From Bacteroides sp. ET71 (lineage in GTDB: Bacteria > Bacteroidota > Bacteroidia > Bacteroidales > Bacteroidaceae), in the NCBI RefSeq assembly GCF_023336905.1, contig NZ_JAMBLS010000005.1:62001-126000 (forward strand): DNA of 64,000 nucleotides, given 5' to 3'. Below, one piece after another: positions 1 through 64,000 of this stretch (position 1 is its first letter; every line of letters starts with the position of its first letter). The notes beneath the pieces were generated by a model. The model did no database searches. It was not told the DNA's origin and saw only the letters and a list, made by a program, of their open reading frames with translations. The position numbers and the translations under genes are program-made.

Positions 1-67
1 CACTCTGGTATTTGCCCGTTCCGCGTTCTCGAAGAGTGGTAAGTACCTCTCTTTCTCAATTGCGGTG

Positions 68-75
68 CAAAGGTA
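68..75 (-). promoter_or_regulatory. Leftward -7 box, gene outside window
   Basis: On the minus strand this reads TACCTTTG, matching the Bacteroidetes -7 consensus TAnnTTTG. It points to a gene beyond the left edge. No coding sequence is supported in positions 1-79. Confidence 0.45.
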
Positions 76-79
76 AGCA

Positions 80-574
80 CTATTTTTTTAATGTGCAAGC
101 AAAATCTATCATTTTTATTGCAGTGACGGCACATTCGTCTCCTTTATTGCCCAAACGGCCTCCTGCACGGTCTTCTGCCTGCTGCATGTTGTTGGTGGTG
201 ATGAGGCCGTAGATGACGGGGACGTTGCCCGTGGCATTCAGTTGGGCGATGCCTTGCGTGGCACCCATGCACACGTAGTCGAAGTGGGGGGTGTCGCCAC
301 GCACCACGCATCCCAGGGCGATGACGGCATCGACGTCGGTCTGCTTAATCATTTGGGCGGCGCCGAAGGTCAGCTCGAAGCTGCCGGGCACGGTGCGGAC
401 GAGGATGTTTTCTTCACGCGCACCGTGTTTTTTCAGCGTGTCGAGCGCACCACGCAGCAGGGCGCCGGTGATGTTGTAGTTCCATTCGGATACGACGATG
501 CCGAACTTCATGCCCGATGCGTCGGGGACGGACTGGAAGTCGTATTCTGACAGGTTGTGGTATGCTGTTGCCAT
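80..574 (-). CDS. ribH: 6,7-dimethyl-8-ribityllumazine synthase
   Basis: Penultimate enzyme of riboflavin biosynthesis. It condenses 5-amino-6-ribitylamino-uracil with dihydroxybutanone phosphate in the cytoplasm, normally as a pentameric or icosahedral assembly. The 164-residue length is usual. The substrate-binding W31-N32, the PGSFE motif (63-67) and the catalytic RGDTPHFDY segment with H97 are all visible, as is the C-terminal GRLGNKG region. It lies 8 bp downstream of the TPR gene on the same strand, so the two are probably co-transcribed from the promoter near 1320. No other riboflavin gene is adjacent. Confidence 0.97.
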
Positions 575-582
575 CGTCGCGC

Positions 583-1266
583 TTATTTCTTCAGCAGTTT
601 GGCCTGTTCGATGTACTTGTCGATGTCCATGGCCGTGTAGGAGGCGAAGTATTTGTCCTTGATGGTGGTGTACGCCTGGATGGCTTCGTCAAACTTGCCT
701 TGCTTCACCAGGATTTCGCCGGCTTGTTTCAGGAAGATGGGGCTGAGTGTGTTGTTGTCGGCCTGTGCGGCAGCTTCCTGCAAGGTAGCGGCAGCCTTGT
801 CCAACTGTCCCAACTGTGCGTAGCAGTTGCCTATGGTGCCCTTGATGGCGGGTGCCACCATCTGGTCGTTGCCGTCGAACTGGTTCAGTGCCTCGATGGC
901 CTGTTCGTTCTGTCCCATTTTGGCGTAGCAGATGCCCATGTAGGCTTGTGCCAGGTTGGCAGCCTTGGTACCGCTAAATTCGTCGGCCACCTTGGCGAAG
1001 CCTTCGTAGCCGATGCTGTCGCCGTTCAGTGCCTGCTCGAACTGGCCGGCCTCGAAGTATTCCTGTCCTTTGAACAGGGCGGCCTGTGCCTTTTCCTCGC
1101 GCGGGGCGGCGTAGAGGTGTTTGTACATCGACACGCCGGCCACGATGACGATGACGGCCACTACGGCGCCGATGATGGTTTTCTTGTTTTTGATGAGAAA
1201 TGCCTCAGACTGTGTCAATGCTTCTTCCACGTTGAGGGCTTCGTTGGTCTTTTTTTGTTCAGCCAT
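583..1266 (-). CDS. Membrane-anchored tetratricopeptide repeat protein
   Basis: 227 residues. A charged cytoplasmic N-terminus is followed by one transmembrane helix (about residues 30-50, rich in V/I/A/G) and then several TPR-type helical pairs to the C-terminus, with recurring A-x-Y-x-G/A-x-C/A-Y-A patterns. The layout resembles YfgM/ancillary SecYEG proteins and other bacterial TPR scaffolds, but no specific partner can be read from the sequence. It is the first gene of a two-gene unit with ribH and diverges from recF. The ATG follows an A/T-rich leader behind a TAATTTTG box. The TPR assignment is firm; the cellular role is unknown. Confidence 0.85.
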
Positions 1267-1319
1267 TGTTATGTATTCTTTTTGTTATTATTCTTTTTTG
1301 TACATTGGGTTTCGACCCG

Positions 1320-1327
1320 CAAAATTA
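1320..1327 (-). promoter_or_regulatory. -7 box of TPR-ribH unit
   Basis: The minus strand reads TAATTTTG, fitting TAnnTTTG, about 50 nt before the TPR start codon. It is back-to-back with the recF promoter. Confidence 0.6.
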
Positions 1328-1402
1328 GTTCTTTTCTCAGTACGAGCGAAATTTGGGGGCATCTTTTTTCGGTCATCGGATAGAAAACAGCGAAATTCTT
1401 CC

Positions 1403-1410
1403 TACTTTTG
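1403..1410 (+). promoter_or_regulatory. -7 box upstream of recF
   Basis: TACTTTTG matches TAnnTTTG. If used, it gives a 5' UTR of about 150 nt that contains the GC-rich 22-bp-period repeat at 1438-1503. Confidence 0.6.
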
Positions 1411-1437
1411 CGCTTTAGAAAGGGGGGAAACTGTTGC

Positions 1438-1503
1438 CGGGCCGTTGCGCGTGGCGGCCGTGCTCCGTCCGCACACGGGCTGCGGCGCTTCCGCACAGGG
1501 GGC
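1438..1503. repeat. Degenerate 22-bp tandem array in recF leader
   Basis: Three GC-rich units of 22 bp. The core TCCGCACA recurs at 1468 and 1490, exactly 22 bp apart. A similar core recurs in other intergenic regions of this window, for example upstream of guaA. Confidence 0.6.
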
Positions 1504-1566
1504 GGCGCAGGGCATGAGGCGGGTTGGAGGCGGATTCTTCTCCGGGGTCAACTGCATATAACAACT

Positions 1567-2688
1567 ATGATACTGAATCGCATATCTATCCTTAATTATA
1601 AGAACTTGGAGCAGGTGGAGCTGAGCTTTTCGCCCAAGTTGAACTGCTTTTTCGGGCAGAACGGCATGGGGAAGACCAACCTGCTGGATGCCGTCTATTA
1701 CCTGTCGTTCTGCAAAAGCGCGGGCAATCCTGTCGACTCGCAGAACATCTTGCACGAGGCCAATTTCTTCATGATTCAGGGCTTCTACCAGGCTGCCGAC
1801 GGCACGCCCGAGGAAATCTACTGCGGCATGAAGCGGCGGCAGAAGAAGCAGTTCAAGCGCAACAAGAAGGAATACACGCGCCTGTCCGACCACATCGGCT
1901 TCATCCCCCTGGTGATGGTATCGCCGGCCGATGCCGAGCTGATTGCCGGCGGCAGCGACGGCCGCCGCCGCTTCATGGACGTGGTCATTTCGCAGTATGA
2001 CAAAGAGTATCTCAACGCCCTTATCCGCTACAACAAGGCTCTGGCGCAACGCAACGTCTTGCTGAAGAGCGAGCAGCCGGTGGAAGACGGGTTGTTCGAC
2101 GTCTGGGAGGAGATGATGGCGCAGACCGGCGAGGTGGTCTATCGCAAGCGCGAGGCTTTCATCAGCGAGTTCATCCCTATCTTCCAGTCGTTCTATTCCT
2201 TCATTTCCCAGGACAAGGAGCAGGTCGGACTGTCGTACGAGTCGCATGCCGCGCGGGGCAACCTGTTGGGACTGTTGCGCGAGAGCCGCGAGCGCGACCG
2301 CATCATGGGCTATTCTCTCCGCGGCATCCACAAGGACGAGCTGAACATGCTTCTGGGCGACTATCCCATCAAGAAAGAAGGGTCGCAGGGGCAGAACAAG
2401 ACGTATCTGGTGGCGCTGAAGCTGGCGCAGTTCGACTTCCTGAAGCGCACGGCGGGCACCGTGCCGCTGTTGTTGCTGGACGACCTGTTCGACAAGCTCG
2501 ACGCCCGGCGCGTGGAGCAAATCATCAAGCTGGTGGCGGGCGACGGCTTCGGGCAAATCTTCATCACCGATACCAACCGCAGTCACCTGGACCGCATCCT
2601 GCAAGGGGTGGGTGGAGATTATAAGATATTTTGTGTCGAGCAGGGCCGGGTGGCCGAAGCGGCCGACGGGGAAGGAGGGGCGGCATGA
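1567..2688 (+). CDS. recF: DNA replication and repair protein RecF
   Basis: SMC-like ATPase of the RecFOR pathway, which loads RecA at single-strand gaps. The chosen ATG gives 373 residues, the family's normal length, and starts directly with the ABC-type N-terminal strand. An in-frame upstream ATG would add about 50 residues encoded by the repeat-containing leader and is not credible. Walker A is G30-QNGMGKT-37. The Walker B/D-loop region LLLLDDLFDKLD lies about 80 residues before the end. The stop codon overlaps the next ATG (ATGA at 2685-2688), so it is translationally coupled to the DUF721 gene. Confidence 0.96.
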   Translation: MILNRISILNYKNLEQVELSFSPKLNCFFGQNGMGKTNLLDAVYYLSFCKSAGNPVDSQNILHEANFFMIQGFYQAADGTPEEIYCGMKRRQKKQFKRNKKEYTRLSDHIGFIPLVMVSPADAELIAGGSDGRRRFMDVVISQYDKEYLNALIRYNKALAQRNVLLKSEQPVEDGLFDVWEEMMAQTGEVVYRKREAFISEFIPIFQSFYSFISQDKEQVGLSYESHAARGNLLGLLRESRERDRIMGYSLRGIHKDELNMLLGDYPIKKEGSQGQNKTYLVALKLAQFDFLKRTAGTVPLLLLDDLFDKLDARRVEQIIKLVAGDGFGQIFITDTNRSHLDRILQGVGGDYKIFCVEQGRVAEAADGEGGAA

Positions 2689-2975
2689 AACGCAACGACG
2701 CCCAAAGCATCGGCCAGCTCATCCGCACCTACTTGCGGCAGGAGAGTCTGGAGTCGCCCTTGAACGAACGCCGCCTGGTCAATGCCTGGCCCGAGGTGGT
2801 GGGGCCGGCCATTGCTTCGTACACCGACGGCCTGTTTGTGCGCAATCAGACGCTTTTCGTACACCTCACCTCGTCCGCCTTGCGCCAAGAGCTGATGATG
2901 GGGCGCGACCTGCTGGTTCGCAACCTGAACAAGCACGTGGGGGCGCAGGTCATTACCAATATCGTATTCCGCTGA
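2685..2975 (+). CDS. DUF721 family protein
   Basis: 96 residues. DUF721 (DciA-like) proteins have a KH-like fold; some members act as helicase operators in bacteria lacking DnaC/DnaI, but that role is inferred from family knowledge only. The sequence shows the typical start (R-N-x-x-x-I-G-x-L-I), a central W-P-E-V-V-G segment and the H-L-T-S-S-A-L-R-Q-E-L motif. The ATG overlaps the recF stop by four bases, which fixes the start and argues for recF-coupled expression. Confidence 0.9.
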   Translation: MKRNDAQSIGQLIRTYLRQESLESPLNERRLVNAWPEVVGPAIASYTDGLFVRNQTLFVHLTSSALRQELMMGRDLLVRNLNKHVGAQVITNIVFR

Positions 2976-2980
2976 ACAGC

Positions 2981-3769
2981 CTACCACGCGTTCATCCGCA
3001 GGGTATCCGTCACCTTCATCTTCAGGCCCTTCAGCGTTTGCAGCGCCCGGTCGTAGTACGTCGGGTCTTCCAGGTCGGCATTGTTGTGGGCGTCCAGCCC
3101 GACGATGGCGGTGCAGCCCTCGTTGGCGGCGATGTGCCAGAACTCAGGGCAGGGATATGTCTCCAGCCCGTGTGCTTCGTTGTAGGCTTGGTAGCCGGTG
3201 TTGTATTCCAGCGGGATGCCGAGCCGGGCAGCCGTGCGGCAGATGTGCCGTGCCACCAGCGTGCAGTGGCGGTCCCACTGGGGATACGAGCGCATGAACA
3301 AGTCGGGGTGTGCCAGGCAGCAATATACCCCCGTCTCCATGCCCTCGATGGCGCTTTCTTCATACAGGTCGAGCATGTCGCGCGAGTCGCAGTGGTGGCC
3401 GAAGTAAGGGAACTTCTCGTCCGTGTGGTAGAAGTGGTTGCCGAAGATGACGTAGTCCAGCTCGTACTTCTTCACCTGTTCCTTCAGCCAATGCATGTAC
3501 TCGGGGAAATACTCGCACTCCAGGCCGATTTTGATGTCTATCTGTCCGCGGTACTTCTCGCGCAGGGTGCGCAGGCTTTCCACGTAGTCCGGCAGTTGGT
3601 CGGGCAGCATGCGCATGTCGGCCACGTAGTTGGTGTGATATTTCCACGGCGTGTGGTCTGAAAAGCCCAACACTTGGTAGCCACCCTTCAGGGCACTCTT
3701 CACGTAGGCCTCGTCTGTGCCTACGGCATGCAGGCAACGGGTGGTATGGGTGTGATAGTTTGTTTTCAT
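2981..3769 (-). CDS. PHP-domain histidinol-phosphatase family protein
   Basis: 262 residues in the polymerase-and-histidinol-phosphatase (PHP) metal hydrolase fold. Metal ligands are recognisable: H-T-H near the N-terminus (residues 6-8), F-S-D-H (36-39), the G-L-E-C-E-Y segment, G-N-H-F, a central A-H-P-D and the late G-L-D-A-H. This is the HisK-type histidinol phosphatase pattern, but no his genes are adjacent, so the physiological substrate is not proven. It converges on recF-DUF721, with only 5 bp between the stops. Confidence 0.85.
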   Translation of the reverse strand: MKTNYHTHTTRCLHAVGTDEAYVKSALKGGYQVLGFSDHTPWKYHTNYVADMRMLPDQLPDYVESLRTLREKYRGQIDIKIGLECEYFPEYMHWLKEQVKKYELDYVIFGNHFYHTDEKFPYFGHHCDSRDMLDLYEESAIEGMETGVYCCLAHPDLFMRSYPQWDRHCTLVARHICRTAARLGIPLEYNTGYQAYNEAHGLETYPCPEFWHIAANEGCTAIVGLDAHNNADLEDPTYYDRALQTLKGLKMKVTDTLRMNAW

Positions 3770-3819
3770 GTTTCGTTGTATTTATCCTGAATAATCGTTC
3801 TTGTCTCAATTCCGGCAGC

Positions 3820-4359
3820 TTATCTTCCGCCGCAGATGATTTCGTCCATCCGCACGTCGTGCGCTTCGGCCGGGATACTCTCCACCAGTTGGAAGGGGAA
3901 GCACAGTCCTATCTTGTAAGCTTTCAGGCGGGGCAACAGGCGGTCGTAATATCCCTTGCCGCGTCCCAGCCGGTTGCCTTCGCGGTCGAAGGCCACGCCG
4001 GGAACGATGGCCAGGTCGATGGCCGCATAGTCCGTGAAGGCTTTGCCCGTGGGTTCGGCGATGTGGAAGGCTCCTGCCCGAAGACTGCCGTCATCTGTGT
4101 AGACACGCAGTTCCAGGTCGTCGCCCACGACGACGGGCAGCAGGATGCGTTTTTCCCTTGCCCACTGGCGGACGAAGGCGTGCGTGTCCGGCTCGTCGGG
4201 CAGCGAGTGGTAGAGCAGCACCGTGCGGGCTTCCTGCCAACGCGGGTGTGCCACGACCCGTTGCCAGGCTTCAGCAGCTTGTCGTGCGCGCCAGTCGGAA
4301 GAACTGTGACGGGTCTTCCGTAAAGAGATCTCCTTGCGCAATTCTGTCTTCGTCTGCAT
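3820..4359 (-). CDS. 5-formyltetrahydrofolate cyclo-ligase
   Basis: 179 residues. It converts 5-formyl-THF to 5,10-methenyl-THF using ATP in one-carbon metabolism. The N-terminal K-x-E-L-R-K-E-I is the usual family start. The C-terminal signature P-G-V-A-F-D-x-x-G-N-R-L-G-R-G-K-G-Y-Y-D-R is intact. Its start lies 89 bp inside the 3' end of the upstream S41 protease gene, in a different frame, an unusually long same-strand overlap (see findings). The family-like N-terminus argues that this start is real and that the protease has been extended. Confidence 0.93.
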   Translation of the reverse strand: MQTKTELRKEISLRKTRHSSSDWRARQAAEAWQRVVAHPRWQEARTVLLYHSLPDEPDTHAFVRQWAREKRILLPVVVGDDLELRVYTDDGSLRAGAFHIAEPTGKAFTDYAAIDLAIVPGVAFDREGNRLGRGKGYYDRLLPRLKAYKIGLCFPFQLVESIPAEAHDVRMDEIICGGR

Positions 4360-6010
4360 CGTTCTCTTCTGCGTTTACGGGCGTTTCCGGTGCCTTGGGG
4401 AAGGCTTCTCCTTTCTGCAGCACGTCGAGTGCTTTCTGCACGGTGGCATCGCTCTGGTTGACAAAGCGGATGTATTCTTCCCGTCCCAGCATGTTGTAGA
4501 TGATGGAGGCGTAAAGGTTGCGTTCCAGCAGCTTGCGTGACTTCTGTATCAGCAGGTTGCGGCGTTTGACGCCCTTCTGGTCGGTATAGCGTACAAACTG
4601 TTGCACCAGGTTTTGCTTTTGCAGATAAGCGTGCAGGTCTTCTGCGGTGGTATATTCATTCAGCTTGGCGCGGTTCTTGTCGGTGTATTCGAAGCTGTAT
4701 TGGAGGATGATGCCTTTGTTGTTCACTTCGATGAGCCACGACGTGACGCCCGTGGTGTCTTGCGGCACGAAGATGTCCGGCATGATGCCTCCTCCGCCAT
4801 AGACGGGACGTCCCAGCCCGGTGAAGAACTGTTCGTCCTTGTTCAGCTTGATGCTGTCTTCCGAGAAAAATTCGCCGTGCTCGTAGCGGTGCAGCCAGTC
4901 CATCTCGTAGGCCATGTTGTCTCCGCTGTCATAGGGGCGTTGGATGCAACGTCCGGAAGGCGTGTAGTAGCGGGCTATGGTGAGCCGGATGCCTGACCCG
5001 TCGCTGAAGTCGATGGGTTGCTGCACCAGTCCCTTGCCGAACGAGCGGCGGCCGATGATGGTGCCGCGGTCGTTGTCCTGGATGGCTCCGGCGAAAATTT
5101 CGCTGGCCGAGGCCGAACCTTCGTTGATAAGCACCACCAGCGGCATCTGCTGGCAACTGCCCGTCCCGTCAGCATAGTCTTCCCACCGCGGATATTTGCG
5201 GCCTTCGGCATAGACAATCAGCTTGTTGGCCGGCAGGAACTCGTTCACCATGCGCGTGGCGGCGTCCATGTATCCGCCCGTGTTGTCGCGCAGGTCAATG
5301 ATGAAGCCCTTGCAGCCTTTATGGGTCAGTTGGGCGATGGCGTTCAGCAGTTCCACGTGTGTGGTGCGTCCGAACTTGCTGACCTGTATGTAGCCATAGT
5401 CGTTGTCCATCATGTAGGCAGCGTCGATGGTATTCTGCGGGATGTCTCCGCGCACGATGGTGAAGTGCAGCAGCTCCTTCTCCGTGGCACGTTTTACGCC
5501 CAGTCGCACTTCACTGCCTTTAGGGCCTTTCAGGGTACGCAGGGCGCGTTCGTTGGTCAGGTCCTTGCCTACGAACAGACTGTCGTCCACCGTCACGATG
5601 CGGTCGCCCGCCAGCATGCCCACCTTTTCGGCCGGTCCGCCGGGCACGATGCTGTTCACGTGGATGGTGTCTTGCAGGATGGTGAATTGTATGCCCACGC
5701 CGCTGAAGCTGCCCTCCAGCTCAGAGTTGACTTCTGCCAGGTCTTTGGCGGGGATGTAGGTAGAGTGCGGGTCCAGTTCGGCCAATATCTGCGGCATGGT
5801 CTTCTCCACCAGTTCCGTCATGTCTACGGTGTCTACGTATTGGTTTTCGATGACGTGCAGCAGCGCGTTTAGTTTGTTGGATGAGGCGTTGATGATGCCC
5901 AGCTTGTTGCCTCCGTAGTGCTTGGCATAGAATGTCCCGATAAGGATGCCCAACACCACGCTGACGGCAATGATGAGTGGGGTGAAGCGGAAAGTATTCT
6001 TGTTGCTCAT
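4271..6010 (-). CDS. S41 family C-terminal processing peptidase (CtpA-like)
   Basis: 579 residues. An N-terminal transmembrane or signal-anchor helix (about 10-30) is followed by a PDZ domain (about 90-170; G-V-G-I-Q-F and G-D-R-I-V-T-V-D) and the S41 serine protease core. The nucleophile sits in the N-E-G-S-A-S-A-S-E-I segment, with the Lys in the later S-F-G-K-G-L-V-Q motif. Such periplasmic proteases process or degrade envelope proteins. The acidic and then basic C-terminal tail overlaps the cyclo-ligase gene and is probably not part of the fold. It is downstream of the dCMP deaminase on the same strand. Confidence 0.94.
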   Translation of the reverse strand: MSNKNTFRFTPLIIAVSVVLGILIGTFYAKHYGGNKLGIINASSNKLNALLHVIENQYVDTVDMTELVEKTMPQILAELDPHSTYIPAKDLAEVNSELEGSFSGVGIQFTILQDTIHVNSIVPGGPAEKVGMLAGDRIVTVDDSLFVGKDLTNERALRTLKGPKGSEVRLGVKRATEKELLHFTIVRGDIPQNTIDAAYMMDNDYGYIQVSKFGRTTHVELLNAIAQLTHKGCKGFIIDLRDNTGGYMDAATRMVNEFLPANKLIVYAEGRKYPRWEDYADGTGSCQQMPLVVLINEGSASASEIFAGAIQDNDRGTIIGRRSFGKGLVQQPIDFSDGSGIRLTIARYYTPSGRCIQRPYDSGDNMAYEMDWLHRYEHGEFFSEDSIKLNKDEQFFTGLGRPVYGGGGIMPDIFVPQDTTGVTSWLIEVNNKGIILQYSFEYTDKNRAKLNEYTTAEDLHAYLQKQNLVQQFVRYTDQKGVKRRNLLIQKSRKLLERNLYASIIYNMLGREEYIRFVNQSDATVQKALDVLQKGEAFPKAPETPVNAEENDADEDRIAQGDLFTEDPSQFFRLARTTSC

Positions 6011-6037
6011 ATCATGTTTTTGTTTGTTGTTTCTGGT

Positions 6038-6487
6038 TTATGGTTGTTGTTCGGCAACGGGCTGGTACACCACTTCGATGTGGGCGCGTTTCAGCAGTTC
6101 GATGCCGTCCTCCAAGCGGTATTTCTCGGAGTAGACCACGCGCTTGATACCCGCCTGGATGATGAGTTTGGCACATTCGATGCAAGGTGAGGCGGTGACG
6201 TACATTGTGGCGCCGTCGCTGCTGTTGTTCGAACGGGCAATCTTGGTGATGGCGTTGGCTTCGGCGTGGAGCACGTAGGGTTTGGTCAGGTTGTGTTCGT
6301 CTTCGCAGACGTTTTCGAAGCCGGCCGGCGTGCCGTTGTAGCCGTCGGAGATAATCATCTTGTCCTTCACGATGAGGGCGCCCACTTGGCGGCGTTTGCA
6401 GTAAGAGTTCTCGGCCCAAATGGCGGCCATGCGGATGTATCGCTTGTCCAGCGCTTCTTGTTTGGCTTTGGTTGATTCGTTGTCCAT
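6038..6487 (-). CDS. Deoxycytidylate (dCMP) deaminase
   Basis: 149 residues from the chosen ATG. A longer frame runs back into the DUF4847 gene and is rejected because the family begins near R-Y-I-R-M-A. Zinc-site motifs are H-A-E (in L-H-A-E-A-N-A-I) and P-C-I-E-C. The G-Y-N-G-T-P-A-G segment is typical of dCMP deaminases and ComEB. It makes dUMP for thymidylate synthesis. It sits 22 bp after the lipoprotein gene and 27 bp before the S41 gene, so it belongs to the same minus-strand operon. Confidence 0.93.
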   Translation of the reverse strand: MDNESTKAKQEALDKRYIRMAAIWAENSYCKRRQVGALIVKDKMIISDGYNGTPAGFENVCEDEHNLTKPYVLHAEANAITKIARSNNSSDGATMYVTASPCIECAKLIIQAGIKRVVYSEKYRLEDGIELLKRAHIEVVYQPVAEQQP

Positions 6488-6509
6488 GACTTTGGCGTAT
6501 GAAAAGAGG

Positions 6510-7019
6510 TTATTGCGGTTGGAAAGCCATTCGTTTGGTAGTTTCTCCGTCTTCGTAATAGATGTAGAGGTTCTGGCTGTCGCCGCTGTACCTGACGGTA
6601 TTGCGCAGGCCGGTCTCAAAGGCCCGGGCCAGTACGTCCGTCTCGCTGTTGCCGGTGCCGTTTACATTGGTCAGGCTCAGTGTGTGTGAAGAGCCGTCGG
6701 CGCTCCAGGTGCCCGAGAATGAGCGGTTGACGCCTTGTGCCCTGAAATCTCCGCCTGTCACTTCGCCGGTGTCACTGCCGTTGAAGGTGATGGTGAAGGT
6801 TGCCGAACTGTTTGAACCGCGCAGGTTCATGCTGGCCTGGCGGGCCTGGGAGTCTCCGTTCCAGAAGTCGAACCAGTCGCCTTGTCCGTCCAGAGAGATG
6901 ACATTTAGTTTCCAGGTCTTTCCCGTGAAGATTTCTATCACGTCGTCGCCGTTGTCGCATCCGCCCAGCAGGGGCAGCAGGGCAAGCAACAGGTATGTCA
7001 GTTTCTTGTATAGCTTCAT
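6510..7019 (-). CDS. DUF4847-type lipoprotein
   Basis: 169 residues. An N-terminal signal (K-L-Y-K-K then a Leu-rich stretch) ends in the lipobox L-L-G-G-C at about residue 21, so it is predicted to be a lipidated envelope protein. The rest is rich in G/S/T/N with a W-K-L-N-V start and F-x-x-x-W-S-A-D strands, typical of small lipocalin-like beta domains. It most resembles the Bacteroidetes DUF4847 family; function unknown. It lies 13 bp downstream of the M3 peptidase gene. Confidence 0.75.
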   Translation of the reverse strand: MKLYKKLTYLLLALLPLLGGCDNGDDVIEIFTGKTWKLNVISLDGQGDWFDFWNGDSQARQASMNLRGSNSSATFTITFNGSDTGEVTGGDFRAQGVNRSFSGTWSADGSSHTLSLTNVNGTGNSETDVLARAFETGLRNTVRYSGDSQNLYIYYEDGETTKRMAFQPQ

Positions 7020-7032
7020 TGTTCCTTGTTCT

Positions 7033-9108
7033 TTATTTTTCCTTTTTTATTCCGTTTCTGATGAGTAATGCGTCGATGGTAGGTTCCTGTCCGCGGAAGC
7101 GCTTGTAAAGTGTCATGGGATGTTCCGTTCCGCCTTTCGACAGGATGTTGTCGCGGAACGAGGCGGCCGCTTCAGGACTGAAGATGCCTTTCTGGCGGAA
7201 CAATGCGAACGCGTCGGCGTCCAGCACTTCGGCCCATTTGTAGCTGTAATATCCGGCCGAGTAGCCTCCGGCGAAGATGTGTGAGAATTGTACGCTCATA
7301 CATGTGCCGGGGACGGAGGGGAGCACTTGTGCCTGTGCCCAGGCCTGTTTTTCGTATGCCTCCACGTCGCCTTCGAATGGTTCGGTGCGGGTGTACCAGG
7401 CCATGTCCAGCAATCCGAAGCTGACTTGGCGCAGGCAGGCGTAGGCCACGTTGAAGTTGGCTGAGTCTTTGATGCGTTGCACCAGTTCGTCGGGAATCGG
7501 TTCGTCCGTCTGGTAATGGCGGGCGAAAGTGTGGAGGAAGTCGCGTTCCGTGGCGAAGTTCTCCATGAATTGTGAGGGGAGCTCTACGAAATCCCAATAG
7601 ACGTTGGTGCCGCTCAGGCTCTCGTAAGTGGTATTGGCCAGCATGCCGTGCAGGCTGTGGCCGAACTCATGCAAGAAGGTTTCCACTTCGCTGAAAGTCA
7701 GCAGGGCAGGTTTGTCTTGCGTGGGTTTGGTGAAGTTCATGACGATGGACACATGCGGGCGGCTGTTTTCGCCCGTCTGCGGGTCTATCCATTGACCTTT
7801 GTATGAGGTCATCCAGGCGCCTGAGCGTTTGCCGGCACGGGGGTGGAAGTCGGCGTAGAATACGGCCAGGAACGAGCCGTCGCGGTCGAACACTTCGTAG
7901 GCGTCTACGTCTTTGTGGTAGACGGGGATGTCGGGATTCTTGCGGAAGGTGAGTCCGTAGAGACGTGTGGCCAGTCCGAATACGCCTTCCTTGACGCGGC
8001 TCAGCTCGAAATAGGGGCGGAGCATCTCGTCGTTCAGTCTGTATTTGCGGTCTTTCAGTTTCTGCGAATAGTAGCTCCAGTCCCACGGCATCAGGATGAA
8101 ATCATCTCCTTCCAGTTCGCGGGCCAAGGCTTCTACCTCGGCCACTTCGCGGCGGGCGGCAGGTGTATAGGCCTCGAGCAGTTGCTCCAGGAGGCGGTAT
8201 ACGTGTGTGCTGTCTTGTGCCATGCGGTGTCTCAGCACATAGTCGGCGTAATCGCGGTAGCCCATCAGCCTGGCCAGCTCCAGGTGGTCGTTGGCAATCT
8301 GCTTCACAATGTCCAGGTTGCTGCACCCGTTGTCCGGATGTGTGCATTTGGTGTTGTAGGCCAGGTAGAGCTTGTGGCGCAGGTCGCGGTTGGCGGCATA
8401 TTGCATGAAGGGTACGTAGCTGGGAGCCTGGAGGGTGAACGTCCAACCTTCGGCGAGGCCTTTCTCGCGGGTGGTCTCGGCGGCGGCTTCGACAACGCTG
8501 TCCGGCAGTCCGGCCAGTTGGTCGCGGTCGGTCAGCACCAGTTGATAGTCGTTGGTTTCTTTCAGGTTGTTTTCGCTGAACTTCAAGGTCAGCAGGCTCA
8601 GCTCCTGGCACAATTCGCGGTAGCGGTCGCGTGCCTCGCCCTGCAGGTCGGCGCCGTGGCGGACAAAGCCCTGGTAGGTCTCTTCGAGCAAGGTCTGCTG
8701 TTCGGTGGTAAGGCTGGCGCGGTCGGTGTGCTCGTAGACGTGCTTGATGCGTGCAAAGAGTTGCGGGTTGAGGCTGATGTTGTTGCTGTGTTCGCTCAGC
8801 AGAGGCATCAGCACTTGTGCCAGTCGTTCCATCTCGTCGTTGGTTTCGGCGCTGTGCAGGTTGCCGAAGACGTTGCTCACGGTTTCGAGCAACCGGCCCG
8901 AGTGTTCGTAGGCTTCGATGGTGTTGCCGAACGTCGGTTCTTCGGGATTGGAGGTAATGGCGTCTATTTCGGCCAGTTGGCGTCGGATGCCTTCGCGCAG
9001 GGCAGGTTCATAATGTTCGGTGCGGATGCGGTCGAAGGGCACGGTGTCGTGCGGAGTGCCGAAAGGGGCGAGGAATGGATTGTGTGCCAATGTATCGTTT
9101 GTTATCAT
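7033..9108 (-). CDS. M3 family metallopeptidase (peptidyl-dipeptidase Dcp-like)
   Basis: 691 residues. A zinc oligopeptidase of the thimet/Dcp family that removes dipeptides or cleaves short peptides. The zinc motif HEFGH lies near residue 478, with the downstream Glu region and the Y-S-A-G-Y-Y-S-Y-K-W-A-E substrate-binding segment near the C-terminus. The start at 9108 is preferred over 9144 because the -7 box at 9142-9149 overlaps the longer start. No clear signal peptide, so probably cytoplasmic. First gene of a minus-strand run down to the cyclo-ligase. Confidence 0.93.
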   Translation of the reverse strand: MITNDTLAHNPFLAPFGTPHDTVPFDRIRTEHYEPALREGIRRQLAEIDAITSNPEEPTFGNTIEAYEHSGRLLETVSNVFGNLHSAETNDEMERLAQVLMPLLSEHSNNISLNPQLFARIKHVYEHTDRASLTTEQQTLLEETYQGFVRHGADLQGEARDRYRELCQELSLLTLKFSENNLKETNDYQLVLTDRDQLAGLPDSVVEAAAETTREKGLAEGWTFTLQAPSYVPFMQYAANRDLRHKLYLAYNTKCTHPDNGCSNLDIVKQIANDHLELARLMGYRDYADYVLRHRMAQDSTHVYRLLEQLLEAYTPAARREVAEVEALARELEGDDFILMPWDWSYYSQKLKDRKYRLNDEMLRPYFELSRVKEGVFGLATRLYGLTFRKNPDIPVYHKDVDAYEVFDRDGSFLAVFYADFHPRAGKRSGAWMTSYKGQWIDPQTGENSRPHVSIVMNFTKPTQDKPALLTFSEVETFLHEFGHSLHGMLANTTYESLSGTNVYWDFVELPSQFMENFATERDFLHTFARHYQTDEPIPDELVQRIKDSANFNVAYACLRQVSFGLLDMAWYTRTEPFEGDVEAYEKQAWAQAQVLPSVPGTCMSVQFSHIFAGGYSAGYYSYKWAEVLDADAFALFRQKGIFSPEAAASFRDNILSKGGTEHPMTLYKRFRGQEPTIDALLIRNGIKKEK

Positions 9109-9141
9109 CTTCAGTCTTTTATCGTTGTTGTATTCAACCCG

Positions 9142-9149
9142 CAAATATA
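9142..9149 (-). promoter_or_regulatory. -7 box of M3 peptidase operon
   Basis: Minus strand TATATTTG, matching TAnnTTTG, directly after the gap terminator. It decides the M3 start codon at 9108. Confidence 0.65.
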
Positions 9150-9150
9150 C

Positions 9151-9181
9151 AAAAAAAGGACGACTCCAACGGGAGCCGCCC
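9151..9181 (-). terminator. Rho-independent terminator of gap
   Basis: On the minus strand a 10-bp stem (two G-U pairs) with a CGTT loop is followed by seven T. It lies 27 bp after the gap stop. Confidence 0.85.
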
Positions 9182-9207
9182 TTTCTTTAAGGTTTTCTAA
9201 CTGTCAA

Positions 9208-10239
<1,032 letters not shown>

Positions 10240-10302
10240 TTATAGTGTTAATAATCAATTGCGTGTTAGTGCATAGGGGTGTTTATTCTCCTTTTTGCGC
10301 TG

Positions 10303-10310
10303 CAAAAATA
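10303..10310 (-). promoter_or_regulatory. -7 box of gap
   Basis: Minus strand TATTTTTG fits TAnnTTTG and gives an A/T-rich 5' UTR of about 80 nt. Confidence 0.6.
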
Positions 10311-10363
10311 AGAAATTGTTTTTATATTCGCACGCTGTTTCATGATTAAATAATTTAAAAAAC

Positions 10364-10798
10364 ATGGGAAAAACATCTTTTCTGCAAGACTTCAAGGCTT
10401 TTGCCATGAAGGGAAACGTGATTGACATGGCCGTCGGCGTGATTATCGGCGGCGCGTTTGGTAAAATCGTGTCGTCGGTGGTGGCAGATGTCATCATGCC
10501 CCCCATCGGACTGCTGGTGGGCGGGGTGAACTTCACCGACCTGAAGTGGGTGCTGAAGCCTGCCGTGCTGAAGGATGGGGAAGAGGTGGCTGCGGCGGTG
10601 ACGCTGAACTACGGCAATTTCCTCCAGGTGACGTTCGATTTTCTGGTCATCGCCTTTTCGGTCTTCCTGTTCGTGCGCTTGCTCTCCCGCTTGAACCGCA
10701 AGAAGGAGAAACCGGCTGCTCCGTCCGCACCGCCCGCGCCGTCGAAGGAAGAACTGTTGCTGACGGAAATCCGCGATTTGCTGAAGGCTAAACAGTAA
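10364..10798 (+). CDS. mscL: Large-conductance mechanosensitive channel MscL
   Basis: 144 residues. Inner-membrane pentameric channel that opens under membrane tension and protects against hypo-osmotic shock. The amphipathic N-terminal helix ([21 protein letters not shown]) leads straight into TM1. The variable periplasmic loop, TM2 (about 84-103) and the charged C-terminal bundle ending E-I-R-D-L-L are all present. Single-gene unit diverging from gap. Confidence 0.96.
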
Positions 10799-10935
10799 CC
10801 TCCGCGCCTGCCGCGCGTCCTCCGGTTTCTCCCGTTTCGGGGGAAACCTTGAGGAAGGGGTTTCCTTTTGTTTGCTTTGCTTTGCTTTTGTTTTTTTTCT
10901 TTTGGTTACTTTTCTTTTTTTTACCCGAAGTACGT

Positions 10936-11007
10936 AAAACGTGCATTTTGGGGCGATAAATGCACGTTTTAGGTACAAAAGTACCTTTCAAACGCACTTT
11001 TGTACCT
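10936..11007. repeat. Two consecutive perfect 12-bp inverted repeats
   Basis: Stem 1 pairs AAAACGTGCATT (10936) with its complement ending at 10970. Stem 2 pairs AGGTACAAAAGT (10971) with its complement ending at 11007. They abut, in the 454-bp gap between mscL and guaA, and lie upstream of a 22-bp-period array. The 10823-10880 stretch also contains weaker hairpins and a T-rich run that may terminate mscL. Confidence 0.7.
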
Positions 11008-11095
11008 AATTTGCGCAAAAAAGGGCATTTTTGTCCCCAAAAACGGTCGTTTGACGCAGAAGTGTCCCGCCACACGCCTCAATCGGACACCGCCC

Positions 11096-11139
11096 CTGCT
11101 TCTGCCGCACACCGGCCGTGCCTCTTCCGCACACGGACC
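11096..11139. repeat. Two-unit 22-bp GC-rich repeat upstream of guaA
   Basis: Two 22-bp units share the core CCGCACA at 11105 and 11127, exactly 22 bp apart, embedded in similar Y-T-T/G-C-C-G-C-A-C-A sequence. It resembles the recF leader array. Confidence 0.55.
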
Positions 11140-11202
11140 GTCGCCTTGCATTTTGTGGAACGATTTTCGCTTGCGGATGCCCCAAATGTCAGTGCTTTTT
11201 CC

Positions 11203-11210
11203 TACTTTTG
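11203..11210 (+). promoter_or_regulatory. -7 box of guaA
   Basis: TACTTTTG fits TAnnTTTG, 43 nt before the guaA ATG. The same CCTACTTTTGC context occurs upstream of recF. Confidence 0.65.
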
Positions 11211-11252
11211 CACTCACATCGATAAAAACAGTATTCACCAAGAGATTCAATC

Positions 11253-12806
11253 ATGGAGGAAAAAATTATCATTCTCGACTTTGGTTCGCAGACCACGCAG
11301 CTCATCGGCCGCCGCATCCGCGAGCTGAATGTCTATTGCGAAATCGTGCCTTACAACAAGTTTCCGCACGGCGACGAGAGCGTGAAGGGTGTCATCCTGT
11401 CCGGCAGCCCCTTCTCGGTGTACGACCAGGAGGCCTTCAAGGTAGATTTGGCAGACATCCGCGGCAAGCTGCCCGTGTTGGGCATCTGCTACGGTGCGCA
11501 GTTCATCGCCTATACCAGCGGTGGCAACGTGGAGCCTGCCGGCAGCCGTGAGTACGGACGTGCCCGTCTGGGACGCTTCGACCACGACAATGCGCTGTTG
11601 CGGGGCGTGCGCGACAATTCGCAGGTGTGGATGAGCCACGGCGACACCATCACCGCCATCCCCGACGGTTTCCGCATCATTGCGTCGACGGACGAAGTGG
11701 CTGTGGCAGCCTATCAGGTAGAGGGCGAGCAGGTGTGGGGCGTGCAGTTCCACCCGGAAGTTTACCACAGCGAAGACGGTACGCTGATGCTCAAGAACTT
11801 TGTGGTAGGCATCTGCGGTTGCCACCAGACGTGGAGTTCGGCTTCGTTTGTCGATACTACCGTGGCCGAACTGAAAGAACAGATTGGCAACGACCGCGTC
11901 ATCCTGGGCCTGAGCGGAGGCGTCGATTCGTCCGTGGCCGCCGTGTTGCTGCACCGCGCCATCGGACAGAACCTGACCTGTATCTTCGTAGACCACGGCC
12001 TGCTGCGCAAGAACGAGTTCCACGATGTCATGCACGACTACGAGTGCCTGGGCCTGAACGTCATCGGCGTAGATGCCTCGGAGAAATTCTTCAAAGACCT
12101 GGAGGGCGTGAGCGACCCCGAACAGAAGCGTAAAATCATCGGCCGCGACTTCGTCGAGGTCTTTAACGCCGAGGCGCGCAAGATTACCGACGCCCGCTGG
12201 CTGGCGCAGGGCACCATCTATCCCGACCGCATCGAGAGCCTGAACATCACGGGCAAGGTCATCAAGAGCCACCACAACGTGGGCGGCCTGCCCAAAGAGA
12301 TGAACCTCAAGCTGTGCGAACCGCTGAAGTGGCTTTTCAAAGACGAAGTGCGCCGCGTGGGTCGCGAGCTGGGCATCCCCGAGCACCTCATCGGCCGCCA
12401 TCCTTTCCCCGGCCCCGGCCTGGCCGTGCGCATCCTGGGTGACATCACCCGCGAGAAGGTGCGCATCTTGCAAGATGCAGACGACATCTTCATCCGCGGC
12501 CTGCGCGACTGGAAGGTGAAGGACGCCGACGGACGCGAGACGAGCCTCTACCATCAGGTTTGGCAGGCGGGCGTTATCCTGCTGCCCGTGCGCTCGGTGG
12601 GCGTCATGGGCGACGAACGTACCTACGAGCAGGCTGTGGCCTTGCGTGCTGTGACCTCGACCGATGCCATGACCGCCGATTGGGCCCGTTTGCCTTATGA
12701 CTTCCTGGCCCAAGTGTCCAATGACATTATTAATAAGGTAAAGGGAGTGAACCGCGTGGCGTATGACATCTCGTCCAAGCCGCCTTCGACGATTGAGTGG
12801 GAGTGA
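11253..12806 (+). CDS. guaA: GMP synthase (glutamine-hydrolysing)
   Basis: 517 residues. Converts XMP to GMP with ATP and glutamine. The N-terminal class-I amidotransferase domain has the nucleophile in G-I-C-Y-G-A-Q and a His-Glu pair in F-H-P-E-V. The ATP-pyrophosphatase P-loop L-S-G-G-V-D-S-S-V begins near residue 217. The C-terminal dimerisation domain ends in the typical I-S-S-K-P-P-x-T-I-E-W-E. Monocistronic, converging on the EamA gene. Confidence 0.98.
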
Positions 12807-12828
12807 CCCTTTGATTGGAATTAAGATT

Positions 12829-12880
12829 AAAAGGCGTGGCCTTACCCGATGCATGTGCACCGTGTCAGGTCGCGCCTTTT
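12829..12880. terminator. Shared terminator between guaA and EamA gene
   Basis: AAAAGGCG at 12829 pairs with CGCCTTTT at 12873, with imperfect inner pairing and A/T runs on both sides. It suits both convergent genes. Confidence 0.55.
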
Positions 12881-12884
12881 CTCT

Positions 12885-13823
12885 TTATCCTTTTCCTTTC
12901 TTTTTCAGCGGCAACCGCGGGAACATCTTGCGCAGGCGTACCAGTTGGTGCGTGATGCTGCCTCCGGCCACAACCACTGTGACGGCCACCAGAATCAGCG
13001 TGATGCCCATGCAGTCGCGGGCCGTCAGCCGTTCGCCGAAGACGGTGATGCCGAAGAAGATGGCCGTCACCGGTTCCAGCGCGCCCAAGATGGCCGTCGG
13101 TGTGGAGCCGATGCGCTGGATGGCGCTGGTGGTGCAGAGGAAAGAGATGGCGGTGGGGAAGACGGCCAAGGCCAGGAGGTTGCCCCAGAGCCACCATTGG
13201 CTGGGCAGGGTGAGGTCGTGGCTTGCCCATAGCCGCACGACGAACAGCAATACGCCGAACAGCAGGACGTAGAACGTCACCTTTAGGGTGGCCATTTCTT
13301 TCAGCGACGGCCGGTTGACGCCCACAATGTAGATGGCATATGACAGTGCCGAGGCAAAGACAAGCAACGTGCCCGTCAGGCTGAGGGTGATGCCGTCGCC
13401 GCCTTGGTAGAGCATGGCGATGCCGCTCAGGGCCAGCAGGATGCACAAGGCGGTCTGGAGCGTTACTTTCTCTTTGTAGACGGCAGCCATGATGAGGGCA
13501 ACCAGGATGGGGTAGATGAAGAGGATGGTGGAGGCGATGCCCGCATCCATGTAATTGTAAGCTTCGAACAGCGTGAGCGATGAGGCGGCCATCAGTATGC
13601 CCAGTACAAAGAGCGGGAGCAGCGTGGTGCGATGCACTTTGAAGTCTCGTCCGCGTCCCTTGATCATGGCTCCCACCAGGGGGATGGCAAACAAGTAGCG
13701 GAAGAAAAGCACGGAGTCCGGGTTCATGCCGTCTGCATAGAGCGGCAGGGCAAACAGGGGGTTCATGCCATAGGTGGCCGCAGCGATGACGGCCAAGATA
13801 TAGCCTTGGGCTTTTTCGTTCAT
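12885..13823 (-). CDS. EamA/DMT-family transporter
   Basis: 312 residues with about ten hydrophobic helices in two homologous EamA halves (about 5-135 and 150-285). The characteristic helix ends are F-E-A-Y-N-Y-M-D-A-G-I-A in half one and G-A-L-E-P-V-T-A in half two. Members export amino acids, metabolites or drugs; the substrate cannot be predicted here. 21 bp downstream of the Crp/Fnr regulator, so probably co-transcribed with it. Confidence 0.88.
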   Translation of the reverse strand: MNEKAQGYILAVIAAATYGMNPLFALPLYADGMNPDSVLFFRYLFAIPLVGAMIKGRGRDFKVHRTTLLPLFVLGILMAASSLTLFEAYNYMDAGIASTILFIYPILVALIMAAVYKEKVTLQTALCILLALSGIAMLYQGGDGITLSLTGTLLVFASALSYAIYIVGVNRPSLKEMATLKVTFYVLLFGVLLFVVRLWASHDLTLPSQWWLWGNLLALAVFPTAISFLCTTSAIQRIGSTPTAILGALEPVTAIFFGITVFGERLTARDCMGITLILVAVTVVVAGGSITHQLVRLRKMFPRLPLKKKGKG

Positions 13824-13844
13824 GTGAGTATGGTTTGTGGTTGG

Positions 13845-14525
13845 TTATCCGATGAGGTCTTCCAGGCGGGGGATGATTATTTCTCCCCGGTGCAGTTCTA
13901 CCAGCCCGTTGTCTTGCATGGCGTTCAGTGCGTGCGACACGTTCAGGCGGGTGTCGTTGACGATGCGGGCCAAGTCTTCCATCTTTATCTTCAGTTGTTT
14001 CTTCCCGTACGGGCGTTCGACCCGGTTGGCTATGAAGTGGACGATGCGGTCACCGGTGTCGCCTTCGTAGGGCGTCCAAAGGCGGCTGCGCAGGGTCTGG
14101 GTACGGTTGCTGATGATGTTGATGTAGTTCAGCCGGAAGATTTCGTATTTGAACAGTTCGCTGCTGACAAAGATTTTGCTGATGCTGACGCTGTCTGTCG
14201 TTTCCTCGGCCGTGTAGCTGGACACGTAGTGCGTGTACATGCCGAACATGGCTTGCGGTTCGACCAGGTAGGGTGCCTCGTAGGATTCGGTGAGCTGGTA
14301 GAGTTGGTTGGTGGCTGGCGTGCTGACGCTTATTTTCCCTTTCAGGATGAAGGTGAGTTGCGTGCAAGGCTCGTCTTTCTGGGCTATCGTGGCGCCGGCT
14401 TTCCATTTGACAAATTGCAGTTTGACCTTTGCCAAGATGTTGGTAAGGTCTTCCAGCGACAGCCCTTGGAAGAGGGGCAGTTGCAGCAAAGTGTCAAACA
14501 TTGAGTAGTCCATGTGCGTAGGCAT
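13845..14525 (-). CDS. Crp/Fnr family transcriptional regulator
   Basis: 226 residues. A cyclic-nucleotide-binding-like beta-barrel (about 15-120) is followed by a dimerisation helix and a C-terminal winged helix (about 150-226; K-M-E-D-L-A-R-I-V-N-D-T-R-L-N-V-S-H-A-L recognition region). No Fnr-type cysteine cluster is seen. The effector is unknown. Being upstream of the EamA transporter, it may regulate it. Confidence 0.87.
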   Translation of the reverse strand: MPTHMDYSMFDTLLQLPLFQGLSLEDLTNILAKVKLQFVKWKAGATIAQKDEPCTQLTFILKGKISVSTPATNQLYQLTESYEAPYLVEPQAMFGMYTHYVSSYTAEETTDSVSISKIFVSSELFKYEIFRLNYINIISNRTQTLRSRLWTPYEGDTGDRIVHFIANRVERPYGKKQLKIKMEDLARIVNDTRLNVSHALNAMQDNGLVELHRGEIIIPRLEDLIG

Positions 14526-14538
14526 TCTTTGTCGGGCG

Positions 14539-14546
14539 CAAAATTA
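14539..14546 (-). promoter_or_regulatory. -7 box of Crp/Fnr-EamA unit
   Basis: Minus strand TAATTTTG, 14 nt before the start codon, fits TAnnTTTG and implies a very short leader. Confidence 0.5.
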
Positions 14547-14613
14547 GTGATTCTCGGGGCGCTGGTTTGTCTTTCTGCTGTATTTTTATCATTTCTTAAA
14601 ATATAAGGCGGCG

Positions 14614-16125
14614 TTAGCGGCTTTTCCAGAAGGCGGAGTAGAACATGAGCATGACGGCAAACATCTCCAGACGTCCCAGCAGCATGAGGAACGAGCTGAG
14701 CCATTTGCCGGCTTCGGGCAGTGCGCTCCAGGAGTAGGCGGGGCCGAAGAGTCCTAACCCCAGTCCGGCGTTGCCCATGCTGGAGACGGTGACGCCGAAG
14801 GCCTCCATGAAGCCTACGCCCATGAGCATGAACACCGTCCAGCCCACGAGGATGCACAGCAGGTAGAGGCAGATGAAGATGGCCACGGTGAGCACCACGT
14901 TGGAGGGTACGGCCTGGCGGTTGACACGTATCTGCATCACGGCGTTGGGATGGAGCAACTTGCGGAAGTGGTTGCGTATGCCCTTGGTCATGATGAGCAG
15001 GCGCAGGTTCTTGATGCCGCCGCTGGTCGAGCCGGTGCATCCGCCCGCCAGCATGGCGTAGCTCAGCAAAAGCCAGGTGAACGGAGGCCATAGCATGTAG
15101 TCGTCTGTGGCGAAGCCGGTCGATGTGTGCAGCGTCACCACCTGGAAGAAGGCTTTGCGGAAGGCTTCCTCCAGTCCGTAACCCCGTTGCAGCACCAGCG
15201 AGACGGCGATGACGAGCGTCACCGCGAGGATGGAGCCCAAGAACCAGCGGGTTTCTTCGTCGCGCCAGATTTTCCCGAACTTGCCCTTCAGGCACGAGAA
15301 GTAGAGCGAGAAGTTGATGCCTGCCAGTACCATGAAGATGGCAATCACGTATTCGATGTACGGAGAGTTCCAATAAGCCACGCTGGCCTGCTTGGTCGAG
15401 AAGCCGCCGGTGGCGACGGTGGCAAACGTGTGGCACACGGAGTCGAACCAGCCCATGCCGCCCAGCCGCAGCAGAATGGTCTGGCTGACGGTCAGTATGA
15501 GGTAAATGCTCCACAGCCAGCGCGCCATGGTGCTCACCTTGGGGTGTATCTTGTCGTGCGTCACGCCCACCGCTTCGGCCGAAAACAGTTGCAGGTTGCC
15601 GCCGTCGCTGAAGGCGGGCAGGATGGCGATGGCGAAAAACACGATTCCCAAGCCGCCTATCCAGTGCGTCAGGCTGCGCCAGAAGAGGATGGCGTGCGAC
15701 TGCGTGTCGATGTCGTCCATAATCGTCGCACCCGTGGTGGTGAAGCCGGACATGGTCTCGAAGAACGCGCTGCCCAGCGTCGGCACGCTTTGGCTCAGCA
15801 CGAAGGGCAGCATGCCGAACAGGCTAAACAGCACCCATGTCAGGGCAGCCACGCAATAGCCGTCGCGTTTGCCCATGCGCCGTTCGGCCTTCCGCCCGGC
15901 CAGAATCAGCAGTCCGGCAGCCAGGGCGGTGATGCCTGCCGAGAGCAGAAATGCCCAGCCGTCGGACTCGTTGTAAAACCAGGCCACGCCCACGCAGGTG
16001 AGCAACATGCATACTTCTACCAGCAGCAACACGCCCAGCACGCGCAGGATGATGCGGCGGTTGATGAGGCTGTTGTTCCGCTTCCTGTTGTTCGTGTACA
16101 GGCTGTCCGATATGTAACCTTCCAT
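14614..16125 (-). CDS. trkH: TrkH/KtrB-family potassium transporter subunit
   Basis: 503 residues from the ATG at 16125; a longer frame starting at 16311 adds 62 arginine-rich residues and is rejected. Integral inner-membrane K+ translocating subunit with four M1-P-M2 repeats. Selectivity-loop signatures are visible: T-M-S-G-F-T-T-T-G-A-T, A-T-G-G-F-S-T, H-T-S-T-G-F-A-T-D and S-S-M-G-N-A-G. The family works with a cytoplasmic TrkA NAD-binding gate, but none is encoded next to it here. Confidence 0.93.
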   Translation of the reverse strand: MEGYISDSLYTNNRKRNNSLINRRIILRVLGVLLLVEVCMLLTCVGVAWFYNESDGWAFLLSAGITALAAGLLILAGRKAERRMGKRDGYCVAALTWVLFSLFGMLPFVLSQSVPTLGSAFFETMSGFTTTGATIMDDIDTQSHAILFWRSLTHWIGGLGIVFFAIAILPAFSDGGNLQLFSAEAVGVTHDKIHPKVSTMARWLWSIYLILTVSQTILLRLGGMGWFDSVCHTFATVATGGFSTKQASVAYWNSPYIEYVIAIFMVLAGINFSLYFSCLKGKFGKIWRDEETRWFLGSILAVTLVIAVSLVLQRGYGLEEAFRKAFFQVVTLHTSTGFATDDYMLWPPFTWLLLSYAMLAGGCTGSTSGGIKNLRLLIMTKGIRNHFRKLLHPNAVMQIRVNRQAVPSNVVLTVAIFICLYLLCILVGWTVFMLMGVGFMEAFGVTVSSMGNAGLGLGLFGPAYSWSALPEAGKWLSSFLMLLGRLEMFAVMLMFYSAFWKSR

Positions 16126-16400
16126 TTCTTGTAAAATTTCTTGTCCGTTTCGAAAAAAGTGTGCCAAACGTCGGTTCCCGCTCTTCCGCGTCACGGCCCC
16201 GCCTCTGGTACGTCCGGAGCATCTTCCTTGCGCGTCCGAAGCCCCCGGTGTCTGGAACCGTCGCAACCGGTCCCGCCCCGTGGCGTCGTTGCCTGCCGTT
16301 GTGGCAGGCATTTGGCACTGCGTGAAGCGTCGGTTTCCCGTTTTGGCGGTGCAATACTACGATATTTTGTTTGAATACTGAAAAAAAACTCTCTTTTTAT
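16126..16400. other. Gene-free GC-rich spacer upstream of glycogen locus
   Basis: No supportable ORF on either strand. The sequence is GC-rich and low-grade repetitive at about 22 bp (CTCTTCCGCGTC, CATCTTCCTTGCGCGTCCGAAG), resembling but not clearly matching the other 22-bp arrays. A small perfect hairpin, TGCCTGCC/GGCAGGCA, lies near 16290-16310. Confidence 0.4.
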
Positions 16401-16430
16401 TTTGAGTATGGTCATAAATTTGTACTTTTG
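16401..16430 (+). promoter_or_regulatory. Bacteroidetes promoter of GDE-GT4-GH57 operon
   Basis: TTTG (-33, 16401-16404), an 18-bp spacer and TACTTTTG (-7, 16423-16430) form a textbook Bacteroides sigma-ABfr promoter, 66 bp before the debranching enzyme ATG. Confidence 0.75.
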
Positions 16431-16496
16431 AGCGTCGCTACATGCTCTGTGGCGCGATATGACTGGAACAATTTAACCTTTAAATAATGTATAACC

Positions 16497-18446
16497 ATGA
16501 GCTATTTACGATTTGACAAGACCCTGATGACCAATCTTCAGGAGTCGCTGCCTCGCGAAATACTCCGGACGAACAAGTCGGGCGCTTATCACTGCACGTC
16601 AATAGTGGATTGCAATACACGCAAGTATCATGGCTTGCTGGTTATTCCCGTACCAAACCTGGACGACGAAAACCACGTACTGCTCTCCTCGCTGGACGAG
16701 ACGGTGATTCAGCACGGCGCCGAATTTAACTTGGGCCTCCATTATTATGGCAACGGGCACTTCAGTCCCAACGGCCACAAGTACATCCGCGAGTTCGATT
16801 GCGAACACATCCCTGCTACCACTTACCGGGTGGGCGGCGTCATCCTGAGAAAAGAAAAGATTTTTGTACATCACGAAAACCGTATCCTCATCCGCTACAC
16901 CCTGGTCGACGCCCATTCGGCCACGACCTTGCGTTTCCGCCCCTTCCTGGCCTTCCGCAGCGTGCGCGAGTACACTCACGAGAACGCCCAGGCCAACCGC
17001 GACTATCAGCAGGTGGAAAACGGTATCAAAACCTGCATGTATCCCGGATATCCTGAGCTCTACATGCAGTTGAACAAGCAGAACGAGTTCCACTTCCAGC
17101 CCGACTGGTACCGGGGCATCGTCTACACCAAAGAACAAGAACGCGGCTACGACTTCAACGAAGACCTCTACGTGCCGGGATACTTCGAAGTAGACATCAA
17201 GAAAGGCGAAAGCATCGTCTTCTCCGCCGGCATCTCCGAAGTCTCCACCCGCCGCCTGAAGCAGACATTCGAAGCCGAGGTGGCCGACCGTACCCCGCGC
17301 GACAACTTCCTCCACTGCCTCACCAACTCCGCGCACCAGTTCCACAACAAACAGGGCGACGAGCATTATGTCCTTGCCGGATATCCCTGGTTCAAGTGCC
17401 GTGCGCGCGACCTCTTCGTTTCCTTGCCCGGACTGACGCTGGCAATCGACGAACAAGACGAGTTCGAAGACGTGATGAAGACCGCCGAGAAAGCGCTCCG
17501 CCAATTCATGGCCGGCGAACCCTCGACCTACAAAATCTACGAAATGGAGCACCCCGATGTCCTTCTCTGGGCCGTGTGGACACTGCAGCAGTACGCCAAG
17601 TTCACCTCGCGCGAACACTGCCGGCAGATGTACGGCTCCCTCTTGCAAGACATCATGAAATACCTCCTGAGCCGGAAACATGACAACCTCTTCCTGCACG
17701 ACAACGGACTGCTCTACACCAACGGCACCGAGCACGCCGTCACCTGGATGAACTCCACGGCCAACGGGCATCCCGTCATCCCGCGTACAGGCTACGTGGT
17801 AGAAGTCAACGCTCTGTGGTACAATGCGCTCCGCTTCTCGGCCGATATGGCCCGCGAAGCCGGCGACGAAATCGGAGCCAACGGCCTGGACGCCCAAGCC
17901 GAGGTGACTGGCAAATCCTTTGTCGAAGTCTTCCGTAACGAATACGGCTATCTGTTCGACTACGTCGACGGTTACATGATGGACTGGAGCGTACGTCCCA
18001 ACATGATTTTCGCCGTGGCATTGGACTATTCGCCCCTGGACAAGGCGCAGAAGAAGCAAGTGCTGGATATCGTGACCAAAGAGCTGCTCACCCCCAAAGG
18101 CCTGCGCACCCTCAGCCCCAAGAGCGGCGGCTACAATCCTAACTACGTGGGACCGCAGACGCAACGCGACTACGCCTACCACCAGGGTACCGCCTGGCCT
18201 TGGCTGCTCGGCTTCTACACCGAAGCCTACCTGCGCATCTACAAGACCAGCGGCCTGTCATTCCTGGAGCGAGCCCTCATCGGAATGGAAGACGAAATGA
18301 CCTGCCACTGCATCGGCACCCTGCCCGAACTGTTCGACGGCAACCCGCCGTTCACCGGGCGTGGCGCAGTCTCCTTTGCCATGAACGTGGCCGAGATTCT
18401 GCGCGCATTGAGATTATTGTCCATGTATAACAACAACGCAGAATAA
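16497..18446 (+). CDS. Glycogen debranching enzyme (amylo-alpha-1,6-glucosidase type)
   Basis: 649 residues. An N-terminal beta-rich bacterial/archaeal GDE domain (about 20-230) is followed by an (alpha/alpha)6 catalytic domain (about 280-645). Signatures are N-K-S-G-A-Y-H-C-T-S-I near the start, G-Y-P-W-F-K-C-R-A-R-D and the late H-Q-G-T-A-W-P-W-L-L-G. It hydrolyses alpha-1,6 branch points of glycogen in the cytoplasm. First gene of a three-gene operon. 18 bp separate it from the GT4 gene. Confidence 0.93.
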   Translation: MSYLRFDKTLMTNLQESLPREILRTNKSGAYHCTSIVDCNTRKYHGLLVIPVPNLDDENHVLLSSLDETVIQHGAEFNLGLHYYGNGHFSPNGHKYIREFDCEHIPATTYRVGGVILRKEKIFVHHENRILIRYTLVDAHSATTLRFRPFLAFRSVREYTHENAQANRDYQQVENGIKTCMYPGYPELYMQLNKQNEFHFQPDWYRGIVYTKEQERGYDFNEDLYVPGYFEVDIKKGESIVFSAGISEVSTRRLKQTFEAEVADRTPRDNFLHCLTNSAHQFHNKQGDEHYVLAGYPWFKCRARDLFVSLPGLTLAIDEQDEFEDVMKTAEKALRQFMAGEPSTYKIYEMEHPDVLLWAVWTLQQYAKFTSREHCRQMYGSLLQDIMKYLLSRKHDNLFLHDNGLLYTNGTEHAVTWMNSTANGHPVIPRTGYVVEVNALWYNALRFSADMAREAGDEIGANGLDAQAEVTGKSFVEVFRNEYGYLFDYVDGYMMDWSVRPNMIFAVALDYSPLDKAQKKQVLDIVTKELLTPKGLRTLSPKSGGYNPNYVGPQTQRDYAYHQGTAWPWLLGFYTEAYLRIYKTSGLSFLERALIGMEDEMTCHCIGTLPELFDGNPPFTGRGAVSFAMNVAEILRALRLLSMYNNNAE

Positions 18447-18464
18447 AAGAAGAGGAGGAACAAG

Positions 18465-19730
18465 ATGAAAGTTTTAATGTTCGGATGGGAATTTCCTCCC
18501 AAGATATACGGCGGCCTCGCAGTCGCCACATACGGAATCACCAAGGGACTCAGCGTGCAAGGCGACGTGGAAACCACCTTCTGCATGCCCAAGCCCTGCG
18601 GAGACGAAGAACGATTCCTGAATATCATCGGTATGAACCAAGTGCCCATCGTATGGCACAATATGGATTACGACTACCTGAAAGCACGCCTTGGCCCGGG
18701 CATGACACCGGAGCTCTATTACGACCTGCGCAACCACATCTACGCAGACTTCTCCTACATGCACGTCAACGACCTGGGCTGTATGGAATTTGCCGGGGGC
18801 TATCCCTCCAACCTGAATGACGAGATTAACAACTTCTCCATCATCGCAGGGGTGGTAGCGCGCCAGCAGCAGTTCGACATCATACACGCTCACGACTGGC
18901 TGACCTATCCGGCCGGTGTACACGCTAAGATGGTCAGCGGAAAACCGCTCTGCATCCACGTACACGCCACCGACTTCGACCGTTCGCGCGGCAAAGTAAA
19001 CCCCACCGTCTACGGCATCGAGAAGAACGGCATGGACTATGCCGACTGCATCATGTGCGTCTCCGAATTGACACGCCGCACGGTCATCAACGAGTATCAC
19101 CAAGACCCGCGCAAAGTCTTTGCGGTGCACAATGCCGTCTACCCGCTCTCGCAGGAGTACGTGGACATCCCGCGTCCGGCGCACGACAAAGAGAAGGTCG
19201 TCACCTTCCTGGGGCGTATCACCATGCAGAAAGGCCCCGAATACTTTGTCGAGGCAGCAGCCATGGTCTTGAAACGCACGCGCAACATACGCTTTGTCAT
19301 GGCCGGTTCGGGCGACATGCTCAACGCCATGATCAACCTGGCCGCCGAGCGTGGCATTGCCGACCGCTTCCACTTCCCCGGTTTCATGAAAGGAAAACAG
19401 GTGTACGAGGTCTACAAAGACAGTGACGTGTTTGTCATGCCCTCAGTCTCCGAGCCTTTTGGCATCGCACCCCTCGAGGCCATGCAGTGTGGCACTCCTT
19501 CCATCATCTCCAAGCAATCCGGTTGCGGCGAAATCCTGACCAACGTCATCAAGACCGATTACTGGGACATTCACGCGATGGCGGACTATATCCATTCCAT
19601 CTGCACCAATCCGGCCCTGTTCCACTACTTACAGGAAGAAGGCATGAAGGAAGTGGCCGGCATCACATGGGAAAAAGTGGCACTGAAAGTCCGCGGACTC
19701 TACGAGAATGTTTTAAAGAATTATAGGTAA
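18465..19730 (+). CDS. GT4-family glycosyltransferase (glycogen synthase-like)
   Basis: 421 residues with two Rossmann domains (GT-B). The N-terminal W-E-F-P-P-K-I-Y-G-G-L loop resembles the nucleotide-sugar binding loop of glycogen synthases. H-A-H-D-W-L and the C-terminal E-P-F-G-I-A-P-L-E-A-M-Q-C-G-T-P (E-x7-E motif) are intact. With the flanking debranching and GH57 genes it most likely elongates alpha-1,4-glucan. Unusually for this genome, a Shine-Dalgarno-like GAGGAGG precedes the ATG by a few bases. Confidence 0.88.
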   Translation: MKVLMFGWEFPPKIYGGLAVATYGITKGLSVQGDVETTFCMPKPCGDEERFLNIIGMNQVPIVWHNMDYDYLKARLGPGMTPELYYDLRNHIYADFSYMHVNDLGCMEFAGGYPSNLNDEINNFSIIAGVVARQQQFDIIHAHDWLTYPAGVHAKMVSGKPLCIHVHATDFDRSRGKVNPTVYGIEKNGMDYADCIMCVSELTRRTVINEYHQDPRKVFAVHNAVYPLSQEYVDIPRPAHDKEKVVTFLGRITMQKGPEYFVEAAAMVLKRTRNIRFVMAGSGDMLNAMINLAAERGIADRFHFPGFMKGKQVYEVYKDSDVFVMPSVSEPFGIAPLEAMQCGTPSIISKQSGCGEILTNVIKTDYWDIHAMADYIHSICTNPALFHYLQEEGMKEVAGITWEKVALKVRGLYENVLKNYR

Positions 19731-19748
19731 ACATCAAACAATACTAAC

Positions 19749-21095
19749 ATGAGAACGATTTGTCTTTATTTCGAAATACACCAGATTATTCATCTGAAAC
19801 GTTACCGCTTCTTCGACATAGGTAACGACCACTACTACTACGACGACTATGCCAACGAAGCGGGCATGAACGACGTGGCCGAACGTTCGTACATCCCCGC
19901 CTTAAACACGCTCATCGACATGGTGAAGAAGTCCGAGGGAGCCTTCAAGGTGGCATTGTCCATCTCGGGCGTAGCCTTGGAGCAATTGGAAATCCATGCG
20001 CCGGCCGTCATCGACCTGCTTCACCAGTTGAACGAAACCGGTTGCTGCGAATTTCTGGCCGAGCCCTACTCGCACGGTCTTTCGTCGCTGGTCAACGAAG
20101 ACTGCTTCAAGGAAGAGGTCATGCGCCAGGCTGCCAAGATGAAGCAAATGTTCGGCAAGGCTCCAAAAGTCTTCCGCAACTCCAGCCTGATTTATTCGGA
20201 CGAGATTGGTGCTATGGTGGCAAGCATGGGCTTCAAAGGTATGCTGACAGAAGGTGCGAAGCACGTGTTGGGCTGGAAGAGTCCGCACTATGTGTACCAC
20301 TGCAACATGAACCCGAACCTGAAGCTGCTGTTGCGTGACTATAAGCTGTCCGACGATATCAGCCTGCGCTTCTCCAACTCCGAGTGGAACGAGTTCCCGC
20401 TCTTTGCCGACAGGTACATTGGTTGGATAGACTCCATGCCGCAGGAGGAACAAGTTATCAACATCTTCATGGAACTTAGTGCACTGGGCATCGCACAGCC
20501 TTTGTCGTCCAACATCCTGGAGTTCATCAAGGCGCTGCCTATTTGTGCCAAGGAGAAAGGAATCACCTTCTCCACGCCGAGCGAAGTGATTGCCAAGCTG
20601 AAGTCTGTATCGCAACTGGACGTGCCCGACCCCATGTCGTGGCTGGACGAAGAGCGCGACACGAGCTGCCTGCTGGGCAACGTGATGCAGCGTGAAGCCT
20701 TCAACAAATTGTACAGCGTGGCCGAGCGCATCCACTTGTGCGACGACCGCCGTATCAAGCAAGACTGGGATTACTTGCAGGCCAGCAACAACTTCCGTTT
20801 CATGACTACCAAGAACAGTGGCGTGGGCTTGAACCGGGGCATCTATGAGTCGCCGTACGATGCTTTCACGAATTATATGAACATCTTGGGCGACTTCATC
20901 AGCCGTGTCAATTCGCTGTATCCTGTCGATGTGGATAATGAGGAGCTGAACCCGCTGCTGACCACCATCCGCAACCAGGGTATTGAGATTGAGGAACTGC
21001 GCAAGAAGCTGGAAAAGGCTGAGGCTAAGCTGAAAAAGGAAGAAAAGGCAGCTGCCCCCAAGCGTAAGACTGCGACGAAGAAGACAGAGGCGTAA
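19749..21095 (+). CDS. Glycoside hydrolase family 57 protein (alpha-amylase/glucanotransferase type)
   Basis: 448 residues. A (beta/alpha)7-barrel GH57 domain covers about residues 3-330. The start R-T-I-C-L-Y-F-E-I-H-Q is typical, and the conserved C-E-F-L-A-E-P-Y-S-H segment is present with a later S-D-D-I-S-L-R-F-S. The C-terminal 60 residues form a Lys/Glu-rich coiled coil and a basic A/K tail. Likely an intracellular alpha-amylase or 4-alpha-glucanotransferase remodelling glycogen. Last gene of the operon. Confidence 0.9.
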   Translation: MRTICLYFEIHQIIHLKRYRFFDIGNDHYYYDDYANEAGMNDVAERSYIPALNTLIDMVKKSEGAFKVALSISGVALEQLEIHAPAVIDLLHQLNETGCCEFLAEPYSHGLSSLVNEDCFKEEVMRQAAKMKQMFGKAPKVFRNSSLIYSDEIGAMVASMGFKGMLTEGAKHVLGWKSPHYVYHCNMNPNLKLLLRDYKLSDDISLRFSNSEWNEFPLFADRYIGWIDSMPQEEQVINIFMELSALGIAQPLSSNILEFIKALPICAKEKGITFSTPSEVIAKLKSVSQLDVPDPMSWLDEERDTSCLLGNVMQREAFNKLYSVAERIHLCDDRRIKQDWDYLQASNNFRFMTTKNSGVGLNRGIYESPYDAFTNYMNILGDFISRVNSLYPVDVDNEELNPLLTTIRNQGIEIEELRKKLEKAEAKLKKEEKAAAPKRKTATKKTEA

Positions 21096-21116
21096 GGCGT
21101 CTTTAAGGTTATAAAG

Positions 21117-21153
21117 AGAAAGCCCCATCGGTTTCATGCCGATGGGGCTTTCT
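21117..21153. terminator. Bidirectional terminator, glycogen operon / DUF4270 gene
   Basis: A perfect 15-bp inverted repeat (AGAAAGCCCCATCGG and complement) has a 7-nt loop and A/T-rich flanks. It serves two convergent units. Confidence 0.9.
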
Positions 21154-21174
21154 TATGATGTCATAAGCGTTTGC

Positions 21175-22752
21175 TTACTGTTCCGTTGTGCCGGTGGGCG
21201 AGAAGCTGGTGTAGGTCACTTCCAGCTTCAGCGGGTTTTTCAGCGGAGAGTCGGTACCGCCTTCCCGTTCGGGTCCGCCGTACAGCTTGGCATAGCCCGG
21301 CTCCAAATCGTGTTGGATGTTGATGATGCGCTGTTGGGTACTTTGCGAGGTCTGGTCTCTGGTGACAACGACAGGAACCAGGTAAACCTTGTCCCATTCG
21401 TTCTCTTCCATCCATTTTTCCTCGTCCCAAGCTTCTCCGGCAGCTTCGCGGGCCTGTTGTTTTTCGTTGATACAGTAGCTTATCAGTCGGGCGATGTTGC
21501 CGAAGGTATATTCGTTGGTGCCGGATTCGTTGTGTGTGGCCACGTAGGACGTGATGTCGTCGGGCACTTCGTTGTCTTCGAAAAACTTCTGGTAGTCTTT
21601 CTTGCGCACCAACAGTACTTCGTTGGGGGCAGACATGCTGAAGTCGTATTTGCTCTCCTGGCGGTAGTTGGTGAAGACCAGGCGAGCTCCGTTCAGGGTG
21701 TCGTTGGCCAACTGGTTGTAGATTTCGTCGTAGGGCAGGGTGGCTTGTGTGAAGATGCCTGCGGGCGACTTCAGGTAGGTGCAGTTGGTTTCTTGCAACT
21801 TTTGCTGTATTTTTTCTTCGGCGTTGTAGAAGCGGTTGATTTGTGTCACTTCTTTGGTGGAGGCGAAGAGGGTGTTGGTACTGTAATAGGTGGAGTCCGT
21901 CCCGTCTTGCTTTTTGAGTTTGACGCCGGTGGTGTCGTTGACGTGGAAGAAGTGGAACTGCATCTGCAACTCTACGCCACTGGCGTAGAGGATGGTTCCG
22001 TCGCCTTGGTCTGTGGTCAGGTAGACGCCTTTGAAGATGTTGTTGATAAAGTTGTCCGAACCTTTGAAGTATTCGGGGTTTTCGCGGTAGGGCTTGAGTA
22101 TTCTGTCCTCTCCAAATTCCTTGTTGGGCAGTTTGAAGGCGACGTAGGGCGTGTAGGTGGAATTTCCGTAGGAGTCGGTGGCGTTGCGCACGGAGTCGGG
22201 CACAGAGGCATCGTAGGCTGAATAGGCCACACGTCCCAGCAGGCCGGATTCGTCGTAATACTCCGTCGGGTCAAGGTTGGTATAACGGTTGTCGTAGTCC
22301 AGTGCCTTGTTCAGTTCGTAGGCACTCATGCGGCAGGCGTTGAGCGAGTCGCCGAACCATTCGTTGTAGTACACCACCAGGTGGACGGCGGTTACGCTGT
22401 CGCCGCTCATGATTCCGCTGGCCTTGGTGGGGTTGCCCTGTGCGTCCCGTTCGGTGACGTGGTAGACTTCGGGCAGCGAGAAGTTTTCGGTGCTGTTCAG
22501 TGCGGTGAGGAATCCGGATTCGTAGAATCCGAACTCGGCGTCGGTGTATCGGCCGATGTATCCGGTACTGGTCTTGGCGAACACGGGGCCGGCTTCGACC
22601 GATTGTGTTTCTACGTCGAACGTCACGGTGTGTGCCGACATGTAGTCAGCGTCGGGGTTCAGCATGTCCATGCCCAGTTGGCCGGTTTCTTCGTCGCAAC
22701 TGAAGAGCACGGTTACGGCCATGAGCATCGATGCTATGTATTTCAGTTTCAT
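21175..22752 (-). CDS. DUF4270 family lipoprotein
   Basis: 525 residues. The signal sequence ends in a lipobox (V-L-F-S-C, about residue 19), so it is predicted to be lipid-anchored at the envelope. The body is beta-rich with many Y/N/D/T, as in the Bacteroidetes DUF4270 family, whose function is unknown. It lies 30 bp downstream of the GT5-like gene on the same strand and is probably co-transcribed. Confidence 0.88.
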   Translation of the reverse strand: MKLKYIASMLMAVTVLFSCDEETGQLGMDMLNPDADYMSAHTVTFDVETQSVEAGPVFAKTSTGYIGRYTDAEFGFYESGFLTALNSTENFSLPEVYHVTERDAQGNPTKASGIMSGDSVTAVHLVVYYNEWFGDSLNACRMSAYELNKALDYDNRYTNLDPTEYYDESGLLGRVAYSAYDASVPDSVRNATDSYGNSTYTPYVAFKLPNKEFGEDRILKPYRENPEYFKGSDNFINNIFKGVYLTTDQGDGTILYASGVELQMQFHFFHVNDTTGVKLKKQDGTDSTYYSTNTLFASTKEVTQINRFYNAEEKIQQKLQETNCTYLKSPAGIFTQATLPYDEIYNQLANDTLNGARLVFTNYRQESKYDFSMSAPNEVLLVRKKDYQKFFEDNEVPDDITSYVATHNESGTNEYTFGNIARLISYCINEKQQAREAAGEAWDEEKWMEENEWDKVYLVPVVVTRDQTSQSTQQRIINIQHDLEPGYAKLYGGPEREGGTDSPLKNPLKLEVTYTSFSPTGTTEQ

Positions 22753-22782
22753 AAGTTGTCCGTAGTATTGGGGTCGTATGTT

Positions 22783-23616
22783 TTATTCTTCTTTTTCATC
22801 GCTGTCGTTTCCTCCCAGCAGGTCGTAGAAGTTGTTACATTCGTCGGCGAAGTTGTCGGCTGCATAGGGCAGGAAGGGCTTTCCGCTTTGGCGGGCGTAT
22901 TCCAGCACTTGTTCGTCCACGTGTTCGCTCTGCTGCACGACGCCGTCGGAATAGTCGATGGCCAGTTTGTTGAGGGTCACGAAGTCGACGGGGCTTTTTA
23001 TGTTTGCCAGGTCTTTTTTATTGATTCCTTTCATCAGGACTTTGTTGGCGAAGTTGGGCTCGAAGGATTGCTTCAAGCCGTCCTCGTAGAGCGAGTACAC
23101 CACTTTGCAGTCGCGGAAGGAGGGTTCTTCGTGGTATGCCTTTTTGATGTAGAGGGGTGCCAGGGCGCTCATCCAGCCGTGACAGTGTATGATGTCGGGT
23201 TGCCAGCGCAGTTTTTTGACCGTCTCCAGCACTCCGCGGGCGTAGAAGATGGCGCGTTCGTCGTTGTCTTCATATTCGTTGCCGTTTTCATCGGTCGCTT
23301 CCAGCCGGTTCATGAAGTAGTCGTCGTTGTCGATGAAATAAACCTGCATCCGTGTCGACTGTATGGAAGCCACCTTGATGATGAGGGGGTGGTCGGTGTC
23401 GTCAATGATAAGATTCATGCCGGAGAGGCGTATGACTTCATGCAGTTGGTTTCTGCGTTCGTTGATGTTACCCCATTTAGGCATGAATGTCCTGATTTCA
23501 CGTCCTCTTTCCTGGATGGCCGACGGCAGGTTGCGGCCTGTGAGCGACATTTCTGAATCAGGAAGGTAAGGAGCGATTTCTTGGGTTATGAATAAAACTT
23601 TGTTCACCTTTGTCAT
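22783..23616 (-). CDS. Short glycogen/starch synthase-like protein (GT5 N-terminal domain only)
   Basis: 277 residues from the ATG at 23616; the longer frame to 23673 is excluded by the -7 box at 23649. It matches only the N-terminal GT5 Rossmann domain: K-V-L-F-I-T-Q-E-I-A-P-Y-L, the M-P-K-W-G-N-I-N segment and D-I-I-H-C-H-G-W-M-S-A. The C-terminal nucleotide-binding domain with the E-x7-E motif is absent. The usual K-x-G-G-L loop is replaced by S-E-M-S-L-T-G-R-N-L-P. The acidic tail ends D-S-D-E-K-E-E. Catalysis as an ADP-glucose synthase is doubtful; a regulatory role is possible. Confidence 0.85.
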   Translation of the reverse strand: MTKVNKVLFITQEIAPYLPDSEMSLTGRNLPSAIQERGREIRTFMPKWGNINERRNQLHEVIRLSGMNLIIDDTDHPLIIKVASIQSTRMQVYFIDNDDYFMNRLEATDENGNEYEDNDERAIFYARGVLETVKKLRWQPDIIHCHGWMSALAPLYIKKAYHEEPSFRDCKVVYSLYEDGLKQSFEPNFANKVLMKGINKKDLANIKSPVDFVTLNKLAIDYSDGVVQQSEHVDEQVLEYARQSGKPFLPYAADNFADECNNFYDLLGGNDSDEKEE

Positions 23617-23648
23617 AGTCACAGTCTTCTCTTCTTCGTTTATGTGTG

Positions 23649-23656
23649 CAAAGATA
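23649..23656 (-). promoter_or_regulatory. -7 box of GT5-DUF4270 unit
   Basis: Minus strand TATCTTTG fits TAnnTTTG, 32 nt before the chosen start, and excludes the upstream ATG. Confidence 0.65.
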
Positions 23657-23867
23657 CGAAATTTTTTGCGCAATCGTGTGCTTTCCTTTCTCCAATTATT
23701 CCTTATGTTTTGTTAAGAAGTTGTATTACAGTGGCCTGTATCGGCTTTCCGCCCTCCTTGTCTGCGTGTTTCCGTGCATAAATTTGCGTGTTTTCTTCGT
23801 TATGTGGCAAATAATGACTTATTTTGCACCCGATTTTCCGGCCCGGCCTTTTCACGTTGTTTGGTGC

Positions 23868-23933
23868 GCGTCGGAAGCGCGTTTCCGGTGCGTCAGAAGC
23901 GTGCTTCGTGTGCGTCGGAAGCGTTTCCCTGGG
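23868..23933. repeat. Three-unit 22-bp array upstream of panC
   Basis: GCGTCRGAAG occurs at 23868, 23890 and 23912, an exact 22-bp period, with related intervening sequence including CGTGCTTCGTGTGCG. The same 15-mer occurs in the array at 61059. Confidence 0.75.
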
Positions 23934-23991
23934 GCGGGGTTGCCGGATGGATGTTGAAATGTTGATTTATTTTACATAACTTTTCTGTGCA

Positions 23992-24831
23992 ATGAAAGTA
24001 ATTCATACAGTCGCAGCCTTGCAGGCCGAGTTGTCGGCTTTGCGGGCCGAAGGTAAGAGTGTGGGCCTGGTGCCCACGATGGGGGCCTTGCACGCCGGAC
24101 ATGCCTCGTTGGTGGACCGCAGCGTGCGCGAGAACGACGTGACGGTGGTCAGTGTATTCGTCAACCCCACGCAGTTCAATGACAAGAATGATTTGCTGAA
24201 GTATCCGCGCACGCTGGAGGCTGACTGCCGTCTGCTTGAGCAACACGGTGCTGCCATCGCCTTTGCCCCGTCGGTAGAGGAGGTTTATCCTGAGCCGGAC
24301 ACGCGCCAGTTCAGCTACGCGCCGCTCGACACGGTGATGGAGGGCAAATACCGTCCCGGCCATTTCAACGGCGTGTGCCAGGTGGTGAGCAAGCTCTTCG
24401 ACATGGTGAAGCCCGACCGCGCTTACTTTGGCGAGAAGGATTTCCAGCAACTGGCCATTGTCCGCGAGATGGTGCGGCAGATGCACTTCCCCCTCCAGAT
24501 TGTGGGTTGTCCGATAGTCCGCGAAGCCGACGGCTTGGCCTTGAGCAGCCGCAACAAGCGCCTGACGCCCGAACAGCGCACCGAGGCTCTGCAAATCTCG
24601 CAGACGCTCTTTGCCAGCGTGGACTATGCCAAGACGCATACGGTGCAGGAGACCCGGCAGTTTGTGGAAGACCGCATCGCCCAGGCTCCCGGCCTGACGC
24701 TGGAGTATTTTGAATTGGTGGACGGCAACACGCTGCAAAGCATTGCCGACTGGAAGGATACGACGTATCCCGTGGGCTGCATCACCGTGTTCTGCGGAGA
24801 AGTCCGCCTGATTGATAACATAAAATATTGA
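23992..24831 (+). CDS. panC: Pantothenate synthetase (pantoate-beta-alanine ligase)
   Basis: 279 residues. Joins pantoate and beta-alanine using ATP in coenzyme A biosynthesis. The nucleotidyl-transferase motif [10 protein letters not shown] is at 29-38. F-G-E-K-D-F-Q-Q-L and the K-M-S-K-S equivalent L-S-S-R-N-K are present. panD, which supplies beta-alanine, follows after a repeat-containing 99-bp spacer, so the two genes form a functional pair. Confidence 0.97.
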
Positions 24832-24848
24832 ATTGAGTGGACGAGTTG

Positions 24849-24900
24849 ACAAGTTGACGAGGCTTCAGGTCATGAGGCTCTTGTAGTCTCGTTAACTTGT
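24849..24900. repeat. Imperfect inverted repeat between panC and panD
   Basis: ACAAGTTGACGAG (24849) pairs with CTCGTTAACTTGT (24888), 12 of 13 positions, around a 26-nt loop. Further GTTGAC/GTCAAC copies flank it. No T-run follows, so read-through into panD is expected. Confidence 0.6.
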
Positions 24901-24930
24901 TCCCTTTGTCAACTGCTAAAATAAAAAAAG

Positions 24931-25281
24931 ATGTTTATTGAAGTTCTGAAATCGAAAATCCATTGCGCCCGCGTCACCGAGGCCAACCTCAACTACATGG
25001 GCAGCATCACCATCGACGAAGACCTGCTGGACGCTGCCAACATGATTGCCGGCGAGAAGGTGGCCATCGTGGACAACAACAACGGCGAGCGCTTCGAGAC
25101 CTACATCATCAAGGGCGAACGCGGCTCGGGCTGCATCTGCCTGAACGGCGCCGCTGCCCGCAAGGTACAGCCGGATGACATCGTCATCATCATGTCCTAC
25201 GCCCTGATGGACTTCGAGGAGGCCAAGACGTTCAAGCCGACGGTCATCTTCCCCGACCCGGCGACGAACAAGCTGGTGTAA
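24931..25281 (+). CDS. panD: Aspartate 1-decarboxylase (pyruvoyl-dependent proenzyme)
   Basis: 116 residues. Makes beta-alanine from aspartate. The self-cleavage site G-S lies in [10 protein letters not shown] (cleavage between residues 24 and 25), producing the pyruvoyl cofactor at the new N-terminus. K9 and the downstream N-G-A-A-A-R-K motif are conserved. Pairs functionally with panC. Confidence 0.97.
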
Positions 25282-25377
25282 ACGTATTTCTATATGAGAA
25301 GCGGCATAGACGTTTCCTGGTTTGGCGGGGAGTGTCTGTGCCGTCATTATTTTATGTATCTTCTTAAGTAGAATTTT

Positions 25378-26022
25378 ATGGCACTATATCAGATTTTGGC
25401 TGACTTTAAGCGGCCGTCTTCCGAAAAAGAACTGACGGAAAGTTTTTCTCGTTTGGCTCCCCATTTTATTTACGGCGGCTACATTAATGTCCGTGATGTA
25501 TATCGGGTGTATATCTGCACTGTTGAGTTTTATTTTCACGATGAGAAAGAACGCGCGAATCCTATTAAAGATTTCATCGTGTATCATCGTAATCGCCCGG
25601 AAAAAGGTATTGTCGTACCCTATTTCCCACTGATGACATTGCATGCTCATGTTTCCGGTTTTGACATTACGTTTGAGAACGAGGAACAAGGTTATCGGGC
25701 CTCTGCCTTGATACGCGAATATTCCGTGTTTGATGTCAATAACAATCGCTTTTTGGAGTTAAAGAAAAACAATCGCGATGACCGTTCTACTTATTTATAT
25801 GATTATCTCAACGGTTTTTCGCTTGCTGGTGATAGCGGTGTTCGTTGGGTAGACGAAGAGCGTTTTCCACGTAAGTCCTTGCTGCAAGGTCGACGTTGCC
25901 GGGTGTGTGCATACTGGGAGACTGGTAATCCTCAAGAACCCTATAGGAAGATTGACGGAGTACCAGACGATCGACCGTGGAGTTTCAAATTGAATGATGA
26001 TATATGCTTACCGACCGACTGA
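25378..26022 (+). CDS. Uncharacterised protein, paired with deiminase-like gene
   Basis: 214 residues, soluble, no signal or membrane segment. Recognisable blocks are V-E-F-Y-F-H-D-E-K-E-R, V-Y-H-R-N-R, H-V-S-G-F-D-I-T-F and A-S-A-L-I-R-E-Y. The order E-F-Y / Y-H-R / S-G-x-D-I-T-F / L-I-R recalls a family of hypothetical proteins I have seen in other phyla, but I cannot name a domain. Base composition is clearly lower in GC than the neighbours. Its 3' end overlaps the deiminase-like gene by 19 bp, so the two are coupled. Confidence 0.7.
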   Translation: MALYQILADFKRPSSEKELTESFSRLAPHFIYGGYINVRDVYRVYICTVEFYFHDEKERANPIKDFIVYHRNRPEKGIVVPYFPLMTLHAHVSGFDITFENEEQGYRASALIREYSVFDVNNNRFLELKKNNRDDRSTYLYDYLNGFSLAGDSGVRWVDEERFPRKSLLQGRRCRVCAYWETGNPQEPYRKIDGVPDDRPWSFKLNDDICLPTD

Positions 26023-26831
26023 CTAATCAGGTTTATTTTTCAGAATGGATTCGACAAGATTTTCCTGTTACTTTTGCCAATGTGTGTCGGCTGTTGGAGA
26101 AGCACGGAGTGAAGTATGGTTTGTTGCCGCATACGCGGGACTATTGGTGTCGTGACTATATGCCGGTGCAAGTGACTGATCAGAAATTTGTTCGCTATAC
26201 TTATTATCCGGATTATCTGAGGAGTAGAAGGAATCGTCCATTTATTACCAATCCTGACAGGACCTTGGATGAGTTGGGCATTAAGTCGGTGCAGTCAGCA
26301 CTCATTATTGATGGTGGTAATGTGGTTAAGTGCTCTCAGAACATCATCATGACCGAGAAGGTCTTTTGGGAAAACCAACAATTGTCCCCTCGGGTCGTAG
26401 TTGCTGAACTCGAAAGGTTGTTTGAGTGCGAAATAGTGTTCTTGCCTTGGGATCGATCAGAACCTTATGGACATGCAGACGGTATCGTGAGGTGGGTGGC
26501 CGATGATGTTGTTTTGCTGACTGCCTACGAACAGTCCCGTCATTTTGCTCGTAAGTTTCGTGAGGCGTTGGAGCGTCATTTCAATGTCATTCCATTGGTC
26601 TATACTACCCGTCCGCGTAGTAGAAATCTGACTTGGGCTTATATAAACTTTCTTCAGACTCAAGATGTAATTCTTGTTCCTGCGTTTGGCATCAAAGAGG
26701 ATGTGCAGGCTATGAGACAATTTGAAGAAGTTTTTTCTGATTATCGGGGACGGATAGAACAGGTCGATGTCTCGGATATAGTTGGCTATGGGGGTGCTTT
26801 GAATTGCATTTCATGGAATATAAAGGTATAA
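26004..26831 (+). CDS. Agmatine deiminase/peptidylarginine deiminase-family protein
   Basis: 275 residues, shorter than the roughly 350-residue agmatine deiminases. Guanidino-group-modifying enzyme signatures are present in order: W-C-R-D-Y-M-P (48-54), D-G-G-N (103-106), H-A-D-G (H157, D159) and the C-terminal G-G-A-L-N-C-I-S with the presumed nucleophile C268, so it could be active. The start overlaps the preceding gene by 19 bp. AT-richer and differently coded than its surroundings, suggesting acquisition. The substrate is unknown; the unusual partner gene argues against assuming simple agmatine use. Confidence 0.82.
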   Translation: MLTDRLTNQVYFSEWIRQDFPVTFANVCRLLEKHGVKYGLLPHTRDYWCRDYMPVQVTDQKFVRYTYYPDYLRSRRNRPFITNPDRTLDELGIKSVQSALIIDGGNVVKCSQNIIMTEKVFWENQQLSPRVVVAELERLFECEIVFLPWDRSEPYGHADGIVRWVADDVVLLTAYEQSRHFARKFREALERHFNVIPLVYTTRPRSRNLTWAYINFLQTQDVILVPAFGIKEDVQAMRQFEEVFSDYRGRIEQVDVSDIVGYGGALNCISWNIKV

Positions 26832-26967
26832 AGAAAGCCTCTCCTGCAACGCTCGGTAGAAGCAAGTAGGTGAGACTTCTTTGTTGGTACTTGTCTTATT
26901 TGAGCAATCTACGCTTGTTTATGATGCTAAAAAATTTCTCTTCTCCAAGATTGGGCAGTTCTCCACA

Positions 26968-27567
26968 TCAGGGTACGAACCAGTAATCCCCTCCATCTTC
27001 TCCTTCCTGTAGGTACCCACCGCGCGGCACTTGCCGCCAGGCGCAAAGTGCGTTCATGTAGTCGGGGCATGGCCCTACGGCTCCCATGATGGCGCAGCCC
27101 CAGCACAACGAAGCCAAGGCTTTGGCATCGGCCGGACAGAGTAGGAAGATAATCCACGGAAGGATGCAGAGCAGCATCGGCAGCAGACACATTACGAAAT
27201 ACCTTCCACGGCCGATGGGTGCTCCGCAATCCATATAGAAAAGAAACCGTTTGTAAAGCACGCCGATGTGCGCCGTGGCCATCTTGGGATAGACACAAGC
27301 GTGCAAGTATTCGTGCAAGGGTCCCAGTAGCAGAGCCAATGCCATACCCGCCACTATCCACGGCTTGTCCCGCATGTCTGTTTGAAGGAAACTGTTCTTT
27401 AGATACAGTGAAGCCAATACGGGCAGATAGACGGGCGCAGCCAGCAAGATGGCTTTCAGCCAGTAGTGCCGCCGGGGGACAATCAGAGGCCGGGCGTCGG
27501 GCGGCAACGGTCGGCGTGGGGCACGAATGACGTGCTCGGTAAAACCTTTCCAGATAATCTTTGCCAT
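26968..27567 (-). CDS. DUF3267 putative membrane zinc peptidase
   Basis: 199 residues with about four hydrophobic segments. A gluzincin-like H-E-Y-L-H-A motif (in G-P-L-H-E-Y-L-H-A-C-V-Y) sits just after the second membrane segment, and a later N/D-rich loop could carry a third ligand. DUF3267 proteins are predicted inner-membrane zincins with unknown substrates. It stands alone between the deiminase pair (convergent) and sodB (same strand, 77 bp upstream). Confidence 0.8.
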   Translation of the reverse strand: MAKIIWKGFTEHVIRAPRRPLPPDARPLIVPRRHYWLKAILLAAPVYLPVLASLYLKNSFLQTDMRDKPWIVAGMALALLLGPLHEYLHACVYPKMATAHIGVLYKRFLFYMDCGAPIGRGRYFVMCLLPMLLCILPWIIFLLCPADAKALASLCWGCAIMGAVGPCPDYMNALCAWRQVPRGGYLQEGEDGGDYWFVP

Positions 27568-27644
27568 GGCATATCTTTTCTATAAGTCAAAATAGTACGC
27601 ACTTGGTATGGGCATTGTCCTTCCTTGAGGGGAAGAAGGCGGGT

Positions 27645-28226
27645 TTATAGCCTGTTGCCTACGGCTTGCCAGTTGATGATGTCCCAAAGGCGCTTCACAT
27701 GGTCGGCGCGGCGGTTGCGGTAGTCGATGTAGTAGGCATGTTCCCATACGTCTATGCAGAGCAAGGGGGTGTCGCCCCGGCGCAACGGATTGCCTGCATT
27801 ACTTTCTTGGGTAATTTGCAGGGTTCCCTCCTTGCTTAGTGACAGCCATGCCCATCCCGAGCCGAAGAGGCCGATGGCGGCTTTTTCCATTTGTTCTTTT
27901 AGGTTGTCCAGGCTGCCGAAATCGCGGTAGATAAGTTCGGCCAGCCGGCCTTCCGGTGCTTGTGCCTGATGGGGCGTGGTGAATTGCAGAAAATAGAGCG
28001 TGTGGTTGAGCACTTGTCCGGCGTTGTTGAAGATGGCGCCATCGGGAGCAGTGGCCACGATGTCTTCCACTTCCTTTTGTTCATAGGCTGTGCCTGCGGT
28101 CAGGTTTGTCAGGTTTGTCACATAGGTTTGCAGGTGTTTGCCGTAATGATAAGTCAGGGTTTCGGCACTGATGACCGGTTCCAGTCCGTTGTTTGGATAG
28201 GGCAGTTTGGGCATTTCGTTCTTCAT
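27645..28226 (-). CDS. sodB: Superoxide dismutase (Fe/Mn type)
   Basis: 193 residues. Metal ligands are H27, H75, D159 and H163 (D-V-W-E-H), with the second-shell H31 in Y-H-Y-G-K-H. The G-S-G-W-A-W-L motif is intact. Bacteroides enzymes of this type are iron or cambialistic; the metal cannot be decided here. An internal ATG four codons in is a possible alternative start. It has its own promoter (28291) and a leader resembling that of gap. Confidence 0.96.
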   Translation of the reverse strand: MKNEMPKLPYPNNGLEPVISAETLTYHYGKHLQTYVTNLTNLTAGTAYEQKEVEDIVATAPDGAIFNNAGQVLNHTLYFLQFTTPHQAQAPEGRLAELIYRDFGSLDNLKEQMEKAAIGLFGSGWAWLSLSKEGTLQITQESNAGNPLRRGDTPLLCIDVWEHAYYIDYRNRRADHVKRLWDIINWQAVGNRL

Positions 28227-28290
28227 GACATAAAAGTTTTTAAAAGATTATAGTGTTTTGTGCCTTGGGTTTATGGAAACCATGGCTTTG

Positions 28291-28298
28291 CAAAGGTA
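28291..28298 (-). promoter_or_regulatory. -7 box of sodB
   Basis: Minus strand TACCTTTG fits TAnnTTTG and gives a leader of about 60 nt. Confidence 0.6.
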
Positions 28299-28365
28299 GT
28301 ACAATTTTGGGGGAGAAGGAATGGAATGTAGTTATTTATAAGTGTCTAAAAATAAGTATAAGGAA

Positions 28366-28406
28366 AAAAGGCTTACGCTTTCTGTGGAGAAACGCGTAAG
28401 CCTTTA
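28366..28406 (-). terminator. Terminator of NfnAB-type fusion gene
   Basis: A stem of AAGGCTTACGC and complement is extended by TTTCT/AGAAA pairs around a 4-nt loop. On the minus strand it ends in a six-T run. Confidence 0.85.
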
Positions 28407-28436
28407 TCATGTTGTCATTCAGTTAGCCAATCAGTT

Positions 28437-30740
28437 TCAGCCGCGCAGCTGCTTGTCCATCGCCGCTGCCGCGCGCCGTCCGTCGCCCATGGCCAGGATG
28501 ACCGTGGCACCGCCGCGCACGATGTCGCCGCCGGCAAAGATGAAGGGGATGGACGACTGCATGTCGTCGTTCACGGCGATGGTGCCCTTGCGGCCCAGTT
28601 CCAGTCCTTCGACGGAGTGGGGCACGATGGGGTTGGGGCTTACGCCGACGCTGACGATGGCCAGGTCGATGTCCAGCGTCTCCGTGGCACCGGGGATGGG
28701 CACGGGGCTGCGGCGGCCGCTGGCATCGGGTTCGCCCAGTTCCATTTTCTGGAGGACTACCTGCTTCACGCGGCCCTGCTCGTCGGCCAGGTATTCAATG
28801 GGGTTGTGCAACGTGAGGAACTCCACGCCCTCTTCCTTGGCGTGCTTCACCTCTTCTATTCTTGCGGGCATCTCGGCCTCGCTGCGGCGGTAGACGATGA
28901 TGGCACGCTCGGCACCCAATCTCTTTGCCGTGCGCACGGAGTCCATGGCCGTGTTGCCGCCGCCGATGACCACCACGCGCTTGCCGAAGGGCACGGGGGT
29001 GTCGCTGTCCTCGCTGGCAGCGTCCATCAGGTTGACGCGCGTCAGGTATTCGTTGGACGAGAGGATGTTGATGGAGTTCTCGCCGGGGATGTTCATGAAG
29101 TTGGGCAGGCCGGCACCGCTGGCTACGAATACGCCCCGGAAGCCTGCTTCCTTCAGCTCGGCGATGCTGAGCGTCTTGCCGATGATGCAGTCTTTCTCGA
29201 ACTGCACGCCCATCTTGGCCAGGTTGTCTATCTCCACGTCCACAATCTTGTTGGGCAGGCGGAATTCGGGGATGCCGTACTTCAGCACGCCGCCAATCTC
29301 GTGCAGCGCCTCGAAGACGGTGACGTCGTAGCCCTTCTTCGCCATGTCACCTGCGAAGGACAGGCCGGCGGGGCCGCTGCCTACGACAGCTACCTTGATG
29401 CCGTTCTTCTCCTTAATCTCGGGCACGGAAATCTGGCCGCTGTCGCGCTCGTAGTCAGCGGCGAAGCGTTCCAGGTAGCCGATGGCCACGGCGGGCTCGT
29501 TCATCTTCAGGTGGATGCACTGGGATTCGCACTGCTTCTCCTGCGGGCAGACACGGCCGCAGACGGCGGGCAGGGCACTGGTTTCCTTCAAGGTCTTGGC
29601 GGCCTCGAGGAACTCGCCTTTTTCGATGTGCTTGATGAAGCGGGGGATGTCGATGCCTACGGGGCAGCCGGTCATACAGCCGGGGTTGGCGCAGTCCAGG
29701 CAACGCTTGGCTTCGGTGAGGGCTTGCTCTTCGTTGAGGCCGAGGTTCACCTCTTCGCGGCGGCTGTGGCTGCGGTATTCGGGGTCGAGCTCCGGCATCT
29801 TGACGCGGGGGATGGCGGTGCGTTCCTTGGGTTTCATGGCCTTGCGCAGTTCCACGCGCCAGGGGGCGTTGCGGGTCTTGTCTTCTTCCTGGAGGGATTC
29901 GCCCGTGGCCTGGCAAGTGTCGGGGTGTTCCAGCTTGTGCATCTCTTCCTGTTCGTAGGGCTTGAAGGCGCCCATGCGCTTGAGCATCTCGTCGAAGTCC
30001 ACCTGGTGGCCATCGAACTCGGGGCCGTCCACGCAGACGAACTTGGTCTTGCCGCCCACGGTGATGCGGCAGGCGCCGCACATGCCCGTGCCGTCCACCA
30101 TGATGGTGTTGAGCGACACGTCGGTGGGGATGTCATATTTCTTGGTCAGCAGGCAGACGAACTTCATCATGATGGCGGGGCCGATGGCGAAGCACTTGTC
30201 TACCCGTTCGCGCAGGATGACCTGCTCGACGCCCTGTGTGACGAGGCCCTTCTGTCCGTAGGAGCCGTCGTCGGTCATGATGATGACTTCGTCGCTGGAG
30301 GCGCGCATCTCTTTTTCCAGGATGATGAGTTCCTTGGTGCGTCCGGCCAGGACGGTGATGACGCGGTTGCCGGCAGCCTTCAGGGCTTGTACGATGGGCA
30401 GCATGGGGGCGACGCCCACGCCTCCTCCGGCGCAGACCACGGTGCCGAAGCGTTCGATGTGCGTGGCTTGTCCCAGGGGGCCGACGACGTCGGTGATGTA
30501 GTCGCCTTCCTGCAGTTCGCAGAGGCGGGTGGAGGAGAGGCCGACTTCCTGCACGACGAGGGTGATGGTGCCGGCTACGGGGTCGGCTTCGGCAATGGTG
30601 AGGGGCATGCGTTCGCCCTTCTCGCCGACGCGGACGATAACGAAGTGCCCGGCCTTGCGCGACCGGGCGATGAGGGGTGCTTCAACGACGAGCTTGAAGA
30701 CCTTTTCGGAGAAATGTTCTTTGTGGAGAATCTTGTTCAT
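28437..30740 (-). CDS. Fused NAD(P)H:ferredoxin oxidoreductase / glutamate synthase small-subunit-like flavoprotein (NfnAB type)
   Basis: 767 residues. The N-terminal third (1-270) is a ferredoxin-reductase/DHODH-electron-transfer module with an FAD/NAD-binding fold and a [2Fe-2S] cysteine set in M-C-G-A-C-R...F-V-C. The C-terminal part (about 310-767) is a GltD/NfnB-like module: iron-sulfur cysteines in C-L-D-C-A-N-P-G-C-M-T-G-C-P, then two Rossmann motifs (G-S-G-P-A-G and G-G-G-N-T-A). In separate-subunit organisms these parts form electron-bifurcating transhydrogenase NfnAB; the single-chain form probably balances NADH, NADPH and ferredoxin pools. No glutamate synthase large subunit is adjacent. 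Confidence 0.9.
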   Translation of the reverse strand: MNKILHKEHFSEKVFKLVVEAPLIARSRKAGHFVIVRVGEKGERMPLTIAEADPVAGTITLVVQEVGLSSTRLCELQEGDYITDVVGPLGQATHIERFGTVVCAGGGVGVAPMLPIVQALKAAGNRVITVLAGRTKELIILEKEMRASSDEVIIMTDDGSYGQKGLVTQGVEQVILRERVDKCFAIGPAIMMKFVCLLTKKYDIPTDVSLNTIMVDGTGMCGACRITVGGKTKFVCVDGPEFDGHQVDFDEMLKRMGAFKPYEQEEMHKLEHPDTCQATGESLQEEDKTRNAPWRVELRKAMKPKERTAIPRVKMPELDPEYRSHSRREEVNLGLNEEQALTEAKRCLDCANPGCMTGCPVGIDIPRFIKHIEKGEFLEAAKTLKETSALPAVCGRVCPQEKQCESQCIHLKMNEPAVAIGYLERFAADYERDSGQISVPEIKEKNGIKVAVVGSGPAGLSFAGDMAKKGYDVTVFEALHEIGGVLKYGIPEFRLPNKIVDVEIDNLAKMGVQFEKDCIIGKTLSIAELKEAGFRGVFVASGAGLPNFMNIPGENSINILSSNEYLTRVNLMDAASEDSDTPVPFGKRVVVIGGGNTAMDSVRTAKRLGAERAIIVYRRSEAEMPARIEEVKHAKEEGVEFLTLHNPIEYLADEQGRVKQVVLQKMELGEPDASGRRSPVPIPGATETLDIDLAIVSVGVSPNPIVPHSVEGLELGRKGTIAVNDDMQSSIPFIFAGGDIVRGGATVILAMGDGRRAAAAMDKQLRG

Positions 30741-30785
30741 ATTCGGTTAGTTATGTATAATTACGTAGGATTTGAGGGACTTGGA

Positions 30786-31031
30786 CTATTCGCATGGGGC
30801 GTGTCGTTTGCGCAGTTCGTCGCTGGTGTAATAGTGTCCTTCGCGATAGCTCTGCATAGATTGTTCCAGGCGTTGTTGCAGTTGCTCTGCGGTGTATTGG
30901 CAAGGGGCGGCATCCTGTTCGTGTCGGGCGTCTTCAATCAGCTTTTGGGCCAGCCACTCTTTGTTGTCGGGGCTGAGGGCAAGGGAGCGGATGAAGGACA
31001 GGAGGCCGTCCAGTGAGATGGTTGCGTTCAT
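30786..31031 (-). CDS. Orphan antitoxin-like protein
   Basis: 81 residues. Closely matches the antitoxin at 32403 in order: a start M-N/E-A-T-I/V-S-L-D, then S-P-D-N-K-x-W-L-A-x-K-L, a Y-T-x-E-x-x-x-x-R-x-E-x-S central part and a T-S/E-E-x-R-x tail. No toxin gene follows; only 45 bp separate it from the oxidoreductase gene. Probably a solitary remnant of a duplicated toxin-antitoxin system, still with its own promoter at 31066. Confidence 0.7.
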   Translation of the reverse strand: MNATISLDGLLSFIRSLALSPDNKEWLAQKLIEDARHEQDAAPCQYTAEQLQQRLEQSMQSYREGHYYTSDELRKRHAPCE

Positions 31032-31065
31032 AGGGTGTTCTTTTACTGTGTTTTTACTTTCCCCG

Positions 31066-31073
31066 CAAAGTTA
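31066..31073 (-). promoter_or_regulatory. -7 box of orphan antitoxin
   Basis: Minus strand TAACTTTG fits TAnnTTTG, 35 nt before the ATG. Confidence 0.55.
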
Positions 31074-31077
31074 ACAA

Positions 31078-31111
31078 AAAAGGCCGACGTCCATCCCTAC
31101 GCCGGCCTTTT
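31078..31111. terminator. Hairpin with T-runs on both strands
   Basis: AAAAGGCCGACG (31078) pairs with CGCCGGCCTTTT (31100) with one G-U position. T-rich on the minus-strand exit, it could stop transcription coming from the acyltransferase side. Confidence 0.65.
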
Positions 31112-31262
31112 CTTGTGTTTTTTTAGCGTTAGCCGAAGGTGCCTTCGCCGTCGCTGTCGTCGGTGCCGGGACACCGGCATTCTTCTGTAAATAGTTTTGG
31201 ATGTCGGCACGACATCAGTGTGCCTCGTTGGGCGCTTTCTAATGATTTCAGTGACAGTGCGT

Positions 31263-31372
31263 TGACACTTAGCACAGGTGTCGCTGACACTTAGCACAAG
31301 TATCCGTGACACTTAGCACAAGTGTCGGTGATACTTAGCACAAGTGTCGGTGATACTTAGCACAAGTGTCGG
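31263..31372. repeat. Five 22-bp tandem units, each a hairpin
   Basis: Five contiguous units of exactly 22 bp (31263, 31285, 31307, 31329, 31351). The unit contains GACACTT-AGCAC-AAGTGTC, a perfect 7-bp inverted repeat in the best copy, with one or two changes in the others. It lies in a 453-bp gene-free stretch between the orphan antitoxin and the acyltransferase. The rest of that stretch shows no supportable gene. Confidence 0.9.
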
Positions 31373-31428
31373 CCATGCGCAAGGGAAGTCTCCGCGATGT
31401 CTCTCGTGATGTAAGGATTTATTGTTTG

Positions 31429-31451
31429 AAAAGAAAGGCAGGAGCTTTGCA
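31429..31451 (+). repeat. 23-bp direct repeat, left copy
   Basis: Matches 32698-32720 at 22 of 23 positions (core AGAAAGGCAGGARCTTTGCA). The two copies bracket the acyltransferase and toxin-antitoxin genes; the right copy forms part of the serS terminator. Confidence 0.7.
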
Positions 31452-31484
31452 CGGCTTTGGGGGAGGTAAGCTACGAGTGGTGGC

Positions 31485-32063
31485 TTATCTCCCCAGCATG
31501 TACTTGTTGAGGCTCCTGCGGTCCCAGTTGATGCCCCGTTTGACCACCTTGGCGGGGATGCCGGCCAGGATGACGTTGGGCTCGTCGAAGCGCCTGGTGA
31601 CGATGCTTCCCCAGCCCACGATGCTGTAGTCGCCGATGCAGACGTGCGAGCGGTCTTCTTGCAAGTAGAGCGTGACGCCGTTGATGACCACCCGGTTGCC
31701 GATGCGCACGCGGCAGCCGTTGGCCGTGCGCGACACGCCCGCGCCCAGTCCCGGCAGTTGGCCGACGATGAGCTTCAGTCCCGTCATGCCCAGGATGGAG
31801 GAGCAGCGCACGATGACGTGTCCCACCTCCACGTCGTTGTCATCGCCTTTGACAATCAGCAGGAAGCCGCCTCCCGTCAGCAGCTCTTCGGCAGCGGCCT
31901 CCGACTCGAAGTGCAGCAGCACGCGGTTGCGGTGGCCGATGATGGAGATGTCCGCCCTCTCCAGCAGGCGGCTTGTCAGGGCATCGGTCGTTGTCGTGCA
32001 GTTGACTTCCCGGTCGGGGAAGGCGAAGATGAGTTGGTTTTCGTTTCCTTCTATCTGTGTCAT
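31485..32063 (-). CDS. Left-handed beta-helix acyltransferase-like protein
   Basis: 192 residues. The C-terminal half shows hexapeptide turns (V-R-I-G-N-R-V-V-I-N-G-V, V-C-I-G-D-Y-S-I-V-G-W-G-S-I-V-T) and the typical end I-L-A-G-I-P-A-K-V-V-K-R-G-I-N-W-D-R of sugar/serine O-acetyltransferases such as capsule or LPS modifiers. The N-terminal half (1-85) does not resemble the usual helix coils, and the common catalytic G-H motif with a following loop is not obvious, so activity is uncertain. It sits in the accessory island with no polysaccharide genes nearby. Confidence 0.75.
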   Translation of the reverse strand: MTQIEGNENQLIFAFPDREVNCTTTTDALTSRLLERADISIIGHRNRVLLHFESEAAAEELLTGGGFLLIVKGDDNDVEVGHVIVRCSSILGMTGLKLIVGQLPGLGAGVSRTANGCRVRIGNRVVINGVTLYLQEDRSHVCIGDYSIVGWGSIVTRRFDEPNVILAGIPAKVVKRGINWDRRSLNKYMLGR

Positions 32064-32078
32064 GGGGATATATGGGTG

Positions 32079-32412
32079 TTATGGGTTATGGGTGTCGGTT
32101 CCGGTCAGTCCGTCGGCCTGTCGGACGGGCTCGCGTCGGGTGTCCCAGAGGTCGGCGATGTAAATAGTGTCACCTTCAACGTAATACACTATTTTGTAAT
32201 TGGGATGCACGACGATGCTGCGATAACCTTCCGGCTCTTTTTCAAGCAGTGGCTCTTTCTTTCCCATTCCGGGGTTGCTTTGCAAGAGTTGCTCGTAATC
32301 CAAGATAACGGGCATAGAATTTCTTCATTGCGCGTTCGCCAAATGTGTCGCGGCCATATTCCAGCGTATCGGCAAGTCTTTCGCTTGCATCATCATCCCA
32401 TATCACTCGCAT
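32079..32412 (-). pseudogene. RelE/ParE-family toxin, frameshifted
   Basis: Starting at the ATG at 32412, which overlaps the antitoxin stop by 10 bp, the frame reads M-R-V-I-W-D-D-D-A-S-E-R-L-A-D and runs to K-K-F-Y-A-R. It then leaves frame; the toxin continues one base later as I-L-D-Y-E-Q-L-L through Y-R-S-I-V-V-H and ends W-D-T-R-R-E-P. One extra base near 32307 accounts for the break, as alignment with the intact toxin at 52517 shows. The remaining frame fragments would encode a 60-residue N-terminal piece or a 78-residue C-terminal piece. Likely inactive unless this is a sequencing error. Confidence 0.85.
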
Positions 32413-32657
32413 AGCCAAGGGTGTTTGTTTTCTATCATGCGTCTGACTTCTTCCGTCGTATGCACGCGTCCGGCCTTGATATTGGCACGCGAGCGTTCAA
32501 TGCGGGCATTGATTTCCTCCATGGTGTAGGGCGTGAGGCGTTGTTTTTCCTCTTCCTCTACTTCTTCGTAGAGCTTGCCGGCCAGCCAGCGTTTGTTGTC
32601 GGGACTGAGCGATTGTATCAGTTTCCACAGATAATCCAATGATACGGTTGCTTCCAT
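32403..32657 (-). CDS. Antitoxin of the frameshifted RelE/ParE system
   Basis: 84 residues from the ATG at 32657; an upstream start at 32693 overlaps the -7 box and is rejected. Composition is helical and charged, with W-L-A-G-K-L-Y-E-E-V and a C-terminal T-T-E-E-V-R-R segment likely to wrap the toxin. Paralogue of the orphan at 30786. The stop overlaps the toxin start by 10 bp, the usual arrangement of type II systems. Confidence 0.82.
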   Translation of the reverse strand: MEATVSLDYLWKLIQSLSPDNKRWLAGKLYEEVEEEEKQRLTPYTMEEINARIERSRANIKAGRVHTTEEVRRMIENKHPWLCE

Positions 32658-32690
32658 AGTTGGTTCCTCCTTCGTTAGGTTCAACAGGGA

Positions 32691-32698
32691 CAAAGGTA
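32691..32698 (-). promoter_or_regulatory. -7 box of the island antitoxin-toxin unit
   Basis: Minus strand TACCTTTG fits TAnnTTTG and sets the antitoxin start at 32657. Confidence 0.6.
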
Positions 32699-32720
32699 AA
32701 AGAAAGGCAGGAACTTTGCA
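32698..32720 (+). repeat. 23-bp direct repeat, right copy
   Basis: 22 of 23 positions match 31429-31451. This copy contributes the left arm of the serS terminator. Confidence 0.7.
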
Positions 32721-32732
32721 AGCCCCTGCCTT
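32704..32732 (-). terminator. Terminator of serS
   Basis: AAGGCAGG pairs with CCTGCCTT around a 13-nt loop, with T-rich sequence on exit along the minus strand, about 35 bp after the serS stop. Confidence 0.7.
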
Positions 32733-32765
32733 CTTTTCTTGTGCATCTGTATAATATAATGTGTA

Positions 32766-34040
32766 TCAGTCAATCATGTCGAACCCGCAGTAGGGCACCA
32801 GTGCCTTGGGGATGCGGATGCCCTGGGGCGTCTGGTTGTTCTCCAGCAGGGCGGCCACGATGCGGGGCAGGGCGAGGGCCGAGCCGTTGAGCGTGTGGCA
32901 CAGCTCGATTTTCTTGTCCGCCGTGCGGTAGCGGCAGTGCAGGCGGTTGGCCTGGTAGGTGTCGAAGTTGGAGACGGAGCTGACCTCGAGCCAACGCTTC
33001 TGCGCCTCGCTGTAGACCTCGAAGTCGTAGCAGATGGCGGCGGTGAAGCTGATGTCGCCGCCGCAGAGGCGCAGGATGCGGTAGGGCAGTTCGAGCTTCT
33101 GCAGCAGGCCCTCGACGTGGTCTAGCATCTCCTGGTGGCTCTGGCGGCTGTGTTCGGGCTTGTCGATGCGGACGAGCTCTACCTTGGAGAACTCGTGCAG
33201 GCGGTTCAGGCCGCGCACGTCCTTGCCGTAGGAGCCGGCCTCGCGGCGGAAGCACTCGGTGTAGGCGCAGTTCTTGATGGGCAGGTCGCGCTCGTCGAGG
33301 ATGACGTCGCGGTAGATGTTCGTGACGGGCACCTCGGCGGTGGGGATGAGGTAGAGGTCGTCCACCTCGCAGTGGTACATCTGTCCCTCCTTGTCGGGCA
33401 GTTGGCCGGTGCCGTAGCCCGAGGCGGCGTTGACCACCGTGGGGGGCATCACTTCGGTGTAGCCCGATGCGCGTGCTTCGTCCAGGAAGAAGTTGATGAG
33501 GGCGCGTTGCAGGCGGGCGCCTTTGCCTTTGTAGACGGGGAATCCGGCGCCGGTGATTTTCACGCCCAAGTCGAAGTCGATGATGTCATACTTCTTGGCC
33601 AGTTCCCAGTGGGGCAGGGCGTCCTTGGGCAGGGGTGTCTCCATGCCGCCCATCTTGACGACGAGGTTGTCTTCGGCGCCGTTGCCTTCGGGCACTTCGT
33701 CGTAGGGCACGTTGGGGATGGTGTAGAGCAGTTGTTGCAGGTCTTGGGCGGCCTGGTCCATGTCGGCTTGCAGTGTCTTGTTGGTCTCTTTCAGTTGGGC
33801 CACGCGTGCCTTGGCGGTTTCGGCCTCGTCGCGGCGGCCTTCCTTCATCAGTTGGCCGATGGTTTTGGAGGTGGCGTTCACTTCGGCCAGGTTGGTGTCC
33901 AGCACGGCTTGCGTGCTCTTGCGCTTGTTGTTGAGGGCCAGCACCTGGTCGATGGTCTCCTTGGCGTTCTTGAAATGTTTCTTCTCGAGTCCGCGCACCA
34001 CGGCGTCGGTGTTCTCGGTGATTTGTTTGATGGTAAGCAT
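32766..34040 (-). CDS. serS: Seryl-tRNA synthetase
   Basis: 424 residues. The N-terminal long antiparallel coiled-coil arm (about 30-100) binds the tRNA-Ser long variable arm. The class II catalytic core follows, with motif 2 (F-R-R-E-A-G-S-Y-G-K-D) and motif 3 near the end (G-S-A-L-A-L-P-R-I-V-A-A-L-L-E-N). Charges tRNA-Ser, also the substrate for selenocysteine where used. Monocistronic with promoter at 34096. Confidence 0.98.
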   Translation of the reverse strand: MLTIKQITENTDAVVRGLEKKHFKNAKETIDQVLALNNKRKSTQAVLDTNLAEVNATSKTIGQLMKEGRRDEAETAKARVAQLKETNKTLQADMDQAAQDLQQLLYTIPNVPYDEVPEGNGAEDNLVVKMGGMETPLPKDALPHWELAKKYDIIDFDLGVKITGAGFPVYKGKGARLQRALINFFLDEARASGYTEVMPPTVVNAASGYGTGQLPDKEGQMYHCEVDDLYLIPTAEVPVTNIYRDVILDERDLPIKNCAYTECFRREAGSYGKDVRGLNRLHEFSKVELVRIDKPEHSRQSHQEMLDHVEGLLQKLELPYRILRLCGGDISFTAAICYDFEVYSEAQKRWLEVSSVSNFDTYQANRLHCRYRTADKKIELCHTLNGSALALPRIVAALLENNQTPQGIRIPKALVPYCGFDMID

Positions 34041-34095
34041 GGTTTATACCTATTTATTTAATGTTATTTCATTTCGTTCTGTACGATTCGCGGGG

Positions 34096-34103
34096 CAAAG
34101 ATA
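34096..34103 (-). promoter_or_regulatory. -7 box of serS
   Basis: Minus strand TATCTTTG fits TAnnTTTG, about 55 nt before the ATG. Confidence 0.6.
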
Positions 34104-34182
34104 CGCAAAAAACCGATATGTGGTGATGTTCTGGTGAGAAGGCTTTTGCCGAAAGCAGATTTTCTTGTCCGTCAGTCTGTTG

Positions 34183-34254
34183 CTTGCCGGGTGCAACGGC
34201 TGCGCTTGCCGTTCGCCGCAGCCTTCCTTGCCGTGCGTGCCGGCCGCGGCGCTT
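34183..34254. repeat. 22-bp array upstream of serS
   Basis: CTTGCCG occurs at 34183, 34205 and 34227, exactly 22 bp apart, with GC-rich spacers, then a degenerate CTTGTGG at 34252. Confidence 0.6.
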
Positions 34255-34266
34255 GTGGGGATAACG

Positions 34267-34300
34267 AAAGAGGGTATGCCTTGGCGGGCATACCCTCTTT
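34267..34300 (-). terminator. Terminator of the acidic-protein gene
   Basis: A perfect 14-bp inverted repeat (AAAGAGGGTATGCC and complement) has a 6-nt loop. It lies 22 bp past the stop of the 34322-34657 gene. Confidence 0.85.
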
Positions 34301-34321
34301 GCATAAGTGTGCGGACCGATG

Positions 34322-34657
34322 TCAGTCTCCGTTGTCCAGCGAGTCGGCATAGTCCATCTCTCCCTGTACGATGAAGAGCAGTTCTTCGGGGTCATATTCA
34401 CCCATTCCGTCTTTTCGGGCTTCCTTGACCATGTAATCGACAACTTTCTCCAGGTCGATTTCTATGCAGCCCTCTGCGTCGGGCTGTGCGTCGAGGATAC
34501 CGCTTTGCGTGTAGTACTCGTCAATCAGGTCGAGGAAGTAATAGAACTCGTCGTCCGTGAACTTGTTTTTCAAGTCTTGCGGCAGGTAATTCTTAATGAA
34601 CTCGATGGTCTTTTCGTCATCGAGGTCGTCCTGCAAAAAGTCGTCATCTTGTCTCAT
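34322..34657 (-). CDS. Conserved acidic protein of unknown function
   Basis: 111 residues, strongly acidic (D/E-rich at both ends), soluble, mostly helical. The motif F-I-K-N-Y-L-P-Q-D-L-K-N-K-F-T-D-D-E-F-Y-Y-F is followed by a Y-Y x S-G-I-L-D region and an I-E-I-D-L-E-K-V-V-D-Y helix. It lies downstream of trxA on the same strand (49 bp) and is probably co-transcribed. No domain name can be given. Confidence 0.8.
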   Translation of the reverse strand: MRQDDDFLQDDLDDEKTIEFIKNYLPQDLKNKFTDDEFYYFLDLIDEYYTQSGILDAQPDAEGCIEIDLEKVVDYMVKEARKDGMGEYDPEELLFIVQGEMDYADSLDNGD

Positions 34658-34706
34658 GGTTGATGTCTTTTTAGAAGGTTTGGATGGTCTGAATGTCTGT
34701 ACTGTC

Positions 34707-35021
34707 TTAGAGCAGTGCTTCCAGCTTGGCCACGAATGTTGCCTTGGGGGCCGAGCCTATCTGCTTGTCCACCAGCTCGCCGTTCTTGAAGAACAGCACG
34801 GCGGGAATGTTGCGGATGCCGTACTCCATGGCCAGGTCGTTGCTCTCTTCCACGTCGCACTTGCCGATGACAGCGCGTCCTTCATATTCCGTAGCCAGTT
34901 CGTCGATGATGGGGCTTACCATGCGGCATGGTCCGCACCACGTAGCCCAGAAGTCGATAACCACAGGCTTGTCGCCTGCCAGCAGTTCTTTGTAATTGCT
35001 TTCTGTAATGTTCAAAGCCAT
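34707..35021 (-). CDS. trxA: Thioredoxin
   Basis: 104 residues. The active-site W-C-G-P-C is at 28-32, the cis-Pro loop reads R-N-I-P-A, and the conserved W-A-T precedes the site. General cytoplasmic disulfide reductant. It lies 56 bp downstream of the dnaE stop and has its own TATCTTTG box at 35070. Confidence 0.98.
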   Translation of the reverse strand: MALNITESNYKELLAGDKPVVIDFWATWCGPCRMVSPIIDELATEYEGRAVIGKCDVEESNDLAMEYGIRNIPAVLFFKNGELVDKQIGSAPKATFVAKLEALL

Positions 35022-35069
35022 AATGTTCTAATATTAAAGTTTGGTGTTTCTGATGATTCTCTTTCGCTG

Positions 35070-35077
35070 CAAAGATA
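35070..35077 (-). promoter_or_regulatory. -7 box of trxA
   Basis: Minus strand TATCTTTG directly abuts the dnaE stop codon and fits TAnnTTTG. Confidence 0.6.
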
Positions 35078-38000
35078 CTAATTTATCTGGAACCTGAGGT
35101 CGGGATGCCCTTTTAAGTATGAAATCAGCTCGCGGCCCACGTTCAGTTTGACCGGTCTCGACACGAGGTCGACGGCCATGCGCGTATCTTTGTCCATCAC
35201 CTTAAAGCACAGTTGCGTGTTGCCGGGGTGTGCTTTGGTCAGGTCGGCCAGTTCGGCGATGAGCCCTTTGTTCAGGACGCTGAGCGGAATGAAGATGGTA
35301 ATCTTTTCCACCAGCTTCTCCTTCACGTCGGGCAGCAGCTCGATGGAAGTGACCTTTACCTCCAGCTCGTTCTGTTTCCATTGCTTGGCCTGGCACCGTG
35401 CCTTGATGAACAGGAAAGTCTTTTCGCCCAGGTAACCTTGCCAGGTGACCCAGTCGTTGCCAAAGAACGGCAGTTCGGCCGAGCCCGTGTAGTCTTCGAT
35501 GCGGACGATGCCGTAGGGGTTGCCGTTCTTGCTGGTGCCACGCCGCACGTCAGTGACCATGCCTCCCATGGTGATTTCGCGTCCCACGAGGTTTTCTTTG
35601 TTCTCCAGTTCCTTCATGTGCGTGTTGCACACATTCTCCAGTATGACCGAAAACTCGTCCAACGGATGTGCCGAGAGGTAGATGCCTACCAGTTCGCGTT
35701 CCTTGTTCAGACGCTCCAGGTCGCTCCAGCGTTCGGTGGGCAATATTTCGGGCGTAGAGACTTGCACCATGTTCTCGCCTCCGAACAGCGAGTTCAAGGC
35801 CATGGCCTTGTCCATTTGGTAGCGGTTGCCGTAGCGCACCAAAGTTTCCAAGAAGCTCTCGTTCTTGGCATTGACGGCGAAATACTGTTCGCGCGTCAGC
35901 TCGGGGAAGTTGTCGAAACTGCCGGACAGTGCCAGACATTCCAGGTTCTTCTTGTTGCAGGCGTTCAGGTTGACGCGCTGCACGAAGTCGAATATGCCTT
36001 TGTACGGCCCCTCCTTCTTACGCCCTTCTATGATGCTTTCTACGGCGCTTTCGCCCACTCCCTTCACGGCTCCCAGCCCGAAGCGGATGTTGCCCTCGGC
36101 ATTGACGGTGAACTTCAGGTTACTTTCGTTCACGTCCGGTCCCAATACCTTGATGCCCATTGCCTTACATTCATCCATGAACTTCGTGATGTCCGTGATG
36201 TTGTCCTTGCTTCGGCTCATCACGGCAGCCATGTATTCGGCGGGATAGTTGGCCTTGAGGTAGGCCGTCTGGTAAGCCACCCACGAGTAGCACGTGGCGT
36301 GCGATTTGTTGAAGGCGTACGAAGCAAACTTTTCCCAGTCCGCCCAGATTTTCTCCAACACCTTCGGGTCGTGGCCGTTCTTCTTGCCGCCTTCGATGAA
36401 CTTGGGTTTCATGTGGTCCAGCTTGTCGCGCAGCTTCTTACCCATCGCTTTGCGCAGGGCATCAGACTCACCGCGGGTGAAGTTGGCCAGCAATCGGGAC
36501 AGCAACATGACCTGCTCCTGGTAGACGGTGATGCCATACGTGTCCTTCAGATACTTCTCCATGATAGGGATGTCATACTCGATGGGCTTGCGTCCCCACT
36601 TGCGGTCGATGAAGTCGGGGATGTAATCCATAGGCCCCGGCCGGTAGAGGGCGTTCATGGCGATGAGGTCCTCGAAGGTGCTGGGCTGAAGCTCGCGCAG
36701 GTACTTCTGCATGCCGGCCGACTCGAACTGGAAGGTGCCCACGGTACGTCCGTCGCAGTAAAGTTTATAAGTGGCCGGGTCGTCTATGGGGATGGTGTCG
36801 ATGTCCAAGTCTATGCCCCGGTGCAACTTCACGTTGGCCACGGCTTCCTTGATAATGGAAAGCGTCTTCAGGCCTAAGAAGTCCATCTTGATCAGTCCGG
36901 TGTCTTCGATGACCGAGCCTTCGTATTGTGTGACCAGCATCTTTTCGCCCGTCTCCTTGTCGTCGGCCGTGCTGACGGGCACCCAGTCGGTGATGTCGTC
37001 TCGGCAGATGATGGTGCCGCAGGCGTGCACGCCCGTGCCTCGCACGTTTCCTTCCAGCATTTTGGCGTATTTGAGGGTGTCGCGCACGCGTTCGTCGGGC
37101 GAGGCTTCGGCGGCTCGCAGTTCGGGGACGTATTCGATGGCGTTGGGCAGGTTCAGCTTCTTGTCGGGAATCTTGTCGGGAATCAGTTTGCAGAGGCGGT
37201 CAGACTCGGCCACGGAGAGCCCTTGCACGCGGGCCACGTCCTTGATAGCCATCTTCGTGGCCATCGTGCCGTAGGTGATGATGTGCGCCACTTTCTCCTG
37301 GCCGTACTTCTCCGTCACCCAGCGCAAGACTTCTCCGCGTCCGTCGTCGTCGAAGTCTACGTCGATATCGGGCAGCGAGATGCGGTCGGGGTTCAGGAAA
37401 CGTTCGAACAGCAGGTCGTACTGTATGGGGTCGATCTTGGTGATGCCTAAGCAATAGGCCACGGCCGAGCCGGCCGCCGAGCCGCGTCCCGGGCCTACGG
37501 ACACGCCCAGTTGGGTGCGCGCCGCGTTGATGAAGTCTTGCACAATGAGGAAGTAGCCCGGGAAACCCATTGTCTTCATGATGTATAGCTCGAACACCAG
37601 CCGTTCTTTGATTTCCTCGGACAGCGGGTCGCCATACAGCCTTTTGGCTCCGTCGAAAGTCAGTTTGGCCAGGTAGTCGGCCTCCAACTTGATGCGGTAC
37701 AGCTTCTCGTAGCCGCCCAAACGTTTGATTTTAGCGTTGGCGGCGTCTTCATCCAGCACGACGTTACCGTTTTCGTCCTGGGTGAACTCGTCGAACAAGT
37801 CTTTCTCGGTATATTTCTTTCGGTATTCTTCCTCCGTGCCGAAGTCTTCGGGGATGGCGAAGGTAGGCATGATGGGAGCGTGGTCTATGGAATAGTATTC
37901 CACTTTGTCCAGAATTTCCAGCGTATTCGAAAGGGCCTCGGGCACGTCGGCAAAAAGCTGGTTCATCTCTGCCTTGGTTTTCATCCATTCCTGCTTGGTG

Positions 38001-38875
38001 TAGAGCATCCGTTTGGGGTCGTTCAAATCCTTTTGGGTACTGAGGCAGATGAGGCGGTCGTGTGCTTCGGCGTTTTCTTCGTCCACAAAGTGCACGTCGT
38101 TCGTGCAGATAACCTTGATATTGTATTTCTTGGCATACTCCAGCAACTTGGCGTTCACTTTCTGCTGCAAAGGGAAGGCTTCGTGGTTGGCACGTTCGAC
38201 GGTTGCCTTGTGGCGTTGCAGTTCTAAGTAATAGTCCTCGCCGAATAGGTTCTTGTACCATTGGATGGCCTCTTCCGCCTCGTCGTAATGGTCGGCGATT
38301 ATCTTCTTGGGTATCTCTCCGCCTAAGCAGGCCGAGCAGACGATGAGGCCCTCGTGGTATTTCTCCAGTTCGCTTCGGTCGGTACGTGGACGCATGTAGT
38401 AACCCTTCGTCCATGCGCGGGAGACCAACTTGATGAGGTTATGGTAGCCTTTCTCGTTCTTCGCCAGGACGATGAGGTGCCAGCCGCTTTGGTCGGGTTT
38501 TCCTTCCTTCTTATCCATGGTGCGGTGGGCCACGTACATCTCGCATCCGATGACGGGCTTGAACAGCTTGCTTTCTGCTTCGGCTATTTTCTTTTGACAA
38601 GCCGCCATCTCCTCCAAGGTTTCAGCATCCTTGGACGAAGCGTTTTCCAGCTCGGCCAGGCGTTTCTTCAGTTCTTTGATTTCTCCGCGCGGGCCGCTGT
38701 TCTTTTTGCTTACATAGTTGTAGAACTCTTTGATGCCAAACATATTGCCATGGTCGGTGACGGCGATTCCTTTCATGCCGTCTTTCATGGCTTTGTCTAC
38801 TAACTTGCTGACGCTGGCCTGACCGTCGAGGAGCGAATATTGGGTGTGTACGTGTAGGTGGACGAAATCTTGCAT
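35078..38875 (-). CDS. dnaE: DNA polymerase III subunit alpha
   Basis: 1265 residues from the ATG at 38875, which begins with the PHP signature H-L-H-V-H-T-Q-Y-S-L-L-D-G; a start 20 codons upstream is less likely. PHP domain about 1-300, then the C-family polymerase palm with the catalytic P-D-I-D-V-D-F-D-D-D near residue 500, a helix-hairpin-helix region, and an OB-fold near 1050-1130 (V-G-R-E-I-T-M-G-G-M-V-T-D-V-R). An insertion with a K/E-rich coiled coil lies after the first PHP motif (about 55-100). Main replicative polymerase. Divergent from psd. Confidence 0.98.
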   Translation of the reverse strand: MQDFVHLHVHTQYSLLDGQASVSKLVDKAMKDGMKGIAVTDHGNMFGIKEFYNYVSKKNSGPRGEIKELKKRLAELENASSKDAETLEEMAACQKKIAEAESKLFKPVIGCEMYVAHRTMDKKEGKPDQSGWHLIVLAKNEKGYHNLIKLVSRAWTKGYYMRPRTDRSELEKYHEGLIVCSACLGGEIPKKIIADHYDEAEEAIQWYKNLFGEDYYLELQRHKATVERANHEAFPLQQKVNAKLLEYAKKYNIKVICTNDVHFVDEENAEAHDRLICLSTQKDLNDPKRMLYTKQEWMKTKAEMNQLFADVPEALSNTLEILDKVEYYSIDHAPIMPTFAIPEDFGTEEEYRKKYTEKDLFDEFTQDENGNVVLDEDAANAKIKRLGGYEKLYRIKLEADYLAKLTFDGAKRLYGDPLSEEIKERLVFELYIMKTMGFPGYFLIVQDFINAARTQLGVSVGPGRGSAAGSAVAYCLGITKIDPIQYDLLFERFLNPDRISLPDIDVDFDDDGRGEVLRWVTEKYGQEKVAHIITYGTMATKMAIKDVARVQGLSVAESDRLCKLIPDKIPDKKLNLPNAIEYVPELRAAEASPDERVRDTLKYAKMLEGNVRGTGVHACGTIICRDDITDWVPVSTADDKETGEKMLVTQYEGSVIEDTGLIKMDFLGLKTLSIIKEAVANVKLHRGIDLDIDTIPIDDPATYKLYCDGRTVGTFQFESAGMQKYLRELQPSTFEDLIAMNALYRPGPMDYIPDFIDRKWGRKPIEYDIPIMEKYLKDTYGITVYQEQVMLLSRLLANFTRGESDALRKAMGKKLRDKLDHMKPKFIEGGKKNGHDPKVLEKIWADWEKFASYAFNKSHATCYSWVAYQTAYLKANYPAEYMAAVMSRSKDNITDITKFMDECKAMGIKVLGPDVNESNLKFTVNAEGNIRFGLGAVKGVGESAVESIIEGRKKEGPYKGIFDFVQRVNLNACNKKNLECLALSGSFDNFPELTREQYFAVNAKNESFLETLVRYGNRYQMDKAMALNSLFGGENMVQVSTPEILPTERWSDLERLNKERELVGIYLSAHPLDEFSVILENVCNTHMKELENKENLVGREITMGGMVTDVRRGTSKNGNPYGIVRIEDYTGSAELPFFGNDWVTWQGYLGEKTFLFIKARCQAKQWKQNELEVKVTSIELLPDVKEKLVEKITIFIPLSVLNKGLIAELADLTKAHPGNTQLCFKVMDKDTRMAVDLVSRPVKLNVGRELISYLKGHPDLRFQIN

Positions 38876-39005
38876 AGTTTGAGTTTTCCTTTCTAATGAG
38901 CGCATAAAAATACAACCAAATGCGGGATTGGGCAAAATTTTCTCCCAAAAGTTATTAACAGGTACTTTTCTGTACGCTTTTTTTGCTTCATGTTCAAAAT
39001 AAGCC

Positions 39006-39013
39006 TATTTTTG
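39006..39013 (+). promoter_or_regulatory. -7 box of psd-pssA
   Basis: TATTTTTG fits TAnnTTTG, about 48 nt before the psd ATG. It excludes the upstream in-frame start at 38983. Confidence 0.6.
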
Positions 39014-39060
39014 CACGCAGATTCTACATTATTCATAACAACTGTTGTAATTACGAGATA

Positions 39061-39747
39061 ATGGGTCGTTTGAAAAGATTGAAGAAAATACGCATACACC
39101 GTGAAGGTACACATACACTGACTGGCAGCTTTCTGTTGCTGTTAATCATTAACGCTGCGCTTTACTGGGGGCTGGAGACCAGAATCCCTTTCTATATTAT
39201 TGCTCTGTTGAGTCTGGTGGTTTATGGGATTATGGTTAATTTCTTCCGTTGTCCTATCCGGCTGTTCGGGCAAGATACGGAGAAGGTGGTGGTGGCTCCT
39301 GCTGACGGAAAGGTGGTAGTCGTGGAAGAGGTGGACGAGAACGAGTATTTCCACGACCGTCGTATTATGATTTCTATCTTCATGAGTTTGGTGAACGTGC
39401 ATGCCAACTGGTATCCTGTGGATGGGACGGTGAAGAAAGTTCTTCATCAAAACGGCAAATTCATGAAAGCGTGGCTGCCCAAGGCCAGTACGGATAACGA
39501 ACGGTCGACCGTGGTCATCGAGACGCCCGAAGGCGTGGAGGTGATGGCCCGTCAGATTGCCGGTGCAATGGCGCGGCGAATCGTCACATACGCTGTGGAA
39601 GGTGACGAGTGTTACATTGACGAGCACATGGGGTTCATCAAGTTCGGTTCGCGTGTGGATGTGTTCCTGCCACTGGGTACGGAGGTGCTGGTCAAACTGG
39701 GGCAAACGACCACGGGTAACCAGACCGTCATTGCCAGACTAAAATAA
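39061..39747 (+). CDS. psd: Phosphatidylserine decarboxylase (archaeal/short type)
   Basis: 228 residues from the ATG at 39061. Pyruvoyl enzyme making phosphatidylethanolamine. Two N-terminal membrane segments (about 22-60) are followed by the catalytic domain with [11 protein letters not shown], the V-N-V-H-A-N-W-Y-P motif and the self-cleavage F-G-S-R-V-D at the C-terminus (G-S cleavage). Directly precedes pssA, its substrate-producing partner. Confidence 0.95.
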
Positions 39748-39764
39748 TTATTTCTTTTTTGCTT

Positions 39765-40472
39765 ATGGCTAATTGCATTACTCGTCACATTCCCAATACG
39801 CTGACTTGCCTGAATCTTTTTTCGGGCTGTGTGGCTGCCGTCATGGCGTTTCAGTCTCGTTATGACATGGCTTTGTTGTTCATCATCGTTGGAGCGGTGT
39901 TCGACTTTTTCGACGGGATGGCGGCGCGTGCGCTTCATGCTTATTCCAACATCGGCAAGGATTTGGATTCGCTGGCCGATGACATCAGCTTCGGCCTGGC
40001 ACCGTCGGTGGTGGTCTTTTCTCTTTTGCAGGAGATGCGTTATCCGACTTATCTGGAGGCGGTGGCTCCTTATTTCCCTTATGTGGCTTTCCTGATAGCT
40101 GTCTTTTCGGGCCTGCGTTTGGCCAAGTTCAACAATGATGCGCGGCAGACCACTTCGTTCATCGGCTTGCCTGTCCCGGCCAATGCGTTGTTCTGGGCGG
40201 CATTGGTGGCGGGGTTCCATCCTTGGCTGTCGGGAGGGGACGTTCATCCTTTGTGGCTGTTGCTGCTGGTGTGCCTGTCGTCGTGGCTGTTGGTGAGCGA
40301 GGTGCCCATGTTTTCGCTGAAGTTCAAGAGCCTGTCGTGGGCGGACAATAAGTTGCGTTTCCTCTTCCTGGCTGTTTGCATTGTGCTGCTGGCTTGCCTG
40401 CAAGTCAAGGGCTTGTCTGCTTGCATCGTGTGGTATGTCTTGCTTTCGCTCTGCACGGCTAAGCGGGGTTGA
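39765..40472 (+). CDS. pssA: CDP-diacylglycerol-serine O-phosphatidyltransferase
   Basis: 235 residues from the ATG; a TTG two codons earlier is less likely. Integral membrane enzyme making phosphatidylserine. The CDP-alcohol phosphotransferase motif D-x2-D-G-x2-A-R-x8-G-x3-D-x3-D is complete (F-D-F-F-D-G-M-A-A-R...G-K-D-L-D-S-L-A-D, about 45-70). About six further hydrophobic helices. Follows psd by 17 bp; together they give the serine-to-ethanolamine phospholipid branch. Confidence 0.96.
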   Translation: MANCITRHIPNTLTCLNLFSGCVAAVMAFQSRYDMALLFIIVGAVFDFFDGMAARALHAYSNIGKDLDSLADDISFGLAPSVVVFSLLQEMRYPTYLEAVAPYFPYVAFLIAVFSGLRLAKFNNDARQTTSFIGLPVPANALFWAALVAGFHPWLSGGDVHPLWLLLLVCLSSWLLVSEVPMFSLKFKSLSWADNKLRFLFLAVCIVLLACLQVKGLSACIVWYVLLSLCTAKRG

Positions 40473-40542
40473 ACTTTTTTTCGGCACGGTTGTTGTAGTT
40501 ATACCTTCAGAGGTAATTCATTTTTAACTTAAAACCGGATAT

Positions 40543-40836
40543 ATGCTTCATTTCTTAGGATTTATTCTGATTATCATATTGGCCATTGTGTTCATTGGCA
40601 TCGCTATCCTGCTCAGTGTGGTGCGGGGTGTCTTTGGCTTTGGCCGGGGAAAAAATACGACGGCTTATCAGCGGGCCGGCGGTGCGGAACGTACGGGTGC
40701 GGAACGTGCGCGGCGGACTGCTGTGTCGGACGACGGGACTGTGACGGTGGAAGAGGGGGAACTGCATATTAACCGGAAGAAGATTTTCGGCAAAGATGAA
40801 GGCGAGTATGTGCCTTATGAAGAGGTGAGGGATTAA
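40543..40836 (+). CDS. DUF4834 family membrane protein
   Basis: 97 residues. One strongly hydrophobic N-terminal helix (about 3-32, I/L/V-rich) leads to a G-rich turn, an R/A/E-rich linker and a beta-like tail (G-T-V-T-V-E-E-G-E-L-H-I-N). Fits the Bacteroidetes DUF4834 family, commonly found after pssA; function unknown. 70 bp separate it from pssA, with the shared terminator at 40915 downstream. Confidence 0.8.
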   Translation: MLHFLGFILIIILAIVFIGIAILLSVVRGVFGFGRGKNTTAYQRAGGAERTGAERARRTAVSDDGTVTVEEGELHINRKKIFGKDEGEYVPYEEVRD

Positions 40837-40914
40837 GGTACTTAAGCGGTCGGTCGTCCGGAGATTCTTTCCGCTGTTGTGGCTGTGGTTCCTACGTCCG
40901 GCAGAGAGAGGTTT

Positions 40915-40961
40915 AGAAACAGAAAAGGGAGAGTAATCGTTACTCTCCCTTTTCTGTTTCT
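40915..40961. terminator. Long bidirectional terminator
   Basis: A perfect 22-bp inverted repeat (starts AGAAACAGAAAAGGGAGAG) has a 3-nt TCG loop. It separates the convergent psd-pssA-DUF4834 and rplU-rpmA units. Confidence 0.95.
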
Positions 40962-40974
40962 GGGGTATGCAGTC

Positions 40975-41247
40975 TTATGCTTCTGCTTTTGTCTCTGCCG
41001 GGATGACGGACACGTAGCGTCTGTCTTCGCGGGTTACTTTGAACTGTACAGTTCCGTCTACCAAGGCGTACAGAGTGTGGTCACTACCCATGCCGATGTT
41101 TTTGCCCGGATGGAACTCGGTACCTCTCTGACGGACGATGATGTTTCCTGCCTTGCAAGCTTCACCGCCGAATATTTTAACGCCTAATCTCTTACTTGCT
41201 GATTCGCGGCCGTTCTTAGAACTACCAACACCTTTTTTATGTGCCAT
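40975..41247 (-). CDS. rpmA: 50S ribosomal protein L27
   Basis: 90 residues. Starts [16 protein letters not shown] with no N-terminal extension to be cleaved. The G-D-H-T-L-Y-A-L core is conserved. Peptidyl-transferase-centre protein. 23 bp downstream of rplU in the standard rplU-rpmA operon. Confidence 0.98.
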
Positions 41248-41270
41248 TTCTTCTTACTGTTTTTAATTGA

Positions 41271-41588
41271 TTAAGCTACTACTTCTTTGATTGTCAATTC
41301 CGTGAACTGTTCGCGGTGGCCTTTCAGCTTGCGATAGCCTTTTCTTCTTTTCTTGTGGAAAACAAGTACTTTGTCGCCTTTTACCAGCGGGGATACTACT
41401 TCGCAAACTACTTTTGCACCTTCTACGGTGGGAACTCCCACGGTGATGACACCGTCTTTGTCCACCAACAGTACTCTGTCAAACTCTACCGTTGCACCGT
41501 TTTCTGCGTTCTGCATGTGGTGAACGAACAACTTCTTTCCGGCCTCTGCTTTGAATTGCTGGCCTTGGATTTCTACAATTGCGTACAT
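41271..41588 (-). CDS. rplU: 50S ribosomal protein L21
   Basis: 105 residues. Starts [12 protein letters not shown] and has the [17 protein letters not shown] rRNA-binding segment followed by the short C-terminal strand. Assembles on 23S rRNA with L20. First gene of the operon, driven from 41681. Confidence 0.98.
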
Positions 41589-41680
41589 TTCTTATAAAAC
41601 AATGTATAAGTTAGCTCCGGCGGGTGGTCCCTAATCACTTAGAGAACTCTTAACTGAACCCGTTGCGGAATAATCGGCTG

Positions 41681-41688
41681 CAAAGGTA
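41681..41688 (-). promoter_or_regulatory. -7 box of rplU-rpmA
   Basis: Minus strand TACCTTTG fits TAnnTTTG. A leader of about 85 nt follows, long enough for autoregulatory structure, though none is obvious. Confidence 0.6.
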
Positions 41689-41750
41689 CGGATTTTATCC
41701 GAGACGGGCAAGTGTAGGCAGGGCTTTTTTATCCGTTTTTTTGCCCGCCT

Positions 41751-42257
41751 TCATGCCGGTTTGTCGCGAAACAGCTCCAGCGTGTCGCTGAACTGCTGGG
41801 CGATGAAGGCAAACCGGGGATGGTCGGGACGGACGATGAGGGCGACGTAGTTCGGGATGCCTTCTTCGTCGGGTATCTGTGCCGATAGAAAAGCGAACGT
41901 TGTCTGGCTGCCCGAAGAGCGGAACCACGATTCGAACAGGCGGCTGCGGTGCTTCTGCCGGTTGTCGCCCGTCTCGCACAGGTAGAGCATGACGGCTTCC
42001 CGCTTGCGGAAAAATTCGTAGACCAAGGCCAGGATGGTTTGCCGCAGCTTGGGGTCGCGGGGAGACTTGCGGTGGTTGGTGTTGGATATGGCAAACTCGT
42101 ATGCTTCAATGTTCGGCATAAGGTCGCTTGGCATGAAGCTTAACGTGTAATTGACGCCGTAGTCAGTGGTCAATATGTATGACAACTGGGCGTATGGAGC
42201 CAACCGGAGCATATATGGAGCAGATGTGTTGACACGCTCCAAGTCAATTTTTACCAT
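41751..42257 (-). CDS. DUF6169 family protein
   Basis: 168 residues, soluble. Begins with a beta region (Y-x-L-T-T-D-Y-G-V-x-Y-x-L-S-F) and contains the block R-D-P-K-L-R-Q-T-I-L-A-L-V-Y-E-F-F, then C-E-T-G-D-N-R-Q-K-H-R-S-R-L-F-E-x-W-F and a C-terminal Y-V-A-L-I-V-R-P-D-H-P. These mark the DUF6169 family of Bacteroidetes; function unknown. Its ATG overlaps the stop of a 59-codon upstream gene by 7 bp. Confidence 0.8.
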   Translation of the reverse strand: MVKIDLERVNTSAPYMLRLAPYAQLSYILTTDYGVNYTLSFMPSDLMPNIEAYEFAISNTNHRKSPRDPKLRQTILALVYEFFRKREAVMLYLCETGDNRQKHRSRLFESWFRSSGSQTTFAFLSAQIPDEEGIPNYVALIVRPDHPRFAFIAQQFSDTLELFRDKPA

Positions 42258-42430
42258 ACTTCGATAGATTCTGGTTCTTGCCCTGTACGTTTCTTGTATT
42301 CTGCTCTCAAGTACTCTTCCATCTGTCGGATAAGTTCTTGCTTCTTCCGCTTATGCTCCTTCATCCGCCGCCATACTTCTTCTTTGGTCAGCGTTGTCTT
42401 CTTGGGGGGTGTTTGCAATGTTTCTTCCAT
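42251..42430 (-). CDS. Small charged protein upstream of DUF6169
   Basis: 59 residues, Lys/Glu/Arg-rich, almost entirely helical: it begins M-E-E-T-L-Q-T-P-P-K-K and has a central K-E-E-V-W-R-R-M-K-E-H-K-R-K-K helix and an end of E-S-I-E-V-W. The stop TAA overlaps the DUF6169 start (ATGGTAA), and a TACCTTTG box lies 22 bp upstream, so it is very likely a genuine first gene of a two-gene operon. Its size and charge resemble an antitoxin or small regulatory partner, but this is inference. Confidence 0.75.
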   Translation of the reverse strand: MEETLQTPPKKTTLTKEEVWRRMKEHKRKKQELIRQMEEYLRAEYKKRTGQEPESIEVW

Positions 42431-42451
42431 AGTGATAAGTGTTTATGGAGG

Positions 42452-42459
42452 CAAAGGTA
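42452..42459 (-). promoter_or_regulatory. -7 box of the small protein-DUF6169 unit
   Basis: Minus strand TACCTTTG fits TAnnTTTG. Confidence 0.6.
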
Positions 42460-42513
42460 CGAATCTTGGGGTAGACGGCCAAACTTTTGAGGGATTATCT
42501 TGGTGGAGGCTGC

Positions 42514-42551
42514 AACGGTCGGGCTTCTTCCGGACAAGAAGCCCGGCCGTT
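42514..42551 (-). terminator. GC-rich hairpin after HAD-DUF3667 gene
   Basis: A 16-bp stem with one G-U (AACGGTCGGGCTTCTT and complement) has a 6-nt loop. The string GCTTCTTCCGGACAAG recurs 45 bp away at 42567, so the hairpin belongs to a short repeat. No clear T-run, so termination is only probable. Confidence 0.55.
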
Positions 42552-42595
42552 GTGTGTCAGGACCGCGCTTCTTCCGGACAAGCACCGCGCCCTGC

Positions 42596-44560
42596 TCACA
42601 GCAGGCTTTCGGCTGCGGCGATGAGGAGGAGTACGAACATCACGATGCCGACGAGCAACAGGAGGGCGTAGACGAACATCAGCAGCGTGCGCCAGAAGCT
42701 TTCCCACCACGAGCAGAGGTATAACTGCCGGAAATCCCACCAGAAAAGCAGGAAGAGGACCCACCACGGCAGGGCGAAGAGGTCGTCGGCATAGGCGGTC
42801 AGACCGATGGGCAGGAGCAAGATGCTGATGAGCATGATTTGTCCGGCGATGTAGGCTTGTATGAAGAAATGTTCCATCAGGTTGAAGCGTACCTTGGGCG
42901 GACAGCGCCTGAGCCGGCGTCGGCTTTGGAAAGCCCAGAGCGTGGCGATGGCCAGCAGGGGCAGCGTGGCGACGACGTGCAGCGTGCGGTTGCCGTGCCC
43001 CCAGCGTTTCAGCAGCTCCCATACGCGGTTGAGGAAGGGGACACTGCGGATGCCGTTCTCCAGGTAGTGGCTCAGTTTGGATTCTCCGGCCAGGACGCGG
43101 GCGGTTTGGCTCAACTCTTCCATGTCGCTCTGGTCGGCGGCAGACAGGGAGTCGGCGGTGGCAGTTTTCTGTGCCAGTTCTTTCTGCAAGAGGATGATGG
43201 CCAGGTCGTTGGCGGCTTTGGACAGGGAGTCGTCTTTGTAATTGTTTTCTTCTTGCAGTTCGGCGATGGACTCGCGCAGCTTGGCCACCTGCACGGAGTC
43301 GCTTTCGACCGTTGTTTTTTCCGTTTCTATCTGGGGGATGACCAGTTGCACGGCTAGCAGGTAGAAGGCCACGAGCAGGAAGAGCGTCTGAAGGGGCATG
43401 GAGTGGTTGGCGCGGCGGCCCTGCATGAAGTCGCGCATCAGATGGCCGGGGCGGTAGAGCAGGGCGATGAGCGTGCGGCCGAATTTGCCGTCCACACGGA
43501 ACAGGCTGCGCAGGATGTTGCCCGCCGCGTGCTTCAGCCGGAAGCGATAGACGGAACGCGTCTGTCCGCAGCGGGGGCAGAAATTGCCCGTGAACGTGTG
43601 TCCGCAGTTGCGGCAGGTGCAGGGCTGCGTGCTGAGCGGGGCGGGCACTTTGCCGCGAATCTGGCGGATGTGCAGGGCGCGGGCGCGGACGATGAGGGGG
43701 TGACACTGCTCGCACAGCCATTGTCTGGCAGCCGGAGGCAGGACACGGCGCGTGCGGAGGACTTTGACCAGATAGGCGAGGAAGAAGAGGAAGAAGAGAT
43801 ACGTCGGGTCGTCGTCCAGCGGAAAGCTTTCTTCGCAGGCAATCCATAGCAGCAGGGCCAGGATGAGCACCTGGTGTACGGCGATGCGTCGGTGGGTGGT
43901 GGGGCGTTGCGTCTTTCCCTCCGGCTCCAACAGTTCGTCCAGCGAGGACATGATGCGTTGGTGGGGATAGGCAGCCAGCTCGTCGGCGGTGGTGACGCCG
44001 TGAGTCACTCCGGCAAAGTCCACGCCGGCGGCTTGGGCCGTCTCGGCATCCACGGTGCTGTCGCCGATGTAGAGCACGCGCTTCTTCTTCACGCCCAGTT
44101 GGCGGATGGCGTAGAGCAGTCCTTCGGGGTCGGGCTTGGCGCGGGAGACGTCTTCACCGCCCACCACGATGTCCAGGAAATCCGCAGGCAGGTGCTGGTC
44201 CATGGTGTCGTGGATGCGGAAGCGGTATTTGGTGGAGATGATGCCCACACGGGCGCCCCGCTCCTTCAGCGTCCGGAGCACACGGAGCGTTTCGGGGAAG
44301 AGGCGCGTGTTGGGCGTCATGTGCACGTCGGCTTCCCGGCGGTATTCGGCTTTGAAAGCCGCCAGACGTTCGGGGTCGGTGACACCCGTCAGGATGGAGA
44401 ACGACTCCTCCAGCGTCTTGCCGATGGTGCGGCGGATGGCCTCGTCGGTCACGTCGGCATAGCCGTTGCGCTCCAGCACGTGGCGGAAGCACATCACAAT
44501 GCCGCGCGACGAGTCGGCCAGGGTGTAGTCGAAGTCAAAAAGGTAGACTTGATAAGACAT
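42596..44560 (-). CDS. HAD hydrolase fused to DUF3667 membrane protein
   Basis: 654 residues. Residues 1-212 form a phosphoglycolate-phosphatase-like HAD: D9-x-D11-x-T13, a threonine/serine motif I-I-S-T-K-Y-R and the acidic motif Y-I-G-D-S-T-V-D. After a short linker the protein becomes a DUF3667 protein: two hydrophobic stretches, a zinc ribbon C-R-N-C-G...F-C-P-R-C-G-Q (about 310-330), the F-R-V-D-G-K-F segment, a periplasmic coiled-coil loop (about 400-470) and three to four terminal helices. I know these domains as separate proteins, so the fusion is notable. Cytosolic phosphatase tethered to the membrane is the simplest reading. Confidence 0.85.
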   Translation of the reverse strand: MSYQVYLFDFDYTLADSSRGIVMCFRHVLERNGYADVTDEAIRRTIGKTLEESFSILTGVTDPERLAAFKAEYRREADVHMTPNTRLFPETLRVLRTLKERGARVGIISTKYRFRIHDTMDQHLPADFLDIVVGGEDVSRAKPDPEGLLYAIRQLGVKKKRVLYIGDSTVDAETAQAAGVDFAGVTHGVTTADELAAYPHQRIMSSLDELLEPEGKTQRPTTHRRIAVHQVLILALLLWIACEESFPLDDDPTYLFFLFFLAYLVKVLRTRRVLPPAARQWLCEQCHPLIVRARALHIRQIRGKVPAPLSTQPCTCRNCGHTFTGNFCPRCGQTRSVYRFRLKHAAGNILRSLFRVDGKFGRTLIALLYRPGHLMRDFMQGRRANHSMPLQTLFLLVAFYLLAVQLVIPQIETEKTTVESDSVQVAKLRESIAELQEENNYKDDSLSKAANDLAIILLQKELAQKTATADSLSAADQSDMEELSQTARVLAGESKLSHYLENGIRSVPFLNRVWELLKRWGHGNRTLHVVATLPLLAIATLWAFQSRRRLRRCPPKVRFNLMEHFFIQAYIAGQIMLISILLLPIGLTAYADDLFALPWWVLFLLFWWDFRQLYLCSWWESFWRTLLMFVYALLLLVGIVMFVLLLIAAAESLL

Positions 44561-44572
44561 GCGGAGGGAGAG

Positions 44573-44658
44573 TGATTAATGGTTAATGATTAATGGTTAA
44601 TGGTAAATGATGTCCGGCCGCACGTATTAACCATTAATCATTTACCATTCACCATTAT
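44573..44658. repeat. AT-rich inverted repeat, left side of TraB gene
   Basis: Direct copies of TTAATGGTTAATG/TAATGGTAAATG are followed by an inverted block at 44625-44658. The latter matches the complement of 45541-45574 at 31 of 34 positions, placing inverted copies exactly at both ends of the TraB-family gene. Confidence 0.85.
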
Positions 44659-44660
44659 TC

Positions 44661-45542
44661 TCATTTCATCGGTTCTACTGTATATCCTTTCTCTTTCAGC
44701 AGACTGAGCACGCCTCGTTCGCCCGGCAGGTGTCCGGCGCCTACGACAAACAGGGTGGGAGCGGCCTGCATCAAGGCGGGCATCTGCTTCGCCCAGGCTT
44801 GGTTGCGGTCATACAGCAGTTGGGCCATCTCTTCGGGCGTGGGGTCGCACGACGTGCCTTCCTTCTCCTCCATCAGTTGCAGCATTTTGTCCAGGTCCTG
44901 CGCGGCATAGGCGGCGATGAGTTCCTTGGCTTGGCGTTCGGCTTTGGCCGGGTCGCTGACGAAGCAGTAGAGGTCTTCGGCCTGGCGGCGGAGGGGCTTG
45001 TTGAAGAGGATGTCCATCTGCGACTGTACCGTCTCCAGCCCGCCTACCTTCTTGCCTGCCTTCGTGGCATCTTGCTGGAAGGAGGCGTCCAGCTGTTCCT
45101 GCGGGTTATAGCCCGGCGTATGCTTCAGGTAGAACAGCACGGTCAGTTGCTGGAAGAGGGCGGCGGGCTTCAGGCGGTCCAGCAGGGCGATGTCTACCTT
45201 GAGGTACTCCGTCACGGCGCGGGTCACCACCTCGAACTCTTTGGGAGAGAAGAGGCTGCGGAGCGTGGTGTCCGCGGGCAGCATCATCTGTTGCTGCATC
45301 TGCGTCAGCGTTTCGGGCTTCATCATGTCGGCCATGACCAGTTCGCCGTACACCTGTTGCACGTCTTGTTGCACTTGCGGCAGGGCAGCGATGCTGTCCT
45401 TGATGCTCAAGGCGGCGAGGTGATACGTGCCAAAGAGGTACGAAGGTTTGTCGAGCCCGTTGCCCGATACTTTCCAGAGTAATTGTGCCTGGGCGCCCAG
45501 CGTGGCTGCGACGACCAGGAGGAGGGTGATGAATCGTTTCAT
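44661..45542 (-). CDS. TraB/GumN family protein
   Basis: 293 residues. The N-terminal signal peptide (K-R-F-I-T-L-L-L-V-V-A-A-T-L-G-A-Q-A) predicts export. The family start L-W-K-V-S-G-N-G-L-D-K-P-S-Y-L-F-G-T-Y-H (GxxxH) and the C-terminal F-V-V-G-A-G-H-L-P-G-E-R-G-V-L (GxxH) motifs are intact; these are the proposed metal-protease residues of the TraB/Tiki-like superfamily. Physiological role unknown. The gene is bracketed by 34-bp inverted repeats. Confidence 0.88.
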   Translation of the reverse strand: MKRFITLLLVVAATLGAQAQLLWKVSGNGLDKPSYLFGTYHLAALSIKDSIAALPQVQQDVQQVYGELVMADMMKPETLTQMQQQMMLPADTTLRSLFSPKEFEVVTRAVTEYLKVDIALLDRLKPAALFQQLTVLFYLKHTPGYNPQEQLDASFQQDATKAGKKVGGLETVQSQMDILFNKPLRRQAEDLYCFVSDPAKAERQAKELIAAYAAQDLDKMLQLMEEKEGTSCDPTPEEMAQLLYDRNQAWAKQMPALMQAAPTLFVVGAGHLPGERGVLSLLKEKGYTVEPMK

Positions 45543-45574
45543 AATGGTTAATGATAAATGGTTAATGGTTAATA
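45541..45574. repeat. AT-rich inverted repeat, right side of TraB gene
   Basis: Contains ATAATGGTTAATGATAAATG and GTTAATGGTTAATA. It is the near-complement of 44625-44658 and overlaps the TraB start codon. Confidence 0.85.
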
Positions 45575-45605
45575 CGTCTTGATAGCAACGCCTCGTTGTT
45601 AATTG

Positions 45606-46193
45606 TCAATTGATTCTTCCGCCCCGCATCCAGTGCTCGTCCCAATAGTCCTCGTCCAGCCGGCTGACCATGACGCCCCGGCTGGTGCTGGCGTGGACAA
45701 ACTTGCCGTCTTTCAGGTAGATGCCCACATGGTTGACGCGGCGTTTGCGGCTTCCGTGGAAGAAAACCAGGTCTCCTTCGCGCAATTTGCCCCGGCGGAC
45801 CCGGCTCGTGGCATCCATTTGCTGGTCGGTGCTGCGGGGCAGGTCGATGCCGTAGGCCGCCTTGTAGACCTGGCGCACGAAGCCTGAGCAGTCCGTGCCT
45901 CGTCGGCTCTGTCCGCCGCTGCGATAGGGTGTGCCTATCCACTGCGCGGCCTCCAGGTAGAGGGCGTGGTGGTCCTTGGGACCAATGTCCACACCCAGGC
46001 GGTCGGCGGCGCGGACCAGGGCGCGGTAGTCCAGCTTGGGCGCAGCGGTGCGGCAGCCGGTCAGGCAGAGGAGAAAGAATATAAATGAAGAATAAAGAAT
46101 GAGGAATGAAGAATGGGCGCGTAGCGTCCGCTTCCGGCGATTCTTGTCTCTCGTCTTTCGTCCTTCATGTTTGGTTAATTCTTCATTCTTCAT
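45606..46193 (-). CDS. C40 (NlpC/P60) peptidoglycan hydrolase lipoprotein
   Basis: 195 residues. A charged 30-residue n-region, a hydrophobic stretch and lipobox L-C-L-T-G-C (about 47) predict an envelope lipoprotein. The NlpC/P60 domain (about 70-190) has the catalytic Cys in G-T-D-C-S-G-F-V, the His in R-V-N-H-V-G-I-Y-L and a third polar residue near H-A-S-T-S-R-G. Cleaves D-Glu to diaminopimelate-type linkages in peptidoglycan. The start codon is uncertain because the signal peptide (S-S-F-L-I-L-Y-S-S-F-I-F-F) is encoded by an intergenic repeat (see findings). Confidence 0.88.
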   Translation of the reverse strand: MKNEELTKHEGRKTRDKNRRKRTLRAHSSFLILYSSFIFFLLCLTGCRTAAPKLDYRALVRAADRLGVDIGPKDHHALYLEAAQWIGTPYRSGGQSRRGTDCSGFVRQVYKAAYGIDLPRSTDQQMDATSRVRRGKLREGDLVFFHGSRKRRVNHVGIYLKDGKFVHASTSRGVMVSRLDEDYWDEHWMRGGRIN

Positions 46194-46240
46194 TCTTTAT
46201 TCTTCATTCTTTATTCTTCATTCTTTATTCTTCATTTATT
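46083..46240. repeat. GAATGAAGAAT palindromic repeat element, copy 1
   Basis: Direct GAATGAAGAAT-like units lead into a core AATGGGCGCGTAGCG...CCGCTTC, followed by inverted TTCATTCTTTATTC units repeated at an 18-bp step to 46240. The core recurs at 48605-48737. Confidence 0.75.
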
Positions 46241-46247
46241 TCGTTCT

Positions 46248-46985
46248 TCATTGATTCGTAGATTCTTCATTATTCATTTCTTCGGCTTTCAGGTTGAAGT
46301 AGTCCTCCAGTTCCTTCTCGGCCTGTCCGTCGTGGTTGTCGATGTCGCGCAGGATGACGCCGTGCTCCAGCAGGGCGATGCGGGGGCAGATGTCGACGGT
46401 GTGGTTCAGGTTGTGGCTGGAGATGAGGACAGTAGCGTGGTGCTCCTCGTTGTATGCCCGCAGCAAGTGCTTGATGATGGCTTGGCTGGAGGGGTCAAGG
46501 AAGTTGAAGGGTTCGTCCAGGATGAGCAGTTGCGGGTGGTGCAGCATGGCGGAGATGATGCCAATTTTCTGCTTGTTGCCCATGGAGTAGTTGCGGATGA
46601 ACTTCTTCTGTCCCAGCACCTCGCCGTTCATAAAGCGGTCGAAGGGGCGGAGGCGTTCGTCCACTTCTTCTTTTTTCAGCCCGTACATGCGGCCGATGAA
46701 GTAGAAGTATTCTTCGGGCGTGAGGTAGTCGATGAGGAAGCCGTCGTCGATGTACGCACCGGTGATGTCCTTCCAGTCCTCGGTGCGGGTGACGTCCGTC
46801 CCGGCGATGGCCACCGTGCCTTGGTCGGCCTTCACCAAGTCCAGGATGAGGCGGAACAGGGTGGTCTTGCCCGCGCCGTTGTTGCCCACCAGGCCCAGCA
46901 TGTCGCCGTCGGCGATAGTGTAGCGGTCGATGTCGATGGCCCGTTTCGAGCCGTAGCTCTTCTGTAAGTCGGTTATTTCTATCAT
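46248..46985 (-). CDS. ABC transporter ATP-binding protein
   Basis: 245 residues. Walker A G-N-N-G-A-G-K-T-T (35-43), Q-loop region I-D-D-G-F-L, an N-Y-S-M-G-N-K-Q signature (degenerate LSGGQ), Walker B L-L-I-L-D-E-P-F-N-F-L and the switch S-S-H-N-L are seen. The 3-prime neighbour upstream (DUF5687) supplies the membrane part. The type resembles export or antibiotic-peptide ABC systems; substrate unknown. Confidence 0.92.
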   Translation of the reverse strand: MIEITDLQKSYGSKRAIDIDRYTIADGDMLGLVGNNGAGKTTLFRLILDLVKADQGTVAIAGTDVTRTEDWKDITGAYIDDGFLIDYLTPEEYFYFIGRMYGLKKEEVDERLRPFDRFMNGEVLGQKKFIRNYSMGNKQKIGIISAMLHHPQLLILDEPFNFLDPSSQAIIKHLLRAYNEEHHATVLISSHNLNHTVDICPRIALLEHGVILRDIDNHDGQAEKELEDYFNLKAEEMNNEESTNQ

Positions 46986-47005
46986 ATCTTTATTCTTTTA
47001 TAGGT

Positions 47006-47117
47006 TACGGGTGTCGTAAAGGATACTTTCCGGGTATCGGAAAGGAGGCATTCCGGGTATCGGAAAGGAGGCATTCCGGGTGCCGGAAAGGAAGCATTCC
47101 GGGTGCCGGAAAGGAGC
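47006..47117. repeat. 23-bp tandem hairpin units between ABC permease and ATPase genes
   Basis: Units begin near 47006 (diverged), 47030, 47053, 47076 and 47099, each 23 bp. The unit contains TTCCGG-GTG-CCGGAA, a perfect 6-bp palindrome in units 3-4 and a near-perfect one in the others. The array fills the spacer right up to the permease stop codon at 47118. Confidence 0.9.
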
Positions 47118-48614
47118 TTACCGTTGGCGGCTGTCGCGGAAGCCCTCCATGTTCTTGTACCTGCGTTTCATCAGTCTCGTGTAGACGTTGCGTATCCACA
47201 GCCGCGAGGTCAGGATGAAGGCGAGGCCAAGGACGAGGAGTCCCCAGTAGGCCACTGTCTCATTGAAGAGAACAACCAGCGGCAGGTAGACAATCCACGG
47301 CAGCATGAAGGCGCCGAAGCTGGCCAGTTGTTGCAGGCCTGTACCGGCATTGTTGCGGCTGGTCATCTTGGCGTTGAGGTCCACGGTGCGGTTGTTGTAC
47401 ACGGCCAGTTGGAAGAAGCCGAAGTTGACGGGTCCCGCTGTGAACAGTCCCCACCCCAAGATTTGCAAGAGTGTCAGCTTGCCCGTCACCACGCCCGTCA
47501 GCATCAGCAGGAAGGGGAGGAGGAGGACAAGGTTGTAGAGCACGTACTTGGCCCGCAGCAGGGCGAAGATGGACTCGCGGCGTGTCATTAGCCCGTCCAT
47601 GTAGTTGCCCTCGTAGCCCATCAGCGTGGAGAAAGCCAGCAGACTGACGATGACGTAATTGTACATCACCCAGAAGTTGTTCATCCCCCCGCTGCTGTAA
47701 ACGTCCGTGAAGGCGATGACCGCGCTGATGGCGGCCACGGCGCAGACGATGGCGATGAGCGACTTGCGGCACATCTTGTTCCGTAGCATCAGCTTCAGCT
47801 CCAAGCGCATGTATTCTCCTGTCATGCCGTAGCGGTCCAGGAAGCGGTACTCCGAGAGCGTCTTCACTTCCACGGTAGTGTCTTCCGTCTTGTTCAGCTC
47901 GTCGTAGATGAGGCGGCGGATGACGCGGCTGTTGACCCACCACATCAGGCCGATGCCGGCCAGCAGGGCCAGGAACACCCACGCGTTGCCCGTGATGAAG
48001 CCCTCGCCCAACTCCAGGAACCAGTCGAACACCGGGCTGTCATCCGGCAGGAACATCCCCAAAGCCAGTCCCCCATAGACGGCCACGGGCAAGAGCACCC
48101 ACCAGATGCGTTCGCTCAGGAGCGTTTTGCACAGCAGGAACCAGTAGTTGTTGAGCACCATCAGCAGCCAAATGCCCACGCAGTAGGTCAGCACACCCCA
48201 CAGTCCGTAGAACTTGGTGACGGTGATCAGCGCGAAGGGCGCGAACAGGAACAGCCAGAGGAGGTTAAAACCGCTCAGCCCCGAACGGATGAGCAGGAAG
48301 TCAATCAGCCGGTTGCGCCGCACGGGCAGCAGCAGGTAGGGCTTCACCTCCTGCGTGGGTGTCTTCTGGAAGGGGAAGCGCATCAGGAAGTCCAGCGCGA
48401 GCACGAATACCAGACCGGAATTGAGGAGGTGGTACGGCTCTACTGCCGCTCCCTCGAAGCCGAAGGCAAAGGTAGTGCCGATGAAGATAAGATAGCCCGC
48501 CCAAAACACGGCCATGAAGTACATCCAGAACCGGGTGAAGCGGCTCTTCTCGTACATCGGGTGGCGCTTGTCGGCCAGGCGGCCGTGGCGGCGGAGTTCT
48601 AAGAATAAGTTCAT
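47118..48614 (-). CDS. DUF5687 family membrane protein (ABC permease-like)
   Basis: 498 residues with about 10-12 predicted membrane helices in two halves, a central polar region (about 205-265) and a basic R/K-rich C-terminus (R-N-V-Y-T-R-L-M-K-R-R-Y-K-N-M). N-terminal L-E-L-R-R-H-G-R-L-A-D-K is typical of DUF5687. With the downstream ATPase gene it probably forms a two-component ABC exporter. The array at 47006 separates the two. Confidence 0.85.
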   Translation of the reverse strand: MNLFLELRRHGRLADKRHPMYEKSRFTRFWMYFMAVFWAGYLIFIGTTFAFGFEGAAVEPYHLLNSGLVFVLALDFLMRFPFQKTPTQEVKPYLLLPVRRNRLIDFLLIRSGLSGFNLLWLFLFAPFALITVTKFYGLWGVLTYCVGIWLLMVLNNYWFLLCKTLLSERIWWVLLPVAVYGGLALGMFLPDDSPVFDWFLELGEGFITGNAWVFLALLAGIGLMWWVNSRVIRRLIYDELNKTEDTTVEVKTLSEYRFLDRYGMTGEYMRLELKLMLRNKMCRKSLIAIVCAVAAISAVIAFTDVYSSGGMNNFWVMYNYVIVSLLAFSTLMGYEGNYMDGLMTRRESIFALLRAKYVLYNLVLLLPFLLMLTGVVTGKLTLLQILGWGLFTAGPVNFGFFQLAVYNNRTVDLNAKMTSRNNAGTGLQQLASFGAFMLPWIVYLPLVVLFNETVAYWGLLVLGLAFILTSRLWIRNVYTRLMKRRYKNMEGFRDSRQR

Positions 48615-48737
48615 GGATTTAATGAAGAATTAAGAATGAAGAGTGAAGAATGAAAAATGAAGAGTGATGAATGGGTGCGTGGCGTCGTCCGCTTCTTGCT
48701 CAGATTCTTCATTCTTCGTTCTTCATTCTTCATTTAA
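48605..48737. repeat. GAATGAAGAAT palindromic repeat element, copy 2
   Basis: Direct AATGAAGAAT-type units lead to the core AATGGGTGCGTGGCG...CCGCTTC, then inverted ATTCTTCATTCTTC units. The same organisation as 46083-46240, but between the M16 and DUF5687 genes. Confidence 0.75.
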
Positions 48738-48741
48738 CTTA

Positions 48742-51576
48742 TTATTCCGGCACGGTCATTACCACCGTCAGTTTGTTGCCTTGCTTCAGCAGGGCTTGGG
48801 CAAACTGGGCTACGTCTTGGGCGGTGAGGCCGTTGACGAGTGCTTCGTAGTCCTTGGTCTTGTCCATGCCGGTGTAGAGCATCTCTCTGATATTGCCCAG
48901 CCAGTAGCCGTTTTCCTTCTGGTTGTCGGCATACTTCTTGAGCATGTACTCCTTGATTTTCTGCATCTGCTCGTCCGAGGGGCCTTGTTGGGCCATCTTC
49001 TCCAGTTGGGTGTTGATGATGCCGTTAAGGTGTTCGAACTTGGCGGGGTCGGTCTGGTAGAAAATCTGGAGCGTGGCATCCTGGCGTTCGCTTCCTAACA
49101 TTCCGTAGGTGCTGACACCGTATGTGCCACCTTCCTTCTCGCGGATTTCCTCGGTATAGACCATGTCGAGGGCCTGGTTGAGGACGCTCATCAGGACGGA
49201 GCTGCGCAGGTTGTATGTGCAGTTGCCGGTGATGACCATGGCTACGGTAGCCATTGGAGTCTGCTGTTCCTTGGCGAAGATGTTCTCCTTGGTGCCTTTG
49301 GCGGGAATCAGCAGGTTGGCCTTGTTGTAGTTCTGCTTGGCACTCTTGGCGGGCAGGGCGCCGAGGTATGTTTCGATGTAGGGCTTGATGGAGTCGAGTT
49401 CGGCATTGCCCACGAAGATGAACTGGAAGTCGCCGCAGTCGGCAAAGGCTTGCTTGTACAGTTCGAGGATGCGGTCGTAGTCCACTTGGTCTACCATGGA
49501 GGCTTTCACGTTGATGAAGCGTTCGTTCTGGCCGTACATCTCATAGCTCAGTGTATCGCTGAATACGGAGAGCGGGTTGACTTCGGAGCTTTCCAACTGG
49601 GCTTTCATGCGGTTCATGAAGGAGGTGAAGGCTTCCTCGTCCTTGCGGGGCTGGGTGAGGTAGAGGTAGGTGAGCTGCATCATGGTCTCGAAGTCCTTTG
49701 GCGAGCAAGAGCCGTTGACGTTCTCCTGCGTGCTGCCCACGGAAGCGGTGACGCTGACGTTCTTGCCGGCCAGCATCTTGGTCAGCTCGATGTTGCTGAA
49801 GTTGCCGGCGCCGCCTGCATCTACCGCGCCGTTCATGAAGGAGTAGTTCAGCTTGTCGGCTGCGTCGAAGTTGGTCATGCCGCCCAGGCTGAAGCCGCTC
49901 ATGCGGATTTCATCGGCCTTGAAGTCGGTCTTCTTCACATAGACCTTGATGCCGTTGGAGAGGGTCAGCAGGGTGGCGCCGAACAGGGCGTTGTCCTTCT
50001 GGCTGACAATCTTGCCGCCTTGGGGGGCTTCCTTCATCAGCGGTTCGTTGGATACTTTGTCCACGTAGGGCTGCACGTCGAGGGTGGGCATGGCTTTGAG
50101 GTCGGCAATGACTTCTTCCTGAGTGGGGATGACTACGCCTTCCTTGTCCGGAGCGGCGATGAAGACGGCCTGGTTGTTGTCCGTAATCAGTTGCTGGGCT
50201 ACTTGGTTGATGGCTTGCACAGGGATGTTGGGAGCCAGTTGGTTGAGCGTGGCGTATTCATACTCGATGCCGGGGATGGGTTCGGCGTGGAGGAAGTGCT
50301 GGAGGCACTGGTTGACGTAGCGGTCGTTGTTGGTCTTCTCGCGTTCGTTGTAGACGGACTCCAGTTGTTGCAGGATGTTGGCACGGGCACGGGTGTATTC
50401 CGATTCGGTGAATCCGTGGCGGCGTACGCGTTCTACTTCTTGCAGCAGGACTTTGAGGGCGTTGCTCAGACCGTCGTCCTTGCAGTAGGCGCTGACGTTG
50501 AAGGCTTTCTTGGTGCCGCTGATGAAGAAGTCGCCGTCGGGCGAGCAGCCGGCCATGTTGAAGGGCGGGTTGGGCGACTGTGCCAGTTCGCTGAAGCGTT
50601 GGTTGAGCATGGTGGCGATGGCGTCGAGCATGTATTGCTGTGCCAGGTACATGACGCTGCCTTTGATGCTGTCGGGCGTGGCATCGTGCTTGAAGTAGAT
50701 GTCTACGATGGGGGTGTCGATTTCCTTGTCCTTGCCGATGTAGACGATGGGTTCTTCGTTGTCGGGCACGGGGTACCAGATGCGTTCGGCGCGTTCGGCC
50801 GGCAGCTTGATGTCAGAGAAGAGGGTCTTTATCTTCTGCTCCATCTGGTCGACGTCGATGTCACCCACCACGATGATGCCTTGCAGGTCGGGGCGGTACC
50901 ACTTGGCGTAGTAGTCGCGGATGTCCTGGTAGGGGAAGTTGTTGATGACGTCGATGCTACCGATAGGCATGCAGTCGGCGTATTTCGAATCGGGATAGAA
51001 CGTGGCCTGTGCGTCGGTGTAGAGGCGGAGCATGCCGACGTTGCGGCTGCGCCACTCCTCGCGGATGACGCCACGTTCCTTGTCAATCTCCTTGTCGGCC
51101 AGCAGGATGGAGTTGCTCCAGTCGTGCAGGATGAGCAGGCAGGAGTCGACGATGGCGGGGTCGGTGCTGGGCACATTACTTATATTATACACCGTCTCGT
51201 CTACCGAGGTGTAGGCGTTGAGGTTGGTGCCGAACTTGATGCCTTTCGATTCGCACCACTGCACGATGCCCAGGCCGCGCTCGTCGCCGGGGAAGTTCTT
51301 CGTGCCGTTGAAGGCCATGTGCTCCAGGAAGTGGGCCAGGCCGCGCTGCTGCGGTTCTTCGAGGATGGAGCCTACCTTCTGTGCGATGTAGAACTCCACG
51401 CGGTTTTCGGGTTTCTCGTTGTGGCGGATGTAGTAAGTCAGTCCGTTGTCCAACTTGCCGATGCGGACGTTCTTGTCCACCGGCAGCGGCGGCAACTGCA
51501 TCTGGGCAGCTGCCTGTTGCAGGCTGCAGCACAGGATGAGTGCCGCGAGCCAAAGTGTTTTTGTTAACTGTTTCAT
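48742..51576 (-). CDS. M16 family zinc peptidase (pitrilysin/insulinase type)
   Basis: 944 residues. N-terminal signal peptide (K-Q-L-T-K-T-L-W-L-A-A-L-I-L-C-C-S-L-Q-Q). The inverted zinc motif H-F-L-E-H is at about 80-84 with the distal Glu about 70-80 residues later (K-E-I-D-K-E-R-G-V-I-R-E-E-W). Two tandem M16 halves follow, the second inactive and structural. Periplasmic degradation of short proteins or peptides is the usual role. Single gene, transcribed from its own promoter. Confidence 0.95.
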   Translation of the reverse strand: MKQLTKTLWLAALILCCSLQQAAAQMQLPPLPVDKNVRIGKLDNGLTYYIRHNEKPENRVEFYIAQKVGSILEEPQQRGLAHFLEHMAFNGTKNFPGDERGLGIVQWCESKGIKFGTNLNAYTSVDETVYNISNVPSTDPAIVDSCLLILHDWSNSILLADKEIDKERGVIREEWRSRNVGMLRLYTDAQATFYPDSKYADCMPIGSIDVINNFPYQDIRDYYAKWYRPDLQGIIVVGDIDVDQMEQKIKTLFSDIKLPAERAERIWYPVPDNEEPIVYIGKDKEIDTPIVDIYFKHDATPDSIKGSVMYLAQQYMLDAIATMLNQRFSELAQSPNPPFNMAGCSPDGDFFISGTKKAFNVSAYCKDDGLSNALKVLLQEVERVRRHGFTESEYTRARANILQQLESVYNEREKTNNDRYVNQCLQHFLHAEPIPGIEYEYATLNQLAPNIPVQAINQVAQQLITDNNQAVFIAAPDKEGVVIPTQEEVIADLKAMPTLDVQPYVDKVSNEPLMKEAPQGGKIVSQKDNALFGATLLTLSNGIKVYVKKTDFKADEIRMSGFSLGGMTNFDAADKLNYSFMNGAVDAGGAGNFSNIELTKMLAGKNVSVTASVGSTQENVNGSCSPKDFETMMQLTYLYLTQPRKDEEAFTSFMNRMKAQLESSEVNPLSVFSDTLSYEMYGQNERFINVKASMVDQVDYDRILELYKQAFADCGDFQFIFVGNAELDSIKPYIETYLGALPAKSAKQNYNKANLLIPAKGTKENIFAKEQQTPMATVAMVITGNCTYNLRSSVLMSVLNQALDMVYTEEIREKEGGTYGVSTYGMLGSERQDATLQIFYQTDPAKFEHLNGIINTQLEKMAQQGPSDEQMQKIKEYMLKKYADNQKENGYWLGNIREMLYTGMDKTKDYEALVNGLTAQDVAQFAQALLKQGNKLTVVMTVPE

Positions 51577-51679
51577 GTGTCTATCTTTTTGTTAAGAATA
51601 GTTTGACTTATCTGTCGCAGGCTGGTGGCTTTAATCACAGCGGCGTGGAAAAAAGTGTTGCGGGTGTGGCAACCGAGTA

Positions 51680-51696
51680 GTTGCGACAGTCGCAAC
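51680..51696. other. Short perfect hairpin upstream of M16 gene
   Basis: GTTGCGACAGTCGCAAC, a 7-bp inverted repeat with a 3-nt loop, sits just past the kdsA stop (51705). No T-run, so its function is uncertain. Confidence 0.5.
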
Positions 51697-51704
51697 CTTC
51701 CCGT

Positions 51705-52520
51705 TCATGCTTCCGTAATGGCCCGGCGGATGCGTACCAGCCGCTCCAGCAAGCCTTCCAGCAGGTCGAGGCGCAGCATGTTGGCTCCGTCGCTCTTGGC
51801 CACGGAGGGGTCTTCGTGCGTCTCGATGAACAGGCCGTCGGCTCCCACGGCGATGCCCGCGCGGGCGATGGTCTCGATGAGCTGTGGCATGCCACCGGTC
51901 ACTCCCGCCGCCTGGTTGGGCTGTTGCAGCGAGTGCGTGGCGTCCAGGATGACGGGGTAACCGTAGGCCTGCATCTCGGGGATGCCGCGGTAGTCCACCA
52001 CCAGGTCCTGGTAGCCGAAGGTCGTGCCGCGCTCGGTCAGCATCACGTCCGTGTCGCCCGCGCCCACCACCTTTTCGGCGGCAAAGTGCATGGCCTGGGG
52101 CGAGAGGAACTGCCCCTTCTTGATGTTCACCGTGCGCCCCGTCTGTGCGGCGGCCACCAGCAGGTCGGTCTGCCGGCAGAGGAAGGCGGGTATCTGGAGG
52201 ATGTCGACGTACTCTGCCGCCATCTGTGCCTCGTCCGCCGCGTGTATGTCGGTGACGGTGGGGATGCCGAACGTGTCGTGCACCTTGCGCAGCACGCGCA
52301 GCGCCTTTTCGTCGCCGATGCCCGTGAACGAGTCCAGCCTCGAGCGGTTGGCCTTGCGGTACGAGCCCTTGAACACGTAGGGTATCTTCAGCCGTTCCGT
52401 TATCTTCACGATGCGTTCGGCGATGCGCAGGGCCATGTCTTCGCCCTCGATGACGCAGGGACCTGCCAGCAGGAAGAAGTTGCCGGCGGGGTTGTTCTTC
52501 AGTTGTTCAGATAGTTTCAT
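51705..52520 (-). CDS. kdsA: 3-deoxy-8-phosphooctulonate synthase (KDO-8-P synthase)
   Basis: 271 residues. Condenses arabinose-5-phosphate and phosphoenolpyruvate for the lipopolysaccharide core. The signature L-A-G-P-C-V-I-E-G is at 18-26. F-K-G-S-Y-R-K-A-N-R-S and D-A-T-H-S-L-Q follow in order. Its ATG overlaps the stop of the toxin gene (ATGA at 52517-52520), so expression is coupled to a toxin-antitoxin pair. Confidence 0.97.
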   Translation of the reverse strand: MKLSEQLKNNPAGNFFLLAGPCVIEGEDMALRIAERIVKITERLKIPYVFKGSYRKANRSRLDSFTGIGDEKALRVLRKVHDTFGIPTVTDIHAADEAQMAAEYVDILQIPAFLCRQTDLLVAAAQTGRTVNIKKGQFLSPQAMHFAAEKVVGAGDTDVMLTERGTTFGYQDLVVDYRGIPEMQAYGYPVILDATHSLQQPNQAAGVTGGMPQLIETIARAGIAVGADGLFIETHEDPSVAKSDGANMLRLDLLEGLLERLVRIRRAITEA

Positions 52521-52840
52521 TGTTGTGTAGGGGAAATGTTTAATAGTTTGGTTAATAGCTCAGGGTTCCGCCTGGTGTCCCACACCAGTCCTATAAGAAT
52601 ATGTGTGGGCAAGATGATATAGTAAATCTTATAATGCCCTTTGACGATATAGCGGTAGTCATAACTGTTGATTTCGACCGGTTCTTTTCTTCCCATTTCC
52701 GGAAAGATAAGTAGATAGCGTGTCTCTTTTTTCAGTTCCGTTACGATGGCATGCGCTTTCTCTCTCCCGGTCTTGGGCAGATGGAACAGGTAGATTTCTT
52801 TCAGGCTTCGTTGAGCCAAGGGGGACCATTTGATTACCAT
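52517..52840 (-). CDS. RelE/ParE-family toxin
   Basis: 107 residues, a basic small toxin: start M-V-I-K-W-S-P-L-A-Q-R-S-L-K-E-I, then R-Y-L-L-I-F-P-E-M-G-R-K-E-P, Y-R-Y-I-V-K-G-H-Y-K-I-Y-Y and the end L-V-W-D-T-R-R-N-P. The same D-T-R-R end marks the frameshifted toxin at 32079. RelE/ParE toxins cleave mRNA or poison gyrase; which one cannot be told. Overlaps its antitoxin by 7 bp and kdsA by 4 bp. Confidence 0.88.
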   Translation of the reverse strand: MVIKWSPLAQRSLKEIYLFHLPKTGREKAHAIVTELKKETRYLLIFPEMGRKEPVEINSYDYRYIVKGHYKIYYIILPTHILIGLVWDTRRNPELLTKLLNISPTQQ

Positions 52841-53085
52841 TTCTGTATCTCCTGTTCCATTTCTTCATCACTGATGCTTAGTCCTTCGGCATCTTCCTGT
52901 AAGGCTTCATTGAGCAGTTGCTCCAGCAAATAGGCCGGCATTGCAGGCAGATTGTCTGCCAGTTCTTCGTTTTTTATGAGGTGGCATGCCGTTCCTAATC
53001 TGCTGAGCGCTTTCTCCGTATTGAAGTTGTTGATGATGTCGCGGAGCAATTCCATTTTATAGCGGGTAAGTTCAATGGTTGTCAT
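52834..53085 (-). CDS. Antitoxin of the kdsA-linked toxin
   Basis: 83 residues, helical, with T-R-Y-K-M-E-L-L-R-D-I-I-N-N-F-N at the start and an acidic tail D-E-E-M-E-Q-E-I-Q-K-W. Not obviously related to the 32403 antitoxin. Overlap with the downstream toxin start is typical of type II modules. Inserted between the lipid kinase and kdsA genes. Confidence 0.8.
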   Translation of the reverse strand: MTTIELTRYKMELLRDIINNFNTEKALSRLGTACHLIKNEELADNLPAMPAYLLEQLLNEALQEDAEGLSISDEEMEQEIQKW

Positions 53086-53124
53086 AATGATAGTTCTTTC
53101 TTGTGGGTTACATATCTCGGTTCT

Positions 53125-54048
53125 TTATGGGATAATCAGTGTGATGGCTTCGTGCAGGATGCCTATGTTCAGCGGGAAATGCCTGTCCAGGATGCGTCCG
53201 TCCAGGTCGACCACGGCGTTGCGAGCCCGCAGCACCTTCACCTCGCGGGTGCGGAAGGGCTTCACCAGCCGGTGGTTCAAAATACGCCCCTGGATGAGCA
53301 TCCACAGCCCGCCCCACAGTTGGCGCAGCTCCGGGCGGTAGATGACCGATACGTCCAGCCAGCCGTTGTAGGGCACGGCGCTGGGCACCTGCCCGTAGCC
53401 CGTGGCGCTGCCGATGCACACCGTCATGATGCGTCCGCGCACGTGCTCGCCGTTAATCTTCAGGTGCATGCGGTACAGCTTGCGTTCGAAGATGAGCGAC
53501 AGGAAGGCCATGAAGTACGACAGGTATTTCACGCCCCAGAACCGCTTGCATTGGTCGGTTGTCTTCACAATCCGGGCTCCCAGCCCGATGTTGATGGCGT
53601 TCAGGAAGTAGCGCGTCACGTGTTTCTGTCCGTCGTAATACTGGCACGTGCCCACGTCAATCTTGCGTCGTCGTCCGCGGATGAGGCAGTCCACCGCCTC
53701 GCGGTAGTCGTCGCTCATCTCCCAGTAGTCGGCAAAGTCGTTGCCGATGCCGTTGGGGATGATGCCCAGGGCAATGTCTTCTTTCCGCAGGACGTTGGAG
53801 CGCATGATGCCGTTGATGGCGTCGTTCAGCGCCCCGTCTCCTCCCACGATGACGATGGTGCGGTAGCCGTTGTTGGCCAGCACGCCGGCCAGCCTCTCCA
53901 CGGCGCCGAAGCCCTCGGACTGTACGTAGTCGTAGGCCACGCCCCGGCTGTCCATGTAGTCTTTTATCTCTTTCCAGCGCTTTTGCACCTTGCGGGTGCC
54001 GGCTTTGGGGTTGTAGATGATGCCCCATCTTTCGGGTTCTGTGTTCAT
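53125..54048 (-). CDS. Diacylglycerol kinase-family lipid kinase
   Basis: 307 residues from the ATG at 54048; a much longer overlapping frame (to 54702) runs through miaA and is not credible. DAG-kinase catalytic domain (about 1-135) with I-I-Y-N-P-K-A-G, the G-G-D-G-A-L-N-D nucleotide-binding motif and the I-P-N-G-I-G-N-D-F-A loop. The C-terminal beta-sandwich has the N-I-G-L-G-A region. Phosphorylates diacylglycerol or a related lipid. Start overlaps the miaA stop by 4 bp, so it is coupled. Confidence 0.93.
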   Translation of the reverse strand: MNTEPERWGIIYNPKAGTRKVQKRWKEIKDYMDSRGVAYDYVQSEGFGAVERLAGVLANNGYRTIVIVGGDGALNDAINGIMRSNVLRKEDIALGIIPNGIGNDFADYWEMSDDYREAVDCLIRGRRRKIDVGTCQYYDGQKHVTRYFLNAINIGLGARIVKTTDQCKRFWGVKYLSYFMAFLSLIFERKLYRMHLKINGEHVRGRIMTVCIGSATGYGQVPSAVPYNGWLDVSVIYRPELRQLWGGLWMLIQGRILNHRLVKPFRTREVKVLRARNAVVDLDGRILDRHFPLNIGILHEAITLIIP

Positions 54049-55004
54049 GTTCCCTCCGTAGGTTTGGTTGAGTAAGACGATGTTTCTTCTTCTGCCAGCA
54101 GTTGCCTGACGATGGCGACTTTCTCCGCCGTGGGCAGTGTGGCGTCTATCCAGTGTATGGTAAAGCCGCGCCGTTCCATGCCGCGGAACCAGGTCATCTG
54201 CCGTTTGGCAAACTGGTGGATGGCTGTCTCCAGCCCCCGCACCATTTCGTCGTAGGCCAGCCGGCCGGTGGCGTAGAGGGTGAGGAACTTGTACTCCAGC
54301 CCGTAGTACGTCAGGTCTTCCGGCGCGATGCCTTCGTCCAGCAGGCGGCGCACTTCGTTCACCATGCCTTCGTCCAAGCGTTGGCGCAAGCGCTGGCTGA
54401 TGCGGCTGCGGCGTTCGTCCCGCCCGATGCTGATGCCCACGATAAGGCTGTGCAACTGCGGGAAGGGGCGTTCTTCGACAGGTGCCTGGCGGTAATATTC
54501 TTCTATCTCGATGGCCCGGATGGCCCGTTTGGGCGTGTCCACGTCCGTCGTATTGTGCAACGTCTTGTAGGTCTTCAGCAGTTCGGTCAGCTCGTCCAGC
54601 GTCTTGCCAGCCAGGGCTGCCCGCAGGGCCGGGTTCTCCGGGACGGGCAACAGGCGGTAGCCCCGCAGCACGGCTTCCAGATACAGTCCCGTGCCGCCGC
54701 ACACGATGGGCAGGCGGCCGCGCGCCCTGATGTCGTCGTAAGCCTGCCGGAAGTCGCGCTGATACTCGAAGAGGTTGTACTTGGTGCCCGGCTCGGCGAT
54801 GTCGATAAGATGGTAGGGCATCCGTCGTCCGTCCACCACATAGTCATCCAGGTCTTTGCCCGTCCCCAGGTCCATGCGGCGGTACACCTGGCGCGAGTCG
54901 GCGCTGATGATTTCCGTGTCGAGTTCGGCTGCCAGGGCGGCTGCCAGCGTGGTCTTTCCTGATGCGGTGGGGCCTAATATGGCGATTAAATCTGGGGCAG
55001 GCAT
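54045..55004 (-). CDS. miaA: tRNA dimethylallyltransferase
   Basis: 319 residues from M-P-A-P-D-L; an ATG 36 codons earlier is spurious, since a -7 box lies at 55040. P-loop G-P-T-A-S-G-K-T near the N-terminus, A-D-S-R-Q-V-Y-R, and the late Q-M-T-W-F-R-G-M motif are the MiaA hallmarks. Modifies A37 of tRNAs reading UNN codons to i6A. The G-K-D-L-D-D-Y insertion differs from the usual loop; Bacteroidetes often carry two MiaA paralogues, so this may be the divergent one. First gene of the miaA-kinase-(TA)-kdsA operon. Confidence 0.93.
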   Translation of the reverse strand: MPAPDLIAILGPTASGKTTLAAALAAELDTEIISADSRQVYRRMDLGTGKDLDDYVVDGRRMPYHLIDIAEPGTKYNLFEYQRDFRQAYDDIRARGRLPIVCGGTGLYLEAVLRGYRLLPVPENPALRAALAGKTLDELTELLKTYKTLHNTTDVDTPKRAIRAIEIEEYYRQAPVEERPFPQLHSLIVGISIGRDERRSRISQRLRQRLDEGMVNEVRRLLDEGIAPEDLTYYGLEYKFLTLYATGRLAYDEMVRGLETAIHQFAKRQMTWFRGMERRGFTIHWIDATLPTAEKVAIVRQLLAEEETSSYSTKPTEGT

Positions 55005-55039
55005 AGAGTTCGTAGTGTGGTTGTTTTTGGTTACGCCAG

Positions 55040-55047
55040 CAAAGATA
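55040..55047 (-). promoter_or_regulatory. -7 box of the miaA operon
   Basis: Minus strand TATCTTTG fits TAnnTTTG, 36 nt before the miaA ATG. Confidence 0.6.
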
Positions 55048-55103
55048 ACGCAAAATCGGATAGAATGTGCAAAACTTCTGTCTAAAAAAAGCCGTTTGCC
55101 TGT

Positions 55104-55167
55104 CGTGTGCAAGGGGCATGGCTCGTGTGCGTCAGGAGCGTGCTGCGTGTGCGGAAGAACGAAGTGT
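55104..55167. repeat. 22-bp-type array upstream of miaA
   Basis: CGTGTGC occurs at 55104, 55124 and 55146 (spacings 20 and 22 bp), with GTGTGCGGAAG-like sequence shared with other arrays in the window. Confidence 0.6.
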
Positions 55168-55275
55168 TTGTTCCGCTGAAATGAAAAAGGACGTGAACGG
55201 GAGCCGTGCTTTTATTAAAATATGTTGTAAAACATACTTTTTGCGGGAATAATTTGCAGGTATCGCAAAAGTCCG

Positions 55276-55352
55276 TACCTTTGCAACGTGTTTTTCATGG
55301 TATTAGATTTAAGGTTAACAAAGGTTGGGCTCAGCGGAGCCCTTTTTTTATG
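55276..55352 (+). ncRNA. Small RNA candidate, copy 1 of a paralogous pair
   Basis: Promoter TTTG (55253) then 19 bp then TACCTTTG (55276). The predicted transcript starts near 55288 with a 36-nt block (55288-55323) identical to copy 2 at 58254-58289. A GGGCTC-AGCG-GAGCCC hairpin with seven T ends it at 55349. It is transcribed toward the convergent rsmE gene with no ORF of its own on this strand except M-V-L-D-L-R-L-T-K read from the shared block. The remaining 55353-55528 stretch holds no supportable gene; a 26-codon hydrophobic minus-strand frame (55374-55454) may be a gene remnant. Confidence 0.75.
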
Positions 55353-55528
55353 CCCGTACGCTTCCTATTCCCTTCAGAACTTGCAGAACAACGATACGAA
55401 GAACGGTGCACTCAGGTCGATGAGCTGGCCGTGGAAGATGGCCACCGGCAGCATCGCGGGATTACTGGATGCCCTCTGCCGGCAGCCATGTCAGCGGGCT
55501 GGCACGCGGGACGTCGCCCCGGTGCGGG

Positions 55529-56227
55529 TCACTGGTTTTTCAAGTTCAGGATGTGGCAGGCCACCAATGCCGCCGTCTCTGTCCGCAATCGCGAGGGACC
55601 CAGGCTGATGGGCGTGAACCCCGCTTCTGTGGCCAGGCGGACTTCCTCTTCGCTGAAGTCGCCCTCCGGCCCTATCAGCACCAAGGCATTTTCCCCCTTG
55701 CGCACCACGTCTTTCAGCGACGGCTTTTCACCTTTGTAGCAATGGGCAATGAACTTTTGTCCCTCGAAAGGCTGTGCGATGAAGGTCTTAAAGTCCGTCA
55801 TCTCGTTCAGCCGGGGTAGACGTGCCTTGAGCGATTGCTTGATGGCCGACACCAGAATCTTGGCAATGCGTTCGGTCTTGATGACCTTGCGCTCGGAAAA
55901 ACGGCAATTCAGGAACGTCAGCTCATCCAGCCCTATCTCGGTGGCTTTCTCGGCAAACCATTCGGTACGGTCCATGTTTTTGGTGGGCGCCATGGCGATG
56001 TGCAGATGCCCGCTCCACAAAGGGGCTTGCGGTTCAACCTCCAGAATGTCTACCAGGCAGCGCTTGTGGGCCGCCAGGCTGATGCGTGCGTGGTAGAAAT
56101 GGCCGACGCCGTCGGTCAGCATGATTTCGTCGCCGGCTTGCAGGCGTAGCACGCGCAACGCATGGGCGGCTTCTTCTTCCGGCAGCTCATGGACGGACTG
56201 GATGTCAGGAGTGTAAAAAATGTGCAT
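55529..56227 (-). CDS. rsmE: 16S rRNA (uracil-1498-N3)-methyltransferase
   Basis: 232 residues. An N-terminal PUA-like barrel (about 1-75) is followed by a SPOUT knot domain with A-T-E-I-G-L-D-E, L-I-G-P-E-G-D-F-S and the end P-S-R-L-R-T-E-T-A-A-L-V. Methylates U1498 in the ribosomal decoding region using SAM. 9 bp downstream of the DUF151 gene. Confidence 0.95.
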   Translation of the reverse strand: MHIFYTPDIQSVHELPEEEAAHALRVLRLQAGDEIMLTDGVGHFYHARISLAAHKRCLVDILEVEPQAPLWSGHLHIAMAPTKNMDRTEWFAEKATEIGLDELTFLNCRFSERKVIKTERIAKILVSAIKQSLKARLPRLNEMTDFKTFIAQPFEGQKFIAHCYKGEKPSLKDVVRKGENALVLIGPEGDFSEEEVRLATEAGFTPISLGPSRLRTETAALVACHILNLKNQ

Positions 56228-56236
56228 GGCGTAACG

Positions 56237-56800
56237 TTATGGGATGTGTAATTGTCTGAGACGGTCGCGCAAGACGGCGGCCTGCTCGTAGTTTTCTTCG
56301 TCGATGGCTTTTTGCAGAGCGGCCTTCAGCGCTTCCTCGTTCTGCTTCAGCAGTTCTTCTTCGCTCAGTTCCGCAGGCTCTTCATCCATAGGCGGGATAC
56401 ATTCTCTTTGCAAAAGGTCGTCGTATATCAGGACAGGAGCCCCCATGTGCAAGGCCAAAGCCACGGCATCGCTGGTGCGCGAGTCTATGCGCAAGAGTAT
56501 TTCACCCGAACGCAGGTATATATAAGTATAGAATATGCCTTTCTCGGCTTTGTAGATAAGCACACGCAACAAGCGGACTCCCAGCGCGTCCAGCACCGAT
56601 GCGAACAAGGCATGTGTCAGCGGGCGTGAAGGATGGATGCCGCGCAGTTCGAGCGCGATGGCTTGTGCTTCCGATGCGCCTATGATGACGGGTAACTGGC
56701 GTCTGCCGCCTACCTCGGTAAACAACAGATTGTAGGCTCCGTTTTGTTCATGGCTGGCGCTGAGGCTGTATACTTGCAGTTCTATTTTCTTTCTGTCCAT
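56237..56800 (-). CDS. DUF151 (bifunctional nuclease) protein with UVR motif
   Basis: 187 residues. The N-terminal DUF151 domain (about 1-130) has L-P-V-I-I-G-A-S-E-A-Q-A and the S-R-T-S-D-A-V-A-L-A motif, in a family described as DNase/RNase. The C-terminal UVR/UvrB-type helical hairpin (about 150-185) reads L-Q-K-A-I-D-E-E-N-Y-E-Q-A-A-x-L-R-D-R. A glutamate-rich linker joins them. Sits between the nucleoside permease and rsmE in one operon. Confidence 0.9.
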   Translation of the reverse strand: MDRKKIELQVYSLSASHEQNGAYNLLFTEVGGRRQLPVIIGASEAQAIALELRGIHPSRPLTHALFASVLDALGVRLLRVLIYKAEKGIFYTYIYLRSGEILLRIDSRTSDAVALALHMGAPVLIYDDLLQRECIPPMDEEPAELSEEELLKQNEEALKAALQKAIDEENYEQAAVLRDRLRQLHIP

Positions 56801-56816
56801 GCGTTTCCTTCCTTTC

Positions 56817-58067
56817 TTATAAGGTCTTCTCCGGAGTGTGCTTATAGCGGAACACTACGGTAAATACCAGAGCGAGCACCAGTGCGTAGGCGGCAAAAAT
56901 CATCCAGATGGGTGTCCACTCGCGGCTGATGACCCCTCCGCCTTCGGCATAGACGGAAAACATGTCTACCACGGCTCCGCTGGCATACCCGCCCACGAAA
57001 GCGCCGATGCCGTTGGTCATCATGAAAAACAGGCCTTGTGCACTGGCACGGATGCCGGAGTGTGCCTCCATTTCGGTGAACAGCGAGCCGGACACGTTGA
57101 AGAAATCAAAAGCCATGCCGTAGACAATCATCGAGAGGATGAGCATCCATAGCCCGTCGCCCGGGTTGCCCAGTCCGAAAAGTCCGAAGCGGAATACCCA
57201 GGCAAACATGCTGATGAGCATGACGCGCTTGATGCCGAAATGACGCAAGAAGAACGGTATGGCCAGGATGAACAGCGTTTCGCTCATCTGCGAGATGGAG
57301 AGCAGTATGACGGAGTGCTTGACGCCAAACGAATCGGCATATTCGGGGATGGAAGCGAACGAGCTGAGGAACGTGTCGCCGTATGTGTTCGTAATCTGAA
57401 GGGCAGCCCCCAAGAGCATGGAGAAGAGGAAGAAGATGGCCATCTTCTTTTGCTTGAACAGCACCAGCGCGTCCAATCCGAAGGCAGAGAGCCATGTCTT
57501 CTTCTCGTTACGTTCGGGCGGGCATGGGGGCAGGGTGAATGAGTATAAGCCTAAGACGGCGGCCGAGATAGCCGCCACATACAACTGGGCAGCGCTGTAT
57601 TTGAAGCCTGTCAAGTCTACCAGCCACATGGCACAAATAAATCCCACCGTGCCCCATACGCGTATGGGGGGGAAGTCTTTCACCAAGTCGAGCTTGTATT
57701 TCTCCAGAGCGTTGTATGAAACGGTGTTGGCCAGCGAGAGTGTCGGCATGTAGGCCAGCAGGTTGAACAGCATGGCCACGTACATCTGTTCGTAAGTGCT
57801 GGCTGTCGAGGCGTAGAACAAAGCACCTGCGCCTATCAGGTGGAGCAATCCGTACAGCTTTTCGGCGTTCATCCATTTGTCGGCTATGATGCCGGTGAGG
57901 CCTGGCATGAACAGGGCGGCTATGCCCATTGTCGCGAAAATTTTACCGATTTCTCCGCCTTCGAAGTGCAGTGTGTTGTTCATGTAGCTGCCTAACGAGA
58001 TAAGCCATGCACCCCATACGAAGAATTGCAGGAATTGCATGGCGGTTAGTCTTATCTTTATGTTCAT
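56817..58067 (-). CDS. NupG-type nucleoside:H+ symporter
   Basis: 416 residues, twelve predicted helices, MFS fold of the nucleoside symporter family. Typical starts I-R-L-T-A-M-Q-F-L-Q-F-F-V-W-G-A-W (4-20) and R-V-W-G-T-V-G-F-I (about 135) are present. Imports nucleosides by proton symport. Driven by TACATTTG at 58117; the small-RNA copy 2 terminates just upstream of it on the same strand. Start of the permease-DUF151-rsmE operon. Confidence 0.9.
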   Translation of the reverse strand: MNIKIRLTAMQFLQFFVWGAWLISLGSYMNNTLHFEGGEIGKIFATMGIAALFMPGLTGIIADKWMNAEKLYGLLHLIGAGALFYASTASTYEQMYVAMLFNLLAYMPTLSLANTVSYNALEKYKLDLVKDFPPIRVWGTVGFICAMWLVDLTGFKYSAAQLYVAAISAAVLGLYSFTLPPCPPERNEKKTWLSAFGLDALVLFKQKKMAIFFLFSMLLGAALQITNTYGDTFLSSFASIPEYADSFGVKHSVILLSISQMSETLFILAIPFFLRHFGIKRVMLISMFAWVFRFGLFGLGNPGDGLWMLILSMIVYGMAFDFFNVSGSLFTEMEAHSGIRASAQGLFFMMTNGIGAFVGGYASGAVVDMFSVYAEGGGVISREWTPIWMIFAAYALVLALVFTVVFRYKHTPEKTL

Positions 58068-58116
58068 AGGTGTATGTTTTTGACGGTTGTTGTTTCTACG
58101 TTCTTGCTATTCATTG

Positions 58117-58124
58117 CAAATGTA
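58117..58124 (-). promoter_or_regulatory. -7 box of nucleoside permease
   Basis: Minus strand TACATTTG fits TAnnTTTG, 50 nt before the ATG. Confidence 0.6.
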
Positions 58125-58218
58125 CGATGTTGATACAAAAAAAACAAGTCCGGGCGGGGGAAAAAGATGGAGGGCGGGAGAAGAAGCGAAGAGCGCCGGA
58201 GGCGGAAGCGGAGGGCAT

Positions 58219-58301
58219 AAAAAAAAGAAGGGTATCTATCCCAGACACCCAATCTTTGTTAACCTTAAATCTAATACCATGAAAAACACAGTGCAAAGGT
58301 A
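58219..58301 (-). ncRNA. Small RNA candidate, copy 2 of a paralogous pair
   Basis: On the minus strand a TACCTTTG box (58294-58301) precedes a transcript beginning near 58289 with the same 36-nt block as copy 1. A GGGTGTC/GATACCC hairpin (58230-58250) ends it, followed by a T-rich run. A 14-codon frame M-V-L-D-L-R-L-T-K-I-G-C-L-G reads from its ATG. It is upstream of the permease gene but terminates before that gene's own promoter. Confidence 0.75.
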
Positions 58302-58419
58302 AGCGTTTTATGTTATGCAGCATAATAAATGAGCAAAAATCTGCTTTTATTTAACTCTTATTAAGAAGGTGGACCGCTTTTATACACTTCTTTGCAAAAT
58401 CTGCCGTGTTTGAGGCCCA

Positions 58420-59604
58420 TTATTCCACATAAAGCACCAGTCCTTTCAGGTACTCGCCCTCCGGGTGGTAGATATTGACCGGATGGTCGGCGGGTTGGGT
58501 CAACTGGTGCAGGATGCGCACGCTGCGTCCCGACAGGGCGGCTGCCGTGAAGACTGCCGTGCGGAATTGCTCTTTGCTGACGGCCTGCGAGCAGGAGAAG
58601 GTAAAGAGTATGCCTCCCGGTCGGATTTTCTCGAAAGCGCGGGCGTTGAGCTTGCGGTATCCTTGCAGGGCGTTGTGCAGGGCGTCGCGGTGTTTGGCAA
58701 AGGCGGGAGGGTCCAGCACGATGAGGTCGTAGGTCTGGGCATCCATGCGGTCGAGAAACTTGAAGGCGTCTTCGGCGAAAGCCGTATGGCGCTCGTCGCC
58801 GGGGAAGTTCAGCCCGATGTTTTTGTTGGTCAGGTCGATGGCCTTGGCCGAACTGTCTACCGAGTGTACGGACAGGGCGTTGCCGCGCATGGCGTAGACG
58901 GAGAATCCGCCGGTGTAGCAGAACATGTTCAGCACCCGTCGTCCCCGGGCATAGCGTTCCAGCAGGGCGCGGTTTTCGCGTTGGTCCACGAAGAATCCTG
59001 TCTTTTGTCCTTTCAGCCAGTCTATGTGGAACTTCAGGCCGTATTCCGTGGCGATGTTGTCGGTGCTTCCTCCGCGCAGGAATCCGTTTTCGGGGAAGAG
59101 GTCGGCTTTGTAGGGCAGGGTGGTTTCTGACTTGTAGTAGATGTTGTCCACTTCTTCCTGCATCACGTCGGCCAGGGCTTCGGCAATGGCCATGCGGTCG
59201 AGGTGCATGCCGGCTGAGTGTGCCTGCATCACGGCGGTGCGGGCGTAGATGTCTATCACCAGTCCGGGCAGGTTGTCGCCTTCGCCGTGCACCAAGCGGT
59301 AGGTGTTGTTGTCTGTCCGTCCGATGAGTCCGATGCTGCGGCGCATTTCTTTGGCGGTCTGGAGTTTGCGCCGCCAGAAGTCGGTGTTTATCTCTTCTTC
59401 CTGGCGGAAGGAGAGCACACGCACGGCGATGCTGCCTATTTGGAAATGGCCTTTGGCTATGAACTGCCGGGCGGCGGTATAGACTTCGACTACTTCGCCT
59501 TCTTCGGGCTTGCCGTCTATGTGGGCGATGGCACCGGAGAATATCCATGGGTGGAAGCGTTTGAGTGATTCTTCCTTGCCGGGTTTCAGGTAGACTTTAT
59601 ACAT
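58420..59604 (-). CDS. Class I SAM-dependent 23S rRNA cytosine methyltransferase (RlmI-like)
   Basis: 394 residues from M-Y-K-V-Y-L-K-P; an upstream ATG would add 12 unrelated residues. An N-terminal PUA domain (about 1-80) is followed by an EEHEE linker region and a Rossmann methyltransferase domain. Motif I is V-L-N-M-F-C-Y-T-G-G-F-S-V-Y, and the catalytic motif L-D-P-P-A-F is followed by F-T-F-S-C-S-Q. RlmI modifies C1962 of 23S rRNA. Followed by the exonuclease gene. Confidence 0.92.
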   Translation of the reverse strand: MYKVYLKPGKEESLKRFHPWIFSGAIAHIDGKPEEGEVVEVYTAARQFIAKGHFQIGSIAVRVLSFRQEEEINTDFWRRKLQTAKEMRRSIGLIGRTDNNTYRLVHGEGDNLPGLVIDIYARTAVMQAHSAGMHLDRMAIAEALADVMQEEVDNIYYKSETTLPYKADLFPENGFLRGGSTDNIATEYGLKFHIDWLKGQKTGFFVDQRENRALLERYARGRRVLNMFCYTGGFSVYAMRGNALSVHSVDSSAKAIDLTNKNIGLNFPGDERHTAFAEDAFKFLDRMDAQTYDLIVLDPPAFAKHRDALHNALQGYRKLNARAFEKIRPGGILFTFSCSQAVSKEQFRTAVFTAAALSGRSVRILHQLTQPADHPVNIYHPEGEYLKGLVLYVE

Positions 59605-59614
59605 ATTGATGGAG

Positions 59615-60235
59615 TCAGTTAGGGTTATCTTTGTCTGCAATTTCGAAGTCGCCTGTACGTTTCAGTTCTTGCAGGCGGTTGTAGATGTTGAGGCAGGCCC
59701 AGGCATCGGTGGCGGCATAGAGTTTCTGGGGTTCGGTCAGGGTGTCTGCTTCCCAGTTGGTGAGGCGTTGTGCCTTGGAGATTTTCTCTCCAAACAGGAT
59801 GCCGTATATTTTTTGCAGGCTTTTGTCTTCGATGCCGAAGGTGCGGACGTATTCTTGCAGCTCGATGCAGGCGTGTGCTTCGAAAGGGGCACGCTTGTGC
59901 AGCATCATGAGGTCGTCTTTCAGCGAGAGTCCTATCTTGGTGATGTTGGGGCTTTCGAGCAGGTTGATGATGGGCAGGGTGAGGCCCGTCAGGTTGAGGC
60001 GGAACAGGAAGCAGTGGTCTTCGGACGATACTTGCAGCAGGGCCACTTTGTGTGGTTTGCCTTTGGAGAAGGAGGGGCGTGTTTCGCTGTCGATGCCCAC
60101 CATCGAGCATTGCCGCAGGAAGGTGACCGCCCGTTCTGCCTCCTGCGGGGTCTGCACCACGTGAATCTTTCCCGGGAAAGAGGCTTTGGGCAGGTCTTTC
60201 AATGCTTCTTTGTCAATAGTTCTTTTTATAATCAT
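59615..60235 (-). CDS. DEDD-family 3'-5' exonuclease domain protein
   Basis: 206 residues. The first catalytic pair D-x-E is V-G-I-D-S-E-T-R-P; I-G-L-S-L-K-D-D and the Y-A-A-T-D-A-W motif give the remaining Asp and Tyr, so all four acidic positions appear present. Resembles RNase D/WRN-type exonuclease domains acting on RNA or DNA 3' ends. 10 bp upstream of the methyltransferase gene; probably one unit with DUF5063 upstream. Confidence 0.9.
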   Translation of the reverse strand: MIIKRTIDKEALKDLPKASFPGKIHVVQTPQEAERAVTFLRQCSMVGIDSETRPSFSKGKPHKVALLQVSSEDHCFLFRLNLTGLTLPIINLLESPNITKIGLSLKDDLMMLHKRAPFEAHACIELQEYVRTFGIEDKSLQKIYGILFGEKISKAQRLTNWEADTLTEPQKLYAATDAWACLNIYNRLQELKRTGDFEIADKDNPN

Positions 60236-60246
60236 CGTCGGGTGGA

Positions 60247-60840
60247 TTAATGGAGTGGTTCCCTGTCGGGCTCGTCATAGAAGTCGGTGTCTGCTTCTGT
60301 GCCGTCTTCGTCGTTTTCGTCTTCGCTTTGGGTGTACCTTGTCTCGTGCAGGGCGCGCAGGGTGTTGACCAGTTTCTGCCCCCAGTAGAGGCGGAAGTTT
60401 TCTTGGCAGATGGCCAGGGCGTCGTGCATCGTCTGGTTCAGCCCCAGGCTGAAGACGAAGATGAAGTCTTTGACGTCTTGGTAGATGTCGGCCAGGTCTT
60501 CGGAGATGTAGCGGGTGATGGGCTGGTCGCTGTACTTCATGTCTTCGACGAATACGTCCAGGTAGTCGTCGCGTTCGGCCAGGATGGAGGCCAGTGTCAG
60601 GCGCAAGACCTCGTAGGTTTCTTCCGTCACGTAGTGTTCGGGTTCTTCGTCGCCCATCGGTTCGCAAGGGGGCAGCAACGTGGCCTTCAGATACAGCAGG
60701 GGCAGTATCTTCAGCATCGTGTCGACAAAAGTGGCGCGTCGCGTGCCTTCGGCCTGTTCCACGTATTTGCAGAATTCGGCGGCCACGGTGACGAACTCTA
60801 TGACGTTGCGGTCGAATATCGTTTGGCTTTCTTTTTCCAT
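60247..60840 (-). CDS. DUF5063 domain-containing protein
   Basis: 197 residues from M-E-K-E-S-Q at 60840; the longer frame to 61206 reads through a repeat and is rejected. Predominantly helical: I-E-F-V-T-V-A-A-E-F-C-K-Y-V-E near the start, then L-P-L-L-Y-L-K-A-T-L-L, W-G-Q-K-L-V-N-T-L-R-A-L-H and an acidic tail. Matches Bacteroidetes DUF5063; role unknown. First gene of a minus-strand group that includes the exonuclease and methyltransferase. Confidence 0.85.
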   Translation of the reverse strand: MEKESQTIFDRNVIEFVTVAAEFCKYVEQAEGTRRATFVDTMLKILPLLYLKATLLPPCEPMGDEEPEHYVTEETYEVLRLTLASILAERDDYLDVFVEDMKYSDQPITRYISEDLADIYQDVKDFIFVFSLGLNQTMHDALAICQENFRLYWGQKLVNTLRALHETRYTQSEDENDEDGTEADTDFYDEPDREPLH

Positions 60841-60859
60841 TTTCTGTTCTATTGTCTTG

Positions 60860-60867
60860 CAAAGGTA
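60860..60867 (-). promoter_or_regulatory. -7 box of DUF5063-exonuclease unit
   Basis: Minus strand TACCTTTG fits TAnnTTTG, 20 nt before the start, and excludes the longer reading frame. Confidence 0.6.
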
Positions 60868-61058
60868 ATGTAATTTGAGGGGAGTCGCAAATTTCGTTTT
60901 GACAAAGTTTTCTTTTCCCGTGGGCAAAGGTGCTGTCTGCTTGGGCTTTTCCCCCGCTGCGTGTGCTTGTGGAGGCGTCGGGGGCAGAAATCGTTTTTTT
61001 TCTTGCAAGCGTTCTTTGGGGGCCGTAGATGGGGTGGAAGAGCTGCGTCCTGCCGGCC

Positions 61059-61102
61059 CGTGCTTCGTGTGCGCAAGAGCCGTGCTTCGTGCGTACACGG
61101 GC
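61059..61102. repeat. Two-unit 22-bp array upstream of the cytidylate-kinase-like gene
   Basis: CGTGCTTCGTG is repeated at 61059 and 61081, exactly 22 bp apart; the 15-mer CGTGCTTCGTGTGCG also occurs at 23899. It sits in a 418-bp gene-free divergent intergenic region. Confidence 0.7.
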
Positions 61103-61213
61103 GGAGGCTCGTCCGGACGGTGGCGTGGCGCCCTTTTTCGTAGAAAGGGGGCCGATTTGGGGCTTGCGGCGACAAAAAATGCCGACAAGCTGGTTTTATT
61201 TCTCAAGATTAAT

Positions 61214-61221
61214 TATATTTG
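61214..61221 (+). promoter_or_regulatory. -7 box of cytidylate-kinase-like gene
   Basis: TATATTTG fits TAnnTTTG, 38 nt before the ATG. Confidence 0.65.
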
Positions 61222-61258
61222 CCCTTGACAAATCGTGTGTTTCATTTAAATTTAGAGA

Positions 61259-61894
61259 ATGGATATGGAAGATAAATTCGTAGTGAACATTGGCCGCCAG
61301 TTGGGCAGTGGCGGTCGTGAGATAGGTGAGAAGCTGGCCATACGGTTGGGCATCTCTTTTTACGACAAAGAGCTCATCACGCTGGCGTCGGAAGAAAGCG
61401 GCCTGTGCAGCGAGTTCTTCGAACGGGCCGACGAACGTCCCTCGCAGGGCTTCGTGGGCGGCTGGTTCGGGATGCGCTTCCCTTTCATCACCGACGGGGC
61501 CATGCCGGCCAGCAATTGCCTGAGCAACGATTCCTTGTTCAAGGTGCAGAGCGACGTGATTCGCCGCCTGGCCGAAAAGAAATCATGCCTGTTCGTCGGG
61601 CGTTGTGCCGACTATATCTTGCGCGAGCATCCGCGTTGTGCCAACATCTTCATCTCCTCCACCCGCGAAGACCGCATCGCCCGCCTGTGCCGTATTCATG
61701 GCTTCGGCGAGCAGGAAGCCGAGGCCATGATGGTAAAGGCCGACAAGAAACGTTCGGAATACTACAACTATTACAGCTATAAGACTTGGGGCGCTGCGGC
61801 ATCCTACCACCTGTGCATCGATTCCTCCGTGTTGGGCATAGACGGCACCGTCGATTTCGTGGAGGAATTTGTGCGGAAGAAACTCTCGCTCTGA
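61259..61894 (+). CDS. Cytidylate kinase-like family protein
   Basis: 211 residues. Replaces the classic P-loop start with N-I-G-R-Q-L-G-S-G-G-R-E-I-G (10-23), then F-Y-D-K-E-L-I and a C-L-F-V-G-R-C-A-D-Y-I-L motif and the lid region R-I-A-R-L-C. This is the cytidylate kinase-like superfamily of Bacteroidetes and Firmicutes, distinct from Cmk; nucleotide phosphorylation is probable but the substrate is unproven. Convergent with the transporter gene, with the terminator at 61922 between them. Confidence 0.85.
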   Translation: MDMEDKFVVNIGRQLGSGGREIGEKLAIRLGISFYDKELITLASEESGLCSEFFERADERPSQGFVGGWFGMRFPFITDGAMPASNCLSNDSLFKVQSDVIRRLAEKKSCLFVGRCADYILREHPRCANIFISSTREDRIARLCRIHGFGEQEAEAMMVKADKKRSEYYNYYSYKTWGAAASYHLCIDSSVLGIDGTVDFVEEFVRKKLSL

Positions 61895-61921
61895 TTCATG
61901 CCGGAAGAAAACAAAAAACTT

Positions 61922-61962
61922 AGAGCGGCTGTGTCGGCAAATCCTTGCCACGCAGCCGCTCT
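61922..61962. terminator. Convergent terminator
   Basis: A 10-bp inverted repeat AGAGCGGCTG/CAGCCGCTCT with extra inner pairing lies between the kinase-like and transporter genes. Confidence 0.75.
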
Positions 61963-61997
61963 ACTGTTTAGCTATGTTTAGAAAGATATTCGCTTTC

Positions 61998-63662
61998 TTA
62001 CATCATCGTCAGCAATATCATCTGCCCCGCCAGGATGCGCAGGAACATGGTGAGAGGGTAAACGGTTGAATAACCCACCGAAGGAGCCGTATTGCCGGCC
62101 ACTTGGTTCGAGTAGGCCAGTGCAGGAGGGTCGGTCGTGGCACCGCCGATAAGACCCATCAGGATGAAGTAGTTCACCTTGAAGAATCCGCGGGCAAAGA
62201 TGCCGACCACAAGCAGCGGGATGACCGTAATCAAAAAGCCCCACAGCACGTACAACAATCCGTCTCCTTGCAGCACCGTCTGCACGAACTGGCCGCCCGC
62301 ATCAATGCCTACGCTGGCCAGGAAGAGCACGAGACCTATCTCGCGCAGCATCAGGTTGGCACTCATCGTGGTGTACGTAACCAGCTTTAACTTGTAACCG
62401 AAACGGCCGATAAGGATGGCCACCACCAGCGGACCGCCGGCCAGGCCCAGCTTGACAGGCGTAGGCATGCCCGGGAAAGAGATAGGCAGGCTGCCCACCA
62501 GTATGCCCAGGAACAAGCCGACAAAGATGGTGACGATGTTCGGTGTGTCAAGGCGTTTGAGTTGATTGCCCAGCACGAGTGCTACGCCATTGACAGCATC
62601 CTGCTGGCCTACCACCATGACGCGGTCGCCTACCTGGAGTGTCAGGTTGGGAGCAGCGAAAAGGTCCATGCCCGAACGGTTGACGCGGGTGACGGTGACA
62701 CCGTAAGTGCTGCGGAAGTGCATGTCACCCAGCTTCTTGCCATTGATTTCAGACTTGGTCACCAAGATACGTCTCGACACCATCGGCATGTCCTGATGTT
62801 CCCAATCCACCTCTACTTGTCGTCCTATGAAAGCTATTATAGCCTCGGCATCTTCTTCAGAACATACCATGTAAAGCTGGTCGCCGATGTGGAAACGGGT
62901 ATCTTGGTCGGGGATGGACACGTGCCCCTCATGACGGAGACGTGTGCAGACGAAGGGACGTCCCAAAAACTCCTTGACCTGAATGAGACGCTTGCCGTCA
63001 ATCGATTCGTTGCGCACTTCCAGCGTCATCAGGTGTGGCTTTTGTTTCTCATCTTCCTCCGTGTGGCGCAAAGCCTCTTCTTCCTTATGGAAGTCTATAC
63101 GGAAGATGTAGCGGATAGCGATGATGGAACCTATGATGCCCAACACACCCAAGGGGTAAGCGCAGGCATAACCTAACGCAATGGGGTCGCCGGTGTATTG
63201 CAACTGGTTAAGAGCCTCTTGTGCAGCACCCAAACCGGGCGTATTGGTCACGGCCCCGTACAAAATACCTACAATCATAGGCAATTCCACACGTCCGTTG
63301 GCAATGAAGTAAATGGTCAGAGCCACTGCGATGTTGAGCACAATAATCATCACTGCCAATAGGTTCAGCGTCATGCCTCCCTTTTTGAAAGATGAAAAGA
63401 AAGACGGACCTACCTGCAGGCCGATGCAGAACACAAACAGTGTCAAGCCAAACTCGCGCAGGAAGTGCAGAATAGGCGTAGATACCGTAAAACCGAAATG
63501 CCCCATCAGGATACCCATGAAGAGGACGAACGTCACCCCCAGCGAGATTCCCGCCACTTTAATTTTGCCCAGCAAAACCCCGGCCGCTATCACGAAGGAG
63601 TATAGAAATACGATGTGGGCGACGGAGGAAGGGTCCCATAATAAACTGTTTAACCAATCCAT
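61998..63662 (-). CDS. AspT/YidE-family transporter with two RCK-C domains
   Basis: 554 residues from M-D-W-L-N-S at 63662; an ATG 17 codons earlier overlaps the -7 box. Five to six N-terminal helices, two cytosolic TrkA-C (RCK-C) domains (about 190-370), then five more helices. Repeats G-L-Q-V-G-P-S-F-F and G-I-D-A-G-G-Q-F and the duplicated [18 protein letters not shown] motifs are typical of the aspartate:alanine exchanger family. No amino-acid decarboxylase gene is nearby, so the substrate is open. Confidence 0.9.
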
Positions 63663-63710
63663 AGTCCTATAAGTAATGTTAATAGATTCTAAATCGCGGA
63701 TTAACGCCTG

Positions 63711-63718
63711 CAAAAGTA
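63711..63718 (-). promoter_or_regulatory. -7 box of the AspT/YidE gene
   Basis: Minus strand TACTTTTG fits TAnnTTTG, about 50 nt before the start. Confidence 0.6.
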
Positions 63719-63823
63719 CACATAACGTCCGAAGAAGGCAAGCTTTTCATAAAGAAAAAAGACTTTTTGTTCGAAAAGAGAAAAATATACTCCTCTTCGT
63801 ATTGTATAATTCAAATATTTTGC

Positions 63824-63977
63824 TATATTTGCAGATGAACAACAGGCCATAGCTGAAGATACTTAGTATAAAAAGACGTGGACTGTACCGCCATAAGCTG
63901 CTCTCCACGTTGATGCTTCGTTTATAATGGTGAAGCGGGGCGTGTCCGTAGCTTTTGCACAGTACACGCCCCTTTTT
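63824..63977 (+). ncRNA. Structured small RNA candidate at right edge
   Basis: A TATATTTG -7 box (63824) with an ATTG -33-like element 19 bp upstream is followed by about 140 nt that contain a 7-bp stem (ACGTGGA/TCCACGT), a GCTTC/GAAGC hairpin and a terminal GGGGCGTGT/ACACGCCCC stem with five T (63937-63977). No credible ORF runs in this direction. Could instead be a leader of a gene beyond the edge, but the terminator argues for an independent RNA. A 6S-like RNA is one possibility; it cannot be confirmed from sequence alone. Confidence 0.55.
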
Positions 63978-64000
63978 GCACACGGATTCGAAAAATTTAA

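Follow-up and report, generated by a model that had tools for sequence, protein, structure and literature searches.

The DNA analysed here, termed the window, is a stretch of 64,000 nucleotides from Bacteroides sp. ET71 (contig NZ_JAMBLS010000005.1, positions 62,001 to 126,000). Two short units are found on its opposite strands. As a preliminary description of this DNA stated, and as is read directly in the sequence, both have the same promoter box, then 36 identical bases, GTGTTTTTCATGGTATTAGATTTAAGGTTAACAAAG, at 55288-55323 (+) and 58254-58289 (-), and then differing hairpins followed by T-runs. Past the common bases the units consist of different terminators, and their lengths are 65 and 72 nt. 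Counted from the -7 box on, the two units form an inverted repeat of 54 nt (94%). Neighbours with named matches, which include miaA, are housekeeping genes and as such give no sign of a known mobile element; a small gene without a convincing family match is also present. The features of the region are:

55276..55283, + strand, -7 box TACCTTTG of copy 1 (sequence)
55253..55256, + strand, -33 element TTTG of copy 1, 19 nt upstream of the -7 box
55288..55352, + strand, FopS sRNA copy 1 (65 nt); RF04319, 72 bits, model 1-71 of 71
55288..55323, + strand, common 36-nt 5' block of copy 1, the seed directed at susC start regions (sequence, pairing computations)
55327..55349, + strand, intrinsic terminator of copy 1; hairpin GGGCUC-AGCG-GAGCCC (55327-55342), then T-run
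55529..56227, - strand, rsmE, convergent with copy 1; NF008702, 349.9 bits, cut-off 269
56817..58067, - strand, nucleoside permease (nupG-like); TIGR00889, 528.8 bits, cut-off 446.1
58117..58124, - strand, predicted own -7 box of nupG, TACATTTG
58218..58289, - strand, FopS sRNA copy 2 (72 nt); RF04319, 78.3 bits, model 1-71 of 71
58230..58250, - strand, terminator hairpin of copy 2, with the T-run directly after it
58294..58301, - strand, -7 box TACCTTTG of copy 2 (sequence)
58420..59640, - strand, gene for an RlmI-like rRNA methyltransferase, located upstream of copy 2; the best-scoring model, NF011707, gives 291.7 bits and stays under its cut-off of 712

The start positions of both RNAs are taken from the Rfam model. 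Both promoters carry the canonical sigma-ABfr sequence TAnnTTTG, with a -33 TTTG in copy 1 and a dyad in its place in copy 2. With 10 occurrences of TACCTTTG in the window, where 1.24 would be expected, the box alone represents merely an ordinary Bacteroides promoter. Predicted folds leave 32 unpaired 5' nt in copy 2, and a weak 5' helix of copy 1 in the minimum free energy structure is mostly gone from the centroid. The folding energies of the two copies are ordinary relative to shuffles (z -1.27 and -0.52).

The two units are, with near certainty, members of the FopS sRNA family. The whole of the RF04319 (BTncRNA_FopS) covariance model is matched by both units, which score 72 and 78.3 bits (cut-off 56), and the E values for the window (1.4e-8 and 8.2e-10 for copies 1 and 2) are not those of chance matches. 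FopS was published in 2025 from Bacteroides thetaiotaomicron, where 14 copies and RNAs of about 65 and 70 nt are reported; the 5' seed, R1', pairs with susC start regions and translation is repressed (PMC11697453). According to the authors, the family is highly conserved in the Bacteroidaceae. They also report induction by bile salts, for which a transcriptional regulator is considered possible and is not named (PMC11697453). The window thus adds two members, in an unstudied species, to a kind of RNA already published.

A multi-copy family of regulatory RNAs had been proposed from the two units alone, and both comparison with published Bacteroides sRNAs and a genome search with the family model bear this out: the family is FopS, and the ET71 genome has six copies over the RF04319 cut-off, so that the block is not confined to these two places. 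Weak matches (L007-L010, 33.2 to 16.6 bits) are excluded from this count. A third copy is on the same contig (G000:C5:130327-130392), 4.3 kb beyond the window end; its terminator is the same as that of copy 1, and its seed has one extra T. Among named genomes, Candidatus Bacteroides merdipullorum is nearest (RsmE 97%), by a search that may omit records very near the window's own. Named relatives, searched at 42 of the 80 related loci found, have 5-16 FopS matches each (42/42). In an even draw of 393 genomes from the order, 88 match FopS at E <= 0.001 and represent 27 family labels; 76 have a match over the cut-off, and 77 of the 88, with 20 family labels, match at E < 1e-6. An even draw from the phylum gives matches in 7 of 395 genomes.

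Some related sequences differ from typical FopS. A match of 58 bits at L016 1014-1097 has no TAnnTTTG box in the 50 nt upstream, and its seed, GATATAAGGTTAA, is intermediate between FopS and GibS. Nine viral contigs also contain the 25-base seed core, which agrees with a remark on a Caudovirales phage in the FopS paper (PMC11697453). These are of two types. One (L121, L123, L124, L125 and L129) has its own -7 box and a different hairpin, and in L121 the core is near portal, ParA and primase genes. The other (L122, L126, L127 and L128) has no TAnnTTTG box and a GC hairpin at the end; in L128 the core is near a primase gene and a weak terminase match. The three viral contigs scanned of the nine, L121, L122 and L128, are below the FopS cut-off.

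The promoters of both units display upstream operators that the preliminary description did not include:

55221..55236, + strand, Cur/BT4338-type operator TATGTTGTAAAACATA of copy 1; 0/14 mismatches, centre about -60
58309..58324, - strand, Cur/BT4338-type operator TATGCTGCATAACATA of copy 2; 2/14 mismatches, centre about -28, replacing the -33 element

The published Cur consensus is wwwTATGTTnTAnAACATAwww (PMC6989115; proposed in PMC3878776). The set of 95 FopS promoters examined was a chosen one: five come from this genome, 30 from the loci that scored best in the order draw and 60 from the listed matches, with own, related and distant genomes represented. A dyad with at most 2/14 mismatches is present in 46 of them against 0.41 expected. 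Mismatches of 0, 1 and 2 are found in 17, 13 and 16 promoters, where shuffles lead one to expect 0, 0.01 and 0.4, a comparison that overstates independence, the promoters being related by descent. Column conservation among promoters picked for having the dyad is biased upwards by that choice; without dyad picking, for fixed columns and the two registers pooled, the value is 0.74 bits between -36 and -20 and 0.44 bits upstream of this.

The dyads are found in two registers. Sites with three mismatches or fewer are centred at -26 to -31 in 40 of 53 cases and at -59 to -61 in 12 of 53. After addition by hand of a 96th promoter, L004, whose seed core carries an insertion, 41 promoters have the dyad near -28 and just 6 of these 41 display TTG at -33; of the 55 promoters that lack the -28 dyad, 51 have the TTG. 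The two elements largely exclude each other. Near -60, a dyad with at most two mismatches is found in 8 of the 55 promoters against 0.03 expected. The remaining 47 fall short of that mark, and the left half, ATGTTATAA, is kept near -60 in many more of the 55. Among own copies, that at G000:C5:130327-130392 has an operator near -60 with 2 mismatches, L003 has a half site alone, and in L005 and L006 the dyad is unconvincing (7 and 5 mismatches).

Orthologues of copy 2 are found beside nupG in 58 of 80 loci, and 44 of these have the dyad with two mismatches or fewer, 26 of them perfect. When the orthologues are thinned to 34, chosen regardless of the dyad, 26 have it in register (shuffles, 0.008). 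The mark is missed by 14 of the 58, of which 12 have TTG at -33 instead; eight of these 12 (L012-L015 and L017-L020) are near the window's clade.

In the ET71 genome as a whole such sites are few. Seven are found at one mismatch or fewer, against two for a reversed-pattern control, and three are perfect, the copy 1 operator being one. A 464-kb genome sample that includes the window contains five dyads with at most two mismatches, two of them these FopS operators. Of the 315 TAnnTTTG boxes in the same sample, three are accompanied by a dyad in one or other of the registers, and two of the three belong to these FopS genes. Another perfect site, at L255 1501-1750 (G000:C9:40733), lies at an activation-like distance from a -7 box; an unannotated transcript-like stretch of ~200 nt is seen there by eye, with a hairpin and a T-rich end, and is perhaps another putative Cur-controlled sRNA. 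Rfam detects no family at L255 or at L258, a second Cur-site locus of this genome; at both there is a -7 box, and a long open reading frame is not found within reach.

A candidate for the regulator itself is encoded at G000:C1:208753-209409. The protein is of the Crp family (cNMP-binding and HTH_Crp_2 domains) and has relatives of 68-84% identity in the eight other genomes searched. A dyad of the type TGTGCTnTAnAACACA is present just upstream of the gene in 9/9 loci, with three mismatches in seven and four in two, and such a site has been noted before BT4338 and its orthologues (Ravcheev et al., PMC3878776). The protein is probably Cur. In Bacteroides xylanisolvens the Crp-family gene is ~24 kb from the nupG-side FopS, a distance that would suit the near locus tags BT_4331 (the parent of FopS-14) and BT4338 if copy 2 corresponds to FopS-14. 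Cur is known to act on fusA2, and the ET71 orthologue of that gene also carries a site. By hand count it lies ~53 nt before a -7-like sequence, a spacing close to the 47 nt of copy 1.

The operator sequence and its conservation at FopS promoters are directly observed; binding by Cur, and the sign of regulation in each register, are predicted from them. Alternatively, these could be ordinary FopS genes with dyads that serve another Crp/Fnr-type regulator in place of Cur, such as a sensor of membrane or oxidative stress. Bile salts induce FopS, possibly via an unnamed factor (PMC11697453), and the ET71 genome has five cNMP-binding matches, four over the Pfam cut-off, so that a paralogue could read the dyad. 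However, the dyad is the published Cur consensus (PMC6989115), the fusA2 orthologue of this genome bears the same kind of site, and the Crp/Cur regulon as predicted includes nupG, the gene next to copy 2 (Ravcheev et al., PMC3878776). A different factor is therefore considered unlikely, and the sequence case for control of FopS by Cur is strong. Cur activates the sRNA MasB (PMC10994844), and sRNAs near Cur ChIP sites have been reported, three of them named (PMC10294740); links between Cur and sRNAs as such are thus not new. A link between Cur and FopS was not found in the literature searched, which consisted of open texts and included PMC12596196 and PMC10861873. Cur-type operators at FopS promoters look unreported.

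The presence of nupG next to copy 2 allows another interpretation, in which copy 2 would act as transcribed leader and attenuator of this gene. The two are on the same strand, copy 2 is ~150 nt upstream of nupG and its terminator is in between. A common leader with attenuator had also been suggested for the block. This fails for copy 1, as the next gene, rsmE, is convergent, and is weak for copy 2, as a separate -7 box is predicted for nupG at 58124. In loci orthologous to copy 2, a TAnnTTTG is found 70-300 nt past the FopS start in 55 of 58. The same RNA is also present in other contexts, such as copy 1 with no adjacent co-directional gene, and FopS transcripts of ~65 and 70 nt are known from B. 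thetaiotaomicron (PMC11697453). A leader function for copy 2 is accordingly quite improbable. As the site nearest nupG is here the FopS operator, the assignment of nupG to the regulon may deserve a second look.

The 5' block was proposed earlier as the targeting or protein-binding part of the RNA; a targeting part agrees with its fit to susC start regions and with the published FopS seed. Its complement reads like a susC leader and start, CTTTGTTAACCTTAAATCTAATACCATGAAAAACAC, with leader, AUG and AAA-rich codons. Against 26 susC start regions of the genome the mean duplex energy of the block is -16.7 kcal/mol, a value reached by none of 300 dinucleotide-shuffled seeds (null mean -10.8 kcal/mol); 292 other start regions give a mean of -12.4 kcal/mol. 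Rank tests on composition-corrected scores separate susC from other starts (p 2e-9), and susC is also separated from 180 AT-matched controls (p 6e-9). The start codon is inside the duplex at 20 of 26 susC targets. Of the 48 SusC matches, 29 exceed the family cut-off. Sequence was retrieved for 30 loci, and the analysis used 26: 25 that exceed the cut-off plus L159, which does not reach it. Left aside were L148-L150, whose frames are incomplete at the N terminus, and L158, in which a frame was not found. The susC start codons were chosen by eye, and the control starts are first-ATG calls on greedy open reading frames. The SusC-family frames of L148, L149 and L150 have similar beginnings and no signal peptide, and they look as if their 5' ends recombine, as in invertible susC.

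Complementarity between the FopS seed of the window and susC start regions is thus observed by computation, and repression of susC in the ET71 species is predicted from it. Two of the 26 susC starts pair no better than shuffles, and some non-SusC starts pair as well as or better than susC (up to -24.4), so that the target set is neither all susC nor susC alone. The seed has two variants. At 12 of 26 targets CAUGG is the better pairing variant by a margin above 1 kcal/mol, and nowhere does CAUAG lead by as much. Copies with CAUAG should pair best where a U precedes the start codon, and those with CAUGG should accept C or U. The variants are unevenly distributed between promoter classes: 29 of 37 CAUAG copies are on promoters with TTG at -33 and without the -28 dyad (Fisher p 2.4e-6, inflated by descent).

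Conservation of the block might also be explained mainly by binding of an RRM protein rather than by pairing with mRNA. In B. thetaiotaomicron, the RRM protein RbpB antagonises FopS action and binds FopS-10, and inversion of a 55-nt site deduced from CLIP impedes binding (PMC11697453); RbpB is a partner there and is outside the definition of the FopS RNA family. But the family is kept where no RRM_1 (PF00076) match is found: in the ET71 genome, rated 99.58% complete; in 14 of 42 named relatives, among them Bacteroides ndongoniae, Mediterranea massiliensis and Caecibacteroides pullorum; and, in the order draw, in 37 of the 88 genomes that have FopS. Those copies examined from RRM-less genomes retain an intact block, and the block fits susC start regions. 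Binding of RbpB as the main reason for conservation is thus improbable, and retention of FopS without RbpB-like proteins makes mRNA pairing the likelier reason.

The absence of RRM proteins was also analysed with a profile of seven Bacteroidota RRM proteins, which finds nothing in the ET71 genome at E up to 10; two positive controls give 1.4e-30 and 2.6e-37. Among 17 RRM-negative genomes, six yield seven partial matches (E 1.1e-5 to 0.9). None of these starts before model position 42; six lie in frames of 480-669 aa and one in a frame of 132 aa. They are read as tails of other proteins because a positive control shows the same kind beside its true ones. In the RsmE tree, 13 of 15 RRM-less rows, including the window, form one clade (support 97/89), and the other two group with the RRM-bearing L027 (89/80, inner fork 80/24). 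RRM_1 is present in 51 of the 88 FopS genomes and in 260 of 393 genomes of the draw overall. FopS and RRM_1 show no positive association: the odds ratio is <1, with a Fisher p of 0.07 when all 88 FopS genomes are counted and of 0.04 when the count is limited to the 77 stronger ones, and the genomes are not independent. A lineage that keeps FopS without the RbpB protein type looks unreported, and this RRM-less clade represents a natural experiment on the need for RbpB.

A short frame, MVLDLRLTK, had been noted as a leader peptide or chance: it is ATG-initiated and present in both window copies, yet the frame is not conserved (four of the six own-genome copies have no ATG in the block, with CATAG for CATGG), there is no stop inside the 65-nt copy 1 RNA, the copy 2 frame stops after 14 codons and sORFs were excluded by the FopS authors (PMC11697453), so that a peptide-coding function is of negligible probability, the ATG being explained by CATGG as the complement of CCATG, a target start codon.

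Together the data suggest a working model. Each FopS unit would be transcribed from its own sigma-ABfr-type promoter (TAnnTTTG) and end at its intrinsic terminator. The 5' block would pair with susC-like mRNAs and block translation initiation, as the literature shows for B. thetaiotaomicron and as is proposed here for ET71. Cur (BT4338), a Crp-like master regulator of carbohydrate use, would govern FopS transcription via a palindromic operator of 16-22 bp in one of two registers, either near -60 above an intact -33 TTTG or near -28 in place of the -33 element. The copy 1 register would be compatible with activation. That of copy 2 should exclude sigma and lead to repression, which is the simpler guess because the dimer would cover the -33 element; alternatively, promoters of this class, which have no proper -33, may depend on Cur. 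Cur would set which FopS members appear in carbon-poor and in sugar-rich cells, the FopS RNAs would then trim SusC-type importers, and in the ET71 lineage the system would have to run without an RRM-type RbpB. The model as a whole, with FopS sRNAs that pair with susC-like mRNAs and a transcription tied to Cur by a two-register operator, is considered probable.

A further hypothesis is tentative, and somewhat more likely wrong than right. FopS would represent the carbon-catabolite arm of the Cur regulon, whereby one protein in two registers activates a -60 set and represses a -28 set, the sets tend to differ in one seed base and the system runs without RbpB in the whole clade. With two registers and seed variants, a shift in carbon state would alter how much FopS is made and also the range of targets open to the pool. 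The operator names a specific regulator for RNAs previously reported with a possible unnamed one. If Cur control is true, it joins two carbohydrate systems of gut Bacteroides: Cur and the sRNAs that silence polysaccharide utilization loci.

Several known systems can be compared. MasB is an sRNA under Cur activation, but by its description it is a distinct sRNA with its own target, BT_1675 (PMC10994844). The GibS family (RF04182) has the 5' seed R1 in common with the window units; these are half its length, however, and score 41.1 and 36.6 bits against a cut-off of 115, so that membership in GibS is rejected. The Spot 42 (spf) sRNA of Escherichia coli silences secondary sugar uptake and is itself controlled by a Crp-type regulator. 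FopS would play a similar part if copy 2 is repressed by Cur, but FopS is multicopy here; to our knowledge there is no sequence relation between Spot 42 and FopS, and no Hfq. FopS of B. thetaiotaomicron is similar to the window units in the 5' seed block, a single hairpin terminator, a length of 65-72 nt, a sigma-ABfr -7 box, multiple copies and complementarity to susC start regions. The copies there number 14, as opposed to 6 over the cut-off in ET71, and RbpB is a partner there, whereas no RRM_1 protein is detectable in the ET71 genome. In addition, the ET71 promoters display Cur-type operators, whereas the whole word "Cur" has 0 occurrences in the text of the FopS paper (PMC11697453).
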